A DNA stretch of 49,571 bases, from NCBI GenBank assembly GCA_017431785.1, contig JAFRKJ010000055.1, positions 1 through 49,571 on the forward strand, written 5' to 3'. Position 1 is the stretch's first letter. Each line of letters opens with the position of its first letter. The notes below the pieces were generated by a model. That model saw nothing but the letters and a program-made list of their open reading frames with translations. It made no database searches and had not been told where the DNA came from. Source of the DNA: Bacillota bacterium (lineage in GTDB: Bacteria > Bacillota > Clostridia > Peptostreptococcales > Anaerovoracaceae). Shown in pieces: positions 1 through 49,571 of this stretch. A program made the translations under genes and the position numbers.

Positions 1-59
1 ATCTTGCGGGATGCTCGGTAGGAGCCAGTAAAAACAGTCATTTTTTCAAAAAATAAAGA

Positions 60-109
60 GGCTCTGAAATTCTTGGAGTATCGTCCACCCCAACATTCTT
101 AACAGAGCC
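60..109. repeat. 7-bp inverted repeat, terminator-like or possible IS end
   Basis: The arms ggctctg (60-66) and cagagcc (103-109) are perfect inverted copies, with T-rich runs outside them on both strands. This could be a weak bidirectional terminator with a long loop, or the end of an insertion sequence lying outside the window. No transposase coding is visible in 1-248, and nothing else there is supported apart from the tRNA-operon terminator. Confidence 0.25.
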
Positions 110-200
110 GTTTTTCCGATATTTCGGTTCCGGTTTTCGAATGTTTGGATTTCGGTACATCGCTGTGAAAACGCTTGAGCCCTTGCTAACACTGGGCAAA

Positions 201-239
201 ACAAAAGAGTCGGAATTGTGTAGTTCACAATTTCGACTC
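201..239 (-). terminator. Intrinsic terminator of the tRNA operon
   Basis: Read on the minus strand, a 14-bp stem (arms 207-220 and 226-239, one wobble or mismatch) with a 5-nt loop is followed by a TTTTGTTTT run. It starts 10 nt after the CCA end of the fMet tRNA gene and closes the three-tRNA operon. Confidence 0.85.
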
Positions 240-248
240 CCATTCATT

Positions 249-324
249 TGGTTGCGGGGGAAGGACTTGAACCTTCGGCCTCCGGGTTATGAGCCCGACG
301 AGCTACCAACTGCTCCACCCCGCG
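249..324 (-). tRNA. Initiator tRNA-fMet (CAT)
   Basis: The minus strand folds as a complete 76-nt cloverleaf with an encoded CCA end and anticodon CAT. Two hallmarks mark it as the initiator rather than elongator tRNA-Met: an unpaired C1/A72 position at the top of the acceptor stem, and three G-C pairs closing the anticodon stem (GGG-CTCATAA-CCC). It is the last gene of the Asn-Leu-fMet operon. Confidence 0.95.
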
Positions 325-346
325 ACGTCATTCAGTTGTTGGATAT

Positions 347-435
347 TGGTACCGGCGACCGGGGTCGAACCGGTACGGGTATTACTACCCACGGGATTTT
401 AAGTCCCGGGCGTCTGCCTATTCCGCCACGCCGGC
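347..435 (-). tRNA. tRNA-Leu (TAA)
   Basis: An 89-nt type II tRNA with a long variable arm, encoded CCA and anticodon TAA in the loop CTTAAAA flanked by CGGGA/TCCCG. It sits between the Asn and fMet tRNA genes, all on the minus strand with 20-25 nt spacers. Confidence 0.96.
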
Positions 436-458
436 ACAATAAACTCTTTCTAAAAGAA

Positions 459-533
459 TGGCTCCGAGGGTGGGGCTCGAACCCACAACCTACCGGTTAA
501 CAGCCGGTTGCTCTGCCATTGAGCTACCTCGGA
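459..533 (-). tRNA. tRNA-Asn (GTT)
   Basis: A 75-nt cloverleaf with anticodon GTT (loop CTGTTAA closed by ACCGG/CCGGT), discriminator G73 as usual for Asn, and an encoded CCA. It is the first gene of the tRNA operon, about 30 nt downstream of a near-consensus promoter. Confidence 0.96.
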
Positions 534-546
534 TCACTGCTTATTT

Positions 547-595
547 TGCCCCGACGGCGAGATATATTATATATCACGACATCGGGGCATGTCAA
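547..595 (-). promoter_or_regulatory. Promoter of the tRNA operon inside a palindrome
   Basis: On the minus strand TTGACA (590-595) and TATAAT (566-571) are separated by 18 nt, a full consensus sigma-A promoter. An inverted repeat tgccccga/tcggggca (547-554 and 582-589) encloses the spacer and -10 box. The hairpin has no T run on either strand, so it is more likely DNA or leader structure than a terminator. Confidence 0.8.
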
Positions 596-627
596 CCTAT
601 TTTATCGGTATTCTTAGGAAAAAGAAA

Positions 628-2055
628 CTACTGTTTTTTCCTGCGTATCGGTCTCCTGAAACCTTTCGCAGTTTCTCCTTCTTTCACCACTTCAGCAGCC
701 TCAGCGTTCACCTCATCAGCAGCTTCTTCTGTTGCTTCTTCAGAAATCGGTTCAGAACTCTCGTCGGCGGCTTCTGCATCCGCATCTGGAGCATCACTTT
801 CCTCGTCTGCAGCGGCCAATGCAGATTCCGGTTCGAACTCATCCAGCTCTGAAGTATCGAAGCTTTCGCGGCTTTCTTCAGGAATCGGCTCCGGTTCTTC
901 CTCTTCCAGACGCTTGTTCTCTTTCTGGGTGTCCTCCACAATCTGAGCCTGATCTTCTTCCTGTGCAGCCTCGATCAACTTGATTTTTTCAGAATACTTC
1001 TTGATGTTCGCACGGTCGTCCTGTTCCTCGTAGATGAGAAGGAGTTCTTTCATGGTTTCCAGATGACTTCCATTGATCATCAGAACTTTCTTGAACTCGG
1101 TGACAGCATCGGAAATACGACCAGCCTGAACGTATCCGCGGCCAAGATAATAATGCAAAGGCCACCAGTCTTTGAACTGGCTCTTGAGATAAGGTTCCAG
1201 AATCTCCAGTCCTTCTTCGTAGCGGCCTGCACCGATCTTCAGGCAGCCATCTTCGATGGCAACCGGATGCGCGATCTGATTCAGACGCTTTGTGATTTCT
1301 CTTCTATCCTTGCCGTTTCTGCCGAACTTCAGATAATCCTGCCATGCCAGCTTAGCCTTGCCGTACAGTCCCATATTTAGATAGGAATAGCCCAGATAGT
1401 AGTATCCCATGGCAAAACGAGGATGTGTCTCTGTCAGAATCTCAAACCAATCTACTGCTTCCGCTTTGAAACGGCCGATGTACTCTTCATTCTTGCTGTG
1501 TTCATACATGACACGACATGCACGCGCATAAGAATACATGGCGTGCAGGTAGTCATACTTCATGCAGAGTGCGGCTCTGAAGTGGATACATGCATTGTCC
1601 ATTTCCCCATTCTCAGCGGCATCTCTTCCTTCTTTCATCATGCCTTCATACAGCTTGTAGTTGTACAGTTTTCTTAGGATCGCACAGTAGTTTTCCGTAT
1701 ACTTGAAGTGCGGATCGCAGCCCATGACCCAGGCCATGTTCTCAGCCAATACCAGAAAGTCAATACCTTTGCCGCCGGCAAACTCTTTTACTTCCTTACG
1801 CCGAAGCGGGACTGGGACGCCCTTCATCAGGTGTCCTGCTTTGTTGTTTCTCATGAATTCATCAGAGAATTCAACGAAAACGAATTTATTGAGGTACTTT
1901 TTGAAGTACCTGCCGATTCTATCCTCACGGAGCTGGATATCCACTTCTTCCCGCGGACGGATCACTGATCTTGTAACACCCAAAGCCTGAAGGATGTTGC
2001 CATCCTCCTTGTGGATCATCTGCTGCTGTTGCTGTTTTTTCGCTTTTCTGCTCAT
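628..2055 (-). CDS. TPR-repeat protein with acidic C-terminal tail
   Basis: A 475-residue cytoplasmic protein with no signal peptide or membrane segment. The N-terminus is basic with a poly-Gln run (residues 8-12). Residues about 145-360 contain tetratricopeptide-like helical pairs, for example around MGYYYLGYSYLNMGLYGKAK and LHYYLGRGYVQAGRISDA, a fold that mediates protein-protein contacts. Residues about 375-460 are almost entirely Glu, Asp, Ala and Ser and must be disordered, and the last residues are basic (RRPIRRKKQ). The start has a good AAGGAG site. It lies 39 nt after the radical SAM gene and is the last protein gene of the operon. The partner and function are unknown. Confidence 0.85.
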   Translation of the reverse strand: MSRKAKKQQQQQMIHKEDGNILQALGVTRSVIRPREEVDIQLREDRIGRYFKKYLNKFVFVEFSDEFMRNNKAGHLMKGVPVPLRRKEVKEFAGGKGIDFLVLAENMAWVMGCDPHFKYTENYCAILRKLYNYKLYEGMMKEGRDAAENGEMDNACIHFRAALCMKYDYLHAMYSYARACRVMYEHSKNEEYIGRFKAEAVDWFEILTETHPRFAMGYYYLGYSYLNMGLYGKAKLAWQDYLKFGRNGKDRREITKRLNQIAHPVAIEDGCLKIGAGRYEEGLEILEPYLKSQFKDWWPLHYYLGRGYVQAGRISDAVTEFKKVLMINGSHLETMKELLLIYEEQDDRANIKKYSEKIKLIEAAQEEDQAQIVEDTQKENKRLEEEEPEPIPEESRESFDTSELDEFEPESALAAADEESDAPDADAEAADESSEPISEEATEEAADEVNAEAAEVVKEGETAKGFRRPIRRKKQ

Positions 2056-2094
2056 CTTATCTCCTTTACGATGTGCTTATCTTCCAGCGCAAAG

Positions 2095-2964
2095 CTATAA
2101 TGCGCGGAACATCTCATCTTTGAACATATGGTTCGACATGGCTTCCCGAATCTGCTCCATCATCCTTTCCTTATCATCAGGCAGATTGCCTTTGAGAGAG
2201 AGGTAGTTGGATGCATGATTGCTGCGGAAAACACATTTTCTGGTTACATTCGTATTCTCAAGCATCAGCAGAGTTTCCTTCATGACTTCTTCTGCTGACA
2301 AGAGTTCCATCTTACCGCTTTCGATGTCTTTGGCCATCGGAACAGATGGATCAACGATCAATGTGAGCAGCGCCACATAGGAAGGGCTCATCTCACTGAT
2401 CATCTTCCCGGATTCGATTGCGTGCTCTTCCCATCCAGCCTTGCCTGCAAGCCCTGAGATAAAAGTAACGGACGCTTTCATTCCGCTTGCTTCGATTTTC
2501 TTCACGCCGTCAATCAGCTGCTGGCGTGTTTCTCCCTTGTGGATGTCCTCCAGAACTTTCTCGCTGCCGGATTCCGCTCCCACATAGGCCATAGTCAGTC
2601 CTGCCTCATAAAGCTGTTTCAACTCTTCATCCGTCTTGCGCAGCGCATCCTCAGCTCTGGCGTATGCCGTCACACGCTCGCACTCCGGGAAGTTTTCCCT
2701 GATGTAGTTCAGGATCGGCATCAGCTTGTTCACCGAAAGAGCCAGTGCGTCGCCGTCGCACAGAAAGATACGTTCCACTCTGGCGTAGTGCCTGCGCGCC
2801 CAGGCAAGATCCTCCAGAATGTCATCCAGCTTTCTGATATGGAACTGTTTATCCTTATACATGCTGCAGAATGTGCACTTGTTGTGAGTACATCCTACAG
2901 TGACCTGCACAAGCAAGCTGTACGCTTCACTTGGCGGTCTGAAAATATTACCTTCGTATCTCAT
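2095..2964 (-). CDS. Radical SAM protein
   Basis: A 289-residue radical SAM enzyme. The iron-sulfur motif is at C25, C30 and C33, spaced CX4CX2C rather than the usual CX3CX2C. It is followed by a typical TIM-barrel pattern, including FLCDGDAL (strand 2) and YVGAESGSEKVL (strand 4, glycine-rich SAM contact). Proteins of this type cleave S-adenosylmethionine reductively to start radical chemistry; the substrate cannot be read from the sequence. There is no SPASM or B12 domain. It lies 20 nt after argS, with a GAGGG ribosome site. Confidence 0.85.
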   Translation of the reverse strand: MRYEGNIFRPPSEAYSLLVQVTVGCTHNKCTFCSMYKDKQFHIRKLDDILEDLAWARRHYARVERIFLCDGDALALSVNKLMPILNYIRENFPECERVTAYARAEDALRKTDEELKQLYEAGLTMAYVGAESGSEKVLEDIHKGETRQQLIDGVKKIEASGMKASVTFISGLAGKAGWEEHAIESGKMISEMSPSYVALLTLIVDPSVPMAKDIESGKMELLSAEEVMKETLLMLENTNVTRKCVFRSNHASNYLSLKGNLPDDKERMMEQIREAMSNHMFKDEMFRAL

Positions 2965-2984
2965 GCAAAACCCTCACAAGTTCT

Positions 2985-4703
2985 TTACATCTTTTCCGGC
3001 GCCTTCATGCAGAGAATGTCAAGTCCGTTTCTGATTGCTGTCTGTGCAGCCATGACCATGGCGACCTTAGCGACCTTCTCGTCTTCATTGTCCACCAGAA
3101 TGTGCTCATCATGGTAGAACTTGTTGAACGCCTGCGCAATGTCGACCAGATGTCTTGTCACGATGGACGGCTCATACTTCTCTCCTGCTTCCAGGATAAC
3201 CTCAGGGAATCTGTAGAGCAGTGATGTGAGCGCGTGAGCGCTTTCACCCTTCAGATACTGTGGGTCAAAGCCTTCTTTTGCCTTTGCAACGACTTCTTCT
3301 CCTGCGTTTCTGAGGATGCTGCAGCTGCGGGCATAAGTATACTGTACATATGGGCCTGTCTCGCCTTCGAAGTTGAGCACATGATCCCATGAGAATACAT
3401 AATCCTTGATACGGTAATTGGACAGTTCGTTGAATACAACTGCGCCGATACCGACTGCCTTTGCTACTTCTTCGACCATTTCAGGGTCTGCGTCAGGATT
3501 CTTCTCCTTGATGATTTCACGTGTTTTGTCTACAGCGCCATTGAGCACGTCTTCCAGGAATACGACTCTGCCTTCACGTGTGGACATGGTGCCGTCTTCC
3601 AGACTGACGAGACCAAACGGTACGTGTACGCAGTCTCTTGCCCACTCGTATCCCATGAGCTCCAGAATCTGGATCCACTGCTGGAAGTGCAGATTCTGCT
3701 GTGATGCAACGACGTATATGTTCTTGTAAAAATCATAGGTTTCCTTACGATAAACTGCAGCAGCGATATCACGAGTGATGTACAGTGTCGATCCGTCGGA
3801 CTTCTGGATGAGCGCAGGGGTCAGACCGTAATCATCGAGACGGACCAGTCTTGCGCCGTCATCCTCTTCCATGAGGCCCTTGTCTTCCAGTTCCTTGACG
3901 AAACGAGGCATCTTATCGGAGTAGAAGCTTTCTCCTGCATAGGAGTCATATGTGATGCCCAGCATATCATATACCCTGCTGAACTCCTTCAGTGACTCAT
4001 CTCTGAACCACTGCCAGATTTCTGTCTCTTCCGGTTCGCCGTGCTCCAGTTTAGTAAAGGTTGCTCTTGCTTCATCTTCCAGGGAAGGATCTTTCTCCGC
4101 CTCTTCATGGAACTTAGTGTAATAGCCAAGCAAGGTCTTGATTGGCTCATCAATGACATCCTGCTTGTTACCCCAGTGTCTGTAGGCAACAATCATCTTA
4201 CCAAACTGTGTTCCATAGTCGCCGAGGTGATTGATTCTGATGACCTTGAATCCAAGATAATCGTAGATCTTGGCGATAGATGCGCCGATAACCGTACTTC
4301 TGATGTGACCGATGTGGAACGGCTTGGCGATGTTCGGTGAGGAGTACTCTACAACAACGGGTCTGTCTGCACCGATATCGCTCTTCCCGAAATCGTCACC
4401 CTTCTCGATAACCTCTGAAATCACGTCCCCTGCGAAGGCTTCCTTATTGATGAACATGTTCACGTAGGCGTTGACCTGTTCCACTTTCTCAAATATCGGA
4501 TCATCCGCGATAGCCTCGGCAATGCCTTTGGCAATGAGCGGAGGCGCCTTTCTCAGAATCTTCGCCAGCTTAAAGCATGGGAACGCATAATCACCCATCT
4601 TGCTGTCCGCCGGGATTTCAATCATCTTTCTGATTTCTTCTTTCTCCAGTCCTTCTACCTGAGGGGCTATAAGATCTGCAATTTTGTCAACATACTGAAG
4701 CAT
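2985..4703 (-). CDS. argS: Arginyl-tRNA synthetase
   Basis: A 572-residue class I aminoacyl-tRNA synthetase that charges tRNA-Arg. Visible features are the N-terminal additional domain, the HIGH signature at residues 130-133 (KPFHIGHIRST), the ArgRS-typical NHLGDYGTQFGK segment, and MSTREG as the KMSKS-loop equivalent. The C-terminal DALR anticodon-binding domain ends in FNKFYHDEHIL and a helical tail. Length matches the family. The start has a GAAGGAA site. It follows mutS2 in the same operon by 39 nt. Confidence 0.97.
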   Translation of the reverse strand: MLQYVDKIADLIAPQVEGLEKEEIRKMIEIPADSKMGDYAFPCFKLAKILRKAPPLIAKGIAEAIADDPIFEKVEQVNAYVNMFINKEAFAGDVISEVIEKGDDFGKSDIGADRPVVVEYSSPNIAKPFHIGHIRSTVIGASIAKIYDYLGFKVIRINHLGDYGTQFGKMIVAYRHWGNKQDVIDEPIKTLLGYYTKFHEEAEKDPSLEDEARATFTKLEHGEPEETEIWQWFRDESLKEFSRVYDMLGITYDSYAGESFYSDKMPRFVKELEDKGLMEEDDGARLVRLDDYGLTPALIQKSDGSTLYITRDIAAAVYRKETYDFYKNIYVVASQQNLHFQQWIQILELMGYEWARDCVHVPFGLVSLEDGTMSTREGRVVFLEDVLNGAVDKTREIIKEKNPDADPEMVEEVAKAVGIGAVVFNELSNYRIKDYVFSWDHVLNFEGETGPYVQYTYARSCSILRNAGEEVVAKAKEGFDPQYLKGESAHALTSLLYRFPEVILEAGEKYEPSIVTRHLVDIAQAFNKFYHDEHILVDNEDEKVAKVAMVMAAQTAIRNGLDILCMKAPEKM

Positions 4704-4742
4704 TGTTTCCTTCTTTCCGCCGGGTGTCTGCTTCCCGGACCC

Positions 4743-7115
4743 TTACTTAAACTTTACAACGGTCACGCCTTCGCCGCCTTCATCAAAGGCGCCGCGGCGG
4801 TAATCTTTGATATTCTTGTTTTTTCTGAGCGCAGCTCTGATGCCTTTGCTCAGGATACCCTCTCCACGACCGTGGATAATCGTTACTTCTCCAAGCCCGG
4901 AGATAAAAGCATCATCTATATATTTTTCCACATCCATAAGTGCATCGTCAAGGTTTTTTCCCCTGACGTCGATAGATGTTGAGACGGTCTGTGCCTTCTG
5001 TCTGTACATGCTGCCGTAGCCGGATGCTCTTTTCTTGCTGATGGTCTTTGGCGCCTTCTGATCGATCAGCATGATATCCTTGATGTTGACGCCGATTTTC
5101 ATGGCGCCTACCTGTACCTGGAGGTCACCCTTATCGTCAGGCAGTTCGCATATTTCACCGTTCTGCCCCAAAGTCAGGATCTTCACTCTTTCCCCCAGTT
5201 TCAGCATCTCCGGATCGACAGGCTTGTCATTCGTCTCCCGTTTGATGGTGTTTCGATTCTTTTTTTCTATTCTGCGGAGTTTTCTTCTGCCTTCATCAAA
5301 GCGTTTCGTCCGCTCGCCCATGCTCTCCAACCGTGCGATTTCCTTGAGTTCCTCTCTGAAGTCATCTGCCGTCTCCATCGCCTCGTGAATGATTTCCCGA
5401 GCCTCTTCACGTGCTCTCTGAAGTTCCTTATCACGCTTCTCTTCCAGCTTCTTTGCCTTTGCCTCAAGTTCATCCTGTTTGAGCTTCATCTCACGGCTGA
5501 TGCGCATCGCTTCATCGCGCTCCGCTTCCGCCTGCTTCTTATCCTCTTCAATTGCAGTGATGATGTCTTCGAAAACGATATCGCCGCCTTCCAGAAGTCC
5601 CGCCGCTCTGTCTGTGATCTCGTCCGGCAGTCCGAGCTTTCTGGAAATCTCAAATGCATTGGATTTTCCGGGCAGCCCGATTGTCAGTTTATAGGTTGGG
5701 CTCAGAGTCTCTACATCGAACTCCATGGAGGCGTTCTCAACGCCGTCTGTCGCTATGGCGTACTTCTTGAGCTCCGTGTAGTGGGTCGTTGCAATGGTGC
5801 TGGCGCCCCGCGCGGCCAGATTCTCAAGAATGGAAATGGCCAGAGCCGCTCCTTCTGTCGGGTCTGTTCCCGCACCGAGTTCATCCAAAAGCACCAGGCT
5901 CCTTTCATCTGCCTCTTTCATGATTTCCACGATGTTCGCCATGTGGGATGAGAATGTTGACAGACTCTGCTCGATACTCTGCTCATCACCGATATCTGCG
6001 AAGACATTCTCATAGACGGGTACTTTGCTTCCCGGGGATGCCGGGATATGCAGTCCGGTCATTGCCATCAGAGAAAGCAGTCCCGCCGTCTTGAGCGTGA
6101 CGGTCTTGCCTCCGGTATTCGGTCCTGTGACCACCAGTGTTCTATATGTTCCGCCGATGCCGATGTTCACAGGAACAACGGTTTTCTTATCTATCAGAGG
6201 ATGGGACGCACTGATCAGCTGCAACTCCTCCCCTTCATCAATCAAAGGCTCCGTACCATCCATATCAAAGGACAGCCTGCCCTTGGCGTTGATCAGATCA
6301 AGTTCCAGAAGAAGCTTCTGATTGTTTGCCAGATCATGATACAATTCGGAAACACCTGCTGACAGTTCTCCGAGAATGCGGTTGACTTCAGCCTTTTCGT
6401 CCAGTTCGAGCTGTCTAAGCTCGTTGTTCATATTAACGATCGCCTGCGGCTCGATAAATACTGTCGCGCCGCTTCCGCTCTGGTCATGGACGATTCCGGG
6501 CACTCTCGCTCTGTGCTCCTGCTTGACGGGTATGACGTAGCGGCCGTTCCTGATGGTCACAATGGCATCCTGCAGGATCGTTCTCTCGGAATTAAGGATA
6601 CTGTTCATCCGCGCTTTGACCGCGTCATTCTGTCTGACAATGGCCCTTCTGATGGTCCTCAGCTGTGTGCTGGCGTTATCGGACATCTCATCTTCCGAGA
6701 TGATACATCTATCGATTTCTTCTGCAAAAGCTTTATGCACTGCAATGATCTCAACGATGGACTCAATCAGAGGAAGCTCCGGTACGTCGTCCCCCTTCAG
6801 GAAAGCTACCGTTCTCTCCGCTGCCTTCATGTTGTAGAGGATGTGCAGCAGCTGACCCATGGTCAGAACACCGCCTTTGCGCGCGAAACCGGCAAGTCCC
6901 TCAATATCATAAAAACCACCTACCGGCAAAGGCCCCTTTGCTGAAATGAGCTTCACCGCTTCTGTGGTTTCTTCCTGTTTTTCCTTTATTAGACGTGCAT
7001 CACAGACAGGCTCAAGCTCCGATATGACTTTTTTCGTCATTTCGGAGCTTGCCCGGTCTTTTAGCATTTCAATGATCTTATCGTACTCTAAAACGTGTAA
7101 GGTCTTTTCTCTCAT
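4743..7115 (-). CDS. mutS2: MutS2 ATPase with C-terminal Smr domain
   Basis: A 790-residue MutS2 family protein. Walker A is GPNTGGKT (331-338) and Walker B LVLLDEL (about 407-413), followed by GAGTDPTEGAA. A long coiled coil covers about 510-620, and an Smr nuclease domain fills the last 80 residues with IDVRG and HGRGEG motifs. Known MutS2 proteins suppress homologous recombination, and in Bacillus act on collided ribosomes. The ATG follows the zapA-like stop codon directly, so translation should be coupled. No mismatch-recognition domain is present, as expected for MutS2. Confidence 0.96.
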   Translation of the reverse strand: MREKTLHVLEYDKIIEMLKDRASSEMTKKVISELEPVCDARLIKEKQEETTEAVKLISAKGPLPVGGFYDIEGLAGFARKGGVLTMGQLLHILYNMKAAERTVAFLKGDDVPELPLIESIVEIIAVHKAFAEEIDRCIISEDEMSDNASTQLRTIRRAIVRQNDAVKARMNSILNSERTILQDAIVTIRNGRYVIPVKQEHRARVPGIVHDQSGSGATVFIEPQAIVNMNNELRQLELDEKAEVNRILGELSAGVSELYHDLANNQKLLLELDLINAKGRLSFDMDGTEPLIDEGEELQLISASHPLIDKKTVVPVNIGIGGTYRTLVVTGPNTGGKTVTLKTAGLLSLMAMTGLHIPASPGSKVPVYENVFADIGDEQSIEQSLSTFSSHMANIVEIMKEADERSLVLLDELGAGTDPTEGAALAISILENLAARGASTIATTHYTELKKYAIATDGVENASMEFDVETLSPTYKLTIGLPGKSNAFEISRKLGLPDEITDRAAGLLEGGDIVFEDIITAIEEDKKQAEAERDEAMRISREMKLKQDELEAKAKKLEEKRDKELQRAREEAREIIHEAMETADDFREELKEIARLESMGERTKRFDEGRRKLRRIEKKNRNTIKRETNDKPVDPEMLKLGERVKILTLGQNGEICELPDDKGDLQVQVGAMKIGVNIKDIMLIDQKAPKTISKKRASGYGSMYRQKAQTVSTSIDVRGKNLDDALMDVEKYIDDAFISGLGEVTIIHGRGEGILSKGIRAALRKNKNIKDYRRGAFDEGGEGVTVVKFK

Positions 7116-7685
7116 TTAGAATCCGCCGGTACCGTTTTTGTATTTATCCAATTCTTTCTTAAGCTGCAGATTTTCCATCTGAAGATCGAAGAAGCTGCTT
7201 TCCAGTTCTCTGCACTTTCCTTCTACTTCTTTGATCACATCTTCCATACCGCTCTGGATCTGAGCCTTTGACTCTTCTGCTGCCGCTTTGAGTCGCTCGA
7301 TCTCAGCATCCTTGTCACGAAGTTGCTGCATCAGAGCATCTTTCTGTGCAACGATTGCCTGCGTCTCTTCCTTGTACTCTGTGAAGGACTTCTTTGTCTC
7401 GTCCCAAAGAGCTACATAGTGCTGCGCATCCTTTTCCAGCTGAATGTTCATGCTCTTCAGCTCTGCCATCTCTCTGGCACTCATTGCCTGCTCACTTGCA
7501 ATGTTGATAGCTGCAAGAATAGCGACATTCTGAGGGGAGGCGCCTGCAGATTTCGCTGCATCAGCGATTTCGTACATCTTGGCATCTACACGAGCTGCAT
7601 GGCTGATGATCTCATCCTTTGGAAGATCTCCTGAAATCGTGTAGTCCTGTCCATAGATCTTTACGTTTACTTTGTTGTTTTCCAT
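7116..7685 (-). CDS. zapA: ZapA-like cell-division protein with long coiled coil
   Basis: A 189-residue protein. Residues 1-90 match the ZapA domain (VNVKIYGQDYTISGD, then a helix with AARVDAKM and VAILAAINIASE). Residues about 75-180 form a continuous coiled coil rich in Glu, Lys and Gln. ZapA cross-links FtsZ filaments at midcell. The protein is longer than the usual ~90-residue ZapA because of the extended coil, a form often seen in Clostridia next to pheT and mutS2. It has a GAGGAG ribosome site and abuts mutS2. Confidence 0.85.
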   Translation of the reverse strand: MENNKVNVKIYGQDYTISGDLPKDEIISHAARVDAKMYEIADAAKSAGASPQNVAILAAINIASEQAMSAREMAELKSMNIQLEKDAQHYVALWDETKKSFTEYKEETQAIVAQKDALMQQLRDKDAEIERLKAAAEESKAQIQSGMEDVIKEVEGKCRELESSFFDLQMENLQLKKELDKYKNGTGGF

Positions 7686-7712
7686 GATGAATTCTCCTCA
7701 TACAGAATTAAT

Positions 7713-10229
7713 TTACATGTCTCTCAGAACAGCGTTCAGTCTCTCCTTGAGAGTCTCAAGAACGCTTTCGTGTACATCTGCAACTTCTTCGTCGGTCAAT
7801 GTCTTATTCTTGTCTCTGTACACCAGAGTGAACGCGACACTCTTCTTGCCTTCTTCAACCTGCTTTCCTCTGTAAACGTCGAAGAGGCGAACACTTTCGA
7901 GTATCGATTTACCCTTCTCTCTGATAACATCTTCTATTTTACCAACTTCCATTCCTTCATCCACCAAAAGCGCGATGTCTCTTGATGTTGACGGATATTT
8001 AGGAAGCGGCTGGTAGACTATTTCTGTCTTAGCCTTGCGTGTTACTGCGCCGAACATGAGCTCGCAGCAGTATACTCTCACGCCATCAAGGCCAAAGTTC
8101 GCTGCAGCATCAGGATGAATTTCACCCATAATTCCCAGTTCTTCGTATTCTTCTCCGGCTGCCTTCATCGCATCGGATGCTTCTACCAGGATCCTTGCAC
8201 ATCTGCCCGGATGATATACGCCGTACTCGGATTCTGCCACAAATACGGTTTTTTTGATACCCAGATTTTCCAGAAGCTCTTCAATGACACCCTTCAGCGC
8301 ATAAAAGTCACAGCCTTTTCCGTACATTCCGATACAAAGTGCATAATCTTCATCCGGAAGCTTGTCCGGGTTGATCGGATTGTCCATAAAGGTGTTTCCG
8401 ATTTCAAATGCCTTGACTGTCTCGATGTTTCTGGAGTAGTTTCTGGCCAGTACTTCCAGCATATTCGGCGTCAGGACCGTTCTCATAACGGAAGTATCCT
8501 CACCGAGCGGATTGATGATTCTGACAAAGGCTCTTTCCCAGGAATCTTCCGCAATGCGGATCTTGTCCACGCCTGAAGGGCTGACGAAGGAGTAAGTCTG
8601 GATCTCATTGAGCCCCATACCACAAAGGGCATCGCGGGCAAGGTCTCTCAGTTCTCTTTCACGAGGCTTTCCGGCTTCTGTATTGGACTTCGGAAGCGTT
8701 ACCGGAAGTTTATCATATCCGTACATTCTGGCGATTTCTTCAATATAGTCCTCTTCTTCGAGAAGATCCTGACGGATCGTCGGAGGCGTAACTGTCATAA
8801 TGTCTCCTTCGCCTTCGACCTTGATTTCCAGGCCTTCCAGCATGCGGACCATCTCTTCTCTGCTCAGTTTGATTCCCAGTACGTAGTTCATTCTGCTGAC
8901 TCTGATATCCAGCGTCTTCGCCTTTTCTGGGTTCGGATAGCAGTCGATGCTGCCTTTGCAAACTTTTCCTGATCCTGTCATCTCAACGAGTCTGCAGAAT
9001 CTGTCTGCTGCCGCTTCTGCCAGATTCGGGTCAATGCCCTTTTCGAATCTCGCGGATGCTTCCGTTCTCAGTCCCAGCTTTTTGGAAGTGGTTCTGATGC
9101 TGCTGCCGAGGAAGTTCGCTGATTCAAGGATGACTGTCTTGGTATCTTCTTCAATTTCTGAATTAAGGCCACCCATGACTCCCGCAATACCGATGCTTCT
9201 CTCGGCATCTTTGATCATGAGCATATCCCCTTCCATAGTTCTCTCATTTTCATCGAGGGTGATGAACTTCTCGCCCGGCTTGGCGTTCTCTACGATGATC
9301 TTCCCGCCGTGCACTTCTTTGATATCGAAGGCGTGCATCGGCTGACCGTATTCGAGCATGACGAAGTTCGTGAAGTCAACGATATTGTTGATCGGTCTCA
9401 TTCCTGCATACATGAGCCTCTTCTGGAGCCACCACGGTGACTGTTTGATCACTACATCAGTAATGATTCTCGCAACGTAGCGCTTACAGCTCTCAGGATT
9501 CTTGATTTCCACGGAGACGTAATCGCTGGAAGCGCCTTCTCCGTTCTCGTTCTGTATGTCTGTGTCCGGATACTGGAAGTTTCTTCCAAATGTTGCTGCT
9601 GCCTCTCTTGCCATTCCCACCTGCGCCAGGCAGTCAGGTCTGTTCGGCGTAATTTCAAAATCAACAACAGCCTGTTTCAGTTCCAGTGCCTCGACGAAAT
9701 CCATTCCGACTTTGTCTTCGATTCCGTCATATACTTCAGGATCCAGAATCCAGATTCCTTCTCTATGTGCGATTGGAACGACTTTATCTTCAAATCCCAT
9801 TTCACCGGCGGAACAGAGCATGCCATAGGAAACAACTCCTCTGAGCTTACCCTTCGTAATTTTGACGCCGCCTTCCTGCTTTGGCTGTCCGTGGAGCGGT
9901 CCAGGAATATGGCTGCCCGAAAGTGCTACTGGTACATAAGCGCCCTCAAAGACATTCGGTGCTCCTGTAACGATCTGGAGAAGTCCGTTCTCATCTTTGC
10001 CTTCCGCATCTGCTTCACCAACGTTGATTCTGCAGATCACCAGCTTATCAGCATCAGGATGCGGCTCGATTTTCTCGATTTTACCTACAACGATGTTCTC
10101 GGCGTCTTCGCAGAACCAGTCGCATGTCTCAAGATTCGATCCTGACATGATCATACGGTCGCAGAATTCCTCTGTGCTGACGTCGCTCAAATCAATATAG
10201 TCATTTATCCATTCAACAGGTACTAACAT
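7713..10229 (-). CDS. pheT: Phenylalanyl-tRNA synthetase beta subunit
   Basis: An 838-residue beta chain of the tetrameric Phe-tRNA synthetase. Domains in order: N-terminal OB tRNA-binding domain (about 40-150), B3/B4 editing domain, B5 domain, catalytic-like core, and C-terminal ferredoxin-fold anticodon-binding domain (YPSTSRDIALLVDE to the end). It follows pheS by 17 nt, and the two products form one enzyme. Length and domain order are typical. Confidence 0.97.
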   Translation of the reverse strand: MLVPVEWINDYIDLSDVSTEEFCDRMIMSGSNLETCDWFCEDAENIVVGKIEKIEPHPDADKLVICRINVGEADAEGKDENGLLQIVTGAPNVFEGAYVPVALSGSHIPGPLHGQPKQEGGVKITKGKLRGVVSYGMLCSAGEMGFEDKVVPIAHREGIWILDPEVYDGIEDKVGMDFVEALELKQAVVDFEITPNRPDCLAQVGMAREAAATFGRNFQYPDTDIQNENGEGASSDYVSVEIKNPESCKRYVARIITDVVIKQSPWWLQKRLMYAGMRPINNIVDFTNFVMLEYGQPMHAFDIKEVHGGKIIVENAKPGEKFITLDENERTMEGDMLMIKDAERSIGIAGVMGGLNSEIEEDTKTVILESANFLGSSIRTTSKKLGLRTEASARFEKGIDPNLAEAAADRFCRLVEMTGSGKVCKGSIDCYPNPEKAKTLDIRVSRMNYVLGIKLSREEMVRMLEGLEIKVEGEGDIMTVTPPTIRQDLLEEEDYIEEIARMYGYDKLPVTLPKSNTEAGKPRERELRDLARDALCGMGLNEIQTYSFVSPSGVDKIRIAEDSWERAFVRIINPLGEDTSVMRTVLTPNMLEVLARNYSRNIETVKAFEIGNTFMDNPINPDKLPDEDYALCIGMYGKGCDFYALKGVIEELLENLGIKKTVFVAESEYGVYHPGRCARILVEASDAMKAAGEEYEELGIMGEIHPDAAANFGLDGVRVYCCELMFGAVTRKAKTEIVYQPLPKYPSTSRDIALLVDEGMEVGKIEDVIREKGKSILESVRLFDVYRGKQVEEGKKSVAFTLVYRDKNKTLTDEEVADVHESVLETLKERLNAVLRDM

Positions 10230-10246
10230 TTCCTCTTCCTTCTCCT

Positions 10247-11269
10247 TTATTTGAACTGCTCGATGAATCTCATGTCGTTTTCATAAAACAGTCTTATGTC
10301 ATCTACTCCGTATTTCAGCATAGCAACACGTTCCACACCCAGTCCGAATGCAAAACCTGTATATTTCTCTGTATCAAGGCCGCCGACTTTCAGTACATTC
10401 GGGTGCACCATACCGCAGCCCAGGATTTCGATCCATCCTGAACCCTTGCAGACTCTGCAGCCTTTACCCCCGCACTTGAAGCAGGACACGTCTACTTCTG
10501 CACTTGGTTCTGTGAATGGGAAGTGGTGCGGTCTGAACTTCGTTCTTGTCTCCGGTCCGAAGAGCTGCTTGGCAAAGCTATCCAGAGTTCCCTTCAGGTC
10601 GGCCATGGTGATGCCTTCATCAACGACGAGTCCCTCGATCTGGTGGAACATCGGTGAGTGAGTTGCATCCGGCGTATCGCATCTAAAGCATCTTCCCGGT
10701 GAAATCACTTTGATTGGAGGCTTCTGCTTCAGGAGCGTTCTGACCTGTACCGGAGATGTCTGTGTTCTGAGCAGGACATCTTCCGTGATGTAGAAGGTGT
10801 CTGTCATATCTCTTGCAGGGTGATCCGGACTTGCGTTCAGCGCATCGAAGTTATTGAAAACAGTCTCTACCTCAGGACCCTCAACGATGGAGAATCCCAT
10901 GTTCATAAAGACTTTTGATATCTCCTCCATGGTAACTGTGAGCGGATGTCTCGCACCCAGCTTTGGCCGTACACCCGGTTCCGTGACGTCGATTCTCTCG
11001 ACCTTGAACTGGGCTTCTTTGGCCTTAGCCTTCAGTTCTTCAAATTTGCTTTCCAGCATGGACTCGATCTGACCCTTGACGCCATTGACCATCTGTCCAG
11101 TGGACTTTCTTTCCTCAGGACTGAGCTTTCCCATGCCCTTGAGGATCTGGGTCAGTTCACCCTTCTTTCCCAGAAGTTTGACTCTCAGTTCTTCTGCCTG
11201 TGCCCTGTCTGTTGCTGTTTCAAGCTGGGACTTCGCTTGTTCTAAAATCTTGTTTAACTGATCCTGCAT
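10247..11269 (-). CDS. pheS: Phenylalanyl-tRNA synthetase alpha subunit
   Basis: A 340-residue class II synthetase catalytic chain. It has an N-terminal coiled-coil arm (1-85), the PheS motif RTQTSPVQVRTL, motif 2 region GRCFRCDTPDATHSPMFHQ, a Cys-rich insert CFKCGGKGCRVCKGSGW, and motif 3 GFAFGLGVERVAML. The ATG overlaps the upstream methyltransferase stop by 1 nt (TAATG), so the genes are translationally coupled. Confidence 0.97.
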   Translation of the reverse strand: MQDQLNKILEQAKSQLETATDRAQAEELRVKLLGKKGELTQILKGMGKLSPEERKSTGQMVNGVKGQIESMLESKFEELKAKAKEAQFKVERIDVTEPGVRPKLGARHPLTVTMEEISKVFMNMGFSIVEGPEVETVFNNFDALNASPDHPARDMTDTFYITEDVLLRTQTSPVQVRTLLKQKPPIKVISPGRCFRCDTPDATHSPMFHQIEGLVVDEGITMADLKGTLDSFAKQLFGPETRTKFRPHHFPFTEPSAEVDVSCFKCGGKGCRVCKGSGWIEILGCGMVHPNVLKVGGLDTEKYTGFAFGLGVERVAMLKYGVDDIRLFYENDMRFIEQFK

Positions 11270-12087
11270 TATTTAACCTTTCCTGCAGCACGTCTCTGAC
11301 GGACTGATTCATACATGAGCAATCCTGCCGCAACTGCTGCGTTTAATGATTCTATTGTGCCCTCCATGGGGATTCTGACTTTGCTGTCGGCAGCCTGCCT
11401 GATTTCATTGCTTACGCCGCTGCCTTCATTTCCGATTACCAGCGCGATATCTCCCGTGAGATCTGCAGTTGTGTATTCCACCGATCCCTCCAGATCACTG
11501 GCAATGATCCTGATACCCTGCTCTCTGCAGAGTCTGACCGCTTCTCCAGTCTCTAATCCTTCAAAAACATTAACTCTGAGCAGTGAACCTGCCGCTGCTC
11601 TGACTGTCTTTGGAGCGTATATGTCTCCCGTTCCCTTTATTGCGATCAGAGTGCCGAAGCCTGCAGCTTCAGCTGTTCTGATGATTGTTCCAATATTACC
11701 CGGATCCTGCAGCCTGTCCAGTATGATGACACCAGTGCCGTCCTCGATCTTCCGGTGCCCAGGTTTGCAGGCCACTGCCAGCACACCCTGTGAGTGCTCC
11801 GTATCCGAGACCCTGCTGAAGAGTTCCTCTGCCAGAACGGCGCATCTGCATCCATTCTTCATGCAAAGGTCTTCCAGTTCCTCTGCGGCTGAAGCAGCAG
11901 AAGGCTTCTTTTCCAAGGCTTCCTCACTGAGAAACACTGTCTGCAGGCTTTCACCCGACCTGATGGCATCCATAACAGGCCTTGGTCCTTCAATCAGGAA
12001 CATGCCTGTCTGGTCTCTGTATTTCCTTCTGAGAAGCTTAACAGCTTCTTTATAGGAAGGGTTATCTTTTGATCTAATGGTTTTCAT
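11269..12087 (-). CDS. TrmH/SpoU-family RNA 2'-O-methyltransferase
   Basis: A 272-residue SPOUT-class methyltransferase. The N-terminal substrate-binding domain begins with IRSKDNPSYKEAVKLLRRKY. The knotted catalytic domain shows the three SpoU motifs: LDRLQDPGNIGTIIRTAEA, LVIGNEGSGVSNEI and IPMEGTIESLNAAVAAGLLMYE. Such enzymes methylate ribose 2'-OH groups in 23S rRNA or tRNA; the exact target is unknown. It is the first gene after the ftsZ terminator, and I see no convincing promoter or Shine-Dalgarno site before it, so expression may depend on readthrough. Confidence 0.92.
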   Translation of the reverse strand: MKTIRSKDNPSYKEAVKLLRRKYRDQTGMFLIEGPRPVMDAIRSGESLQTVFLSEEALEKKPSAASAAEELEDLCMKNGCRCAVLAEELFSRVSDTEHSQGVLAVACKPGHRKIEDGTGVIILDRLQDPGNIGTIIRTAEAAGFGTLIAIKGTGDIYAPKTVRAAAGSLLRVNVFEGLETGEAVRLCREQGIRIIASDLEGSVEYTTADLTGDIALVIGNEGSGVSNEIRQAADSKVRIPMEGTIESLNAAVAAGLLMYESVRQRRAAGKVK

Positions 12088-12109
12088 CAGTGAATCCGGT
12101 CTTCTTCAT

Positions 12110-12141
12110 AAAAAAGCAGTAGCCGGCGCTGAACCGGCTAC
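12110..12141 (-). terminator. Intrinsic terminator after ftsZ
   Basis: A perfect 8-bp GC-rich stem (GTAGCCGG/CCGGCTAC, arms 12119-12126 and 12134-12141) with a 7-nt loop, followed on the minus strand by TGCTTTTTT. It separates the dcw cluster from the methyltransferase-pheST operon. Confidence 0.9.
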
Positions 12142-12157
12142 CAACTAATTTTTGACG

Positions 12158-13255
12158 CTATCTTCTGAGGAAGACAGGAATATCATCTTCAGAAATCGTA
12201 TCGAATTTCGCTGTGTGCTCCACCGGCTTATGTTCACTTTCGAGAGTTGCCTGCTGAACTGGTTCTGCCGGTCTCTCTACTGGAGCCGGACCTGCATCTC
12301 TTCCTGGCTCAAATCCGGCTGCAATGACAGTAACTGCGATTTCATCCTGCATCTCTTCCTTGATGGATGTTCCGAGGATGATGATTGCATTCGGATCTGC
12401 CTCTTCGTCGATCTGTGAAGCAACTCTGTCAACATCCAGCATGGTCAGGTTCAAGCCGCCTGTGATGTTGATGAGCACTGCCTTGGCACCACTGATTTCT
12501 GTCTCAAGCAGCGGACTGTTTACAGCGCCCTTTACAGCGTCGTCCAGCTTGTTCTCTCCTGCGCCGTGGCCCACACCCATGTGTACGACGCCTCTGTCCT
12601 TCATGATCGTTGTCACATCGGCGAAGTCCAGATTGATCAGTGCGTCGTCCACGATGATATCTGATATGGACTGAACTCCCAGCTTGAGAACGTCATCTGC
12701 CATAGCGAAGGCATCCAACAGTGAAGTCTGTTCTTCGACTGTTTCCAGAAGTTTGTCGTTCGGGATAACTACGAGGGAGTCTACATACTTCTTGAGGAAT
12801 TTAATGCCCAGCTCTGCATGTTCTCCTCTTTTTCTTCCTTCAAATCTGAAAGGCTTTGTTACTACGCCTACTGTCAGGATACCCATATCCTTGGCAATCT
12901 TGGCGATGATTGGAGCAGCTCCGGTACCTGTGCCGCCGCCCATGCCGCATGTTATGAACACCATGTCTGCGCCGGTAACGAATTTCTCAAGATCTTCAAG
13001 GTTTTCTTCTGCTGACTTCTGTCCTACCTCAGGATTTCCTCCTGCACCCAGACCTTTCGTCAGTTTCTCACCGATCTGGATCTTGGTTTCCGCTCTGTTT
13101 TTCTGGAGCGCCTGTTTATCTGTGTTAACAGCAATGAACGTAACGCCCTTCATTCCGGACTCGATCATTCTGTTGATCGCATTGCAGCCACCGCCGCCAA
13201 CACCAATTACTTTTATTTCCTGTAATGTATTATCATTCGTTTCAAATTGTAACAT
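12158..13255 (-). CDS. ftsZ: Cell division GTPase FtsZ
   Basis: A 365-residue tubulin homologue that polymerises into the Z ring at midcell. It has the nucleotide-binding [13 protein letters not shown] segment, the tubulin signature GGGTGTG (106-112), the T7-loop region NLDFADV, and the C-terminal peptide DDIPVFLRR that binds partners such as FtsA, SepF and ZapA. A variable linker covers about 320-355. It has its own promoter overlapping the end of ftsQ, a GGAGGT ribosome site, and is the last gene of the dcw cluster. ftsA is not next to it. Confidence 0.98.
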
Positions 13256-13269
13256 CGAGGGTACCTCCG

Positions 13270-13322
13270 CTAAATGTAGTTATATCTGACGTGAGTATAC
13301 CATACATTTAGTTAGGTGTAAA
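13270..13322 (-). promoter_or_regulatory. ftsZ promoter flanked by a 9-bp inverted repeat
   Basis: On the minus strand TTTACA (13317-13322) and TATACT (13294-13299) are 17 nt apart, a strong sigma-A promoter. Its -35 box overlaps the ftsQ 3' end. The arms ctaaatgta (13270-13278) and tacatttag (13303-13311) are perfect inverted copies enclosing the -10 box and start region, a possible operator. Confidence 0.75.
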
Positions 13323-14216
13323 GAAACAATAATCGTTGTTATACACATTTACAGTACCTTTTTCTATGTTCTTCTGGTACAAATCGTAAATGACTTTTTT
13401 GAGTGTTCCGGACGTGATCGACGACATGAGATTGTCATACTTACCGGAACATTTCAAGTTATCGTATATGTATGCATCCACCTTGCTGCCGTTGAATACG
13501 ATACGTTTGAAGTACAAATCGTTTTCTTCCGTCGTCTTCATGAGGTCAAGCGCCTTTTCCAGCTTCCATGCTTCCTTGATCTCAATGGTTTCTTTCTTCT
13601 CTGCAGCTGTTACAGTCAGCCCTTCGATGAGTGTTGCCTTGTGCGCTTCCTTGCTGATATCCAGCACCATTCCGTCTGAATCTGTTATGACGAACTTCTC
13701 GTCCTTATGGAACTGGGCCAGCATATCCCTCTCCTTCACGATAATTTCAACCTTATCAGGCGGTTTCCTGTTGACGTTGACCTTCTCGATGTAGAGATTC
13801 TTCTTTATGTCATGCTGCACTAATAACGGATGCACATCAAATACGCTTTCACCCGTTTTAATTCCGGACAGCTTGATAATATCCTCATCTGACACTTCTT
13901 CATTTCCGATGACAGCGATACCGTTTACATTGAAGTAGCTTAAATGCGCGCATAGAAAAGCTGCCGCTAAAACAGCAAGGATAATCACAATGCGAAGCGC
14001 ATAATGCTTTTTCTTATGCTTTCTCTTCGGTTTTTGTGACGGTTTACTTCCCTGTGTCTGCGCCTGCCCGTTTTCCTGCGTCTGCGCCTGCCCGTTTTCC
14101 TGCGTCTGCGCCTGTTCCTTATCCTGCTTCAGCTGTTCAGGCGTTTTCTCTTCCTGTGGCACAGTTTCCGGTGAGGTTTCTTTCTTTTCAGTTTCGACAG
14201 CCGGTTTTTCAGCCAA
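13308..14216 (-). CDS. ftsQ: Cell division protein FtsQ/DivIB
   Basis: A 302-residue bitopic membrane protein of the divisome. Residues 1-70 are a charged cytoplasmic tail containing three 8-residue repeats (QAQTQENG type, residues 35-58) and a basic patch (KPKRKHKKKH). A single membrane helix covers about 73-93, followed by a POTRA domain (FNVNGIAVIGNEEVSDEDII) and an extracellular beta domain. It bridges FtsL/DivIC-type proteins to FtsW-FtsI. The start overlaps the end of murG by 8 nt. Confidence 0.9.
   Translation of the reverse strand: MAEKPAVETEKKETSPETVPQEEKTPEQLKQDKEQAQTQENGQAQTQENGQAQTQGSKPSQKPKRKHKKKHYALRIVIILAVLAAAFLCAHLSYFNVNGIAVIGNEEVSDEDIIKLSGIKTGESVFDVHPLLVQHDIKKNLYIEKVNVNRKPPDKVEIIVKERDMLAQFHKDEKFVITDSDGMVLDISKEAHKATLIEGLTVTAAEKKETIEIKEAWKLEKALDLMKTTEENDLYFKRIVFNGSKVDAYIYDNLKCSGKYDNLMSSITSGTLKKVIYDLYQKNIEKGTVNVYNNDYCFFTPN
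14043..14114 (-). repeat. Three 24-bp tandem repeats inside ftsQ
   Basis: Unit of about 24 bp (plus strand tgcgtctgcgcctgcccg followed by ttttcc) repeated nearly three times, giving QAQTQENG, QAQTQENG, QAQTQGSK in the cytoplasmic tail. It keeps the reading frame, so copy-number changes would only alter linker length. Confidence 0.9.
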
Positions 14217-15318
14217 TCTTTACTTCCTCCAGAATCTTATCGCAAATGATTTCTGTCGCCTTATCAGGTCCGCATTTTCTGCTGGCCTCCGCCATCAGTT
14301 TCAGACCTTCCGGGTCTTCCTTGAGATCGAGGATTTCCTGGATCAGTTTCTCATCCTCTAGGTTCTTTTCCTCAATGATGATCGCTCCGCCGGCTTCTGC
14401 AACAGCCAGCGCATTGTAGTACTGATGATTTCCTGTCACCATCGGTGACGGAATGAATATGGCAGGTCTTCCGCTGACTGTCGTTTCAGCGACCGTCAGA
14501 GCCCCGCTCCTGCTGACTACAAGATCCGCAGCAGCTAAATAAGCTGCCATATCGTCAATATATTCTATTATCCTGATATTGTCACTAATTTCAAATCCTT
14601 CTTCCTGAAACGACGTAAGAATCGCATCGTAATAGTAGCTTCCGGCCCCAAGAACGATGCCGATATCACTGCGTCCGTTCATCGCTTTGATGACATTCAC
14701 CATTGCCTTGTTGATGCGTCCTGCACCCTGGCTGCCGCCAAAGGCCAGTACGATGAACCGGTCTTCTTCAAATCCCAGTTTTTTTCTCGCTTCCGTCCGG
14801 TCTCTGTCTCTGAATTCGTCACGGACCGGATTTCCGGAAACAATCAGCTTACTCTGATCCTTAAAATACTCTGCTGCTCTTTCAAAGCCAAGAAATACGG
14901 TGTTCACATTCTTTTCAAGCAGCTTGTTTGTTACACCCGGATAGGCGTTCTGCTCATGAATAAAAGTCGGGATATGCGCTTTCTGCGCTGCTTTTACCAT
15001 AGGTGCGCTGGCATATCCGCCTGTACCAACAACAAAAACAGGTCTGAAATCACGTATGATCTTCCTGGCCTGAGCACTCCCTTTCATGAGTTTGCGAACG
15101 ACAGAAACATTCCTGACCAGATTCTTCCTGTCAAATCCTTCAACCGTTATAAGGCGGATATCATATCCCCTCTTTGGAACAAGTGTCTTCTCAAGACCTC
15201 TTTCCGCTCCGACGAAGAGGATTTCCGCATCAGGGTAACGTTTTTTTATCTCATCAGCAATGGCAATGGCAGGATAGATATGTCCTCCTGTGCCTCCGCC
15301 TGTCATGATTACTCTCAT
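14209..15318 (-). CDS. murG: UDP-GlcNAc:lipid I GlcNAc transferase MurG
   Basis: A 369-residue peripheral membrane GT-B glycosyltransferase that adds GlcNAc to undecaprenyl-PP-MurNAc-pentapeptide, making lipid II. It has the N-terminal glycine loop TGGGTGGHIYPAIA, the second loop GTGGYASAPM, HEQNAYPG, and the C-terminal UDP-GlcNAc site (FGGSQGAGRINK, SRSGALTVAE). It overlaps ftsW by 4 nt and ftsQ by 8 nt, as expected for coupled dcw genes. Confidence 0.97.
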   Translation of the reverse strand: MRVIMTGGGTGGHIYPAIAIADEIKKRYPDAEILFVGAERGLEKTLVPKRGYDIRLITVEGFDRKNLVRNVSVVRKLMKGSAQARKIIRDFRPVFVVGTGGYASAPMVKAAQKAHIPTFIHEQNAYPGVTNKLLEKNVNTVFLGFERAAEYFKDQSKLIVSGNPVRDEFRDRDRTEARKKLGFEEDRFIVLAFGGSQGAGRINKAMVNVIKAMNGRSDIGIVLGAGSYYYDAILTSFQEEGFEISDNIRIIEYIDDMAAYLAAADLVVSRSGALTVAETTVSGRPAIFIPSPMVTGNHQYYNALAVAEAGGAIIIEEKNLEDEKLIQEILDLKEDPEGLKLMAEASRKCGPDKATEIICDKILEEVKIG

Positions 15319-16496
15319 TCCAATTCTCCTGCATAATCTGCTTCTGTTTCTTTCGGAATGTGCCTCGATATATTCAGCACCACCCCGGACATGAACATAA
15401 ATATCATCAGCGCATTTCCTCCGTAGCTTACGAACGGGAGGTTTACACCTGTCGCCGGCATTGAGGAGGTTACGACCAGAATATTCAGCACCACCTGAAT
15501 CGCTACCATCATGATCGTTCCGGAAGCGATGAGCAGTCCGAATTCATCACCGCACTTCATGGCGATATGTGCTCCGCGCCAGATGAAAATCACATACATG
15601 ACGAGAAGAAGGAGGAATCCCAGGAACCCAGTTTCTTCCCCTATGATTGCCATGATAAAGTCATTGTGCGGATACGGCAGATACAGACTCTTGGTGACAC
15701 TTTTGCCCAGGCCTACGCCGAACAGGCCTCCTGATCCCAGCGCCTGCAGTCCCTGCACGATCTGATAGCCGCTCGTCGCTTCATAATCAAAAGGATGTGT
15801 GAAGGTCATGAACCTCTCTTGCCAATATCCTCCTACGCCGAATATCAGCGCCATGATACCAGCGACTCCGATGCCGCCCAGGAAGAAGATGTATCCCCAC
15901 TTCATTCCTGCGATAAGCATCATGACAAGTACGATGCCTACCAGTGTGATTGCAGTAGACAAGTTCGGCTGCTTTACGATCAGAGCAGCGAAAACACCTG
16001 CCACGGCAAGAATCGGCAGCATTCCACGAGTGAAGGAGCGGATCCTTCTTGTATTTTCCGAACAGAACCATGCGATGAAGAAAATCATTCCCATCTTAGC
16101 GATTTCACCCGGCATGATCGTGATTGGTCCCAGTCTGATCCATCTGGTAGCGTCATTGGCAGATGAACCGACAGGTGTCAGGACGAGAACCAGGAGCATA
16201 AAACAAAAACAAAGCAATCCAAGAATCAGGACCTTTTTGTTCCAGAACCGGTAGTCGACCAATATGCCAAAGCACATCAAAATCAGCCCGATGACGACCC
16301 ACATACCATCACGAATCAGGTAGTAGAACGGATTCCCGTTCTCGCTGATGGAGAAGTAGTAGCTGGCGCTGAACACCATAATAAGTCCGTAGACTGCTAA
16401 TGCAATCGTAATGGTCAGCATCCAAAAATCCACTTCTTTGATCTGATCGATGATTCCGCCTTTTCTTTTGATTTCGTTTAGAGTTTCAGAGCGCAT
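15315..16496 (-). CDS. ftsW: SEDS glycosyltransferase FtsW
   Basis: A 393-residue polytopic SEDS-family protein with about ten membrane helices. It polymerises lipid II glycans with its partner class B PBP. Visible signatures are the long loop with PFDYEATSGYQIVQGLQALGSGG and PHNDFIMAIIGEETGFLG, and the C-terminal TGVNLPFVSYGGNALM. FtsW fits the dcw location; SpoVE and RodA share the fold and cannot be fully excluded. Overlaps murD by 19 nt and murG by 4 nt. Confidence 0.94.
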   Translation of the reverse strand: MRSETLNEIKRKGGIIDQIKEVDFWMLTITIALAVYGLIMVFSASYYFSISENGNPFYYLIRDGMWVVIGLILMCFGILVDYRFWNKKVLILGLLCFCFMLLVLVLTPVGSSANDATRWIRLGPITIMPGEIAKMGMIFFIAWFCSENTRRIRSFTRGMLPILAVAGVFAALIVKQPNLSTAITLVGIVLVMMLIAGMKWGYIFFLGGIGVAGIMALIFGVGGYWQERFMTFTHPFDYEATSGYQIVQGLQALGSGGLFGVGLGKSVTKSLYLPYPHNDFIMAIIGEETGFLGFLLLLVMYVIFIWRGAHIAMKCGDEFGLLIASGTIMMVAIQVVLNILVVTSSMPATGVNLPFVSYGGNALMIFMFMSGVVLNISRHIPKETEADYAGELE

Positions 16497-17824
16497 TCTT
16501 TGAAGTGATCTCCTCTTTGCTCAAAGTTATCATACATATCCCAGCTGGCACATGCAGGTGAAAGAAGCACCACATCACCAGGCTGAGCCTTTTCCCATGC
16601 AATAGCGACACATTCTTCCATATCTGCCGCCATGGTAATATTCATAAATCCTGCCGCTTCTGCAGCTGCTTTTATTTTAGGGGCAGTCTTCCCAAGAAGA
16701 ATGAGTTCTTTCACTCTGCCTGGGAAGACGTTGATAAATTCTTCGTAAGTGGAACCTTTATCATATCCGCCGGCGATGAGGATGATGTTCTCTTTCATGG
16801 CCTCAATTGCCTTGATTGCCGCGTCGGTATTGGTTCCTTTCGAGTCGTTGACGAAACGCACGCCGTTCTTTTCACAGCAGAGCTCGATTCTGTGAGCAAC
16901 ACCCTTGAACGCCTTCATAGCGTCTCCTATGACGATAGGATCGATTCCGCCAAAGTAGCATATCGCTGCAGCAGCCAGTGCGTTCTCCAGGTTGTGAGTG
17001 CCCGGAATCTGCAGTTCGTCAATGCCGCAGATTTCGATTTCTTCGCCTGCCTCGTTTTTGATCACGATTTTCCCGGCCTTTGTAAAGGCTCCGAAGTCAA
17101 GTTCCTGTTCTCTGCTGAACGGAACGATTTTAGCGCGGCATCCTTCTCTCTCCGCCAGTTCGAAAGATGCTTTATCGTCATAGTTCAGAACACAGTACTG
17201 ATCCTCGGTCTGGTTCTCGAAGATTCTCGCTTTTACTCTTCCGTACTCTTCCATGGTTTTATGTCTGTCCATGTGGTCAGGCGTCAGATTCAGAATCGCA
17301 GACACTTCCGGTCTGAACTGCTGTATCGTCTCCAGCTGGAAGCTACTGATCTCTGTGATCATCCATGTATCTTCGCCAGCGTTCAATGCATCAACGGCAA
17401 TGGCATTTCCAATGTTACCGCCTATGATCGTATCTCTGCCTGCTGCTTTGTATATCTCACCTGTAAGGGTGGTTGTGGTCGTCTTTCCATTGGTCCCTGT
17501 GATGCCGACAAATCTGCCTTTGCAGAGTCTGTAGGCGAGTTCCAGTTCGCCGATGATCTCAGCGCCTGCTGCCTTTGCATCTTCAATAAACCCAACGGTT
17601 GGCGGCACTCCCGGAGAGAGTACCAGCATATCAAACTGAGACATATCTTCCGGTACGCAGCCGAGATATGCCGTAATATTCTTTTCTTTTATCTGCTCCA
17701 GGAATTCCGGTTCAAAGTTCTCAGGGCTTTTGCTGTCCTGAATGCTGACCTGAGCGCCCTGTTCTGTCAGAGCATCTACAGCAGCCTTTCCCGATCTTCC
17801 CATTCCAATTACAAGTGCTTTCAT
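16478..17824 (-). CDS. murD: UDP-MurNAc-L-Ala:D-Glu ligase MurD
   Basis: A 448-residue cytoplasmic Mur ligase. The N-terminal Rossmann domain starts LVIGMGRSGKAAVDALTEQG. The central ATPase domain has ITGTNGKTTTTTLTGE, ISSFQLETI and LTPDHMDRH, and the C-terminal domain has FVNDSKGTNTDAAIKAIEAM and LIAGGYDKGS. It adds D-glutamate to UDP-MurNAc-L-Ala. Located between mraY (9 nt gap) and ftsW (overlap). Confidence 0.97.
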   Translation of the reverse strand: MKALVIGMGRSGKAAVDALTEQGAQVSIQDSKSPENFEPEFLEQIKEKNITAYLGCVPEDMSQFDMLVLSPGVPPTVGFIEDAKAAGAEIIGELELAYRLCKGRFVGITGTNGKTTTTTLTGEIYKAAGRDTIIGGNIGNAIAVDALNAGEDTWMITEISSFQLETIQQFRPEVSAILNLTPDHMDRHKTMEEYGRVKARIFENQTEDQYCVLNYDDKASFELAEREGCRAKIVPFSREQELDFGAFTKAGKIVIKNEAGEEIEICGIDELQIPGTHNLENALAAAAICYFGGIDPIVIGDAMKAFKGVAHRIELCCEKNGVRFVNDSKGTNTDAAIKAIEAMKENIILIAGGYDKGSTYEEFINVFPGRVKELILLGKTAPKIKAAAEAAGFMNITMAADMEECVAIAWEKAQPGDVVLLSPACASWDMYDNFEQRGDHFKECALKL

Positions 17825-17833
17825 ATCAGTCTC

Positions 17834-18838
17834 CTATAACATCAGCGCTGCCGCTGCACAACATACCAGTGTAAATGTCCAGAACATCCCGACTACCTGC
17901 CGTTCTTTCATTCCGCACATCTCGAAGTGATGGTGGATCGGCGCCATTTTGAAAATTCTCTTACCGTGTGAAAGTTTGAAGTAGGTCACCTGCAGTACTA
18001 CGGAGAGCGCCTCGATGACATATACAAGTCCGGCTACCAGAAGCAGAAGCTCCAGTTTCATGACGATGGCGGCGGCCACGACGCCTCCGCCGAGGGCCAG
18101 AGAACCTGTATCCCCCATGAACACTCTGGCTGGATTTCGGTTGAACACCAGGAATCCCAGGCATCCGCCAGCCAGCGCTGCGAAGAAATATGTCTCCGAT
18201 GCATTACCGATGAATGCTCCGTACTTGATAAAGGCACCGCCCATAAATCCTGCATATGTGAAGAACAGTGCAACCAGCGTTGTGACTCCGGATGCCAGCC
18301 CGTCAAGTCCATCCGTCAGATTGACTGCATTCGTCATTGCCAGTACAGCAAAGGCAACAAACACATAGTACATATATCCGAACTCAACAAAAATATTGAA
18401 AACCGGAATGTAAACTGAGGTTCCAAATGCAGAGTAATGTGCGAAGAATATCGCGAACGCAATTGCAATGATCATCTGCAATGCAAACTTCTGCTTCGCC
18501 GTCAGCCCTTCGTTCTGCTTCTTTATGACCTTCCTGTAGTCATCTACGAACCCGATCATTCCATATCCAACAAATACAAGCAGAATCAGCAGCTCGTCAC
18601 CAATGGTACCTCCAAATGCCAGTGTACCTATCAGAGCCATGGCACAAGTGGCAAAAATGATGCTGATGCCGCCCATGCTCGGTGTTCCCGCTTTGGAATA
18701 ATGGGATTTCAGTCCCTCTTCTCTGATATTCTGCCCTGCTTTACGTCTCAGGAACGGAATTTCGATTTCAGTCAGCACGACTGAAATAGCAAAGGCTGAA
18801 ACCATGATTATTAAAATGTGCATTGCATGTATATTCAT
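17834..18838 (-). CDS. mraY: Phospho-MurNAc-pentapeptide translocase MraY
   Basis: A 334-residue integral membrane enzyme with about ten helices. It transfers phospho-MurNAc-pentapeptide to undecaprenyl phosphate, giving lipid I. Motifs: KAGTPSMGG, VDDYRKVIKKQNEGLTAKQK with the catalytic Asp pair, NAVNLTDGLDGLA, FMGDTGSLALGG and the HHH loop of APIHHHFE. ATGA overlap with murF. Confidence 0.98.
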   Translation of the reverse strand: MNIHAMHILIIMVSAFAISVVLTEIEIPFLRRKAGQNIREEGLKSHYSKAGTPSMGGISIIFATCAMALIGTLAFGGTIGDELLILLVFVGYGMIGFVDDYRKVIKKQNEGLTAKQKFALQMIIAIAFAIFFAHYSAFGTSVYIPVFNIFVEFGYMYYVFVAFAVLAMTNAVNLTDGLDGLASGVTTLVALFFTYAGFMGGAFIKYGAFIGNASETYFFAALAGGCLGFLVFNRNPARVFMGDTGSLALGGGVVAAAIVMKLELLLLVAGLVYVIEALSVVLQVTYFKLSHGKRIFKMAPIHHHFEMCGMKERQVVGMFWTFTLVCCAAAALML

Positions 18839-20211
18839 ATTGTTCTCAGCCTTTCTACGATCTCTTCCAGATGCATTCCTCTCGACGCTTTTACAAGTAT
18901 CAGGTCTCCGGGCTCGATATAATCTTCTATGACTTCCAGGAATGATTCCTTATCCGGGAAGTGTGTGCCACTGCCGCCTTTGGCGATGTTCTCTGCCAGA
19001 TTTCCTATGGTGATCAACCGGTCGATTTCTGCCTTAGCAGCATGCTCCCCGACTTTTCTGTGAAGCGCGATTTCATCACTTCCAAGCTCAAACATATCAC
19101 CCAGCACTGCTACACGCCGCCGGGCGCTGCTCGCTTTCAGGACGTCCAGAGCACTCATCATGGAATCCGGATTTGCGTTGTATGTATCATCGATGATTCT
19201 TACGGATGCTCCTTCGATCTTTCGAAGTCTGCTTCCTGTCAGTTCGACATTCTTAAGGCCCTTGATTCCTTCCGGAATGCTGACTCCCATTTTACATCCG
19301 ACCGCCAGCGCCAGTCCTGCATTGACCGCGTTATGTGCGCCTGCTGCCGGAAGTTCAACTTTCGTTCTGTTTGCATTTCCTTCTTCAGCATATTCCAAGA
19401 GGAAGCTGATTCCTTCTATGCCGTGATCCTCAACTTCTGAGATTCTGAGATCTGCTCCCTTGCCTGGCCCAACTTCAATCTGATCGTAGTCACCTGCAGT
19501 CCTCTCCTTCGTCAGAAACTCCTCATCACCTGCAAAAACAAGAGCGCCTCCTTCCGATGCAGGACGGATATTCTTTGTGATTTCCATCTTCGCCTTGAAT
19601 ATTCCTTCCCTGCTTCCAAGTTTTTCCATGTGGGCAACACCGATGTTGGTGATGACTCCGATTTCCGGTTTTACGATACCGCTGAGATATTCTATTTCGC
19701 CGAATGCATCCATTCCCATCTCGAGAACTGCTGCTTCTGTATCTTCCGCGAAGTGGAATACAGAAATCGGCAGTCCGATGTTATTGTTATAGTTTTTCAG
19801 ATTTCTACCGCAGCTGAACTTTTGGCTCAGTACGTAGTAGATCATGTCTCTGGTGGATGTCTTGCCGACGCTTCCTGTTACAGCCACACATCTGATTTTC
19901 TGGCTGCCCAGATACCATGAGGCGATTTTCCCCATTGCTTCAATAGTATCGTCCACAAGTATTACGCTTACATCGGCGCCCGCCGGACACTGATCCAGAT
20001 CGGATACCAATACTGCTGCACAACCTGCTTCAATGACTTGTGGAATGAATCTGTGGCCATCGTGGTTCTCTCCTTTGACTGCCACGAACATCTCACCCGG
20101 TCTGATCTCCCTTGAATCGTGTTTTATACCTGTTATGAACTTTTTACTGCCTTCTGCCGCAAGTGTTCCGCCTGCTGCCTTGACAATCTGTTCAATTGAT
20201 GTCTTCTTCAT
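18835..20211 (-). CDS. murF: UDP-MurNAc-tripeptide:D-Ala-D-Ala ligase MurF
   Basis: A 458-residue Mur ligase that adds D-Ala-D-Ala to the peptidoglycan precursor. The N-terminal MurF domain contains FITGIKHDSREIRPGEMFVAVKG. The ATPase loop is TGSVGKTSTRD, and the C-terminal part has DDTYNANPDSMMSALDVL and LGDMFELG. The start is 5 nt after the PBP stop with an AAGG site. Confidence 0.97.
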   Translation of the reverse strand: MKKTSIEQIVKAAGGTLAAEGSKKFITGIKHDSREIRPGEMFVAVKGENHDGHRFIPQVIEAGCAAVLVSDLDQCPAGADVSVILVDDTIEAMGKIASWYLGSQKIRCVAVTGSVGKTSTRDMIYYVLSQKFSCGRNLKNYNNNIGLPISVFHFAEDTEAAVLEMGMDAFGEIEYLSGIVKPEIGVITNIGVAHMEKLGSREGIFKAKMEITKNIRPASEGGALVFAGDEEFLTKERTAGDYDQIEVGPGKGADLRISEVEDHGIEGISFLLEYAEEGNANRTKVELPAAGAHNAVNAGLALAVGCKMGVSIPEGIKGLKNVELTGSRLRKIEGASVRIIDDTYNANPDSMMSALDVLKASSARRRVAVLGDMFELGSDEIALHRKVGEHAAKAEIDRLITIGNLAENIAKGGSGTHFPDKESFLEVIEDYIEPGDLILVKASRGMHLEEIVERLRTI

Positions 20212-20215
20212 AGCC

Positions 20216-22207
20216 TTAGTTTCCTTCCCTGTACAGGAAGACCTTTGTTCCCTTCTTTACTGTACTTCCCGCTGAAGGGTATTGTTTTATTACAACAAAG
20301 TCATCATTACCGTCTTTGCTGTTCATATCGTATCCCAGATCATTTCCAGCCAGAATTCCTATGGCGTCTTCGGCGGACTGTCCAACTACATTAGGAATCT
20401 CCACCTTCTCGCTTTCCTTCTGCTCTTCGGTTGCGTCGGGCTCGATCGTCAGATATTTCAAAGACTTTCCGAGTATCTCGCTTACAGCAGGACCGGCTGT
20501 TACACTTCCGAAGTGAACGCCCTTCGGGCTGTCTGCGATTACAAGTACGGTGATCTTTGGATCGGACATTGGCGCCATGCCTAAGCACGAAGAATACGTA
20601 TAATCACTGTATCCACCGTTCACTGCCTTGTTGGCTGTACCAGTCTTTCCGCCGACTCTATAGCCTTTGACTGCTGCGGTTCCGCCGCCGCCTTCTGCAA
20701 CGACATATTCCATTATGCTGCAGATGTCATCTGCTGTTTCCTTTGAAACAGTCTTCCTGATGACTTCAGGTTTGATTTCTGTAATTTCACCGGTCTTTTT
20801 GTCTTTGATCCCCTTGACGAGATGCGGCTTCATGAGCTTGCCTTCATTTCCGAGAGATGAAATCGCTGTGACAAGCTGTATCGGTGTTACTGCGACACCC
20901 TGTCCAAACCCCATTGTTGCTAACCCAACCGGACCGGCAGATTCTTCATCCTGCAGTATGGCTGTTCCCTCCGCCGGGAAGTCAATACCTGTTGTTCCCG
21001 TAATGCCAAATGTATCCAGATGATCGTAATACTTCGAGATGCCCGTATCAAGAGCAAGACCCATCATAACCGGATTGCAGGAGTTTCCGACTGCCTGTGT
21101 CAGGTTCTCAGCTCCATGTCCTCCTTCATTCCAACAGTGTATCGTCTGTCCTGAAACAACGCGATAGCCGTTGCAGTAGTAGTTGCTTTTCAGATTCGCA
21201 ACGCCTTCCTCCAGCGCAATAGATGTCGTGAGCAGCTTGAATACGGAACCCGGTTCATATACATCGCAAATGATAGGATTTCTCCACATCTTGCTCAGGT
21301 AATTAGACTGCTCCTGCTGTGACATGTTATTGAACTTCGCCTTCTCACTATCGGAAGCAGGCTGATAAGGGTTATTCGGATCAAAGGTAGGTGTCTGAGC
21401 CATTGCCAGAATGTTTCCGGTCTCGACTTCCATAACGACCGCAAATACTCTGTCAGCTTTGGTCTTCTGCTGGACCCTCTGGATTGCTGACTCAGTATAA
21501 CTCTGCACTACCAGATCTATTGTCGTGTAAATGTCGCAGCCGTTTTCTGCTTCGAAGTATCTTTCATTTTCCGGTGAATATGAGAGTTCTTCTCCATTTG
21601 TGTCTGTGTAATTGACGATTCTGCCTGCGATTCCGCTCAAGTAGTTGTTGTATTCAAGCTCCAGCCCGGACTGTCCGGTGTTCTCGTCATTTACCATGCC
21701 CATGACGTTTGCAGCCAGTGTGCCATTTGGATATTCTCTCTTGGTCGATGGAGTGATGCTTACGCCTGTAAGTGCCTCCGCTCTGACTTTATCCGCATCT
21801 TCTCTGATGAGACCTTTTGCCAGCATGATTTGTCCGCTGTCTTTGTTGATTTTGTTCTTGACAGTTTCCTCGTCCATATTCAGTGCTTTGGCAAGCTTCT
21901 TGGCTGTTATATTGATTAATTTCTTGCGTTCTGCTTTTGTATCGTACTTTCCGATTTCTGCAGGATAAACGTAAATATCATAACACTTGACGCTCTGTGC
22001 CAGTTTTTCCCCATTGCAGTCGTAGATTGTTCCTCTCTCCGCCTCAACGGTAATATCCGTTGTCTGCTGGGACATGGCTCTGTCTTTGTATTCCTCACCC
22101 TTGACGAGCTGGACGTAACCCATTCTCAGTGCTGCTACAAGGAGCAAAAAGAACACCAGAATAAGTACAATAATCAAGTTTTTCTTGCTTCTGATTGTGG
22201 ATGGCAT
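20216..22207 (-). CDS. Class B penicillin-binding protein, SpoVD/FtsI type
   Basis: A 663-residue transpeptidase that cross-links septal peptidoglycan. One N-terminal membrane helix (about 9-28), a dimerisation/pedestal domain (about 50-215), then the penicillin-binding domain with S321-V-F-K324, S376-C-N378 and K521-T-G. A single PASTA domain covers about 602-663, which points to SpoVD or a PASTA-bearing FtsI. Its dcw position next to ftsL makes the vegetative division enzyme likely; a sporulation-specific role cannot be ruled out. It lies 84 nt downstream of ftsL, with an intrinsic terminator in between. Confidence 0.93.
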   Translation of the reverse strand: MPSTIRSKKNLIIVLILVFFLLLVAALRMGYVQLVKGEEYKDRAMSQQTTDITVEAERGTIYDCNGEKLAQSVKCYDIYVYPAEIGKYDTKAERKKLINITAKKLAKALNMDEETVKNKINKDSGQIMLAKGLIREDADKVRAEALTGVSITPSTKREYPNGTLAANVMGMVNDENTGQSGLELEYNNYLSGIAGRIVNYTDTNGEELSYSPENERYFEAENGCDIYTTIDLVVQSYTESAIQRVQQKTKADRVFAVVMEVETGNILAMAQTPTFDPNNPYQPASDSEKAKFNNMSQQEQSNYLSKMWRNPIICDVYEPGSVFKLLTTSIALEEGVANLKSNYYCNGYRVVSGQTIHCWNEGGHGAENLTQAVGNSCNPVMMGLALDTGISKYYDHLDTFGITGTTGIDFPAEGTAILQDEESAGPVGLATMGFGQGVAVTPIQLVTAISSLGNEGKLMKPHLVKGIKDKKTGEITEIKPEVIRKTVSKETADDICSIMEYVVAEGGGGTAAVKGYRVGGKTGTANKAVNGGYSDYTYSSCLGMAPMSDPKITVLVIADSPKGVHFGSVTAGPAVSEILGKSLKYLTIEPDATEEQKESEKVEIPNVVGQSAEDAIGILAGNDLGYDMNSKDGNDDFVVIKQYPSAGSTVKKGTKVFLYREGN

Positions 22208-22228
22208 ATGTGTGTTTCTTTCTCCAGT

Positions 22229-22275
22229 TAAAAAAGTATCCCGGACGCTTAACCCTTAACATGCGCCCGGGTACT
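22229..22275 (-). terminator. Intrinsic terminator inside the dcw cluster
   Basis: Minus strand stem AGTA-CCCGG-G-CGC with its complement (arms 22235-22248 and 22263-22275; one bulge and one wobble), 14-nt loop, followed by TTTTTTAA. It lies between ftsL and the PBP gene. All genes are co-oriented, so it probably acts as a partial terminator lowering expression of the distal genes. Confidence 0.75.
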
Positions 22276-22291
22276 CTTTATGATGATAGGG

Positions 22292-22762
22292 TCAGTTGTA
22301 TGCTTTTGCCTTTAACATATCTGCGAATCCTTCTTCAGGTGCTTCCGTGGAAGAAAGATAGACGCAGTGCTTTGTGTCCGGATTCTTCATGCCTAGCTTC
22401 TCCTTCGCTTGACTCTCAATGTATATGACAGTACTTGAGCTCAGCATCTTCACGTCCAGATCTTCTATTTCACCGCTGATAACATCGTTCTCAGCTTTTA
22501 TTGTGTTGATGTCGTATGTGATTTTGGCCGCATAGGAAACCATGACTACGACCATCATCAGAACCAGGGCGACTGCCACAACGATTCCAAGCATAACCTT
22601 GTGATCGCTGTTTACCTTGAGGGTTATTCCCTGTGCACGGGCAGCAGCGCGTTCCTGCTTCCTCCGCTCCCTTTGGGAAACCAGTTCCTCCTCTGGCTTC
22701 ATATCAAGGCCGTATTTCTGATATTGTTTTTGATATGCGTACCACTCTTCTGCTGCTATCAT
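22292..22762 (-). CDS. ftsL: Divisome protein FtsL
   Basis: A 156-residue small bitopic protein. A basic cytoplasmic tail (1-65) is followed by one membrane helix (about 68-92, VMLGIVVAVALVLMMVVVMV), a short coiled coil (DINTIKAENDVISGEIEDLD) and an extracellular segment with EKLGMKNPD, typical of FtsL/DivIC proteins. It recruits and activates FtsW-FtsI. Identification rests mostly on topology and the position between rsmH and the PBP gene. Confidence 0.88.
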   Translation of the reverse strand: MIAAEEWYAYQKQYQKYGLDMKPEEELVSQRERRKQERAAARAQGITLKVNSDHKVMLGIVVAVALVLMMVVVMVSYAAKITYDINTIKAENDVISGEIEDLDVKMLSSSTVIYIESQAKEKLGMKNPDTKHCVYLSSTEAPEEGFADMLKAKAYN

Positions 22763-22776
22763 TGACGCTTCCTCGA

Positions 22777-23736
22777 TTATTTCTTACCGATAACTCTTAG
22801 CTTCGCGCTTCTCGCTCTCGGATTCCGTTCCAGTTCTTCTTCTCCTGCTGTGATCGGTTTACCTGTCACCTTAACTGCGTCTGTTACCTTCCCGCATACG
22901 CAGACCGGAAACTCCGGCGGACATGTGCACGGATTCAGCCTTCTCTGGAAAGCCTGTTTCACGATTCTGTCCTCCAGTGAGTGGAAGGTTATGATGCAAA
23001 GCCTTCCTCCCGGGTTTAGTACGTCGCAGAACTCGTCTACCGCTTTCTCAATCTGTTCCAGCTCTCCATTTACCTCTATCCGTATGGCCTGAAATGTTCT
23101 CTTGGCCGGATGCGGGCCCTCTCTTCTTGCGGAAGCCGGTATCGCCGCTTTGATGATGTCAACCAGCTGGCCCGTCGTTTCTATCTTCTGTTCTTTTCTT
23201 GCTTTTACGATGAACTCAGCAATTCTGCTTGCCCATCTTTCTTCACCGTAGTTTCTGATGATGTCGGTCAATTCCTTCTTGGAATAACCGTTTACCACTG
23301 CTTCTGCGGTCAGGTAATCGTCTCTGTTCATTCTCATGTCCAGAGGCGCATCCTGCATGTATGAGAAACCCCTTTCACTATTGTCCAGCTGAAAGGATGA
23401 TACTCCGATATCCAGCAATGCTCCGTCGATTCCGTTCTCTCCGATGACGTTTCTTACATCCTCTCTGGCAAGCACATCCTTGATCTCTGCGTATGTGCTG
23501 CGAATCAGGAGCTTTCTGCACTTCAGAGATTCAAGTTTTTTCCCGGCTGCATCAAGGGCGTCCTGATCTCGGTCGATCCCTATGAGAAGTCCTTTTTCAG
23601 AAAGTCTCTGTCCGATTCCGAATGCGTGTCCGCCTCCTCCCAGGGTACCGTCCACATAGATTCCATCAGGCTTGATATTCAGGTTTTCCATGCACTCGTC
23701 ATATAGGACCGGCACATGACTGTATTCTGTACTCAT
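22777..23736 (-). CDS. rsmH: 16S rRNA m4C1402 methyltransferase RsmH
   Basis: A 319-residue SAM-dependent methyltransferase (formerly MraW) that methylates N4 of C1402 in 16S rRNA. Motif I is DGTLGGGGHAFGIG, with SSFQLDNSERGFSY, TFQAIRIEVN and FHSLEDRIVKQAF. Length and motifs are standard. It lies 21 nt after mraZ and 14 nt before ftsL. Confidence 0.98.
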   Translation of the reverse strand: MSTEYSHVPVLYDECMENLNIKPDGIYVDGTLGGGGHAFGIGQRLSEKGLLIGIDRDQDALDAAGKKLESLKCRKLLIRSTYAEIKDVLAREDVRNVIGENGIDGALLDIGVSSFQLDNSERGFSYMQDAPLDMRMNRDDYLTAEAVVNGYSKKELTDIIRNYGEERWASRIAEFIVKARKEQKIETTGQLVDIIKAAIPASARREGPHPAKRTFQAIRIEVNGELEQIEKAVDEFCDVLNPGGRLCIITFHSLEDRIVKQAFQRRLNPCTCPPEFPVCVCGKVTDAVKVTGKPITAGEEELERNPRARSAKLRVIGKK

Positions 23737-23757
23737 GGCTTAGAAGACTCTCACTTC

Positions 23758-24213
23758 TTAGAAGTTGAACTTCTCCAGTTTCTCAGCAATTTCACTGGCG
23801 TTGATATCCGCCGCAGTCAAATCTTCTCCAGCCTGCGCAAAGGCATCCTTCTCCCAGTTCTCCTTGCTCCAGACTTCAATGTTGTCGATATTTCCGATTG
23901 TCACCAGTTCTTTGGTGATTCCCGCATAGTCTTTGAGTTCCTGTGGGATGGTGACTCTTCCCTGTTTATCGACATCGCACGTGGCCGCTGACTGGTTGAA
24001 GTATCTTCTGATCATTCTCGCTTCAGGATTGCTCCTAGGAAGAGCTTTCAGTTCCTCCAGAAACTTCTCCCACTCAGCCAGAGTGCTTATGGTCAGGCAT
24101 TTATCCAAAGACTGGGCGACAACACAACGCCCTCCCAGTTCCTCTCTGAACTTGGCAGGAATGATCAGTCTCGACTTGGAGTCTATTGAGTTTTGATACT
24201 TTCCTACGAACAT
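23758..24213 (-). CDS. mraZ: Transcriptional regulator MraZ
   Basis: A 151-residue protein with two SpoVT-AbrB-like DNA-binding repeats (GKYQNSIDSKSRLIIPAKFREELG and DKQGRVTIPQELKDYAG). MraZ forms a ring and controls the dcw operon from repeats upstream of its own gene, which are present here at 24305-24321. First gene of the cluster; GAGGTAAGG ribosome site. Confidence 0.97.
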   Translation of the reverse strand: MFVGKYQNSIDSKSRLIIPAKFREELGGRCVVAQSLDKCLTISTLAEWEKFLEELKALPRSNPEARMIRRYFNQSAATCDVDKQGRVTIPQELKDYAGITKELVTIGNIDNIEVWSKENWEKDAFAQAGEDLTAADINASEIAEKLEKFNF

Positions 24214-24275
24214 TGCCTTACCTCATGGAGAATTCGATTTGCGGTCGAAAAAACAACCTTTCTCTAGTCCTCTCC

Positions 24276-24321
24276 ATTTTAATCCACTACACTACACATG
24301 TCAACCACTTTACTCCACTTT
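24276..24321 (-). promoter_or_regulatory. dcw promoter with MraZ-box repeats
   Basis: On the minus strand TTGACA (24299-24304) and TAAAAT (24276-24281) are 17 nt apart. Two exact AAAGTGG boxes with a 3-nt spacer (24305-24311 and 24315-24321) touch the -35 box, repeated with a 10-bp period. This matches the AAAGTGG-type MraZ sites described in Mollicutes. MraZ bound there would compete with or contact RNA polymerase. Confidence 0.85.
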
Positions 24322-24382
24322 TCTACATATAAAGAGGGTTTTCCTCCACCATCCTCTTCTTCCCTTCGATTTCACCCCTCTC

Positions 24383-24411
24383 TTGTCTTTTCAGATGGGC
24401 ATCGGTATAAT
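24383..24411 (+). promoter_or_regulatory. lgt promoter
   Basis: TTGTCT (24383-24388) and TATAAT (24406-24411) with a 17-nt spacer, about 60 nt before the lgt start, divergent from the dcw promoter. Confidence 0.75.
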
Positions 24412-24471
24412 GTGACCATGGCGTTGACCTGGGTGGTTGGCTCCAGCAGAGACTATGAAGGAGGAGCAGAA

Positions 24472-25221
24472 ATGCCTACACCGGAACCTGTAGCATTCAC
24501 AATATTCGGCCTGAACATTATGTGGTACGGCATACTTGTCACATGCGGCATTGTCATTGCTGCGCTGATTGTCTATTGGCGTGCGCCGCGTCACGAAATC
24601 GACCGGAATCAGCTCCTCAATTTCATCATCATCTGCGTTCCAGTCGGCATTATCGGAGCAAGAGCTTACTACGTGTTGTTCAACTGGAGCTACTATGCAG
24701 GAGATGTTGCGAAGATACTGAATATGCGAGCCGGTGGACTTGCCGTACACGGCGGACTGATTGCCGGTTTTGCTGCAGGAGCGATTCTGTGCCTGATCTG
24801 GAAGATCAGACCGTTTAACCTTATGGACCTGTGTGTCCCCGCCATTGCTCTGGCACAAGCAATCGGCCGCTGGGGTAATTACTTCAACGGGGAAGCCCAC
24901 GGCGGCCCGACAGATCTCCCGTGGGCGGTGATCATCGATGGACAGACCTATCACCCCACTTTCCTCTACGAATCCATCTGGTGCTTCATTCTTTTCCTGA
25001 TACTGATCTACGTAGACAACCACCGGAAGTTTGAGGGACAGGTGCTGCTCCTCTACGGAATTCTCTATTCTCTGGAGCGGTTCTTCGTGGAAGCGCTCAG
25101 GACAGACAGTCTGATGATCGGCCCGTTCAAGCAGGCACAGGTCATCAGCCTCGCAATCATCGTTATCTGCGTCATTGCCTACCTGCTGCTGAAACGCAGC
25201 GGCAAATCTTCCCGCCGCTGA
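24472..25221 (+). CDS. lgt: Prolipoprotein diacylglyceryl transferase
   Basis: A 249-residue integral membrane enzyme that transfers diacylglycerol from phosphatidylglycerol to the lipobox cysteine of prolipoproteins. Seven membrane segments are visible, with the conserved AVHGGLIAG region and the Lgt signature GRWGNYFNGEAHG. An upstream in-frame ATG at 24298 would add 58 non-homologous residues and would start above the lgt promoter. The ATG at 24472 has an AAGGAGGAG site at 6 nt and gives the family's usual N-terminus. The window encodes at least two lipoprotein substrates. Confidence 0.96.
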   Translation: MPTPEPVAFTIFGLNIMWYGILVTCGIVIAALIVYWRAPRHEIDRNQLLNFIIICVPVGIIGARAYYVLFNWSYYAGDVAKILNMRAGGLAVHGGLIAGFAAGAILCLIWKIRPFNLMDLCVPAIALAQAIGRWGNYFNGEAHGGPTDLPWAVIIDGQTYHPTFLYESIWCFILFLILIYVDNHRKFEGQVLLLYGILYSLERFFVEALRTDSLMIGPFKQAQVISLAIIVICVIAYLLLKRSGKSSRR

Positions 25222-25260
25222 AAAAGCACATAAAAAACACCTCTGATGCGTTAAAAATTG

Positions 25261-25288
25261 TTGATGTATGCGTTGGAAGTGCTAAAAT
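25261..25288 (+). promoter_or_regulatory. Promoter of the 76-residue protein gene
   Basis: TTGATG (25261-25266) and TAAAAT (25283-25288) with a 16-nt spacer, 58 nt before the ATG. Confidence 0.65.
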
Positions 25289-25345
25289 ACAGTTGTGATA
25301 AAGAAAGACTAAAATTCATTACAATAAAGAAAGGTGGTATAAACA

Positions 25346-25576
25346 ATGTCAATCAAAGATATGATCCATGAGATCGAGGATGCATCAGAAGAACTGCTGG
25401 TTCCGAAAAAGGATGACCACGTTGCTCACGAACTGCTGAAAGACCTTCTTGACAGAGCTATGACAGAAGAAGAAGTTCAGGCAATCGAAGACAAGTACAT
25501 CAAGCACTTCGATGAAGATAAAATTCTCAAGATCATCCACGACTCAAAAGTTGAAAAAGGCTTTATCAAAGAGTAA
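25346..25576 (+). CDS. Small acidic helical protein of unknown function
   Basis: A 76-residue protein I do not recognise. It is acidic and predicted almost fully helical, with no membrane segment, signal or Cys. It is a complete transcription unit: its own promoter, an AAGGTGG ribosome site 9 nt before the ATG, and a strong terminator 13 nt after the stop. Codon use resembles the neighbouring core genes, and the pattern MTEEEVQAIEDKYIKHFD looks like a conserved folded protein. Located between lgt and ychF. Confidence 0.8.
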   Translation: MSIKDMIHEIEDASEELLVPKKDDHVAHELLKDLLDRAMTEEEVQAIEDKYIKHFDEDKILKIIHDSKVEKGFIKE

Positions 25577-25588
25577 TGAACAGAAATG

Positions 25589-25622
25589 AAGAGGACCCGA
25601 ATCGGGTCCTCTTTGTTTTTTT
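25589..25622 (+). terminator. Intrinsic terminator after the 76-residue gene
   Basis: Perfect 10-bp stem AAGAGGACCC/GGGTCCTCTT with a 5-nt loop followed by TTGTTTTTTT. On the other strand it lies after convergent ychF but has only a weak T tract. Confidence 0.93.
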
Positions 25623-25659
25623 GGAATGAATCACTTTTCGGAATGAACCGCTCAAATAC

Positions 25660-26757
25660 CTATACATTGAACAGGAAGTGGCAGATGTCGCCGTCTTTTA
25701 CCTCATATTCCTTACCTTCTGAGCGGAGCCAGCCATGTTCTTTGGCTGTACTAAGTTTGCCGCCGGCCTCCATCAACTTATCATATGCGATGGTTTCAGA
25801 ACGGATGAATCCCTTCTCGAAATCCGTATGGATCTTTCCTGCAGCCTGTGGAGCTAATGTTCCTCTTTTGATGGTCCAGGCGCGTGTCTCATCTTCTCCA
25901 GTCGTAATGAATGAAATCAGATCGAGCAGCGCATAGGATGACTTGATCAGCTTATCCAGACCTGATTCGCTGATACCCATCTCCTCCAGGAACATATCAC
26001 GTTCTTCATCATCCAGTTCCGCAAGTTCCGCTTCGACCTTAGCGCTGATGATGACAACTTCCGAACCTTCTGCATCTGCAATGGCGCGGACTGCTTTCAC
26101 ATATTCGTTTTCTTCCGCATCATCGGCCGCATCTTCCTCTGCGACATTTGCTGCATAGATGACAGGTTTGTAGGTGAGCAAATCAAGGCTCCTTACAAAA
26201 GCTTCTTCATCTTCGTCGAATTCCATCGTTCTGGCGACATTGCCTTCTCCGAGATGTTCGTTGATCTTATTGAGCATATCGATTTCCTTCTGAAGGGACT
26301 TGTCCCCCTTCAGCATTTTTGTTGCCTTTGCAATACGGCGCTCCAGGACTTCCATATCTGCAAGAATCAATTCCATGTTGATCGTCTCAATATCGGAGGC
26401 CGGATCGATTCGTCCGTCCACATGAACTACATTTCCATCTTCGAAACAGCGGACGACATGAACGATTGCTTCTACATTACGGATATGGCCGAGGAACTTG
26501 TTGCCAAGACCCTCACCCTGGCTTGCGCCTTTGACCAGACCTGCTATGTCACAGAATTCTATGGTTGTGTATATTGTTTTCTTTGAGTGATATATTTCAG
26601 AAAGCGTTGTGACTCTTTCATCAGGTACTGTAACAACACCTACGTTCGGCTCAATGGTACAGAACGGGTAATTCGCCGCTTCTGCTCCTGCCTTTGTGAT
26701 TGCGTTAAACAAAGTACTCTTGCCTACATTCGGCAGTCCTACGATTCCAAGTTTCAT
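25660..26757 (-). CDS. ychF: Redox-regulated ATPase YchF (Obg-like)
   Basis: A 365-residue TRAFAC-class P-loop protein. G1 is GLPNVGKSTLF, the G3 region DIAGLVKGAS, an inserted helical coil covers about 130-200, and a C-terminal TGS domain ends ...YEVKDGDICHFLFNV. YchF/OLA1 hydrolyses ATP in preference to GTP and associates with ribosomes. Length is standard. Own promoter at 26792-26820 and an AAGGAG site 11 nt before the ATG. Confidence 0.97.
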   Translation of the reverse strand: MKLGIVGLPNVGKSTLFNAITKAGAEAANYPFCTIEPNVGVVTVPDERVTTLSEIYHSKKTIYTTIEFCDIAGLVKGASQGEGLGNKFLGHIRNVEAIVHVVRCFEDGNVVHVDGRIDPASDIETINMELILADMEVLERRIAKATKMLKGDKSLQKEIDMLNKINEHLGEGNVARTMEFDEDEEAFVRSLDLLTYKPVIYAANVAEEDAADDAEENEYVKAVRAIADAEGSEVVIISAKVEAELAELDDEERDMFLEEMGISESGLDKLIKSSYALLDLISFITTGEDETRAWTIKRGTLAPQAAGKIHTDFEKGFIRSETIAYDKLMEAGGKLSTAKEHGWLRSEGKEYEVKDGDICHFLFNV

Positions 26758-26791
26758 CTACTAATAATCTCCTTTTTTTCATTCTGTTCAA

Positions 26792-26820
26792 ATTGTATCT
26801 GAATCGACCGTGTATTTCAA
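26792..26820 (-). promoter_or_regulatory. ychF promoter
   Basis: TTGAAA (26815-26820) and TACAAT (26792-26797) on the minus strand, 17-nt spacer, about 35 nt before the ychF start. Confidence 0.75.
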
Positions 26821-26844
26821 CAATAGAACCCCTATAGTTTATCA

Positions 26845-26880
26845 TAAAAAAGGTATTTGCCTGATTTCAGCAAATACCTT
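26845..26880 (-). terminator. Intrinsic terminator of the lipoprotein gene
   Basis: Perfect 11-bp stem AAGGTATTTGC/GCAAATACCTT (arms 26870-26880 and 26850-26860 on the minus strand) with a 9-nt loop and a TTTTT tail, 38 nt after the lipoprotein stop. Confidence 0.9.
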
Positions 26881-26918
26881 ATTCATTCAGTTCTTTATAG
26901 ACTGGATCCACACACGTC

Positions 26919-27479
26919 TTATTCGGCAACCCGAACAAATACACAGCTCTGGCATTCCGGTTCTTCTGCCCCATTCCAGAGAAGTTTGCCGTCCTCAGAG
27001 ATTTCGAAACTGCCGGAACCATTCTCATATACAACGGTTTCCTCTGCTCCGCCGCCGATTTCCTCATCGCCGGTACCTTCCTGATCCGTATCATCTGAAT
27101 AGATCAGTTCTGTTTTTACACAGTCACTGTAGACAAGCTGGTTTCCTTCTTTGGTCGCATTCATCGTCCACATGGCTGCTGTCGTTGCAGAACCACTCCA
27201 CATCACTGTGATGTTGATACTCCGGGTCTCTGCATCTGTTATTACTGTCGCACTTGCGCGCTGGCTGTACTCGTCCTGATATTCCCCTGCCAGTTCAACA
27301 TACTCGTCAACGGTCTCCGGTGACTGTGTTGTTTCCTCTGTCACCGTTTCTTCCGTTTCAACTGTTGTTGTCTGTTCTTCTTCCTGTGCAGGTTCCTCGC
27401 CGCAGGCTGTCATCACCAGCGACAATCCTAAAGCCATAACGACTGAAAGAATCAATGATGCTATCTTCTTCTTTTTCAT
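26919..27479 (-). CDS. Putative lipoprotein of unknown function
   Basis: A 186-residue exported protein. The signal peptide (1-25) ends in the lipobox LVMTAC, so C26 should be lipidated by Lgt. Residues about 27-60 are a Thr/Glu linker, followed by a beta-rich domain (ATVITDAETRSINITVMW...) ending with a CVFVRV strand. C119 and two Cys near the end are compatible with a disulfide. I recognise no catalytic motif; it could be a small cell-surface binding domain. GGGAGG ribosome site, own promoter and terminator: monocistronic. Confidence 0.85.
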   Translation of the reverse strand: MKKKKIASLILSVVMALGLSLVMTACGEEPAQEEEQTTTVETEETVTEETTQSPETVDEYVELAGEYQDEYSQRASATVITDAETRSINITVMWSGSATTAAMWTMNATKEGNQLVYSDCVKTELIYSDDTDQEGTGDEEIGGGAEETVVYENGSGSFEISEDGKLLWNGAEEPECQSCVFVRVAE

Positions 27480-27518
27480 AACGGTTCCTCCCTTGGAAAT
27501 ACAGGTTCCTTACCGGGA

Positions 27519-27549
27519 AGTATATCACAGCAAATCGGCCAATTGTAAA
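27519..27549 (-). promoter_or_regulatory. Lipoprotein gene promoter
   Basis: TATACT (27519-27524) preceded by TGA (extended -10) with TTTACA (27544-27549) 19 nt upstream on the minus strand. Confidence 0.55.
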
Positions 27550-27588
27550 ACATTAACAATTATTCACAACCAAGATTTCGTAAATCCG

Positions 27589-27617
27589 TTGGCAAACCCC
27601 ACAACATGTAGTAAAAT
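27589..27617 (+). promoter_or_regulatory. nrdR-cmk promoter with a near-palindrome in the spacer
   Basis: TTGGCA (27589-27594) and TAAAAT (27612-27617) with a 17-nt spacer. The spacer carries the 12-bp near-palindrome acaacatgtagt (27601-27612; one mismatched pair), an obvious place for a regulator to block the promoter. Confidence 0.75.
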
Positions 27618-27665
27618 TACTGTAATTTGAAAATAAATTGTGTAATTCACGCAGGAGGAATGAAA

Positions 27666-28130
27666 ATGAAGTGTCCTTATTGTGAAAACGAAGACAGCAA
27701 AGTAATTGATTCCCGTCATACGGAAGATGGACGTGCCATCAGAAGAAGACGTGAGTGTGAGAAATGCGGAAGAAGATTTACCACCTATGAGAAAATCGAG
27801 GAAATGATCCTGATGGTAATCAAGAAGGATGGCAGCCGCCAGGCCTTTGACCGCAATAAACTGCTCAATGGTATCATCCGCGCATGTGAGAAGCGCCCTG
27901 TTTCTATCGCTGAGATGGAGAAGATCGTTGATGACATCGAGCGCGGCCTCAACAATACGATGGAAAAAGAAGTCGACAGCAAACTCATCGGTGAACTCGT
28001 CATGGAAAAGCTCAAAGACATCGACGAAGTCGCTTATGTCCGTTTCGCATCTGTATACAGGCAATTCACTGATGTCAATACGTTCGTAAAGGAAGTTGAG
28101 AGCCTCCTCGATACGAAGAGAAAGCGCTAA
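27666..28130 (+). CDS. nrdR: Transcriptional repressor NrdR
   Basis: A 154-residue repressor of ribonucleotide reductase genes. The N-terminal zinc ribbon is CPYC...CEKCGRRF, and an ATP-cone domain follows ([20 protein letters not shown]), which senses ATP/dATP. The ATG at 27666 is chosen because AGGAGG lies 7 nt before it and the protein then begins MKCPYC, as in the family; earlier in-frame ATGs have no room for a ribosome site. Precedes cmk by 26 nt. Confidence 0.97.
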
Positions 28131-28156
28131 CATAAAGAATTCTAACAGAGGTTACT

Positions 28157-28822
28157 ATGAAAGACATATTCAGAATAGCAATCGACGGACCGAGCGGAGC
28201 AGGCAAAAGCACCATAGCCAAAGCGGTAGCCAAAGCGCTAAGCATCGATTACATTGATACGGGCGCTATGTACCGCGCTATCGGCTACAAGATGGACAGA
28301 GATGGCATCCCTTTTGAGGAGGATGAATCCGGCGTGCTCAAGCAGATGCTCGATTCCACAGATATCGATTTTTCAGATGGAAACATCATCCTCGACGGCG
28401 AAATCGTCAATGATGTGATCAGAACACCAGAAGTTTCGATGCTCGCATCGAAATGTTCTGCCCTGCCTTCTGTCCGTGCCAAGCTGGTTGAAATCCAGCG
28501 TGGTATGGGGATGAGAAAGAGCGTCATCATGGACGGCCGCGATATTGGCACCAACGTTCTCAAAGACGCAGAGTTCAAAATCTACCTGACCGCATCTGCC
28601 GAAGAACGTGCCAACAGACGGTTCAAAGAACTTCAGGAAAAAGGTGAAACCCAGACCTACGAAGAAGTGCTCGAGGATATCAAACAGCGTGACTACAATG
28701 ATATGACCAGAGAGCTCAACCCACTCTGCAAGGCGGACGATGCCATAGAGGTAGACACCACTGGCCATGGTATTGATGAAGTGGTTGATACCGTACTGGA
28801 TATCATCAGAGGTCTGGAATAA
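28157..28822 (+). CDS. cmk: Cytidylate kinase
   Basis: A 221-residue nucleoside monophosphate kinase that phosphorylates CMP/dCMP. P-loop GPSGAGKST, DTGAMYRAIGYK, GRDIGTNVL and ASAEERANRRFKEL are diagnostic. Together with nrdR the operon links deoxynucleotide control and pyrimidine kinase. Followed by a bidirectional terminator. Confidence 0.97.
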   Translation: MKDIFRIAIDGPSGAGKSTIAKAVAKALSIDYIDTGAMYRAIGYKMDRDGIPFEEDESGVLKQMLDSTDIDFSDGNIILDGEIVNDVIRTPEVSMLASKCSALPSVRAKLVEIQRGMGMRKSVIMDGRDIGTNVLKDAEFKIYLTASAEERANRRFKELQEKGETQTYEEVLEDIKQRDYNDMTRELNPLCKADDAIEVDTTGHGIDEVVDTVLDIIRGLE

Positions 28823-28862
28823 ACAGACCCATTCTGAATCAGAACGTCCTTATTTCACAAAT

Positions 28863-28893
28863 AAAAAGACTGCGCCGAAGCGCAGTCTTTTTT
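28863..28893. terminator. Bidirectional terminator between cmk and the symporter gene
   Basis: 13-bp stem AAAAAGACTGCGC/GCGCAGTCTTTTT with a tight CGAA (TTCG on the other strand) tetraloop. T runs follow on both strands, so it serves both converging genes. Confidence 0.93.
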
Positions 28894-28901
28894 GATTTCT
28901 C

Positions 28902-30365
28902 TTATCTCTTGTGGCATCCAAGCGGCAGCTTAGGATATCCATCTTTGTATTCGCCGGTTTCAAGTCTGTCGAAGTAATCCTTGACAGCTCTTGCTGCAAC
29001 GCCATTGAGCAGTACCAGACCGATGAGGTTCGGTGCAGCCATCAGTGCGTTGAAGATGTCAGCAATTGTCCATACCTGTGAAAGTGTGAGGAATGGGCCA
29101 ATAAATACAGCGAATATGTACAGCCATCTGTATACCTGTACAGCAGTCTTGCTTCCGTTGAAGAGATACTCGCAGCATCTTTCAGCGTAGTAGTCCCATC
29201 CGAGGATGGTGGTGAATGCGAAGAATGCCAGTGCGCACATTACTACGAATGCACCTGCTGTGTCTCCCAGCAGACCCATTGAGAATGCATCGATTGTTAC
29301 CTGAGCTCCTTCGTGACCAGTTTCGAGAGCATAGTCATAAGCGCCGGAAACCATGATTACCAAACCTGTCATCATGCATACGCAGATGGTGTCGATGAAA
29401 GTACCTGTCATGGATACCAGACCTTGTCTTACAGGCTCATTTGTCTGTGCAGCAGCTGCTGCGATAGGAGCTGAGCCAAGACCTGCTTCGTTTGAGAATA
29501 CGCCTCTTGCAACGCCCTTGGTGATCGCCAGGTAGAAGGCGCCGAACGCGCCGCCCGCTACTGCCTTTGCACCAAATGCCATTGTTACGATATCAGCGAT
29601 AGCTGAAGGAATCTTGTCCAGGTTTGTGAAGATGATGATCAGTGAAACCAGAACGTATGCAATGGCCATGAACGGTACGATTACAGTTGTTACTGTAGCG
29701 ATTCTCTTGATACCGCCGATGATTACCAGCGCAGCGAAGAATGTTACAACGATTGCAACTGCGATCGTAACTGCTGTGATCTCCTTGTCAGCACCAATTG
29801 TGAACAGTGTGTTGGTGTGGAAGAATGTCTCAGCTGCTGAAGCGATACCATTGATCTGAGTAATTGTTCCGATACCGAAAGCACCAGCGATGCATCCGAA
29901 GAGGGCGAACAGTTTGCCCAGCCATCTTGCGTTCCATCCGTATCTCTCTTTGATTCCCTTTTCAATATAGTAGAAAGGTCCGCCGAGATATCCGCCTTCA
30001 GGGTTCACCTGTCTGTAAATAACAGCGAGAACACCTTCTGTAAACTTGGTAGCGAGGCCTACGCAAGCTGCGATGAACATCCAGAACAGTGCACCAGGGC
30101 CACCTACGATAACCGCAGTAGCTACACCTACGATGTTTCCTGTACCGATAGTTGCTGAAAGTGCAGTACACAGTGCACCGAATGATGTTACTTCACCAGA
30201 AGCGCCTTCTTCGTTTCTAACCATGTACTTAAGTGCTCTTCCGAGCTTGATAAACTGCATACCCTTCAATCTGACGGTAAGCAGAATGCCTGTACCCATA
30301 ATGAGTACGAGAAGCGGCACACCCCATACAAACGAGTCGACCGCATCGAGAAATTGTGTTACCAT
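28902..30365 (-). CDS. Sodium:alanine/glycine symporter (AGCS family)
   Basis: A 487-residue membrane transporter with about 11 helices. AGCS signatures include TIGTGNIVGVATA near helix 2, GGPFYYIEKGIKERYGW and NEAGLGSAPIAAAAAQT. It moves alanine and/or glycine with Na+. The leader carries a glycine riboswitch with a terminator, so glycine is the likely physiological substrate. GAAGGAGA ribosome site. Confidence 0.95.
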   Translation of the reverse strand: MVTQFLDAVDSFVWGVPLLVLIMGTGILLTVRLKGMQFIKLGRALKYMVRNEEGASGEVTSFGALCTALSATIGTGNIVGVATAVIVGGPGALFWMFIAACVGLATKFTEGVLAVIYRQVNPEGGYLGGPFYYIEKGIKERYGWNARWLGKLFALFGCIAGAFGIGTITQINGIASAAETFFHTNTLFTIGADKEITAVTIAVAIVVTFFAALVIIGGIKRIATVTTVIVPFMAIAYVLVSLIIIFTNLDKIPSAIADIVTMAFGAKAVAGGAFGAFYLAITKGVARGVFSNEAGLGSAPIAAAAAQTNEPVRQGLVSMTGTFIDTICVCMMTGLVIMVSGAYDYALETGHEGAQVTIDAFSMGLLGDTAGAFVVMCALAFFAFTTILGWDYYAERCCEYLFNGSKTAVQVYRWLYIFAVFIGPFLTLSQVWTIADIFNALMAAPNLIGLVLLNGVAARAVKDYFDRLETGEYKDGYPKLPLGCHKR

Positions 30366-30402
30366 TTTGTTCTCCTTCTTTCAAAAACAGTAATAAATCT
30401 TG

Positions 30403-30442
30403 AAATAAAAAAGTCGAAATTCCGCCTAAACGATTCCGACTT
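30403..30442 (-). terminator. Riboswitch-controlled leader terminator
   Basis: 10-bp stem with one G-U pair (minus-strand arms 30433-30442 and 30411-30420) followed by TTTTTT, between the glycine aptamer and the symporter ATG. Its 5' arm can pair instead with the aptamer's P1 region, giving a switchable structure. Confidence 0.85.
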
Positions 30443-30479
30443 CCCGGAGAGGTACAAATACAAATAATTGCTAGAACTA

Positions 30480-30590
30480 TCTGCCCTGTCCTTTTGCCTG
30501 AGAGATTACGTTTATTTGAGTCTTCCTCGATGACCCCTTAACGCGTACACCTTCGGCGCCCGGCCTTACCCGGAGCTCTCCAGAGAATCA
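30480..30590 (-). ncRNA. Glycine riboswitch, single aptamer
   Basis: The minus strand contains the glycine aptamer consensus in order: CTCTGGAGAG, a GC-rich P3 arm, GCGCCGAAGG, then ATCTCTCAGGCAAAAGGACAGGG. P1 pairs 30581-30585 with 30484-30488. No second aptamer is seen in 30590-30716, so this is a singlet. A CCGCGTTTCTG hairpin just upstream (about 30602-30630) may take the place of the missing partner (ghost) aptamer. It controls the downstream AGCS symporter. Confidence 0.95.
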
Positions 30591-30650
30591 TAGCTCGTTT
30601 ACCGCGTTTCTGCATAAAACAGAAACGCGGTTACATAAACTTACGCAGAC

Positions 30651-30680
30651 AATATAGCACACTATTTTGGTGAAGTGCAA
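30651..30680 (-). promoter_or_regulatory. Promoter of the riboswitch-symporter unit
   Basis: TTGCAC (30675-30680) and TATATT (30651-30656), 18-nt spacer, minus strand, about 60 nt before the aptamer. Confidence 0.65.
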
Positions 30681-30716
30681 CCCCCTTCACGCATTATATT
30701 GTATACATACGACACT

Positions 30717-31772
30717 TTAATGCATTTTTGCATTTTCCTGCAGGAAATCCAGAACTTTCTCATACAGAAGCTCTATATGCACATATTGATCCATTGTTCT
30801 TCCTGTCTCGATTTCCACGGTTTTATTATCGTAACCCTGGGATTCGATATCTTTCTTCAGCTTCTCAACTTCTTCGTCCGTATAGCTGATTTCTTCTTTC
30901 TCAGCAATGTATTCGAGGAGCATCTCCTGCTTCACCAGTGTCTGGGCGTAATCCTTGAGTTGCTTCTTCAGTTCTTTCTCTGTGGATACGCCGTAGTATT
31001 TCGCAATAAAATCCTTCCTGTCAACGCCCTGCTGGTCTGCATAGTAATCGATCTGCTGGTCGAAGCTCTCCATGTAATGCTTAACGACTTCCTTTGGATA
31101 CTGTTTTACCTCGGTATCTGCCAGAACCTGAGACCAGATCTCTGTCTTCTGATTCTGTTCTGCTTCTTCCTTCTTTGCTTTGTATATTTGTTTTTCTACA
31201 GCCTTCTCATATTCTTCTGTGTTCTTGTAGTCGCCAAGTGTCTTTACAAACGCATCATTGTACTCCGGCTCCTCAGGTCTTGTCGCCGCATTGATCTTGA
31301 CTGTGAAAATAACATCCTTTCCCTGGAGTTCCTCCTTGTCGTAATCCGGAGGGAATGCCAACGCTAGCTCAATGTTCTGCTCGCCGACTTTATGTCCGAC
31401 AAGTCCCTCTTCGAATCCATTGATATATGTGCCGCTTCCAAGGAGCAGTTCCTGCCCTTCTGCCGATCCGCCTTCAAACTTTTTCCCATCAACTTTGCCG
31501 ACATAGTCTATATTGACGGTATCGCCTTTTTTGACTTCATCGCCCTTGCTGAGATCAACGTCTTTAGTCGCTGCTTTCAGCGCCTCCACAATAGCATCGC
31601 CAATCTCTGACTTTTCGACCTTTACTTCGATCTTTTCAGCCTTGACACCTTTGTACTCGCCGACTTTAAGATAATCACTCAGGTTCAGTCCTTCATACAA
31701 ATTCACATCACTGCCGCAGGCAGTCAGTACAAGCATACCTATTATGATGGACGTGCATATTATCTTTTTCAC
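30717..31772 (-). CDS. Membrane-anchored FKBP/trigger-factor-like lipoprotein
   Basis: A 351-residue exported lipoprotein: signal peptide with lipobox LVLTAC (C19). An FKBP-type peptidyl-prolyl isomerase domain covers about 82-163 (GDTVNIDYVGKVDGKKF, INGFEEGLVGHKVGE). A long helical C-terminal region (about 170-350) resembles the trigger factor chaperone domain (VSTEKELKKQLKDYAQTLVKQEMLLEYIAEKE). It should fold proteins outside the membrane. The ATG overlaps the upstream GTPase-NYN stop by 4 nt, so the two are made together. Not cytosolic trigger factor, because there is no ribosome-binding N-terminal domain. Confidence 0.9.
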   Translation of the reverse strand: MKKIICTSIIIGMLVLTACGSDVNLYEGLNLSDYLKVGEYKGVKAEKIEVKVEKSEIGDAIVEALKAATKDVDLSKGDEVKKGDTVNIDYVGKVDGKKFEGGSAEGQELLLGSGTYINGFEEGLVGHKVGEQNIELALAFPPDYDKEELQGKDVIFTVKINAATRPEEPEYNDAFVKTLGDYKNTEEYEKAVEKQIYKAKKEEAEQNQKTEIWSQVLADTEVKQYPKEVVKHYMESFDQQIDYYADQQGVDRKDFIAKYYGVSTEKELKKQLKDYAQTLVKQEMLLEYIAEKEEISYTDEEVEKLKKDIESQGYDNKTVEIETGRTMDQYVHIELLYEKVLDFLQENAKMH

Positions 31773-34486
31773 CCTTCTTTGCTCCTTTCAATTTCCAATT
31801 TATTCGGATTCTCGATTTCATTGCGTCGTTCCAGTTGTTTCAGGTATTCCCTGATTTCTTCATTGACCTGTTCTACTTCCACTCTAAAATCCTTTGCCGA
31901 TACCCGCTGTGCATTGTTTCCCAATATGATCATTTGCTCCAGCCTGTCGGAAGTCGCAACTCTTACCCGGTACTTGCCGCCCGGGAATGCGCCGCCTTTT
32001 CCCGCCAGTTCGTAGGTTGTACGTTCGATATAAGTATCTGCAGTCTCTGCTTCCTTCGTGTAGACAACCGTCACTTCACCATGTTTTTCGAAATGGCGCT
32101 GACCGCCTTTGACTTTGTACGCGTCGAAAACAGCGATGACCTTGCACTTCCTGTAGCCCTGGTAGTTCCCAAGGACTTCTATCAGCGCTTCTCTGGCGCT
32201 GTCTATGTTCTCTTTTGCCAGTTCTTTCAGCTCATCCCAGGCGAAGATGATGTTATATCCGTCAACAAGCAGATACTCAGGCAAAAGCATCTCTTCCTGC
32301 CGCCTTGCTGCTTCAGCTGCTCTTCTCCTGCGTTCTGCAGCTTTTTTCCTGCGTTCCAGTTCGCTGTCAAACTCTCTGGCTTCAATGGATGGTTTCTCTG
32401 ATTTGCTGCTTTTGAACGTTCTGTCGAATATTCTCTGCAGTTCCTTGTCTGCTGCCGTGTCTGAACCTGATGTCAAACCACTCGATGACACGGAACTGCC
32501 AATTGCCCCTGTTGGGGAATCTGCTGCTTTTGCATCAGCTGCGGCAACAGAAAGATGCATCATATCATCAGCTTCATCCCATCTGACCAGATGTCCTGCA
32601 CCGTGGATGCAGAAGACAGAATCAGCCGATTCTTCCACATCTGCATCAGGATCATAATCAGAAGAAGAAACAACTTCCTCCTGATTGTGACAGATATCGT
32701 ATCCTCCGAACGCGAGTGCGAGACGGCCCCGTCCCTTGGTATAGGATGCGACTTCGGTCACATACTCTTTCATTTCAGAGACAGGCGCGCGTCCTGTCAG
32801 CTTCTGAAGCTCACCGGGAGCATCTCCCTCTGGTGCATTGCAGTTCCCGCTCATCCGCTGTACATCGGACATGGCTCTGCCGACCATCTCCTGTGGTACT
32901 TCCAGTTCAAACGCATACCAAGGTTCAAGAAGAACCATATTACCATCCGCAAGGCTTTTCCTGAGACCCTGCCTGATCGCTCTATAAGTCGCTTGTCTGA
33001 AATCGCCTCCTTCTGTATGCTTTTCATGGGCTCTTCCAGCCTGAATCGTGATTCTCATATCCGTGATTGGTGCTCCGATGAGTGTCCCCACGTGCTCCCT
33101 CTCAAGAAAATGGGTCATGATCAGTCTCTGCCAGTTACGGGCGAGTTCATCTTCGCTCACAGCTGTATCAAACTGCATGCCGCTTCCCCTTGGCAACGGT
33201 TCCAGAAGCAGGTGTACTTCTGCGTAGTGTCTGAGCGGTTCATAATGTCCTGCCCCATAGATAGGTTTGGCGATAGTTTCTCTATATGCGATCCGGCCTT
33301 CACTGAAACTTGCATCGATACCGAACCGCCTTTTGATCAGCTCCTGCAGAATCTCCAGCTGCACTTCTCCCATCAGTTTCATCTGAATCGTTTTCAGTTG
33401 GCTGTTCCAGGTAATCTGAAGTTGAGGATCCTCTTCTCCAAGCTGCTTGAGTTTCGCAAATGCTTCATGTTCATTTATCGTATCAGGCAGCTGCACATCA
33501 TACACCATGAGCGCTTCCAGAGAACCCCTCCCCTCCGGCAAGAGCGTCACCGGACCTGTAACCTGACAGATGCTGCCGGCAGTTACTTCTTCTACTGTCG
33601 TATATTTATCTCCGGAATAGATTCTGATTTGATTGACTTTCTCACCGCCGATTTCATCACGGACGTGCAGTGTGCCGGAAAGAATTTTCATATGTGTCAG
33701 CCGTTCCCCCTGCTTATCCCGCGTAATGCGGAATACCCGGTAGGCAAGTGACTGCTTCTCATCTGCACCAACGGCTTCCGGTTCATATGGAAGGGTCAGT
33801 GTTTCCAAGGCATCCATAAACTGATCAACACCATCCATTTTGAGGGCGGAGCCGAAGTAACAAGGAAAAAGCTCTCTGCTTCTGATTGCTTTTGCAACAG
33901 AATCTGTCGACAGCGCTTCTTCCTGCAGATATTCCTCCAGCAGCCTCTCGCTGCACATGGCGATTTCTTCATCAGACCCGTTCATATCGCAGCAGGCGCC
34001 GTCCAGCTGTCTTTGCAGAAGAGCCATGATTTCCTCACGGTCTGTACCATCCAGATCCATCTTGTTTACAAATAGGAAAACCGGGATATGATAGCGTTTC
34101 AGCAGTTTCCACAAGGTGGATGTATGGCTCTGGACCCCATCTCTTCCGCTGACCACAAGAACCGCATAATCCAGGACGCTGAGTACCCGTTCCATTTCTG
34201 CGCTGAAATCCACGTGACCAGGAGTATCCAATAGAGTCACTTCCAGAGCCTTCTCTGCCCCGTCCCTGCTGTTATCTGACGGTAAGTTGAACACAGCCTG
34301 CCCTGCGAAGATGGTTATTCCCCTCGCCTTCTCCTGGGCATCACTATCAAGCACCGCATCACCGTGGTCGACACGTCCGATTTTTCTGATGGCTCCAGCC
34401 TTGTACAGCATTGCCTCCGACAAGGTCGTCTTCCCGGCGTCAACGTGTGCCAGTATTCCGATTGTGATCCTGCGTTCTTTACTCAT
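31769..34486 (-). CDS. TetM/EF-G-like ribosomal GTPase fused to a Rae1-like NYN endoribonuclease
   Basis: A 905-residue two-part protein. Residues 1-600 are a translational GTPase of the TetM-like ribosomal protection type: G1 AHVDAGKT (13-20), G3 DTPGH (87-91), G4 NKMD (141-144), domain II near 245-330, domain IV near 410-520 and an EF-G-like domain V near 520-600. In domain IV the TetM tip loop (YSPVST type) is replaced by RAHEKHTEGGDF. A disordered, charged linker (about 605-735) leads to a YacP/Rae1-like NYN domain (737-880) with VDGYN (D742), VFDAYKVKG (D788), KEAETAD (E814, D817) and ATSD (D846) all kept. Rae1 is a ribosome A-site mRNA endonuclease in Bacillus. There is no Shine-Dalgarno site; a -10 box lies 6 nt before the ATG. 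An in-frame stop just upstream fixes this start. Confidence 0.93.
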   Translation of the reverse strand: MSKERRITIGILAHVDAGKTTLSEAMLYKAGAIRKIGRVDHGDAVLDSDAQEKARGITIFAGQAVFNLPSDNSRDGAEKALEVTLLDTPGHVDFSAEMERVLSVLDYAVLVVSGRDGVQSHTSTLWKLLKRYHIPVFLFVNKMDLDGTDREEIMALLQRQLDGACCDMNGSDEEIAMCSERLLEEYLQEEALSTDSVAKAIRSRELFPCYFGSALKMDGVDQFMDALETLTLPYEPEAVGADEKQSLAYRVFRITRDKQGERLTHMKILSGTLHVRDEIGGEKVNQIRIYSGDKYTTVEEVTAGSICQVTGPVTLLPEGRGSLEALMVYDVQLPDTINEHEAFAKLKQLGEEDPQLQITWNSQLKTIQMKLMGEVQLEILQELIKRRFGIDASFSEGRIAYRETIAKPIYGAGHYEPLRHYAEVHLLLEPLPRGSGMQFDTAVSEDELARNWQRLIMTHFLEREHVGTLIGAPITDMRITIQAGRAHEKHTEGGDFRQATYRAIRQGLRKSLADGNMVLLEPWYAFELEVPQEMVGRAMSDVQRMSGNCNAPEGDAPGELQKLTGRAPVSEMKEYVTEVASYTKGRGRLALAFGGYDICHNQEEVVSSSDYDPDADVEESADSVFCIHGAGHLVRWDEADDMMHLSVAAADAKAADSPTGAIGSSVSSSGLTSGSDTAADKELQRIFDRTFKSSKSEKPSIEAREFDSELERRKKAAERRRRAAEAARRQEEMLLPEYLLVDGYNIIFAWDELKELAKENIDSAREALIEVLGNYQGYRKCKVIAVFDAYKVKGGQRHFEKHGEVTVVYTKEAETADTYIERTTYELAGKGGAFPGGKYRVRVATSDRLEQMIILGNNAQRVSAKDFRVEVEQVNEEIREYLKQLERRNEIENPNKLEIERSKEG

Positions 34487-34492
34487 GGTGTT

Positions 34493-34501
34493 ATTGTATC
34501 A
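34493..34501 (-). promoter_or_regulatory. Extended -10 promoter, predicted leaderless start
   Basis: TGA-TACAAT on the minus strand with exactly 6 nt (AACACC) between the hexamer and the ATG at 34486, so transcription should begin at or next to the start codon. No Shine-Dalgarno sequence and no suitable -35. The arms TTGTCACAC and GTGTGATACAA (one insertion) flank the spacer region as an imperfect inverted repeat. Confidence 0.6.
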
Positions 34502-34524
34502 CACTAATTTGATTCCTGTGTGAC

Positions 34525-34556
34525 AATAAAAAGAGGCCTTCCTGAAGAAAGCCTCT
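34525..34556 (-). terminator. Intrinsic terminator of the PTS IIC-like gene
   Basis: 10-bp stem with one wobble (AGAGGCTTTC/GAAGGCCTCT on the minus strand) and a 5-nt loop, followed by TTTTATT. It isolates the downstream GTPase fusion gene from the IIC gene. Confidence 0.88.
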
Positions 34557-34576
34557 GATTCTTCACATTCTTTCTC

Positions 34577-35665
34577 TTAAATTTTCAGATCGCCGTCCTT
34601 GACCCAACCAAGCTTGCGGACACCTGCGTGGAAGATGAGTGCCAGTATTGCCGGGAGAATGAAGGAAATCAGGATGAGTCCTGTCCAGTCAAAAGCTGTG
34701 ATGGCTTCTCTGGTACCCGCTTCAATCTCTGCGACCCAGCCTGTGTAGACGCCGATCTGACCGACAAGTCCACAGGTTCCCATACCGGATGAAATCGGTG
34801 CACCGTTCATCTCCATCTTGAAGATGCATGTCGCAATCGGTCCTGTCACAGCTGCTGCCAATGTCGGAGCAATCCAGACACGCGGATTTCTAACGATATT
34901 GCCCATCTGCAGCATAGAAGTTCCAATGCCCTGTGAGATGAGACCGCCCCATCTGTTTTCTCTAAAGGAGATGGCAGCAAAGCCGATCATCTGGGCGCAG
35001 CATCCTGCTACGGCAGCTCCGCCGGCTAATCCGGTCAGACCAAATGCTGCACAGATTGCTGCTGAGGAAATCGGCAGTGTGAGGCACATTCCGACGACTA
35101 CGGAAACAATAATTCCCATGAGGAACGGCTGCAGTTCCGTCGCCCACATAATCAGGTTTCCGACCCACATGGCCGCGGCACCGATCGGCGGTGCGATGAG
35201 CCAGGATAGAAAAACACCGACGCCTATTGTTACAATAGGTGTGACGAGTATGTCTATCTTTGTTTCTTTAGAGACCATCTTGCCGATTTCTGCTGCGATG
35301 ATTGCAATGAACAATACGGACAGCGGACCACCTGCCCCGCCGAGCGTATTCGCTGCAAAACCAACAGAAATCATGGAAAAGAGCACGAGCGGAGGACATT
35401 TGAGCGCATAGCCTATGGCTACAGCCATGGCCGGTCCGCACATTGCCATTGCGATCCCTCCGACTGTATAGCTCGTCTCACCAACTGTCGCTACTGCCTT
35501 TGTAAGAAATCCTATATGAAATTGTGTTCCGATTGTGTTCAGTATGGTTCCAACGAGAAGGGAGCAGAACAGACCCTGTGCCATTGCGCCGAGGGCATCG
35601 ATTCCGTATCTCTTAAGAGAGATCTCAATATCCTTACGTTTCAGAAAATCACCAAATTTGCTCAT
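34577..35665 (-). CDS. PTS_EIIC_2-type membrane protein
   Basis: A 362-residue polytopic membrane protein of the EIIC_2 family (about ten helices, many Gly-Ala-rich). Key stretches are GYALKCPPLVLFSMISVG, PIGAAAMWVGNLI and a terminal IPAILA/LIFHAGVRKLGW region. These proteins are annotated as PTS sugar transporter IIC subunits but lack attached IIA or IIB domains, and none is nearby; the substrate is unknown. The longer TTG-started frame contains the ribosome site GGAGG itself, so the ATG at 35665 (5 nt spacing) is used here; the ATG one codon earlier is a close alternative. Confidence 0.82.
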   Translation of the reverse strand: MSKFGDFLKRKDIEISLKRYGIDALGAMAQGLFCSLLVGTILNTIGTQFHIGFLTKAVATVGETSYTVGGIAMAMCGPAMAVAIGYALKCPPLVLFSMISVGFAANTLGGAGGPLSVLFIAIIAAEIGKMVSKETKIDILVTPIVTIGVGVFLSWLIAPPIGAAAMWVGNLIMWATELQPFLMGIIVSVVVGMCLTLPISSAAICAAFGLTGLAGGAAVAGCCAQMIGFAAISFRENRWGGLISQGIGTSMLQMGNIVRNPRVWIAPTLAAAVTGPIATCIFKMEMNGAPISSGMGTCGLVGQIGVYTGWVAEIEAGTREAITAFDWTGLILISFILPAILALIFHAGVRKLGWVKDGDLKI

Positions 35666-35702
35666 CATTACCTCCGTGAACAATTATTATTTCAACCGCA
35701 TC

Positions 35703-35711
35703 ATTATAACA
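35703..35711 (-). promoter_or_regulatory. Extended -10 promoter of the IIC-like gene
   Basis: TGT-TATAAT on the minus strand about 40 nt before the ATG. The TTGACA at 35716-35721 is only 7 nt away, too close to serve as its -35. Confidence 0.5.
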
Positions 35712-35754
35712 CAACTGTCAACCCATTCGTGCATTCAAGTCATCATATGTGTTT

Positions 35755-36486
35755 CTACTTTGCGGTGCCGCATCGCATTCCTTCTTTTCTCAACTGGCAT
35801 TTCTCCCGGAGAACACATTCCTCACAGGTGGCCAGTCTTCCCGTAACAGGGTGATCTGCCAGCCCCATGATTGCTGTAATGGACTTGGATGGGTTCATCA
35901 TATAGCCTTTGCTAAGGGTGATACCAAGTCTCTCATCAGCATGCAGAAGGTCCAGAACCTCCGCTTGCATCTCAAGCGGCGAATCTCCATAACCGGGGCT
36001 GAATCGTCCGGTCATAAAGATGGGCTCCTTCTCAGCAATCTCGTTGCGGATCTGCTCCTCTGCCATGTTTGTCGCAAGTTCTGCCATGATAGATGCGCCG
36101 CTGTCGATGACCACGCCGAGTGCGATTCGATGCTCCTGCGTTTCGCTGATCAGATGATCCACTTCGGAACCGAGGGTAACTGCCATGACTGCAATCCGAT
36201 TGCACCCTTCCAGATGTTTTGCGAGAGATACACCCTGTATCGGCAGTGTGCCTATGCCAAGCACTTCGTATGTGAATGCCGGCTCAGCCGCATCAAAAAG
36301 CAGCGTCTCCGCTTCATCCATCTGCTGCATGAGACGATCGATTGCGGCTTTAGTCTTCGCCGCTGTTTCACCGGCACTGCCTGTTTCAGCTGCTTTTGCC
36401 ATCTTGCGATGTTCGTCAGTGACACCCATCAGCCTGAGCCATGACCTGCGGTCCAATTTGCAGTTGTCTTCAAAAACGATCTTCAT
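35755..36486 (-). CDS. Stand-alone methionine synthase activation-domain protein
   Basis: A 243-residue protein matching the reactivation domain of cobalamin-dependent methionine synthase: RFSPGYGDSPLEMQ (SAM site) followed by LGITLSKGYMMNPSKSITAIMGLAD. It would supply the SAM for reductive methylation of cobalamin in a split MetH whose catalytic part lies elsewhere. It ends in a four-Cys cluster (C221, C224, C230, C239; CX2CX5CX8C) that may bind an iron-sulfur centre or Zn and is not part of classical MetH. There is no Shine-Dalgarno site; a TATACT box lies 6 nt before the ATG. Confidence 0.88.
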   Translation of the reverse strand: MKIVFEDNCKLDRRSWLRLMGVTDEHRKMAKAAETGSAGETAAKTKAAIDRLMQQMDEAETLLFDAAEPAFTYEVLGIGTLPIQGVSLAKHLEGCNRIAVMAVTLGSEVDHLISETQEHRIALGVVIDSGASIMAELATNMAEEQIRNEIAEKEPIFMTGRFSPGYGDSPLEMQAEVLDLLHADERLGITLSKGYMMNPSKSITAIMGLADHPVTGRLATCEECVLREKCQLRKEGMRCGTAK

Positions 36487-36492
36487 ACCGTT

Positions 36493-36498
36493 AGTATA
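36493..36498 (-). promoter_or_regulatory. -10 box of a predicted leaderless gene (MetH-activation protein)
   Basis: TATACT on the minus strand, exactly 6 nt (AACGGT) before the ATG at 36486. It shares the 45-bp divergent intergenic region with the CCA gene promoter. Confidence 0.6.
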
Positions 36499-36516
36499 CT
36501 ATAGGAAATCGGAATC

Positions 36517-36525
36517 TGCTATAAT
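36517..36525 (+). promoter_or_regulatory. Extended -10 box of a predicted leaderless gene (CCA enzyme)
   Basis: TGC-TATAAT on the plus strand, exactly 6 nt (GAAACC) before the ATG at 36532. No Shine-Dalgarno sequence is present. Confidence 0.65.
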
Positions 36526-36531
36526 GAAACC

Positions 36532-37890
36532 ATGGCAGATACATTTGATCGAGACATCGACAAGTTGATAGAAATCGCAAAGGCAATCGATGCCTGCGGC
36601 GGGAAGACCTACTACATCGGCGGGTTTGTCCGTGACAGGCTCATGGGACTTCCAAACAAAGATGTGGACGTCGAAGTACACGGCGTCCCTGTCGACGTGC
36701 TCCGCAACCTGCTGGAACAGTTCGGTGAGGTGATCACCATCGGAAAGAGCTTTGGCGTCTATTCGATCCGCGGCTATGACATCGATATCGCCGTTCCCCG
36801 TAAAGAAAAAAACACCGGCAGAGGACACCGGGATTTTGAAATCTACACAGATCCTTTCCTCGGGGTGGAAACTGCTGCCAGAAGAAGGGATTTTACCATC
36901 AATGCCATGATGCAGGATGTATTGACCGGTGAAATCGTCGATTGCTTCAGCGGCCAGGAGGATTTAAAGGAAGGTATCCTGCGCCACATCGATGCGGACT
37001 CCTTTGTGGAAGATCCCCTGCGCGTACTGCGTGCGGCGCAATTTGCAGCAAGATTCGAATTTGAAATCGCAGAGGAAACTGTCGATCTTTGCCGCACCAT
37101 CGACCTCTCCGCTCTCCCATCGGAACGCATTGAAGGAGAACTCCGAAAGGCATTGTGTAAAGGCAGAAAGCCTTCCCTTTTCTTTGAAATGCTTCGGAAG
37201 ATGAACCAGCTTGACTGCTGGTTCCCGGAACTTGCAAGTCTCATCGGCCTGCAGCAGGATCCGGTTTTCCATCCTGAGGGAGATGTATGGACTCATGTTA
37301 TGACGGTACTTGACAAGGCGGCGGCATATCGCGATCAAACCAGTGAACCCTTCCGGTTTATGCTTGTCCCGCTCGCCCATGATCTGGGAAAAATCGAGAC
37401 GACGGAAGTCGTCAATGGAAGGATCCATTCCTATCAGCATGAGAAAGTCGGCGTGCCGATTGCGGAATGCTTCGTACGGCGTATTACCAATGATACTTCC
37501 ATCATCCGGTATGTGAAGAATATGACCGAACTGCACATGCGTCCGAACATGGTCGCCTATTCGAAATCATCTGTAAAAGCAACCAACCGCCTCTTTGACG
37601 AAGCGGTCAGTCCTTATGATTTGATTCTGTTTTCTGTTGTCGATATGTCTTCCGAACGTTACGAAGGCGAAGGTGAAGACAATCTGCAGTTTTTATTAGA
37701 GCGCCTTGAAATCTTCAAGGAACTCATGGAGCGCCCGCATGTTACGGGCCAGGATCTCATCGATGCCGGACTCGAGCCGGGCACTGACTTCAAAGAAATC
37801 CTTTCCTATGCCCACAAGCTTCGCCTGGCAGGCATACCAAAAGAGCTCGCCCTGAAACAGGTTCTGTCCTATGCCCGCAAGATGGACTGA
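36532..37890 (+). CDS. cca: CCA-adding tRNA nucleotidyltransferase with HD domain
   Basis: A 452-residue class II nucleotidyltransferase. GGFVRD (30-35), the catalytic Asp pair in PNKDVDVEV (D44, D46) and RRRDFTINAM (117-126) mark the poly(A) polymerase/CCA fold. A C-terminal HD phosphohydrolase domain has VWTHVMTVLD and LAHDLGKIETT. It maintains tRNA 3' ends or polyadenylates RNA; several tRNA genes in this window already encode CCA, so repair is the more likely role. ATG at 36532 is the only good start and lacks a ribosome site. Confidence 0.93.
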   Translation: MADTFDRDIDKLIEIAKAIDACGGKTYYIGGFVRDRLMGLPNKDVDVEVHGVPVDVLRNLLEQFGEVITIGKSFGVYSIRGYDIDIAVPRKEKNTGRGHRDFEIYTDPFLGVETAARRRDFTINAMMQDVLTGEIVDCFSGQEDLKEGILRHIDADSFVEDPLRVLRAAQFAARFEFEIAEETVDLCRTIDLSALPSERIEGELRKALCKGRKPSLFFEMLRKMNQLDCWFPELASLIGLQQDPVFHPEGDVWTHVMTVLDKAAAYRDQTSEPFRFMLVPLAHDLGKIETTEVVNGRIHSYQHEKVGVPIAECFVRRITNDTSIIRYVKNMTELHMRPNMVAYSKSSVKATNRLFDEAVSPYDLILFSVVDMSSERYEGEGEDNLQFLLERLEIFKELMERPHVTGQDLIDAGLEPGTDFKEILSYAHKLRLAGIPKELALKQVLSYARKMD

Positions 37891-37911
37891 ACTACAATTC
37901 CTTTCCTGTCC

Positions 37912-38391
37912 TTATACTCTGGTTGCCTCCATCTCAAAGGCTTCATACTGTCCGCCGCATACCTGATAGGTTTCACGAACCCCCGTCTCCCGGAAACCAA
38001 CCGAGGTGTAACATGCAATCGCATTCTCGTTCTTATCGTAGACACCCAAAGTAACCCTATCTGCGCCGTAAAATTCAAATGCATAAACAAGCCCCTGTCG
38101 GAGCATCTCTTTTCCAACACCCTGATTGCGTCTGTCCGGCTTAACGATTCCATATCCGAAACGCAGTTCGTTCAAGTTGCCGTTGGGATTTCTTGCGATG
38201 AAATAGCCGACCGGCTCATCGTCATCAACAGCAGTAAACTGCATGTACTCACTCGTCTTCCGGAATTTCTCACTTGTCACAGGATAATCACCGAGCAGTC
38301 CGAACGTCCACTTAAAAAATGTATCCTCGCTGTCGCACCAGGATAGAATCTTCTCCTCATCCGATTGTTTGTATGGTCTGATTCTAATCAT
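37912..38391 (-). CDS. GNAT-family N-acetyltransferase
   Basis: A 159-residue RimJ/RimL-like GNAT. It has the N-terminal MIRIRPYKQSDEEKILSW pattern, VGYFIARNPNG in the beta4 region, the acetyl-CoA loop VKPDRRNQGVGKEML and YTSVGFRETG near the end. It acetylates an unknown amine. Last gene of the XRE/zinc-ribbon operon, 35 nt after the 139-residue protein; GGAGGGAGA ribosome site. Confidence 0.9.
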   Translation of the reverse strand: MIRIRPYKQSDEEKILSWCDSEDTFFKWTFGLLGDYPVTSEKFRKTSEYMQFTAVDDDEPVGYFIARNPNGNLNELRFGYGIVKPDRRNQGVGKEMLRQGLVYAFEFYGADRVTLGVYDKNENAIACYTSVGFRETGVRETYQVCGGQYEAFEMEATRV

Positions 38392-38426
38392 TACTGCTCT
38401 CCCTCCGCCAGAGTTCTCTTGCTATT

Positions 38427-38846
38427 CTACTCCGGTGACCAGGATTCCTGCAGCTCATCGATCTGCAAAAACCCATCCACCTTCGCAGCAATCTGGTACT
38501 GGTCCTCATAGACGATCTCACCCGGGGTATTCGTATACACAAGAAAATACGGGTGATTGTACCGTTCCAAAAGCCACAGCGCCGGGCGGATCATCTTCAT
38601 CATCTCATCTGAGTTTTCCGTTTTGAACCAGCACACCACAGGTTCTTGTCTTTTACACGGCTCCGGCCATGGAAGATTCTCCGCGAACCAGCTATCGATC
38701 TCGCGATAGAGATCTGCATCCTCTTCCTCCATGGTGTCATCCTGAATCATCTGCCAGCACATGCTGAAGACGCCTTTGGCGTGCATGGTATTCCTTGCCA
38801 GTTCTTTACCCTGGATCCTAACATACTTGAACTGCAGTCTGCTCAT
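38427..38846 (-). CDS. Conserved-looking protein of unknown function
   Basis: A 139-residue soluble protein I do not recognise. It starts MSRLQFKYVRIQGKELA, is rich in Trp, Tyr and acidic residues (DSWFAENLPWPEP) and has a predicted alpha/beta C-terminal half (ALWLLERYNHPYFLVYTNTPGEIVYED). GAGAGGG ribosome site. It lies between the XRE/zinc-ribbon regulator (35 nt) and a GNAT (35 nt), so all three are probably co-transcribed. Confidence 0.78.
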   Translation of the reverse strand: MSRLQFKYVRIQGKELARNTMHAKGVFSMCWQMIQDDTMEEEDADLYREIDSWFAENLPWPEPCKRQEPVVCWFKTENSDEMMKMIRPALWLLERYNHPYFLVYTNTPGEIVYEDQYQIAAKVDGFLQIDELQESWSPE

Positions 38847-38881
38847 TGTAACACCCTCTCACATAACCTCGGTTTTTCAGT

Positions 38882-39646
38882 TTATCGTTTCTTATAAAGA
38901 ACGAGTTCCGGATTGACTCCATCTTTCTCGTAGGTAGCAATCATGATGAAATCCATGCTGGCAAGGACGCCGAAGCACCTGTCTCCGCCGAACTCCGATT
39001 CCAGCTGATTGCCCAGGTAGGTCGTCTTGTCGTTCAGGAATTTCACTTCTGCGCCGCTTGGAAGCCGGTACGGGAGATTCACATACTGACCGACCAGCGC
39101 GTTCAGTTTTTCCACCTTAGGCATTCCGTCTATATGGAGCGCATTGATTTCATCGATCAGCTTTGCCTTGAATTCCTCAAACTCCCCATCATCACTCAGT
39201 TCTTCATATCTCTTCCAGTAATCCAACTGCGGCAGCATCTCTTTCATATACGCGCGAGCCTGCTCCTCAGTGAAACTATCATTTACCATATGCGGCAGAC
39301 AGGTCTCGATGAGATCGTCCATATCGCTGTATGTATAAGTACCATCCGCATAGCACCACTGACAGTAATCCTCATTCAGCGTTCCGTCCTTTTCCCTGCT
39401 AATGATCGAATCTTCCAAAGGCATCCCGCAGCATTGGCATCTAAGCTGCCGCGGTGACCCAAGCAGTGTGTTAATGGAAACATCGAATTCCTTTGACAAC
39501 AGCTTTAATGTGTCTGTATTCGGCTGTGTTTCACCGTTCTCCCACCGGCTGACTGCCTGCCTGGTAACCATGACGCGTTCTGCCAGCTGATCCTGTGAGA
39601 GACCGTGTTTTTCACGCAACGTCTTGATTGTTTCCTGTATTCCCAT
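38882..39646 (-). CDS. XRE-family regulator with zinc ribbon and C-terminal sensor-like domain
   Basis: A 254-residue protein. Residues 1-62 are a Cro/CI helix-turn-helix (LREKHGLSQDQLAERVMVTRQAVSRWENG). Residues 68-106 form a zinc-ribbon-like module (C70, C72, C73, C95, C98: CQCCGMPL and YCQWCYADG). Then a helical segment and a C-terminal domain (about 165-254) of unknown fold. The ATG at 39646 is preferred over that at 39667, because the AAGGAGG site lies between them. The promoter contains a perfect inverted repeat, which fits autoregulation. Confidence 0.86.
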   Translation of the reverse strand: MGIQETIKTLREKHGLSQDQLAERVMVTRQAVSRWENGETQPNTDTLKLLSKEFDVSINTLLGSPRQLRCQCCGMPLEDSIISREKDGTLNEDYCQWCYADGTYTYSDMDDLIETCLPHMVNDSFTEEQARAYMKEMLPQLDYWKRYEELSDDGEFEEFKAKLIDEINALHIDGMPKVEKLNALVGQYVNLPYRLPSGAEVKFLNDKTTYLGNQLESEFGGDRCFGVLASMDFIMIATYEKDGVNPELVLYKKR

Positions 39647-39662
39647 AATGAAATCCTCCTTG

Positions 39663-39707
39663 TTCATAATTCATCTTGATTATGAACTCGCTCCACATAG
39701 CTGACAA
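39663..39707 (-). promoter_or_regulatory. Promoter and candidate operator of the XRE/zinc-ribbon operon
   Basis: TTGTCA (39702-39707) and CATAAT (39679-39684), 17-nt spacer, minus strand. Perfect 8-bp arms ttcataat (39663-39670) and attatgaa (39679-39686) separated by 8 bp cover the -10 box and start region. Confidence 0.7.
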
Positions 39708-39774
39708 GCAACGCGCTGTTGCTATTGCACATTACGTTTTTCCTGTTCTGTCTTCATGATCTGGTTTTCTCCAC

Positions 39775-40938
39775 TCACTTCAGAGATACGATTTCCTCCA
39801 GAAACGCTCTGGCCTCATCCACGCCTCCACAGGCGTGAAAACTATCTGAAATCCTGATTGCGTTATCTTTGTATGTGCGGTCTGTCAAAACCTCTGTCAG
39901 CGCGTGCAGAATATCCTCTTCGGAAATCGACTCCAGCATGATGCCTGCGCCGAGTTCCTCTGTTCGTTTCGCCACAGCGCCCTGCTCTGGAGTTTGCGGA
40001 AACAGAACCAGCGGAACCTGATAATACAATCCCTCGGAAGCCGAATTCATCCCGCAGTGTGTAATGAACGCATCCGCAATGGAGAGAACCGCCATCTGAT
40101 CCACGGTTTCATGGACCTGAATGTTCTCCGGGAGATTGTCAAACTGCTCCGTATTAGTCCCCATGGAGAGGATGACCTGCCAATCTGTTTCACCAAGTGC
40201 GTGGATACAGTTCCGATAAAACTCTTGATTCTGATTCACCGTTCCCATGGAGATATAGACGGTTTTCTCTGCCGTTTTTTCAATTGGATCAACAATAGGC
40301 CGGATCGAAGGACCAATAAAGTGATATCTGTCCGAGAATGAATCTGCATATGGCTGAAAATACTTCGATGTATAGACGATTGTGTTTGTATCATTATCAT
40401 TCTGAACGATGTCCAGAATGCCTTTGACCGGATACCCCTTCTTCCGCAGACGTTTGATCTGTTTGTTGATCTTCGGCATGGTGACAAGCATCTTCGCAAT
40501 GTCCCAGGAAGACTCCTTCATGTACTTCGCGGAATAACGATTGAAGGCAAATGTCGTGGTCGAGGAAACATACGGCAGACCGTGCTTCATCGCCACTAGC
40601 TTACCCCAGAACGCGACAGAATCTGAAACGATAATATCCGGTTTGATTTCTTCAACCTTTTCTGTCGTCATCTCATCCAGCGCAAGTGTTGATGAAACCA
40701 GAAGCTCCGTTGCAAAAGCTTTATCCTTCCCGACTCTGTCGGCGTTGTCTTTGTCTTCCATCTCAAAGTCGTAGCCGTCGCAGCTTATAAAGACGGCGCC
40801 GGCCTGCTCGATTTTCTCCCGGAACATTTCAAAAGAAAAATAGTAAACCTGATGCCCTGCCTTTGTTAGCTCTTTCACCACCCCTAATGTGGGATTTGTA
40901 TGACCATAGGCTGGTATGCAAAACCACGCAATCTTCAT
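39775..40938 (-). CDS. GT1-family (macrolide-type) glycosyltransferase
   Basis: A 387-residue GT-B glycosyltransferase of the UGT/MGT group. N-terminal acceptor domain begins MKIAWFCIPAYGHTNPTLGVVKEL. The C-terminal nucleotide-sugar domain has VYISMGTVNQN and the signature FITHCGMNSASEGLYYQVPLV followed by PQTPEQ. Such enzymes glycosylate small lipophilic molecules such as macrolides or plant phenolics; the acceptor here is unknown. The ATG at 40938 has a GAGGAA site; the earlier ATG at 40953 overlaps the preceding stop (ATGA). Second gene after the XRE-desulfoferrodoxin regulator. Confidence 0.9.
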   Translation of the reverse strand: MKIAWFCIPAYGHTNPTLGVVKELTKAGHQVYYFSFEMFREKIEQAGAVFISCDGYDFEMEDKDNADRVGKDKAFATELLVSSTLALDEMTTEKVEEIKPDIIVSDSVAFWGKLVAMKHGLPYVSSTTTFAFNRYSAKYMKESSWDIAKMLVTMPKINKQIKRLRKKGYPVKGILDIVQNDNDTNTIVYTSKYFQPYADSFSDRYHFIGPSIRPIVDPIEKTAEKTVYISMGTVNQNQEFYRNCIHALGETDWQVILSMGTNTEQFDNLPENIQVHETVDQMAVLSIADAFITHCGMNSASEGLYYQVPLVLFPQTPEQGAVAKRTEELGAGIMLESISEEDILHALTEVLTDRTYKDNAIRISDSFHACGGVDEARAFLEEIVSLK

Positions 40939-40949
40939 TTTTGAATTCC

Positions 40950-41543
40950 TCATTTAAAATCCGGCCTTACTTGAAACAGTCCGTGACGGTTGCAATACGC
41001 ATAAATCTTCCTGACGCGATTGATTTTGAACCTCGCTTCTGCCTGCCCTTCCGGATACATTTTAACAAACTGAACACTCTGGTCCGATACAGCTGCAAGA
41101 AATGATATGTAGTGTTCTTTATCCATCGCGTGATCAACGGAAACGTAGTATTCATCCTCCACAATCTCAACGCGTATGGCATGATCCGCATCTGCATCTT
41201 CAGGCTCTGCCGGCGGTAAAGTGATTCCGCAGCAGCTAACAACGGCTTCGCCAATTGTCCGGATTACGTTTCCGCAGACTGGACAAACATAGAATTTCCC
41301 TTTGATGATATTCGATGACTGATTACTGTTTCGAATGTCTTCGCCTGACAGCAGTTCAATCACAGAAATCCCGAGAGCCTTCGCCAGCGGCTCAAGCAGA
41401 CTGATATCAGGAAAGCCCTGACCTGTTTCCCATTTGCTGATTGTCTTGCTGCTGACAAATATTTTATTTGCCAGAGCTTCCTGCGTCATGTTTTTGTTTT
41501 CCCGAAGCTTTCGTATTACTGCTCCTGTGACATATTTATTCAT
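40950..41543 (-). CDS. XRE regulator fused to a desulfoferrodoxin (superoxide reductase-like) module
   Basis: A 197-residue fusion. Residues 8-66 are a Cro/CI helix-turn-helix (IRKLRENKNMTQEALANKIFVSSKTISKWETG). Residues 83-110 match desulfoferrodoxin centre I (C87, C90, C104, C105: YVCPVCGN and SCCG). Residues 118-192 match the superoxide reductase centre II fold, with all five iron ligands in place: H121, H138, H144, C184 and H187 (DHAMDKEHYI, YAYCNRHGLF). It could be a DNA-binding sensor of superoxide, oxygen or iron state. AAGGAGGG ribosome site. It overlaps the glycosyltransferase frame. Confidence 0.9.
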   Translation of the reverse strand: MNKYVTGAVIRKLRENKNMTQEALANKIFVSSKTISKWETGQGFPDISLLEPLAKALGISVIELLSGEDIRNSNQSSNIIKGKFYVCPVCGNVIRTIGEAVVSCCGITLPPAEPEDADADHAIRVEIVEDEYYVSVDHAMDKEHYISFLAAVSDQSVQFVKMYPEGQAEARFKINRVRKIYAYCNRHGLFQVRPDFK

Positions 41544-41597
41544 TTCAGTTTACCCTCCTTATGAGTCTAAACTACCACAAAAGCAGTAACGGCACTA

Positions 41598-41612
41598 TCC
41601 ACGCAGCGTGGA
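41598..41612. promoter_or_regulatory. Palindrome upstream of the XRE-desulfoferrodoxin operon
   Basis: tccacgc-a-gcgtgga, 7-bp perfect arms about the single centre base, extended by CAC/GTG across a 2-nt bulge. It lies 55-69 bp before the regulator's ATG. No clear -35/-10 pair is seen nearby, so operator function is only a suggestion. Confidence 0.4.
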
Positions 41613-41653
41613 GTGACGCCTGTACGATTACTGATACTTTCTAATATAATTAT

Positions 41654-41685
41654 AGCTCCCCACTGCCAGATGGCAATGAGGAGCT
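41654..41685. terminator. Hairpin downstream of the LicD operon
   Basis: 14-bp stem with mismatches (agctccccactgcc/ggcaatgaggagct) and a 4-nt loop, 15 nt after the end of the LicD-like gene. The T tract is weak on the minus strand (ATAATTATATT) and short on the plus strand (TTTTG). Confidence 0.55.
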
Positions 41686-41699
41686 TTTGTATCGTTTCT

Positions 41700-42932
41700 T
41701 TATCCAATCACAATAGGCTCCAGATGTTCCTCCGGAACGAGTTCCAGCAGTCTTTCTCTGACATTCTCTTCCCCTCTTCGTTCAAGGATTTCGCAATAGA
41801 TATTGAAGATTTCTCTGTCAAAGTAAACCGGCAGATCAATTCGTATCATTCTTGTCATGACTGCATCGTAATCTTCCAGAATTTCTTCCAGCTCTTCCCA
41901 CTTATCCTGAGCGTACAAATCCTTGATCTGCTGTTTCAGCGGCATATACTGATCCCACATATTGATTCGCGCAGCTGTTCTCAACACAATGCGCCAGGAA
42001 TCATCGATGACTTTGTTGCATTGCTTATGTTCTTCCACTGCAGGGAAATACATCGGTTTGTCGATATAATCCTCCAACCCCTGATCCTTCAGGTAGTCCA
42101 GATACTTACTGTACGGCAGATCCTCATCCAAAAGCACCAGCCTCATGATGACATCGTCAGTACCTCTCATCTTTCTGTTCATCCAGTACTTGCTGAACTG
42201 TTTGGTAAAGAATGTATCAACATCTTCAGGAATCTGATATGTTCTTCCTTCGAATTCCAAATCCATCAGGTTGCTGAACAATCCCTTTGGAAATGCTGTT
42301 CTATTGACTGTAGTGAAACGTCTGAAATACAGCGTATCATCCAGTGTCGCATCTTTTTGCAGCTCATTCATACACTCGAGCAGTTGATCGCGAAGCGCAG
42401 GGCCAAGTGATTTACCTTCCCGCAGCATATTAATGCATTCCATCATCTTGTCGACGATCTTCTGCTTCTGATTCGCTTCCGCTCTGTAGACTGCCTCGTA
42501 CTTGATTTTCCTCAGGAGTGCTTTCAGACCCGATTTTCTGGTTCTCTTCTTTACCTTTTCACATTCTCTGGACAGCAATGGCCATATATTGATGGCAAGG
42601 CCAAGCTCTTTCGCTCGGACCGGAGATTTCTTGTTGATATACGTAGAATTCTTGTCTACATAGCGAAAAGCGATATTCCCGAAATCTGCATTGGAAAACA
42701 GAGACTCAACCAGTCTGTCATCCGGCTTTTTCTCCTCGATCGCTTTCTGAAAAGCAATCGCGTCTCTCCACAGCATTGCTATATTGATTTCATATCGAGA
42801 GCTCTCAAATTCACCTATGTTGTATGCGGACAGAGCGGTATTCGTAAAGAGAAACATCGTCAATCCGTTTTCTTTACAAACATCCGTGACCTCATCCAGC
42901 ATCGTTAGCAGTTTTTCCTGTGCTCTATTCAC
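41700..42932 (-). CDS. LicD-like protein lacking the catalytic motif
   Basis: A 410-residue protein that parallels the LicD protein encoded just upstream in the operon: both begin with a helix ending CKENGL/CRENGI. Where the active partner has the GG loop and DDDVD, this one has FLFTNTALSAYNIG and SRYEINIAM, so the metal-binding Asp residues are gone. The long C-terminal half is mostly helical. It starts with GTG and overlaps the upstream gene by 8 nt, with a GGAGAG site. Probably a non-catalytic partner or regulator; a different activity is possible. Confidence 0.8.
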   Translation of the reverse strand: MNRAQEKLLTMLDEVTDVCKENGLTMFLFTNTALSAYNIGEFESSRYEINIAMLWRDAIAFQKAIEEKKPDDRLVESLFSNADFGNIAFRYVDKNSTYINKKSPVRAKELGLAINIWPLLSRECEKVKKRTRKSGLKALLRKIKYEAVYRAEANQKQKIVDKMMECINMLREGKSLGPALRDQLLECMNELQKDATLDDTLYFRRFTTVNRTAFPKGLFSNLMDLEFEGRTYQIPEDVDTFFTKQFSKYWMNRKMRGTDDVIMRLVLLDEDLPYSKYLDYLKDQGLEDYIDKPMYFPAVEEHKQCNKVIDDSWRIVLRTAARINMWDQYMPLKQQIKDLYAQDKWEELEEILEDYDAVMTRMIRIDLPVYFDREIFNIYCEILERRGEENVRERLLELVPEEHLEPIVIG

Positions 42933-44547
42933 GATTCTCTCCTTCTATTGCCGCCTGCATCTCTTTTAACTGATCACCAATATGCAAAAGCAGCAATCCG
43001 TTGTGATTATCCTCACGTGCCGCTTCATAGAGTGCCTTAGCCTCTTCTAAATTGCCAGCTTTGAACTCCACATCTGCGAGGAGACACAAGAGTTCAGGAC
43101 GTTCAGGATACTCTGAAATCATCTGTTTAAGCTCACTTCTGACATCTGGAATCGCTGCTGCATCCAAATCGCCATAAACCCTGAGATACAAATCAAGATA
43201 TCCTCTGTTGAATCTATCGAATGCAAACCCATGCTGTTTTGCTTCTTCAAAGAATGCTGCAGCGCCTGGGATATCTTTTTCGTAGATTGCCTCATACGCA
43301 TCACCGATGTTCTTGAGGTACTCGTATTCATCCAGGAGCATGCCTTCCAATTCACCAGTCCTCATTCGCCATTCAAGAATGGAGCGCGCTCTCGAGTATT
43401 CCCCTTTGTGGATCAACGGCAGCAGAGCATAGTATAAGTTGTCATCACCAATGTTGATATATGTCTGAACGCTTTTGAAAATCTCACTGAGCTGTGTCCT
43501 GGTCCATATGCCGAAGTACTCTTCCAGTTTGTCGTAGCTGCCGGTTTCAGCCCACTCTTTCAGGACAACTGCATCAACACCAAACTCTTTGTAATGCGCA
43601 TCGATCAGCATTTTTTTCATGTTCTGCAGTTCGCCTGTTGCACGCTTATCATTGAAATACTTGCGCATCCTGAAATCTTTTCTCGGGATATATGTTTTAT
43701 GTATTTCATCAGCATCGAGGAACTGCATGTAGTCATCAACATAATACTGATATGATATGTGATCATTCGAAGCGATGTTATGCCATGTTCCCTGATCGTC
43801 GCTTTCCGGAATCATGACCCATGAGTCACCGAAATCCGCCCGCAGGAACTTTTCGACCTGGCTCGGCACCGGAAGCATGGCATCTTCAAAGAGCATGTAC
43901 TTTGGCTCACCAAGCCACTCAATATCATAGATTGCACATCTCATTCCCCACCTTGAGCAGCATTCGTCAGCATCTTCCATCTCAATACTGAACAGATCCT
44001 TTTCAAGTTCCTCAAGAACCTTCTCGCGGCCTTCTGTTTCAAATCTCTTTCTGTACTCGAAATAGATTTCATCCGTATAGTCGTATACACGGGAATTTGC
44101 TACGATATAGGCGTCTTTGAGAAGTTCTGCGTAGAGCCAGTGCTTCTTGAGCCATTCCTCTCTGGCTTCGTGATCACGCGGCATCGGATCGAGAACAAAA
44201 ATTTCCATGAAATATCCATTCGCCGTATCATCAACAATTCTGGATTTTGTCAGCATTGCGCTGTCTTTTGCAGAAAGTCTAGGAAGCGTGTCATCATACC
44301 ACTCGTAATAATGGCTATCGCACAGTACCAGATCATTCTCCTCCAGCTGATCGCGTATGGCCTGCAGTTTTTCATAATCTTCTCTGAAAAAATACAGATC
44401 CACATCATCATCCCACGGCAAGAAGCCCCGGTGTCTGACTGCGCCCAAAGCTCCGCCGCCACTGAGGTAATATTTGATGCCGTTTTCTCTGCATATCCTG
44501 TCTGTCAAAAGCAGGAGATCATATAGTTTTTTCTGATGGTCGTTCAT
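42925..44547 (-). CDS. LicD-family nucleotidyl/phosphotransferase with helical repeats
   Basis: A 540-residue protein. The LicD domain (1-290) has the full motif YYLSGGGALGAVRHRGFLPWDDDVDL with D46-D48 and D50. LicD-family enzymes transfer phosphocholine or related phosphate groups onto surface glycans and teichoic acids. Residues about 370-530 form TPR-like helical pairs (HKGEYSRARSILEW, AGNLEEAKALYEAA), possibly a docking surface. It follows the GNAT gene by 1 nt and overlaps the degenerate LicD-like gene. Confidence 0.87.
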   Translation of the reverse strand: MNDHQKKLYDLLLLTDRICRENGIKYYLSGGGALGAVRHRGFLPWDDDVDLYFFREDYEKLQAIRDQLEENDLVLCDSHYYEWYDDTLPRLSAKDSAMLTKSRIVDDTANGYFMEIFVLDPMPRDHEAREEWLKKHWLYAELLKDAYIVANSRVYDYTDEIYFEYRKRFETEGREKVLEELEKDLFSIEMEDADECCSRWGMRCAIYDIEWLGEPKYMLFEDAMLPVPSQVEKFLRADFGDSWVMIPESDDQGTWHNIASNDHISYQYYVDDYMQFLDADEIHKTYIPRKDFRMRKYFNDKRATGELQNMKKMLIDAHYKEFGVDAVVLKEWAETGSYDKLEEYFGIWTRTQLSEIFKSVQTYINIGDDNLYYALLPLIHKGEYSRARSILEWRMRTGELEGMLLDEYEYLKNIGDAYEAIYEKDIPGAAAFFEEAKQHGFAFDRFNRGYLDLYLRVYGDLDAAAIPDVRSELKQMISEYPERPELLCLLADVEFKAGNLEEAKALYEAAREDNHNGLLLLHIGDQLKEMQAAIEGENRE

Positions 44548-44548
44548 T

Positions 44549-45352
44549 TTATTTATCTTTTTTTACTAATTTCGCCGAGTAACCAATGAAATCATACCCC
44601 ATTTTCTCATGAAGTCTGATCGTCTTGATATTATCTTCGATGAGATATGCAAGACCGCGTTTCCCTTCATTCCTGACGAGGTTCCATGTGCTTGCAGTGA
44701 TCGCTCTTCCCAGACCTCTGCCCCTCATCTCCGGATCTGTAACCAATCCGCCGACGACTGCGATTTTATCTGTTTCGCCGTTCGTCGCGTTAGTGGCTAT
44801 CATACGTCCGGTTTCATCGCGGATGATGAAGAGTCTTCCAAACCCTTCTTCCAGACGGCGGCGAAGACTTTCGATCAAAGCTTCCCGTTCATAGACTTCA
44901 CTGAAGATATCTGCCTTGAGCATCAAATCGGCAATCTCTTCGACATCAGCATCGGTCGCTTCTTTGATGTCTACATCCAGTCCGCCTTCCATCTCTTTAT
45001 TAGCGGTAATGATATGATTGGATTCATAGATATAATCATCCAGATTCAGAATCTCTTCAAGCTGTTCAAGAATATACTTCGGACAGATGATGACATTCGG
45101 CTGAATCTCCTCCAGAAGTTTTTCTGCATCCTCAAGAACGCAGCCCTCTCTTCCGTAGAGGTGGAGACAATCGTAATAGCGGTAATATACACAGCTTATC
45201 TGTCCATTTTCTTCAGAAGTCCACAATCCGAGTCCTTCTTCCTCAGCACCACATTCGATAACATCCATATACAGGTAAAAACACTGTACATAGTCTTCTC
45301 CAATATAGTCGAGTACCGGTTGGATCTCCTGATTTGTTCGCTTGACTAACAT
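44549..45352 (-). CDS. GNAT-family acetyltransferase, first gene of the LicD operon
   Basis: A 267-residue protein. The N-terminal half (1-130) is a divergent GNAT-like or substrate domain starting MLVKRTNQEIQPVLDYIGEDY. The C-terminal half is a clear GNAT domain with VGGLVTDPEMRGRGLGRAI (acetyl-CoA loop) and LHEKMGYDFIGY. The gene has a near-consensus promoter and an AAGGAG site, and leads an operon with two LicD-like genes, suggesting modification of a surface polymer precursor. Confidence 0.88.
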   Translation of the reverse strand: MLVKRTNQEIQPVLDYIGEDYVQCFYLYMDVIECGAEEEGLGLWTSEENGQISCVYYRYYDCLHLYGREGCVLEDAEKLLEEIQPNVIICPKYILEQLEEILNLDDYIYESNHIITANKEMEGGLDVDIKEATDADVEEIADLMLKADIFSEVYEREALIESLRRRLEEGFGRLFIIRDETGRMIATNATNGETDKIAVVGGLVTDPEMRGRGLGRAITASTWNLVRNEGKRGLAYLIEDNIKTIRLHEKMGYDFIGYSAKLVKKDK

Positions 45353-45393
45353 AGCATTTCTCTCCTTACATAATTGTGTTCATACTTATCAAC

Positions 45394-45422
45394 ATTATAA
45401 AAAAAATACAAATAATAGTCAA
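45394..45422 (-). promoter_or_regulatory. Promoter of the GNAT-LicD operon
   Basis: TTGACT (45417-45422) and TATAAT (45394-45399), 17-nt AT-rich spacer with a T7 run, minus strand; about 42 nt before the GNAT ATG. Confidence 0.85.
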
Positions 45423-45482
45423 TGAATCTGAACCCTCCCAATACAGGGCTCAAAATCCGCCGATCCGATAGTTTTTCAGCAC

Positions 45483-45521
45483 AAAAAAGGCTGCCACAAT
45501 TACAGCATTGTGACAGCCTTT
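45483..45521 (-). terminator. Intrinsic terminator after the iron-type dehydrogenase gene
   Basis: 15-bp stem with one mismatch (AAAGGCTGTCACAAT/ATTGTGGCAGCCTTT on the minus strand), 6-nt loop and a TTTTTT-type tail, 10 nt after the stop codon. Confidence 0.9.
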
Positions 45522-45530
45522 GATTTGCTT

Positions 45531-46658
45531 TTAAACTCCGGTGACTCGTTTGATAATACCCTCGATTTCCATAAGATTCGGTTTCCTTGGGTTTGTCTGA
45601 GTGCACACATCTGCCATAGCGGTCTCTGCCATCTCCCTTCTGAGCGCATCCACCTCACTCGTGCAGATGTCCATCTTGGCAAGGGTGTCCGGTATTCCGA
45701 ACAAACGGTTCATATCCCTGACCTTGCTGCAGAGACTGCTGACCGCCAGCGGGACGCTTGAATATGGAAGTCCGATCAGCTTGGAAAGGCGCTGCATTTT
45801 CCTCGCAGCGACAGTTTCCGTGCCGCTCTCCAGAAATGCATTGTACTCAATGACATGTGGCAAAAGCAATGCATTCGCCCTGCCGTGCGGGATGTGAAAT
45901 TTCGCGCCGATGGCATGAGCAATACTGTGGTTGATCCCCAGGCCTACCATGTTGAATGACATCCCGGAAAGACAGGCCGCGTTATGAACCTTCTCTCTGG
46001 CTTCCATATCATCTCCGTGTGCATAAGCATATGGCAGGAAACGCATCAGCAGAGTCACAGATTTTTCTGCCAGCGCATCGGTAAAATCATTGGATTTCGT
46101 CGACAGATACGATTCAATTGCGTGTGTCAATGCATCCATACCTGTATCCGCGGTGATATTAGGCGGCATCGATTGAACAAGTTCCGGATCAAGAATCGCA
46201 ACATGTGGCTGAAGTGCCTCATCGACCAGAGGATACTTGATGCCCTGCTCTGCATTTGTGATGACAGAAAACTTCGTAACTTCTGATCCCGTTCCGCTAG
46301 TGGTTGGTACTGCATAGAAACATTTGATTGTATGGCGGTCCGATTTCCAAGCCATATATGCGATGCCTTTGGCTGCATCGATTACTGAACCGCCGCCCAA
46401 TGCAATCATATAATCCGCCTGACATTCAGATAAAAAGTTGATGCCATCGGCAATGATCTCTGTCGGAGGATCCGGTACGACCTTATCGTAAATGTGAACG
46501 GTACAGCGCTCGAGATGATCCATGATTTTCTCTACCATGCCGGATTTTTTTACAAATGCATCACAAACGATAATCACATTCGCATCGTCGATATCATCCA
46601 GTGCACAAAGTGAATCCTTACCGAAAAACAGATTTGATTTCAGCTTAAAATTATCCAT
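45531..46658 (-). CDS. Iron-containing alcohol dehydrogenase
   Basis: A 375-residue group III alcohol dehydrogenase. NAD-binding region GGGSVIDAAKGIAYM, TTSGTGSEVTKFSVI, and metal ligands in GMDALTHAIES (Asp, His), INHSIAHAIG and IPHGRANALLLP (His). It interconverts an alcohol and aldehyde; propanediol or lactaldehyde-type substrates are plausible but not proven. It lies 131 nt after the LarA gene on the same strand, so the two may be co-transcribed. Weak ribosome site (AGGT). Confidence 0.93.
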   Translation of the reverse strand: MDNFKLKSNLFFGKDSLCALDDIDDANVIIVCDAFVKKSGMVEKIMDHLERCTVHIYDKVVPDPPTEIIADGINFLSECQADYMIALGGGSVIDAAKGIAYMAWKSDRHTIKCFYAVPTTSGTGSEVTKFSVITNAEQGIKYPLVDEALQPHVAILDPELVQSMPPNITADTGMDALTHAIESYLSTKSNDFTDALAEKSVTLLMRFLPYAYAHGDDMEAREKVHNAACLSGMSFNMVGLGINHSIAHAIGAKFHIPHGRANALLLPHVIEYNAFLESGTETVAARKMQRLSKLIGLPYSSVPLAVSSLCSKVRDMNRLFGIPDTLAKMDICTSEVDALRREMAETAMADVCTQTNPRKPNLMEIEGIIKRVTGV

Positions 46659-46789
46659 ATTAAATACCTATCGAATCATATACATGCTGTGAGACGACCA
46701 CCTGCATATGCAAGCTTTTTATTCAAACTTATTTTACTAGAATACTGTTTTGATTTCAATTTCATTAGTTTTCTGGTCAATGGAACTCT

Positions 46790-48070
46790 TTAGTCCACAC
46801 CTTCGACCATCGGCACTACGCTGCCGCCGTAAGGGATAATGTACACTGTTTTGTTTTCAAAATCCACACCCTTCATGAGTTCAGAAACATCAGTATACGC
46901 CGTCATTCCCATAGGCTGTGTTGTATCTTTGTCTATCGTTGTTAGAACTCTGCACTCTCCCTTTTTCAGGTTTTCCACAGTAAGGTAAAAGATAAATCCT
47001 CCTATTGTAAAGTCAGCCCTGAGGGCAGAATCAAGTCTTCCTTCTTTGAGAGGCTGAAGCCATGCAGTGTAGTCCGGAGCGCCGCACCCTTCCGGGCACT
47101 TTGCGAGCCAGAACATCTGACCTCCCTCCTTCATGGCCCGCATGCCATTGAGCATTCCCTTGCAGCCCTGGTACAGGTTCATATCCTTCGGGGCTCCGCC
47201 GCTGGATACAATGACGATGTCAGCTTCGTAGTCGATCCACTTCTCATAGCACTTTTTCTGGAACTCGCAGCTTTCCTTCCATGCCTCATACATGTCTCCG
47301 CCAAAGAGACCGCTGTATCTGCCGCTTGTAGACACCACAATGTTAATGCTAAATGCAACGTCCACAAAAGCTGCCGCTTCATTCATATCTTCATTAATAG
47401 GATTGTTTTCCAAAAGCGAGCAGCCGACCCTTGGGTCTGAATGGGCTATTCTAGGATCTAAGGCTCTTTCATGATTCTGTCTGATTGTCTGTCTGGAAGC
47501 AACTCCCGGAAGGATGTTTTTCCTGCCGCCTCCAAAGCCTGCCATCATATGATGGACGGTGCCGCCCACCACGACTACTTTGCGGTCGATTACAAGCGGA
47601 TTGACACTGACATCGGTTCCTCTTGCAGTTGTGCCCACATACACATTGTCTCCATCGCAGTCGTGATCCAGAACCTGTACGTTTTCATACATGTAGGAGC
47701 CTGCGATGATTTCTTTTTCCTGCTCTGTGGACTTCCTGTGTGTGCCTAGAGCGATCAGAACAACGATATTCTCAAAGGCCACGCCTATGTCATCGTGCAG
47801 GTAATGTCCGAGGAGTGTCATGATATCCCCTTGATGCATCCAGCTTCTGGTGATATCAGACACAACGATTGTGACCTGATCACCGGCAGTGATCCTCTTC
47901 CTTAGAGGTTCTGAGCCGATTGCCTCCTCTTCAACGCATTTTCTGAAAGCTTCTGCCACATCCTCTATCTCCGGCATGGAATCAGGATTCAGCACCTCTA
48001 CAGTCTTCGCGCCTTTCACCTCAATCTCCACTTCTTCAGTTCCATATTTCATCTTAGCTGTATAATCCAT
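46790..48070 (-). CDS. larA: LarA-type (nickel-pincer) lactate racemase family protein
   Basis: A 426-residue protein of the LarA family. Signatures: SDITRSWM, ALGTHRKSTEQE (His), VVGGTVHHMMAGFGGGRKNILPG containing the Lys position that binds the nickel-pincer cofactor, and SRQTIRQNH. LarA racemises D- and L-lactate; relatives racemise other 2-hydroxy acids. The cofactor-making genes larB, larC and larE are not in the window. The ATG at 48070 has an AGAGG site at 8 nt and gives the normal length; a TTG-started extension of 23 residues is rejected. Confidence 0.88.
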   Translation of the reverse strand: MDYTAKMKYGTEEVEIEVKGAKTVEVLNPDSMPEIEDVAEAFRKCVEEEAIGSEPLRKRITAGDQVTIVVSDITRSWMHQGDIMTLLGHYLHDDIGVAFENIVVLIALGTHRKSTEQEKEIIAGSYMYENVQVLDHDCDGDNVYVGTTARGTDVSVNPLVIDRKVVVVGGTVHHMMAGFGGGRKNILPGVASRQTIRQNHERALDPRIAHSDPRVGCSLLENNPINEDMNEAAAFVDVAFSINIVVSTSGRYSGLFGGDMYEAWKESCEFQKKCYEKWIDYEADIVIVSSGGAPKDMNLYQGCKGMLNGMRAMKEGGQMFWLAKCPEGCGAPDYTAWLQPLKEGRLDSALRADFTIGGFIFYLTVENLKKGECRVLTTIDKDTTQPMGMTAYTDVSELMKGVDFENKTVYIIPYGGSVVPMVEGVD

Positions 48071-48145
48071 AATGAATACCTCTACTTTACCTAATTCGAG
48101 ACATAAGACAGGTGCACTCTGTGTGACAAAAGTGTACAATCATGC

Positions 48146-48775
48146 CTATTTAATGTGTATTTCCCAACCTGTATCGATTTTCTCTTTCACCTTTTTCATT
48201 GTTTCAGGATCAAGATGTGGCCAATCAACAACCGTAGTTGCTTTGTCCTTAACCAGGTGCGCTTTTTCGGCACACAAGGCAAGCGGTGTATCAGCCAGCG
48301 AATCAGAATAAAAGTTTTCAATCACAGGGAAACCCCGATCAATCATATACTTAGCCTTTTCTTTCGCATACATCAGATTATTCGTAAAGACACCAAATTC
48401 ACGATTATATTCCGTTGCCATACATTTGACTCCAAGCCTTTTTGTGATTGGTTCAATAATGCAGGCAGGAGATGCGCTTATGATGAGATCATCCTCTCTT
48501 TTTTGCGCAAGGTACCATGCCGATATCTTCCCTTCATACTTATCCCAATACTTCTCTATCTGCTCATCAAAATCATCTATCATTGTTAGATAGCTGAACA
48601 TTTCACGCTGTAAGCGATAGTTTTGTAATTTTCCCCTTTTGTATAGAATTAATGTCTTTATCATATGCGGAAACCAGGTAACCCATAGCCTTGGTTTTCG
48701 TTTCATACACCAAAGAGCAAATCCTATTGAACAATCCGAGTAAAAAATTGTGCCATCAAAATCATAAACATTCAT
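48146..48775 (-). CDS. HAD-IB family phosphatase
   Basis: A 209-residue haloacid-dehalogenase-type phosphatase. Motif I DFDGTIFYSDCS, motif II IISASPA, motif III/IV around FYSDSLADTPLAL, with a helical cap. Related to phosphoserine phosphatase-like and lipid-phosphate HAD enzymes; substrate unknown. The ATG at 48775 gives the family's usual N-terminus. The ATG at 48832 would lie upstream of the transcription start predicted from the promoter. Confidence 0.85.
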   Translation of the reverse strand: MNVYDFDGTIFYSDCSIGFALWCMKRKPRLWVTWFPHMIKTLILYKRGKLQNYRLQREMFSYLTMIDDFDEQIEKYWDKYEGKISAWYLAQKREDDLIISASPACIIEPITKRLGVKCMATEYNREFGVFTNNLMYAKEKAKYMIDRGFPVIENFYSDSLADTPLALCAEKAHLVKDKATTVVDWPHLDPETMKKVKEKIDTGWEIHIK

Positions 48776-48833
48776 AATTGTTTTATCAAATCCGGATTTC
48801 TTCACTTCTCTCGTGACAGAAGGCAATTGCATT

Positions 48834-48862
48834 TATATAAATATGATCATCTGGTTTTCCAA
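48834..48862 (-). promoter_or_regulatory. Promoter of the HAD phosphatase gene
   Basis: TTGGAA (48857-48862) and TATATA (48834-48839), 17-nt spacer, minus strand. It places the transcript start near 48827, below the 48832 ATG. Confidence 0.55.
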
Positions 48863-49383
48863 TTTCCCCTAAGTAAAAGAACTACCGTCTCGACGTGTGT
48901 CGGCACGATAGAAAAAACACAAATCGACAAAGTTGTAAGTATGTTATTAATACTTTTTTCAATAATCCTTGCCAACACTTCAGTATCTTAAGAGTAATTA
49001 TCCCATTTTCTTCAATAGGGTGCAATATAAAAGCCCGAAGGACAAGACATCTTTCGGGCCATCACCTCCCAAAGGTTTTAAGATATTCTCACTACCACAG
49101 ATACGTCTGTTTCGTCATGTATCTGCTTTCGTCTTCCATCTTTTCCCTTAGGAAAGTTGATATATCGCCAATGAGACTTGAATTTGAACAATTCTATCAT
49201 GGTATTATCAGTATTCGTTGTATCAAGATCATTAACCGGAGCACTTTGCTTTTCTGTAAAGTGATTTCCTGTCTTTAAGATGAATGTCATGTTATAAGGC
49301 AATGCATTTCCGTCATCATCATATAGTTACCAACTGCCTTCCAACATATAGCAATGCGTTTTACATAATTCATATTATATGAA
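48863..49383. other. Gene-poor stretch with short ORF fragments
   Basis: No convincing gene in about 520 bp. On the minus strand an unrecognised 70-residue reading frame ends at 49078. A 16-codon frame at 49012-49062, preceded by GGGAGGTG, begins MARKMSCPSGFY, which faintly recalls IS200-like (REP-associated) transposases and then stops. This looks like decayed sequence or a transcript end region; I assign no function. Confidence 0.4.
49025..49059 (-). terminator. Terminator-like hairpin
   Basis: 7-bp GC-rich stem GCCCGAA/TTCGGGC (arms 49053-49059 and 49033-49039) followed by TTTTATATT on the minus strand. It would end transcripts coming from the receiver-domain gene or from the short frame ending at 49078. 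Confidence 0.6.
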
Positions 49384-49389
49384 TTATGT
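49363..49389. repeat. 11-bp perfect inverted repeat at the receiver gene's end
   Basis: acataattcat (49363-49373) and atgaattatgt (49379-49389) around a 5-nt AT loop. The stop codon of the receiver-domain gene lies in one arm. No T tract follows, so it may protect the mRNA 3' end rather than terminate. Confidence 0.75.
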
Positions 49390-49571
49390 CATGTCTTTAT
49401 TCAAATCATATTCCCAGATAAATTCTTCCAGTATTTGATACAGGTGTTCGGGCTCTACCGGTTTGGATAAGTGCGCGTTCATCCCCATCTGCAGTGAACG
49501 CTGAACATCTTCATCGAAAGCGTTCGCAGTCAAAGCAATAATAGGTATAATCTTCGCGTCCGGTCTGTCTA
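49384..49571 (-). CDS. C-terminal part of a receiver-domain protein (cut by window edge)
   Basis: About 62 C-terminal residues of a CheY-like receiver domain. AKIIPIIALTANAFDED contains the beta4 strand and the conserved Thr/Ala switch, and MGMNAHLSKPVEPEHL has the conserved Lys-Pro of beta5. The wording of the motif, with SLQMGMNAHLSKPVEPE, is typical of the receiver at the end of a hybrid sensor histidine kinase. The 5' part, including the phospho-accepting Asp, is outside the window. The gene ends at TAA 49384-49386. Confidence 0.85.
   Translation of the reverse strand, partial: DRPDAKIIPIIALTANAFDEDVQRSLQMGMNAHLSKPVEPEHLYQILEEFIWEYDLNKDMT

Follow-up and report, generated by a model that had tools for sequence, protein, structure and literature searches.

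A translational GTPase fused to a Rae1-type nuclease appears to stand in for free Rae1 in many gut Clostridia

Few bacterial enzymes are known to cut mRNA within the ribosome, and Rae1 is one of them. The accessible parts of three papers describe it as an A-site endonuclease (PMC12320835, PMC6613710, PMC10100781), and in Bacillus subtilis as a free protein whose gene adjoins yacO/rlmB (PMC6613710). In the window studied here, that is, the whole stretch of 49,571 nucleotides that was analysed, one gene encodes a nuclease of this type in the same chain as a GTPase of the ribosomal protection type, which raises the question of what such a fusion does on the ribosome and how it relates to Rae1.

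Architecture and conservation of the fusion

The open reading frame at 31769..34486 (minus strand, ATG at 34486, stop at 31769) proved to be real and encodes 905 aa. Its first half, entirely on the same strand, carries the five Pfam domains of a complete EF-G/ribosomal-protection-type GTPase: the G domain (GTP_EFTU, residues 5-230, 33797..34474, family match at 2e-50), domain II (EF-G_D2, residues 251-312, 33551..33736), domain III (EFG_III, residues 339-394, 33305..33472), domain IV (EFG_IV, residues 397-511, 32954..33298) and domain V (EFG_C, residues 518-602, 32681..32935). These are followed, again on the minus strand, by a C-terminal extension around SVFCxHGxGxxVxW, predicted to form a beta hairpin (residues 612-644, 32555..32653), by a 93-residue linker (residues 645-737, 32276..32554) and by a YacP/Rae1-type NYN nuclease domain (residues 738-892, 31811..32275). 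The AlphaFold2 model showed two confident parts with the poorly ordered linker between them; most of the linker is disordered by pLDDT, with values below 50 in stretches 650-678, 691-707 and 727-734, and it contains a predicted helix (residues 678-691, 32414..32455, minus strand) with an IFxRT(Y/F)-like motif. Motifs of this type were found in 64 of the 111 sampled fusion linkers, and linker length ranged from 62 to 155 aa (median 79) in 110 distinct fusions. The fold comparison covered residues 1-624, the GTPase part, and the nuclease was assigned from sequence. The presence of both enzymes in one chain was thus confirmed.

Not part of the 111 were L002 and L003, which repeat the window gene and L094, the cut-off genes L004 and L009, L120 (not picked up) and L212 (no frame found); the near-duplicate L134 (of L005) was removed before counting. 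Most of the earlier rows came from protein or NYN searches with a G1-motif filter, and rows L134-L213, the top 80 among at least 596 candidates, were fetched by domain-IV patterns. Because the rows had been selected by motif searches, conservation is quoted crosswise: the domain-IV motif was present in 36/36 earlier rows, which had not been fetched by domain IV, and the nuclease residues in 73-74 of the 74 rows found via domain IV. Among the 110 distinct fusions, G-domain residues D16, G18 and K19 were kept in 106 (4 gaps), D87 and H91 in 107 (3 gaps) and T58 in 106 (1 serine, 3 gaps).

The preliminary description had called the GTPase complete and TetM-like; it is complete, but the label TetM-like was not supported. 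The EF-G-like five-domain layout expected of tetracycline ribosomal protection proteins was found and the nearest NCBIfam model was tet_protect (6.2e-114), yet the score was 381.5 bits against a curated cut-off of 775. It fell further short of the models for Tet(M) (223.5 against 1420), TetM/W/O/S (271.3 against 1100) and Otr(A) (267.8 against 900), as well as of EF-G TIGR00484 (277.5 against 659.4), so that it lies below the curated cut-offs of both the Tet protection families and EF-G proper. Domain IV has a tip of its own, with subfamily loops GxGH[FY]EPLRHYAEV (411-424) and HxKHTEGGDFR (487-497), which, together with the C-terminal extension, is common to the fusions and to GTPase relatives that have no nuclease.

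The identity of the nuclease domain stood up: NYN_YacP matched residues 739-892 at 1e-46, with 159.4 bits against a curated cut-off of 24.6, and the domain matched B. subtilis YacP (5MQ8, residues 4-142 of the chain, E 1.6e-24). Of the acidic residues listed in the preliminary description, D742, D788 and D817 were right, but position 846 is a serine, the aspartate being D847, and E814 is variable, being glutamate in 90 and glutamine in 19 of the 110 distinct fusions, E812 (100/110) and E821 (108/110) being steadier. D742 was kept in 110/110 distinct fusions, D788, D817 and D847 in 109/110 (one gap), and all four in 44/44 stand-alone Rae1 rows; we take these four aspartates to be the catalytic residues. 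Other positions that looked relaxed in 37 fusions did so less in the 111 (K811, 75; E850, 78; R861, 78). In 5/5 pairs the nuclease had a lower dN than the GTPase, and dN/dS was 0.017 in the single unsaturated pair, synonymous sites being saturated or not computable in the other four.

In contrast to the active site, the C-terminal LExxR[RKN] motif, present in 37 of the 44 stand-alone Rae1 rows, was found in just 3 of the 110 fusions. The position of Rae1 R166P, listed in the accessible text among the suppressors that its authors classed as loss of function (PMC6613710), falls in this segment. The motif could have been lost by drift once the fusion had formed, and R166P may act only by disturbing folding.

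Genomic setting, distribution and origin

A probable -10 box (TGTGaTACAAT, 34493..34498, minus strand) lies six bases 5' of the ATG, where no Shine-Dalgarno sequence was found, and further 5' there is a terminator-like hairpin (34532..34556, minus strand), probably the end of a PTS EIIC gene. The fusion mRNA is thus possibly leaderless, and five of the seven same-genus relatives compared share this arrangement. Of 40 other genes of the window that were checked, 4 also had a -10-like box just before the start and no detectable Shine-Dalgarno sequence, and the leaderless start was therefore rejected as a special trait of this gene. The overlapping downstream gene was considered as a trigger factor and rejected: it has a lipobox-like LTACGSD and the tig model matched only from its position 106. 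Such a gene occupied the +1 position in no more than 5 of the 105 fused loci. Clustering of the neighbours of 105 fused and 27 GTPase-only loci gave as its largest family an ABC-type ATPase (by sequence), present in 19 of the 105 fused loci, and therefore no operon partner. PADLOC returned no defence-system match.

The preliminary description had thought that the architecture might recur in Clostridia and had asked for a survey of the fusion against separate yacP genes. Recurrence is in print for ten Clostridiales species, in which Atkinson 2015, as far as its accessible text goes, reported a Tet-type translational GTPase joined to a YacP-like NYN domain (PMC4342817), and it was borne out by our surveys. 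In the class survey, NYN_YacP was found in 132 of 195 genomes (71 fused, by difference; 60 stand-alone; one, G467, unclassified), and none of the 132 carried both forms. In the order survey it was found in 268 of 322 genomes, with clear coexistence in two (G064, G280) and a second NYN match of unsettled kind in three (G083, G220, G225). The slot between rlmB and sigH held no yacP in 8/8 fusion-only genomes looked at, rlmB being followed directly by a sigma-70 gene, and yacP occupied it in 3/3 stand-alone genomes; in this check 9 of the 11 genes downstream were scanned, and all 9 were sigma-70. These results show that the fusion has replaced stand-alone rae1 in nearly all genomes that bear it, and in many gut Clostridia the GTPase-fused version appears to stand in for the small in-ribosome mRNA cutter. 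It is a dispensable one, since 36 of 120 genomes of the host's family had no NYN_YacP at all.

GTPase-only members were found in 38 order genomes and 14 class-survey genomes (G026 in both). Six of these 14, one of them with a broken gene (G506), had no NYN_YacP, nor did 3/3 Bifidobacterium genomes with a GTPase-only protein; the GTPase therefore has a role of its own. All 173 GTPase-positive genomes of the order had NYN_YacP, but this Rosetta-stone argument was set aside as proof of partnership because of the six class-survey genomes.

The fusion is widespread and compatible with a single origin. In a quick GTPase tree the Bifidobacterium GTPase-only proteins fell inside the fused group, but the better model did not reject the fused rows as a clade by themselves (AU p 0.629); either nuclease loss or a pre-fusion state would fit these proteins. 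In the nuclease tree the fused domains lay on one side of a branch (support 90/97, not starred) together with one stand-alone row, L229 of G511. This gene, with no rlmB or sigH seen by eye in its 1.5-kb flanks, may be a fission product.

Possible modes of action

Our preferred reading, to which we give a probability of roughly 50%, is that the gene is the Rae1 of its lineage, permanently tethered to a ribosome-binding-type GTPase that has taken over docking, and that it cuts A-site mRNA in a GTP-driven manner and so feeds tmRNA rescue. Hand-over of docking and the mode of cleavage are what we infer; A-site cleavage by a single protein is plausible, and more so because stand-alone rae1 has been replaced. 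The GTP-bound GTPase would dock at the factor-binding site of a paused ribosome whose A site holds no tRNA, and its domain IV would probe the decoding centre. Since the A site cannot take domain IV and the nuclease together, domain IV would have to withdraw after GTP hydrolysis, whereupon the nuclease could swing in on its flexible tether and cut the A-site mRNA. The truncated mRNA would be cleared by tmRNA, found in 9/9 genomes, and exonucleases. Active delivery by the GTPase would thus take the place of self-docking by free Rae1. Against this reading, the free Rae1 of B. subtilis functions with no GTPase attached to it. More tentatively, the protein may be a GTP-gated mRNA scissor, in which the GTPase checks the paused ribosome and, on GTP hydrolysis, passes the A site to its own nuclease. 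We know of no earlier translational GTPase with mRNA cleavage as its output; the scissor, if true, would be the first, and large groups of gut Clostridia would have it as their sole, fixed form of Rae1.

The two halves might instead do independent jobs, the GTPase that of its unfused relatives and the nuclease that of an ordinary self-docking Rae1, the fusion merely fixing their co-expression. The GTPase-only members, some in genomes without Rae1, the long linker predicted to be disordered and the intact active site all agree with this. Nevertheless, we hold it to be unlikely, given the empty yacP slot in the eight fusion-only genomes examined, the 173 GTPase-positive order genomes of which none lacks NYN_YacP, and the rarity among fusions of the C-terminal motif typical of free Rae1. 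An improbable alternative is a recycling factor for stalled ribosomes, whose GTPase splits the ribosome or drives back-translocation, as recycling factors of the EF-G type do, while the nuclease removes leftover mRNA; translocation, recycling and protection are indistinguishable by fold, and subunit splitting found no support. Less probable still is a tetracycline-type protection protein with an RNase as a resistance device, as suggested in print (Atkinson 2015, PMC4342817) and in line with tet_protect as nearest model, since the protein reaches at most about half of the curated cut-off scores, the domain-IV tip is common to nuclease-less relatives, no neighbour is conserved, the fusion lies on chromosome-sized contigs (G025, G089, G141) and it substitutes for an rlmB-sigH operon gene; for the antibiotic-response role proposed in the preliminary description we found nothing beyond family resemblance.

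That some lineages have joined Rae1 to a GTPase and no longer keep a free copy points to delivery assisted by the GTPase, and with the fusion the sequence of binding, GTP hydrolysis and cutting could be followed within one protein. Annotations of gut metagenomes may also mislabel proteins of this type as tetracycline resistance.

Comparison with known systems

With B. subtilis Rae1/YacP the fused domain has the NYN domain type and the catalytic acids in common; it differs in being carried by a GTPase and in lacking the LExxRR-type C-terminal segment. TetM, TetO and Otr(A) are EF-G-like GTPases of the same branch, but the fusion scores far under their cut-offs and has its own domain-IV tip, an added C-terminal hairpin and the nuclease. 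The unfused GTPases (for example L114 of G026 and L194 of Bifidobacterium boum) share the domain-IV loops and the extension, but stop shortly past the latter. The architecture was already known; a literature search that did not extend to the key Rae1 papers returned no functional test or biochemistry of any fusion member. New here are the subfamily traits of the GTPase, the distribution, the near-exclusion of free Rae1, the empty slot, and the conserved active site with loss of the tail. In its accessible text, Atkinson 2015 (PMC4342817) placed Tet-NYN fusions in the Tet subfamily, suggested a resistance mechanism and raised an ability to cut rRNA; the architecture is the same, whereas here the GTPase falls under the Tet cut-offs and the fusion takes the place of stand-alone rae1.

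Fused and stand-alone nucleases across genomes

A profile search found the nuclease domain NYN_YacP in 268 of the 322 genomes of the window's order, and the GTPase profile was positive in 173 of those 322, every one of them also NYN-positive. Thirty-eight of these GTPases were unfused (24 listed with frames of 645-673 aa, the other 14 assigned through stand-alone NYN frames), which gives 135 fused by difference (173 - 38); the fused frames inspected were those among the matches listed, some being short, broken or at a contig edge. Among the same matches, fusion and stand-alone gene clearly occurred together only in genomes G064 and G280. G083 and G225 had a second NYN_YacP match whose frame was not among the matches listed, G220 had a second partial match in an 88-aa frame, and G073 was a single frame split in two. 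Class-wide, 132 of 195 genomes carried NYN_YacP: 71 fused (85 GTPase-positive minus 14 unfused, a few in broken frames, e.g. G370 and G462), 60 stand-alone and one unclassified (G467, 313-aa frame). None of the 132 combined a fused with a stand-alone gene; G436, G483 and G510 showed an additional match under the family cut-off. The recurrence in Clostridia that the preliminary description, which also proposed a survey of fusion versus separate yacP, had allowed for was thus borne out.

Of the 120 genomes in the window's family, 84 were NYN-positive, and in none of these was a clear stand-alone gene seen; some of their frames are short, such as that of G101, which lies at a contig edge. The remaining 36 had no NYN_YacP, and the function can therefore be lost. 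When named genomes were scanned and the best 80 out of at least 596 candidates taken, the fusion was present in Ruminococcus, Gemmiger, Eubacterium, Herbinix, Intestinimonas and Pseudoflavonifractor, and Bifidobacterium had the GTPase without nuclease. With IMG/VR contigs added to these best 80, the nuclease was in frame at 75 of the 82 loci with a readable gene, the other seven being three Bifidobacterium, three IMG/VR and locus L179, whose genome encodes the nuclease apart in a 245-aa frame. NYN_YacP was not found anywhere in the three Bifidobacterium genomes. Two IMG/VR contigs (L214, L215) have a GTPase-only member at their edge; in trees, the protein of L214 falls together with those of Bifidobacterium.

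The rlmB-sigH slot was inspected in 11 genomes, a twelfth (G023) being excluded for lack of an rlmB match over the cut-off. yacP sits between rlmB and sigH in G026, G064 and G280, which have the stand-alone gene, and rlmB is directly followed by a sigma-70 gene in 8/8 fusion-only genomes (G000, G008, G025, G054, G089, G100, G135, G141); Pfam, run on the downstream genes of nine of the 11, identified sigma-70 in all nine. Completeness of the window's genome is only 81%, yet the junction lies on one contig there. Since the slot is empty in all eight, the fused nuclease of these genomes is no spare copy but what remains of Rae1.

History of the fusion and changes in the nuclease

In a quick GTPase tree, 39 fused rows shared one starred branch (support 100) with three rows from Bifidobacterium and one from IMG/VR, and the same group obtained 99/100 in a better-modelled tree of 32 rows. 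With a single exception, the nuclease tree set 37 fused rows apart from 44 stand-alone ones. A single fusion event is the simplest reading, although not proven. The fusions of G280, G239 and G241, clustering in the quick tree with those of other families, look acquired. L229, a stand-alone NYN gene of G511 placed among the fused nucleases, lies outside the rlmB-sigH slot. G511 also encodes a separate GTPase, and L229 is possibly a fission product.

A comparison of 44 stand-alone with 37 fused rows gave several positions that are conserved in free Rae1 and relaxed in fusions. The acidic catalytic residues, noted earlier as kept, were indeed the same in both sets. N748 was asparagine in 93% of stand-alone rows and mostly phenylalanine in fusions; K811 and E850 each fell from 93% to 54%, and R861 from 100% to 51%. 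In the C-terminal LExxRR segment, the leucine was present in 100% of stand-alone rows and the top letter in fusions reached at most 27%, while the arginine (93%) was most commonly replaced by a gap. Across all 111 fusions, K811, E850 and R861 were retained more often than in the 37 (75, 78 and 78), which leaves the C-terminal loss as the one clear-cut change: the LExxR[RKN] tail was found in 37/44 stand-alone proteins versus 3/110 fusions. According to PMC6613710, R166P of B. subtilis Rae1 belongs to a suppressor class that its authors concluded to be loss of function; position 166 of the solved chain (5MQ8), aligned through row L131 and assuming that chain and protein numbering coincide, falls in the WRRG of this segment. 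We infer that free Rae1 docks or stays folded via the segment, which the fusion would have made dispensable.

Between the window gene and that of G008, dN/dS was 0.07 in both the GTPase and the linker, 0.17 in the extension after domain V and 0.017 in the nuclease, and nuclease dN was below GTPase dN in 5/5 pairs. Neither half looks like a relic.

Surroundings of the fusion gene

The fusion (34486 to 31769, minus strand) has, in the stretch 34487-34498 (minus strand), a -10-like box 6 bases before its ATG and no Shine-Dalgarno, an arrangement found in 6/8 genus members compared, window counted. Of 40 other window genes, 4 look similar (those with starts at 24298+, 28133-, 36486- and 36532+), and leaderless mRNAs may therefore be common in the genus. 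The gene at 30717-31772 (minus strand), overlapping the fusion stop by 4 bases, encodes a protein with a lipobox, FKBP and trigger-factor C-terminal domains and no trigger-factor N-terminal part, perhaps an exported foldase. The minus strand also carries a glycine riboswitch (30476-30593) upstream of a sodium:alanine symporter gene, a MutS2 with Smr domain (4743-7115), whose family includes a known ribosome-collision sensor, and an HTH_3 and zinc-ribbon protein (38882-39667) with sub-cut-off similarity to MqsA/PezA-type antitoxins.

Proposed mechanism and relation to known systems

Factors of the EF-G type are established to bring their domain IV to the A site. We propose that the GTPase would dock on the ribosome, hand the A site over from domain IV to the tethered nuclease and so allow cutting, every step from docking to cutting being inferential. 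Hand-over would be needed because domain IV and nuclease cannot occupy the A site together, and the linker (62-155 residues among fusions, median 79) would permit it. As described in PMC12320835, PMC6613710 and PMC10100781, Rae1 is an A-site endonuclease proposed to enter stalled ribosomes, and A-site cuts of its kind prepare tmRNA rescue; tmRNA was present in 9/9 genomes checked. Atkinson 2015 (PMC4342817) describes ten clostridial Tet proteins that bear a YacP-like NYN domain, with the suggestion of a resistance mechanism based on an RNase; literature searches yielded no further paper on the fusion among the matches listed.

The label TetM-like, given to the GTPase in the preliminary description, found no support. 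The closest NCBIfam model is indeed that of tetracycline protection, yet the window GTPase scored 381.5 against its cut-off of 775, about half, and far under those of Tet(M), Tet(Q) and Otr(A). None of the listed cut-offs was reached by L095, a distant fusion, or by the GTPase-only proteins L194 and L114 either. Its domain IV has stretches of its own, GxGH[FY]EPLRHYAEV and HxKHTEGGDFR, and domain V is followed by the extension SVFCxHGxGxxVxW....MH, predicted to form a hairpin. Because GTPase-only members have both the loops and this extension, and 18 of the 20 sequences read stop within 6 residues after its MH/IH, the extension belongs to the GTPase and the nuclease is an add-on. Judged from sequence, the GTPase forms a subfamily of its own, fused and unfused members included. 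Compared with EF-G, its GxGH[FY]EPLRHYAEV loop is 4 residues shorter, and H487, the first histidine of HxKHTEGGDFR, aligns with an EF-G histidine; compared with free Rae1, the fused nuclease has the same catalytic residues but in nearly all cases lacks the C-terminal motif.
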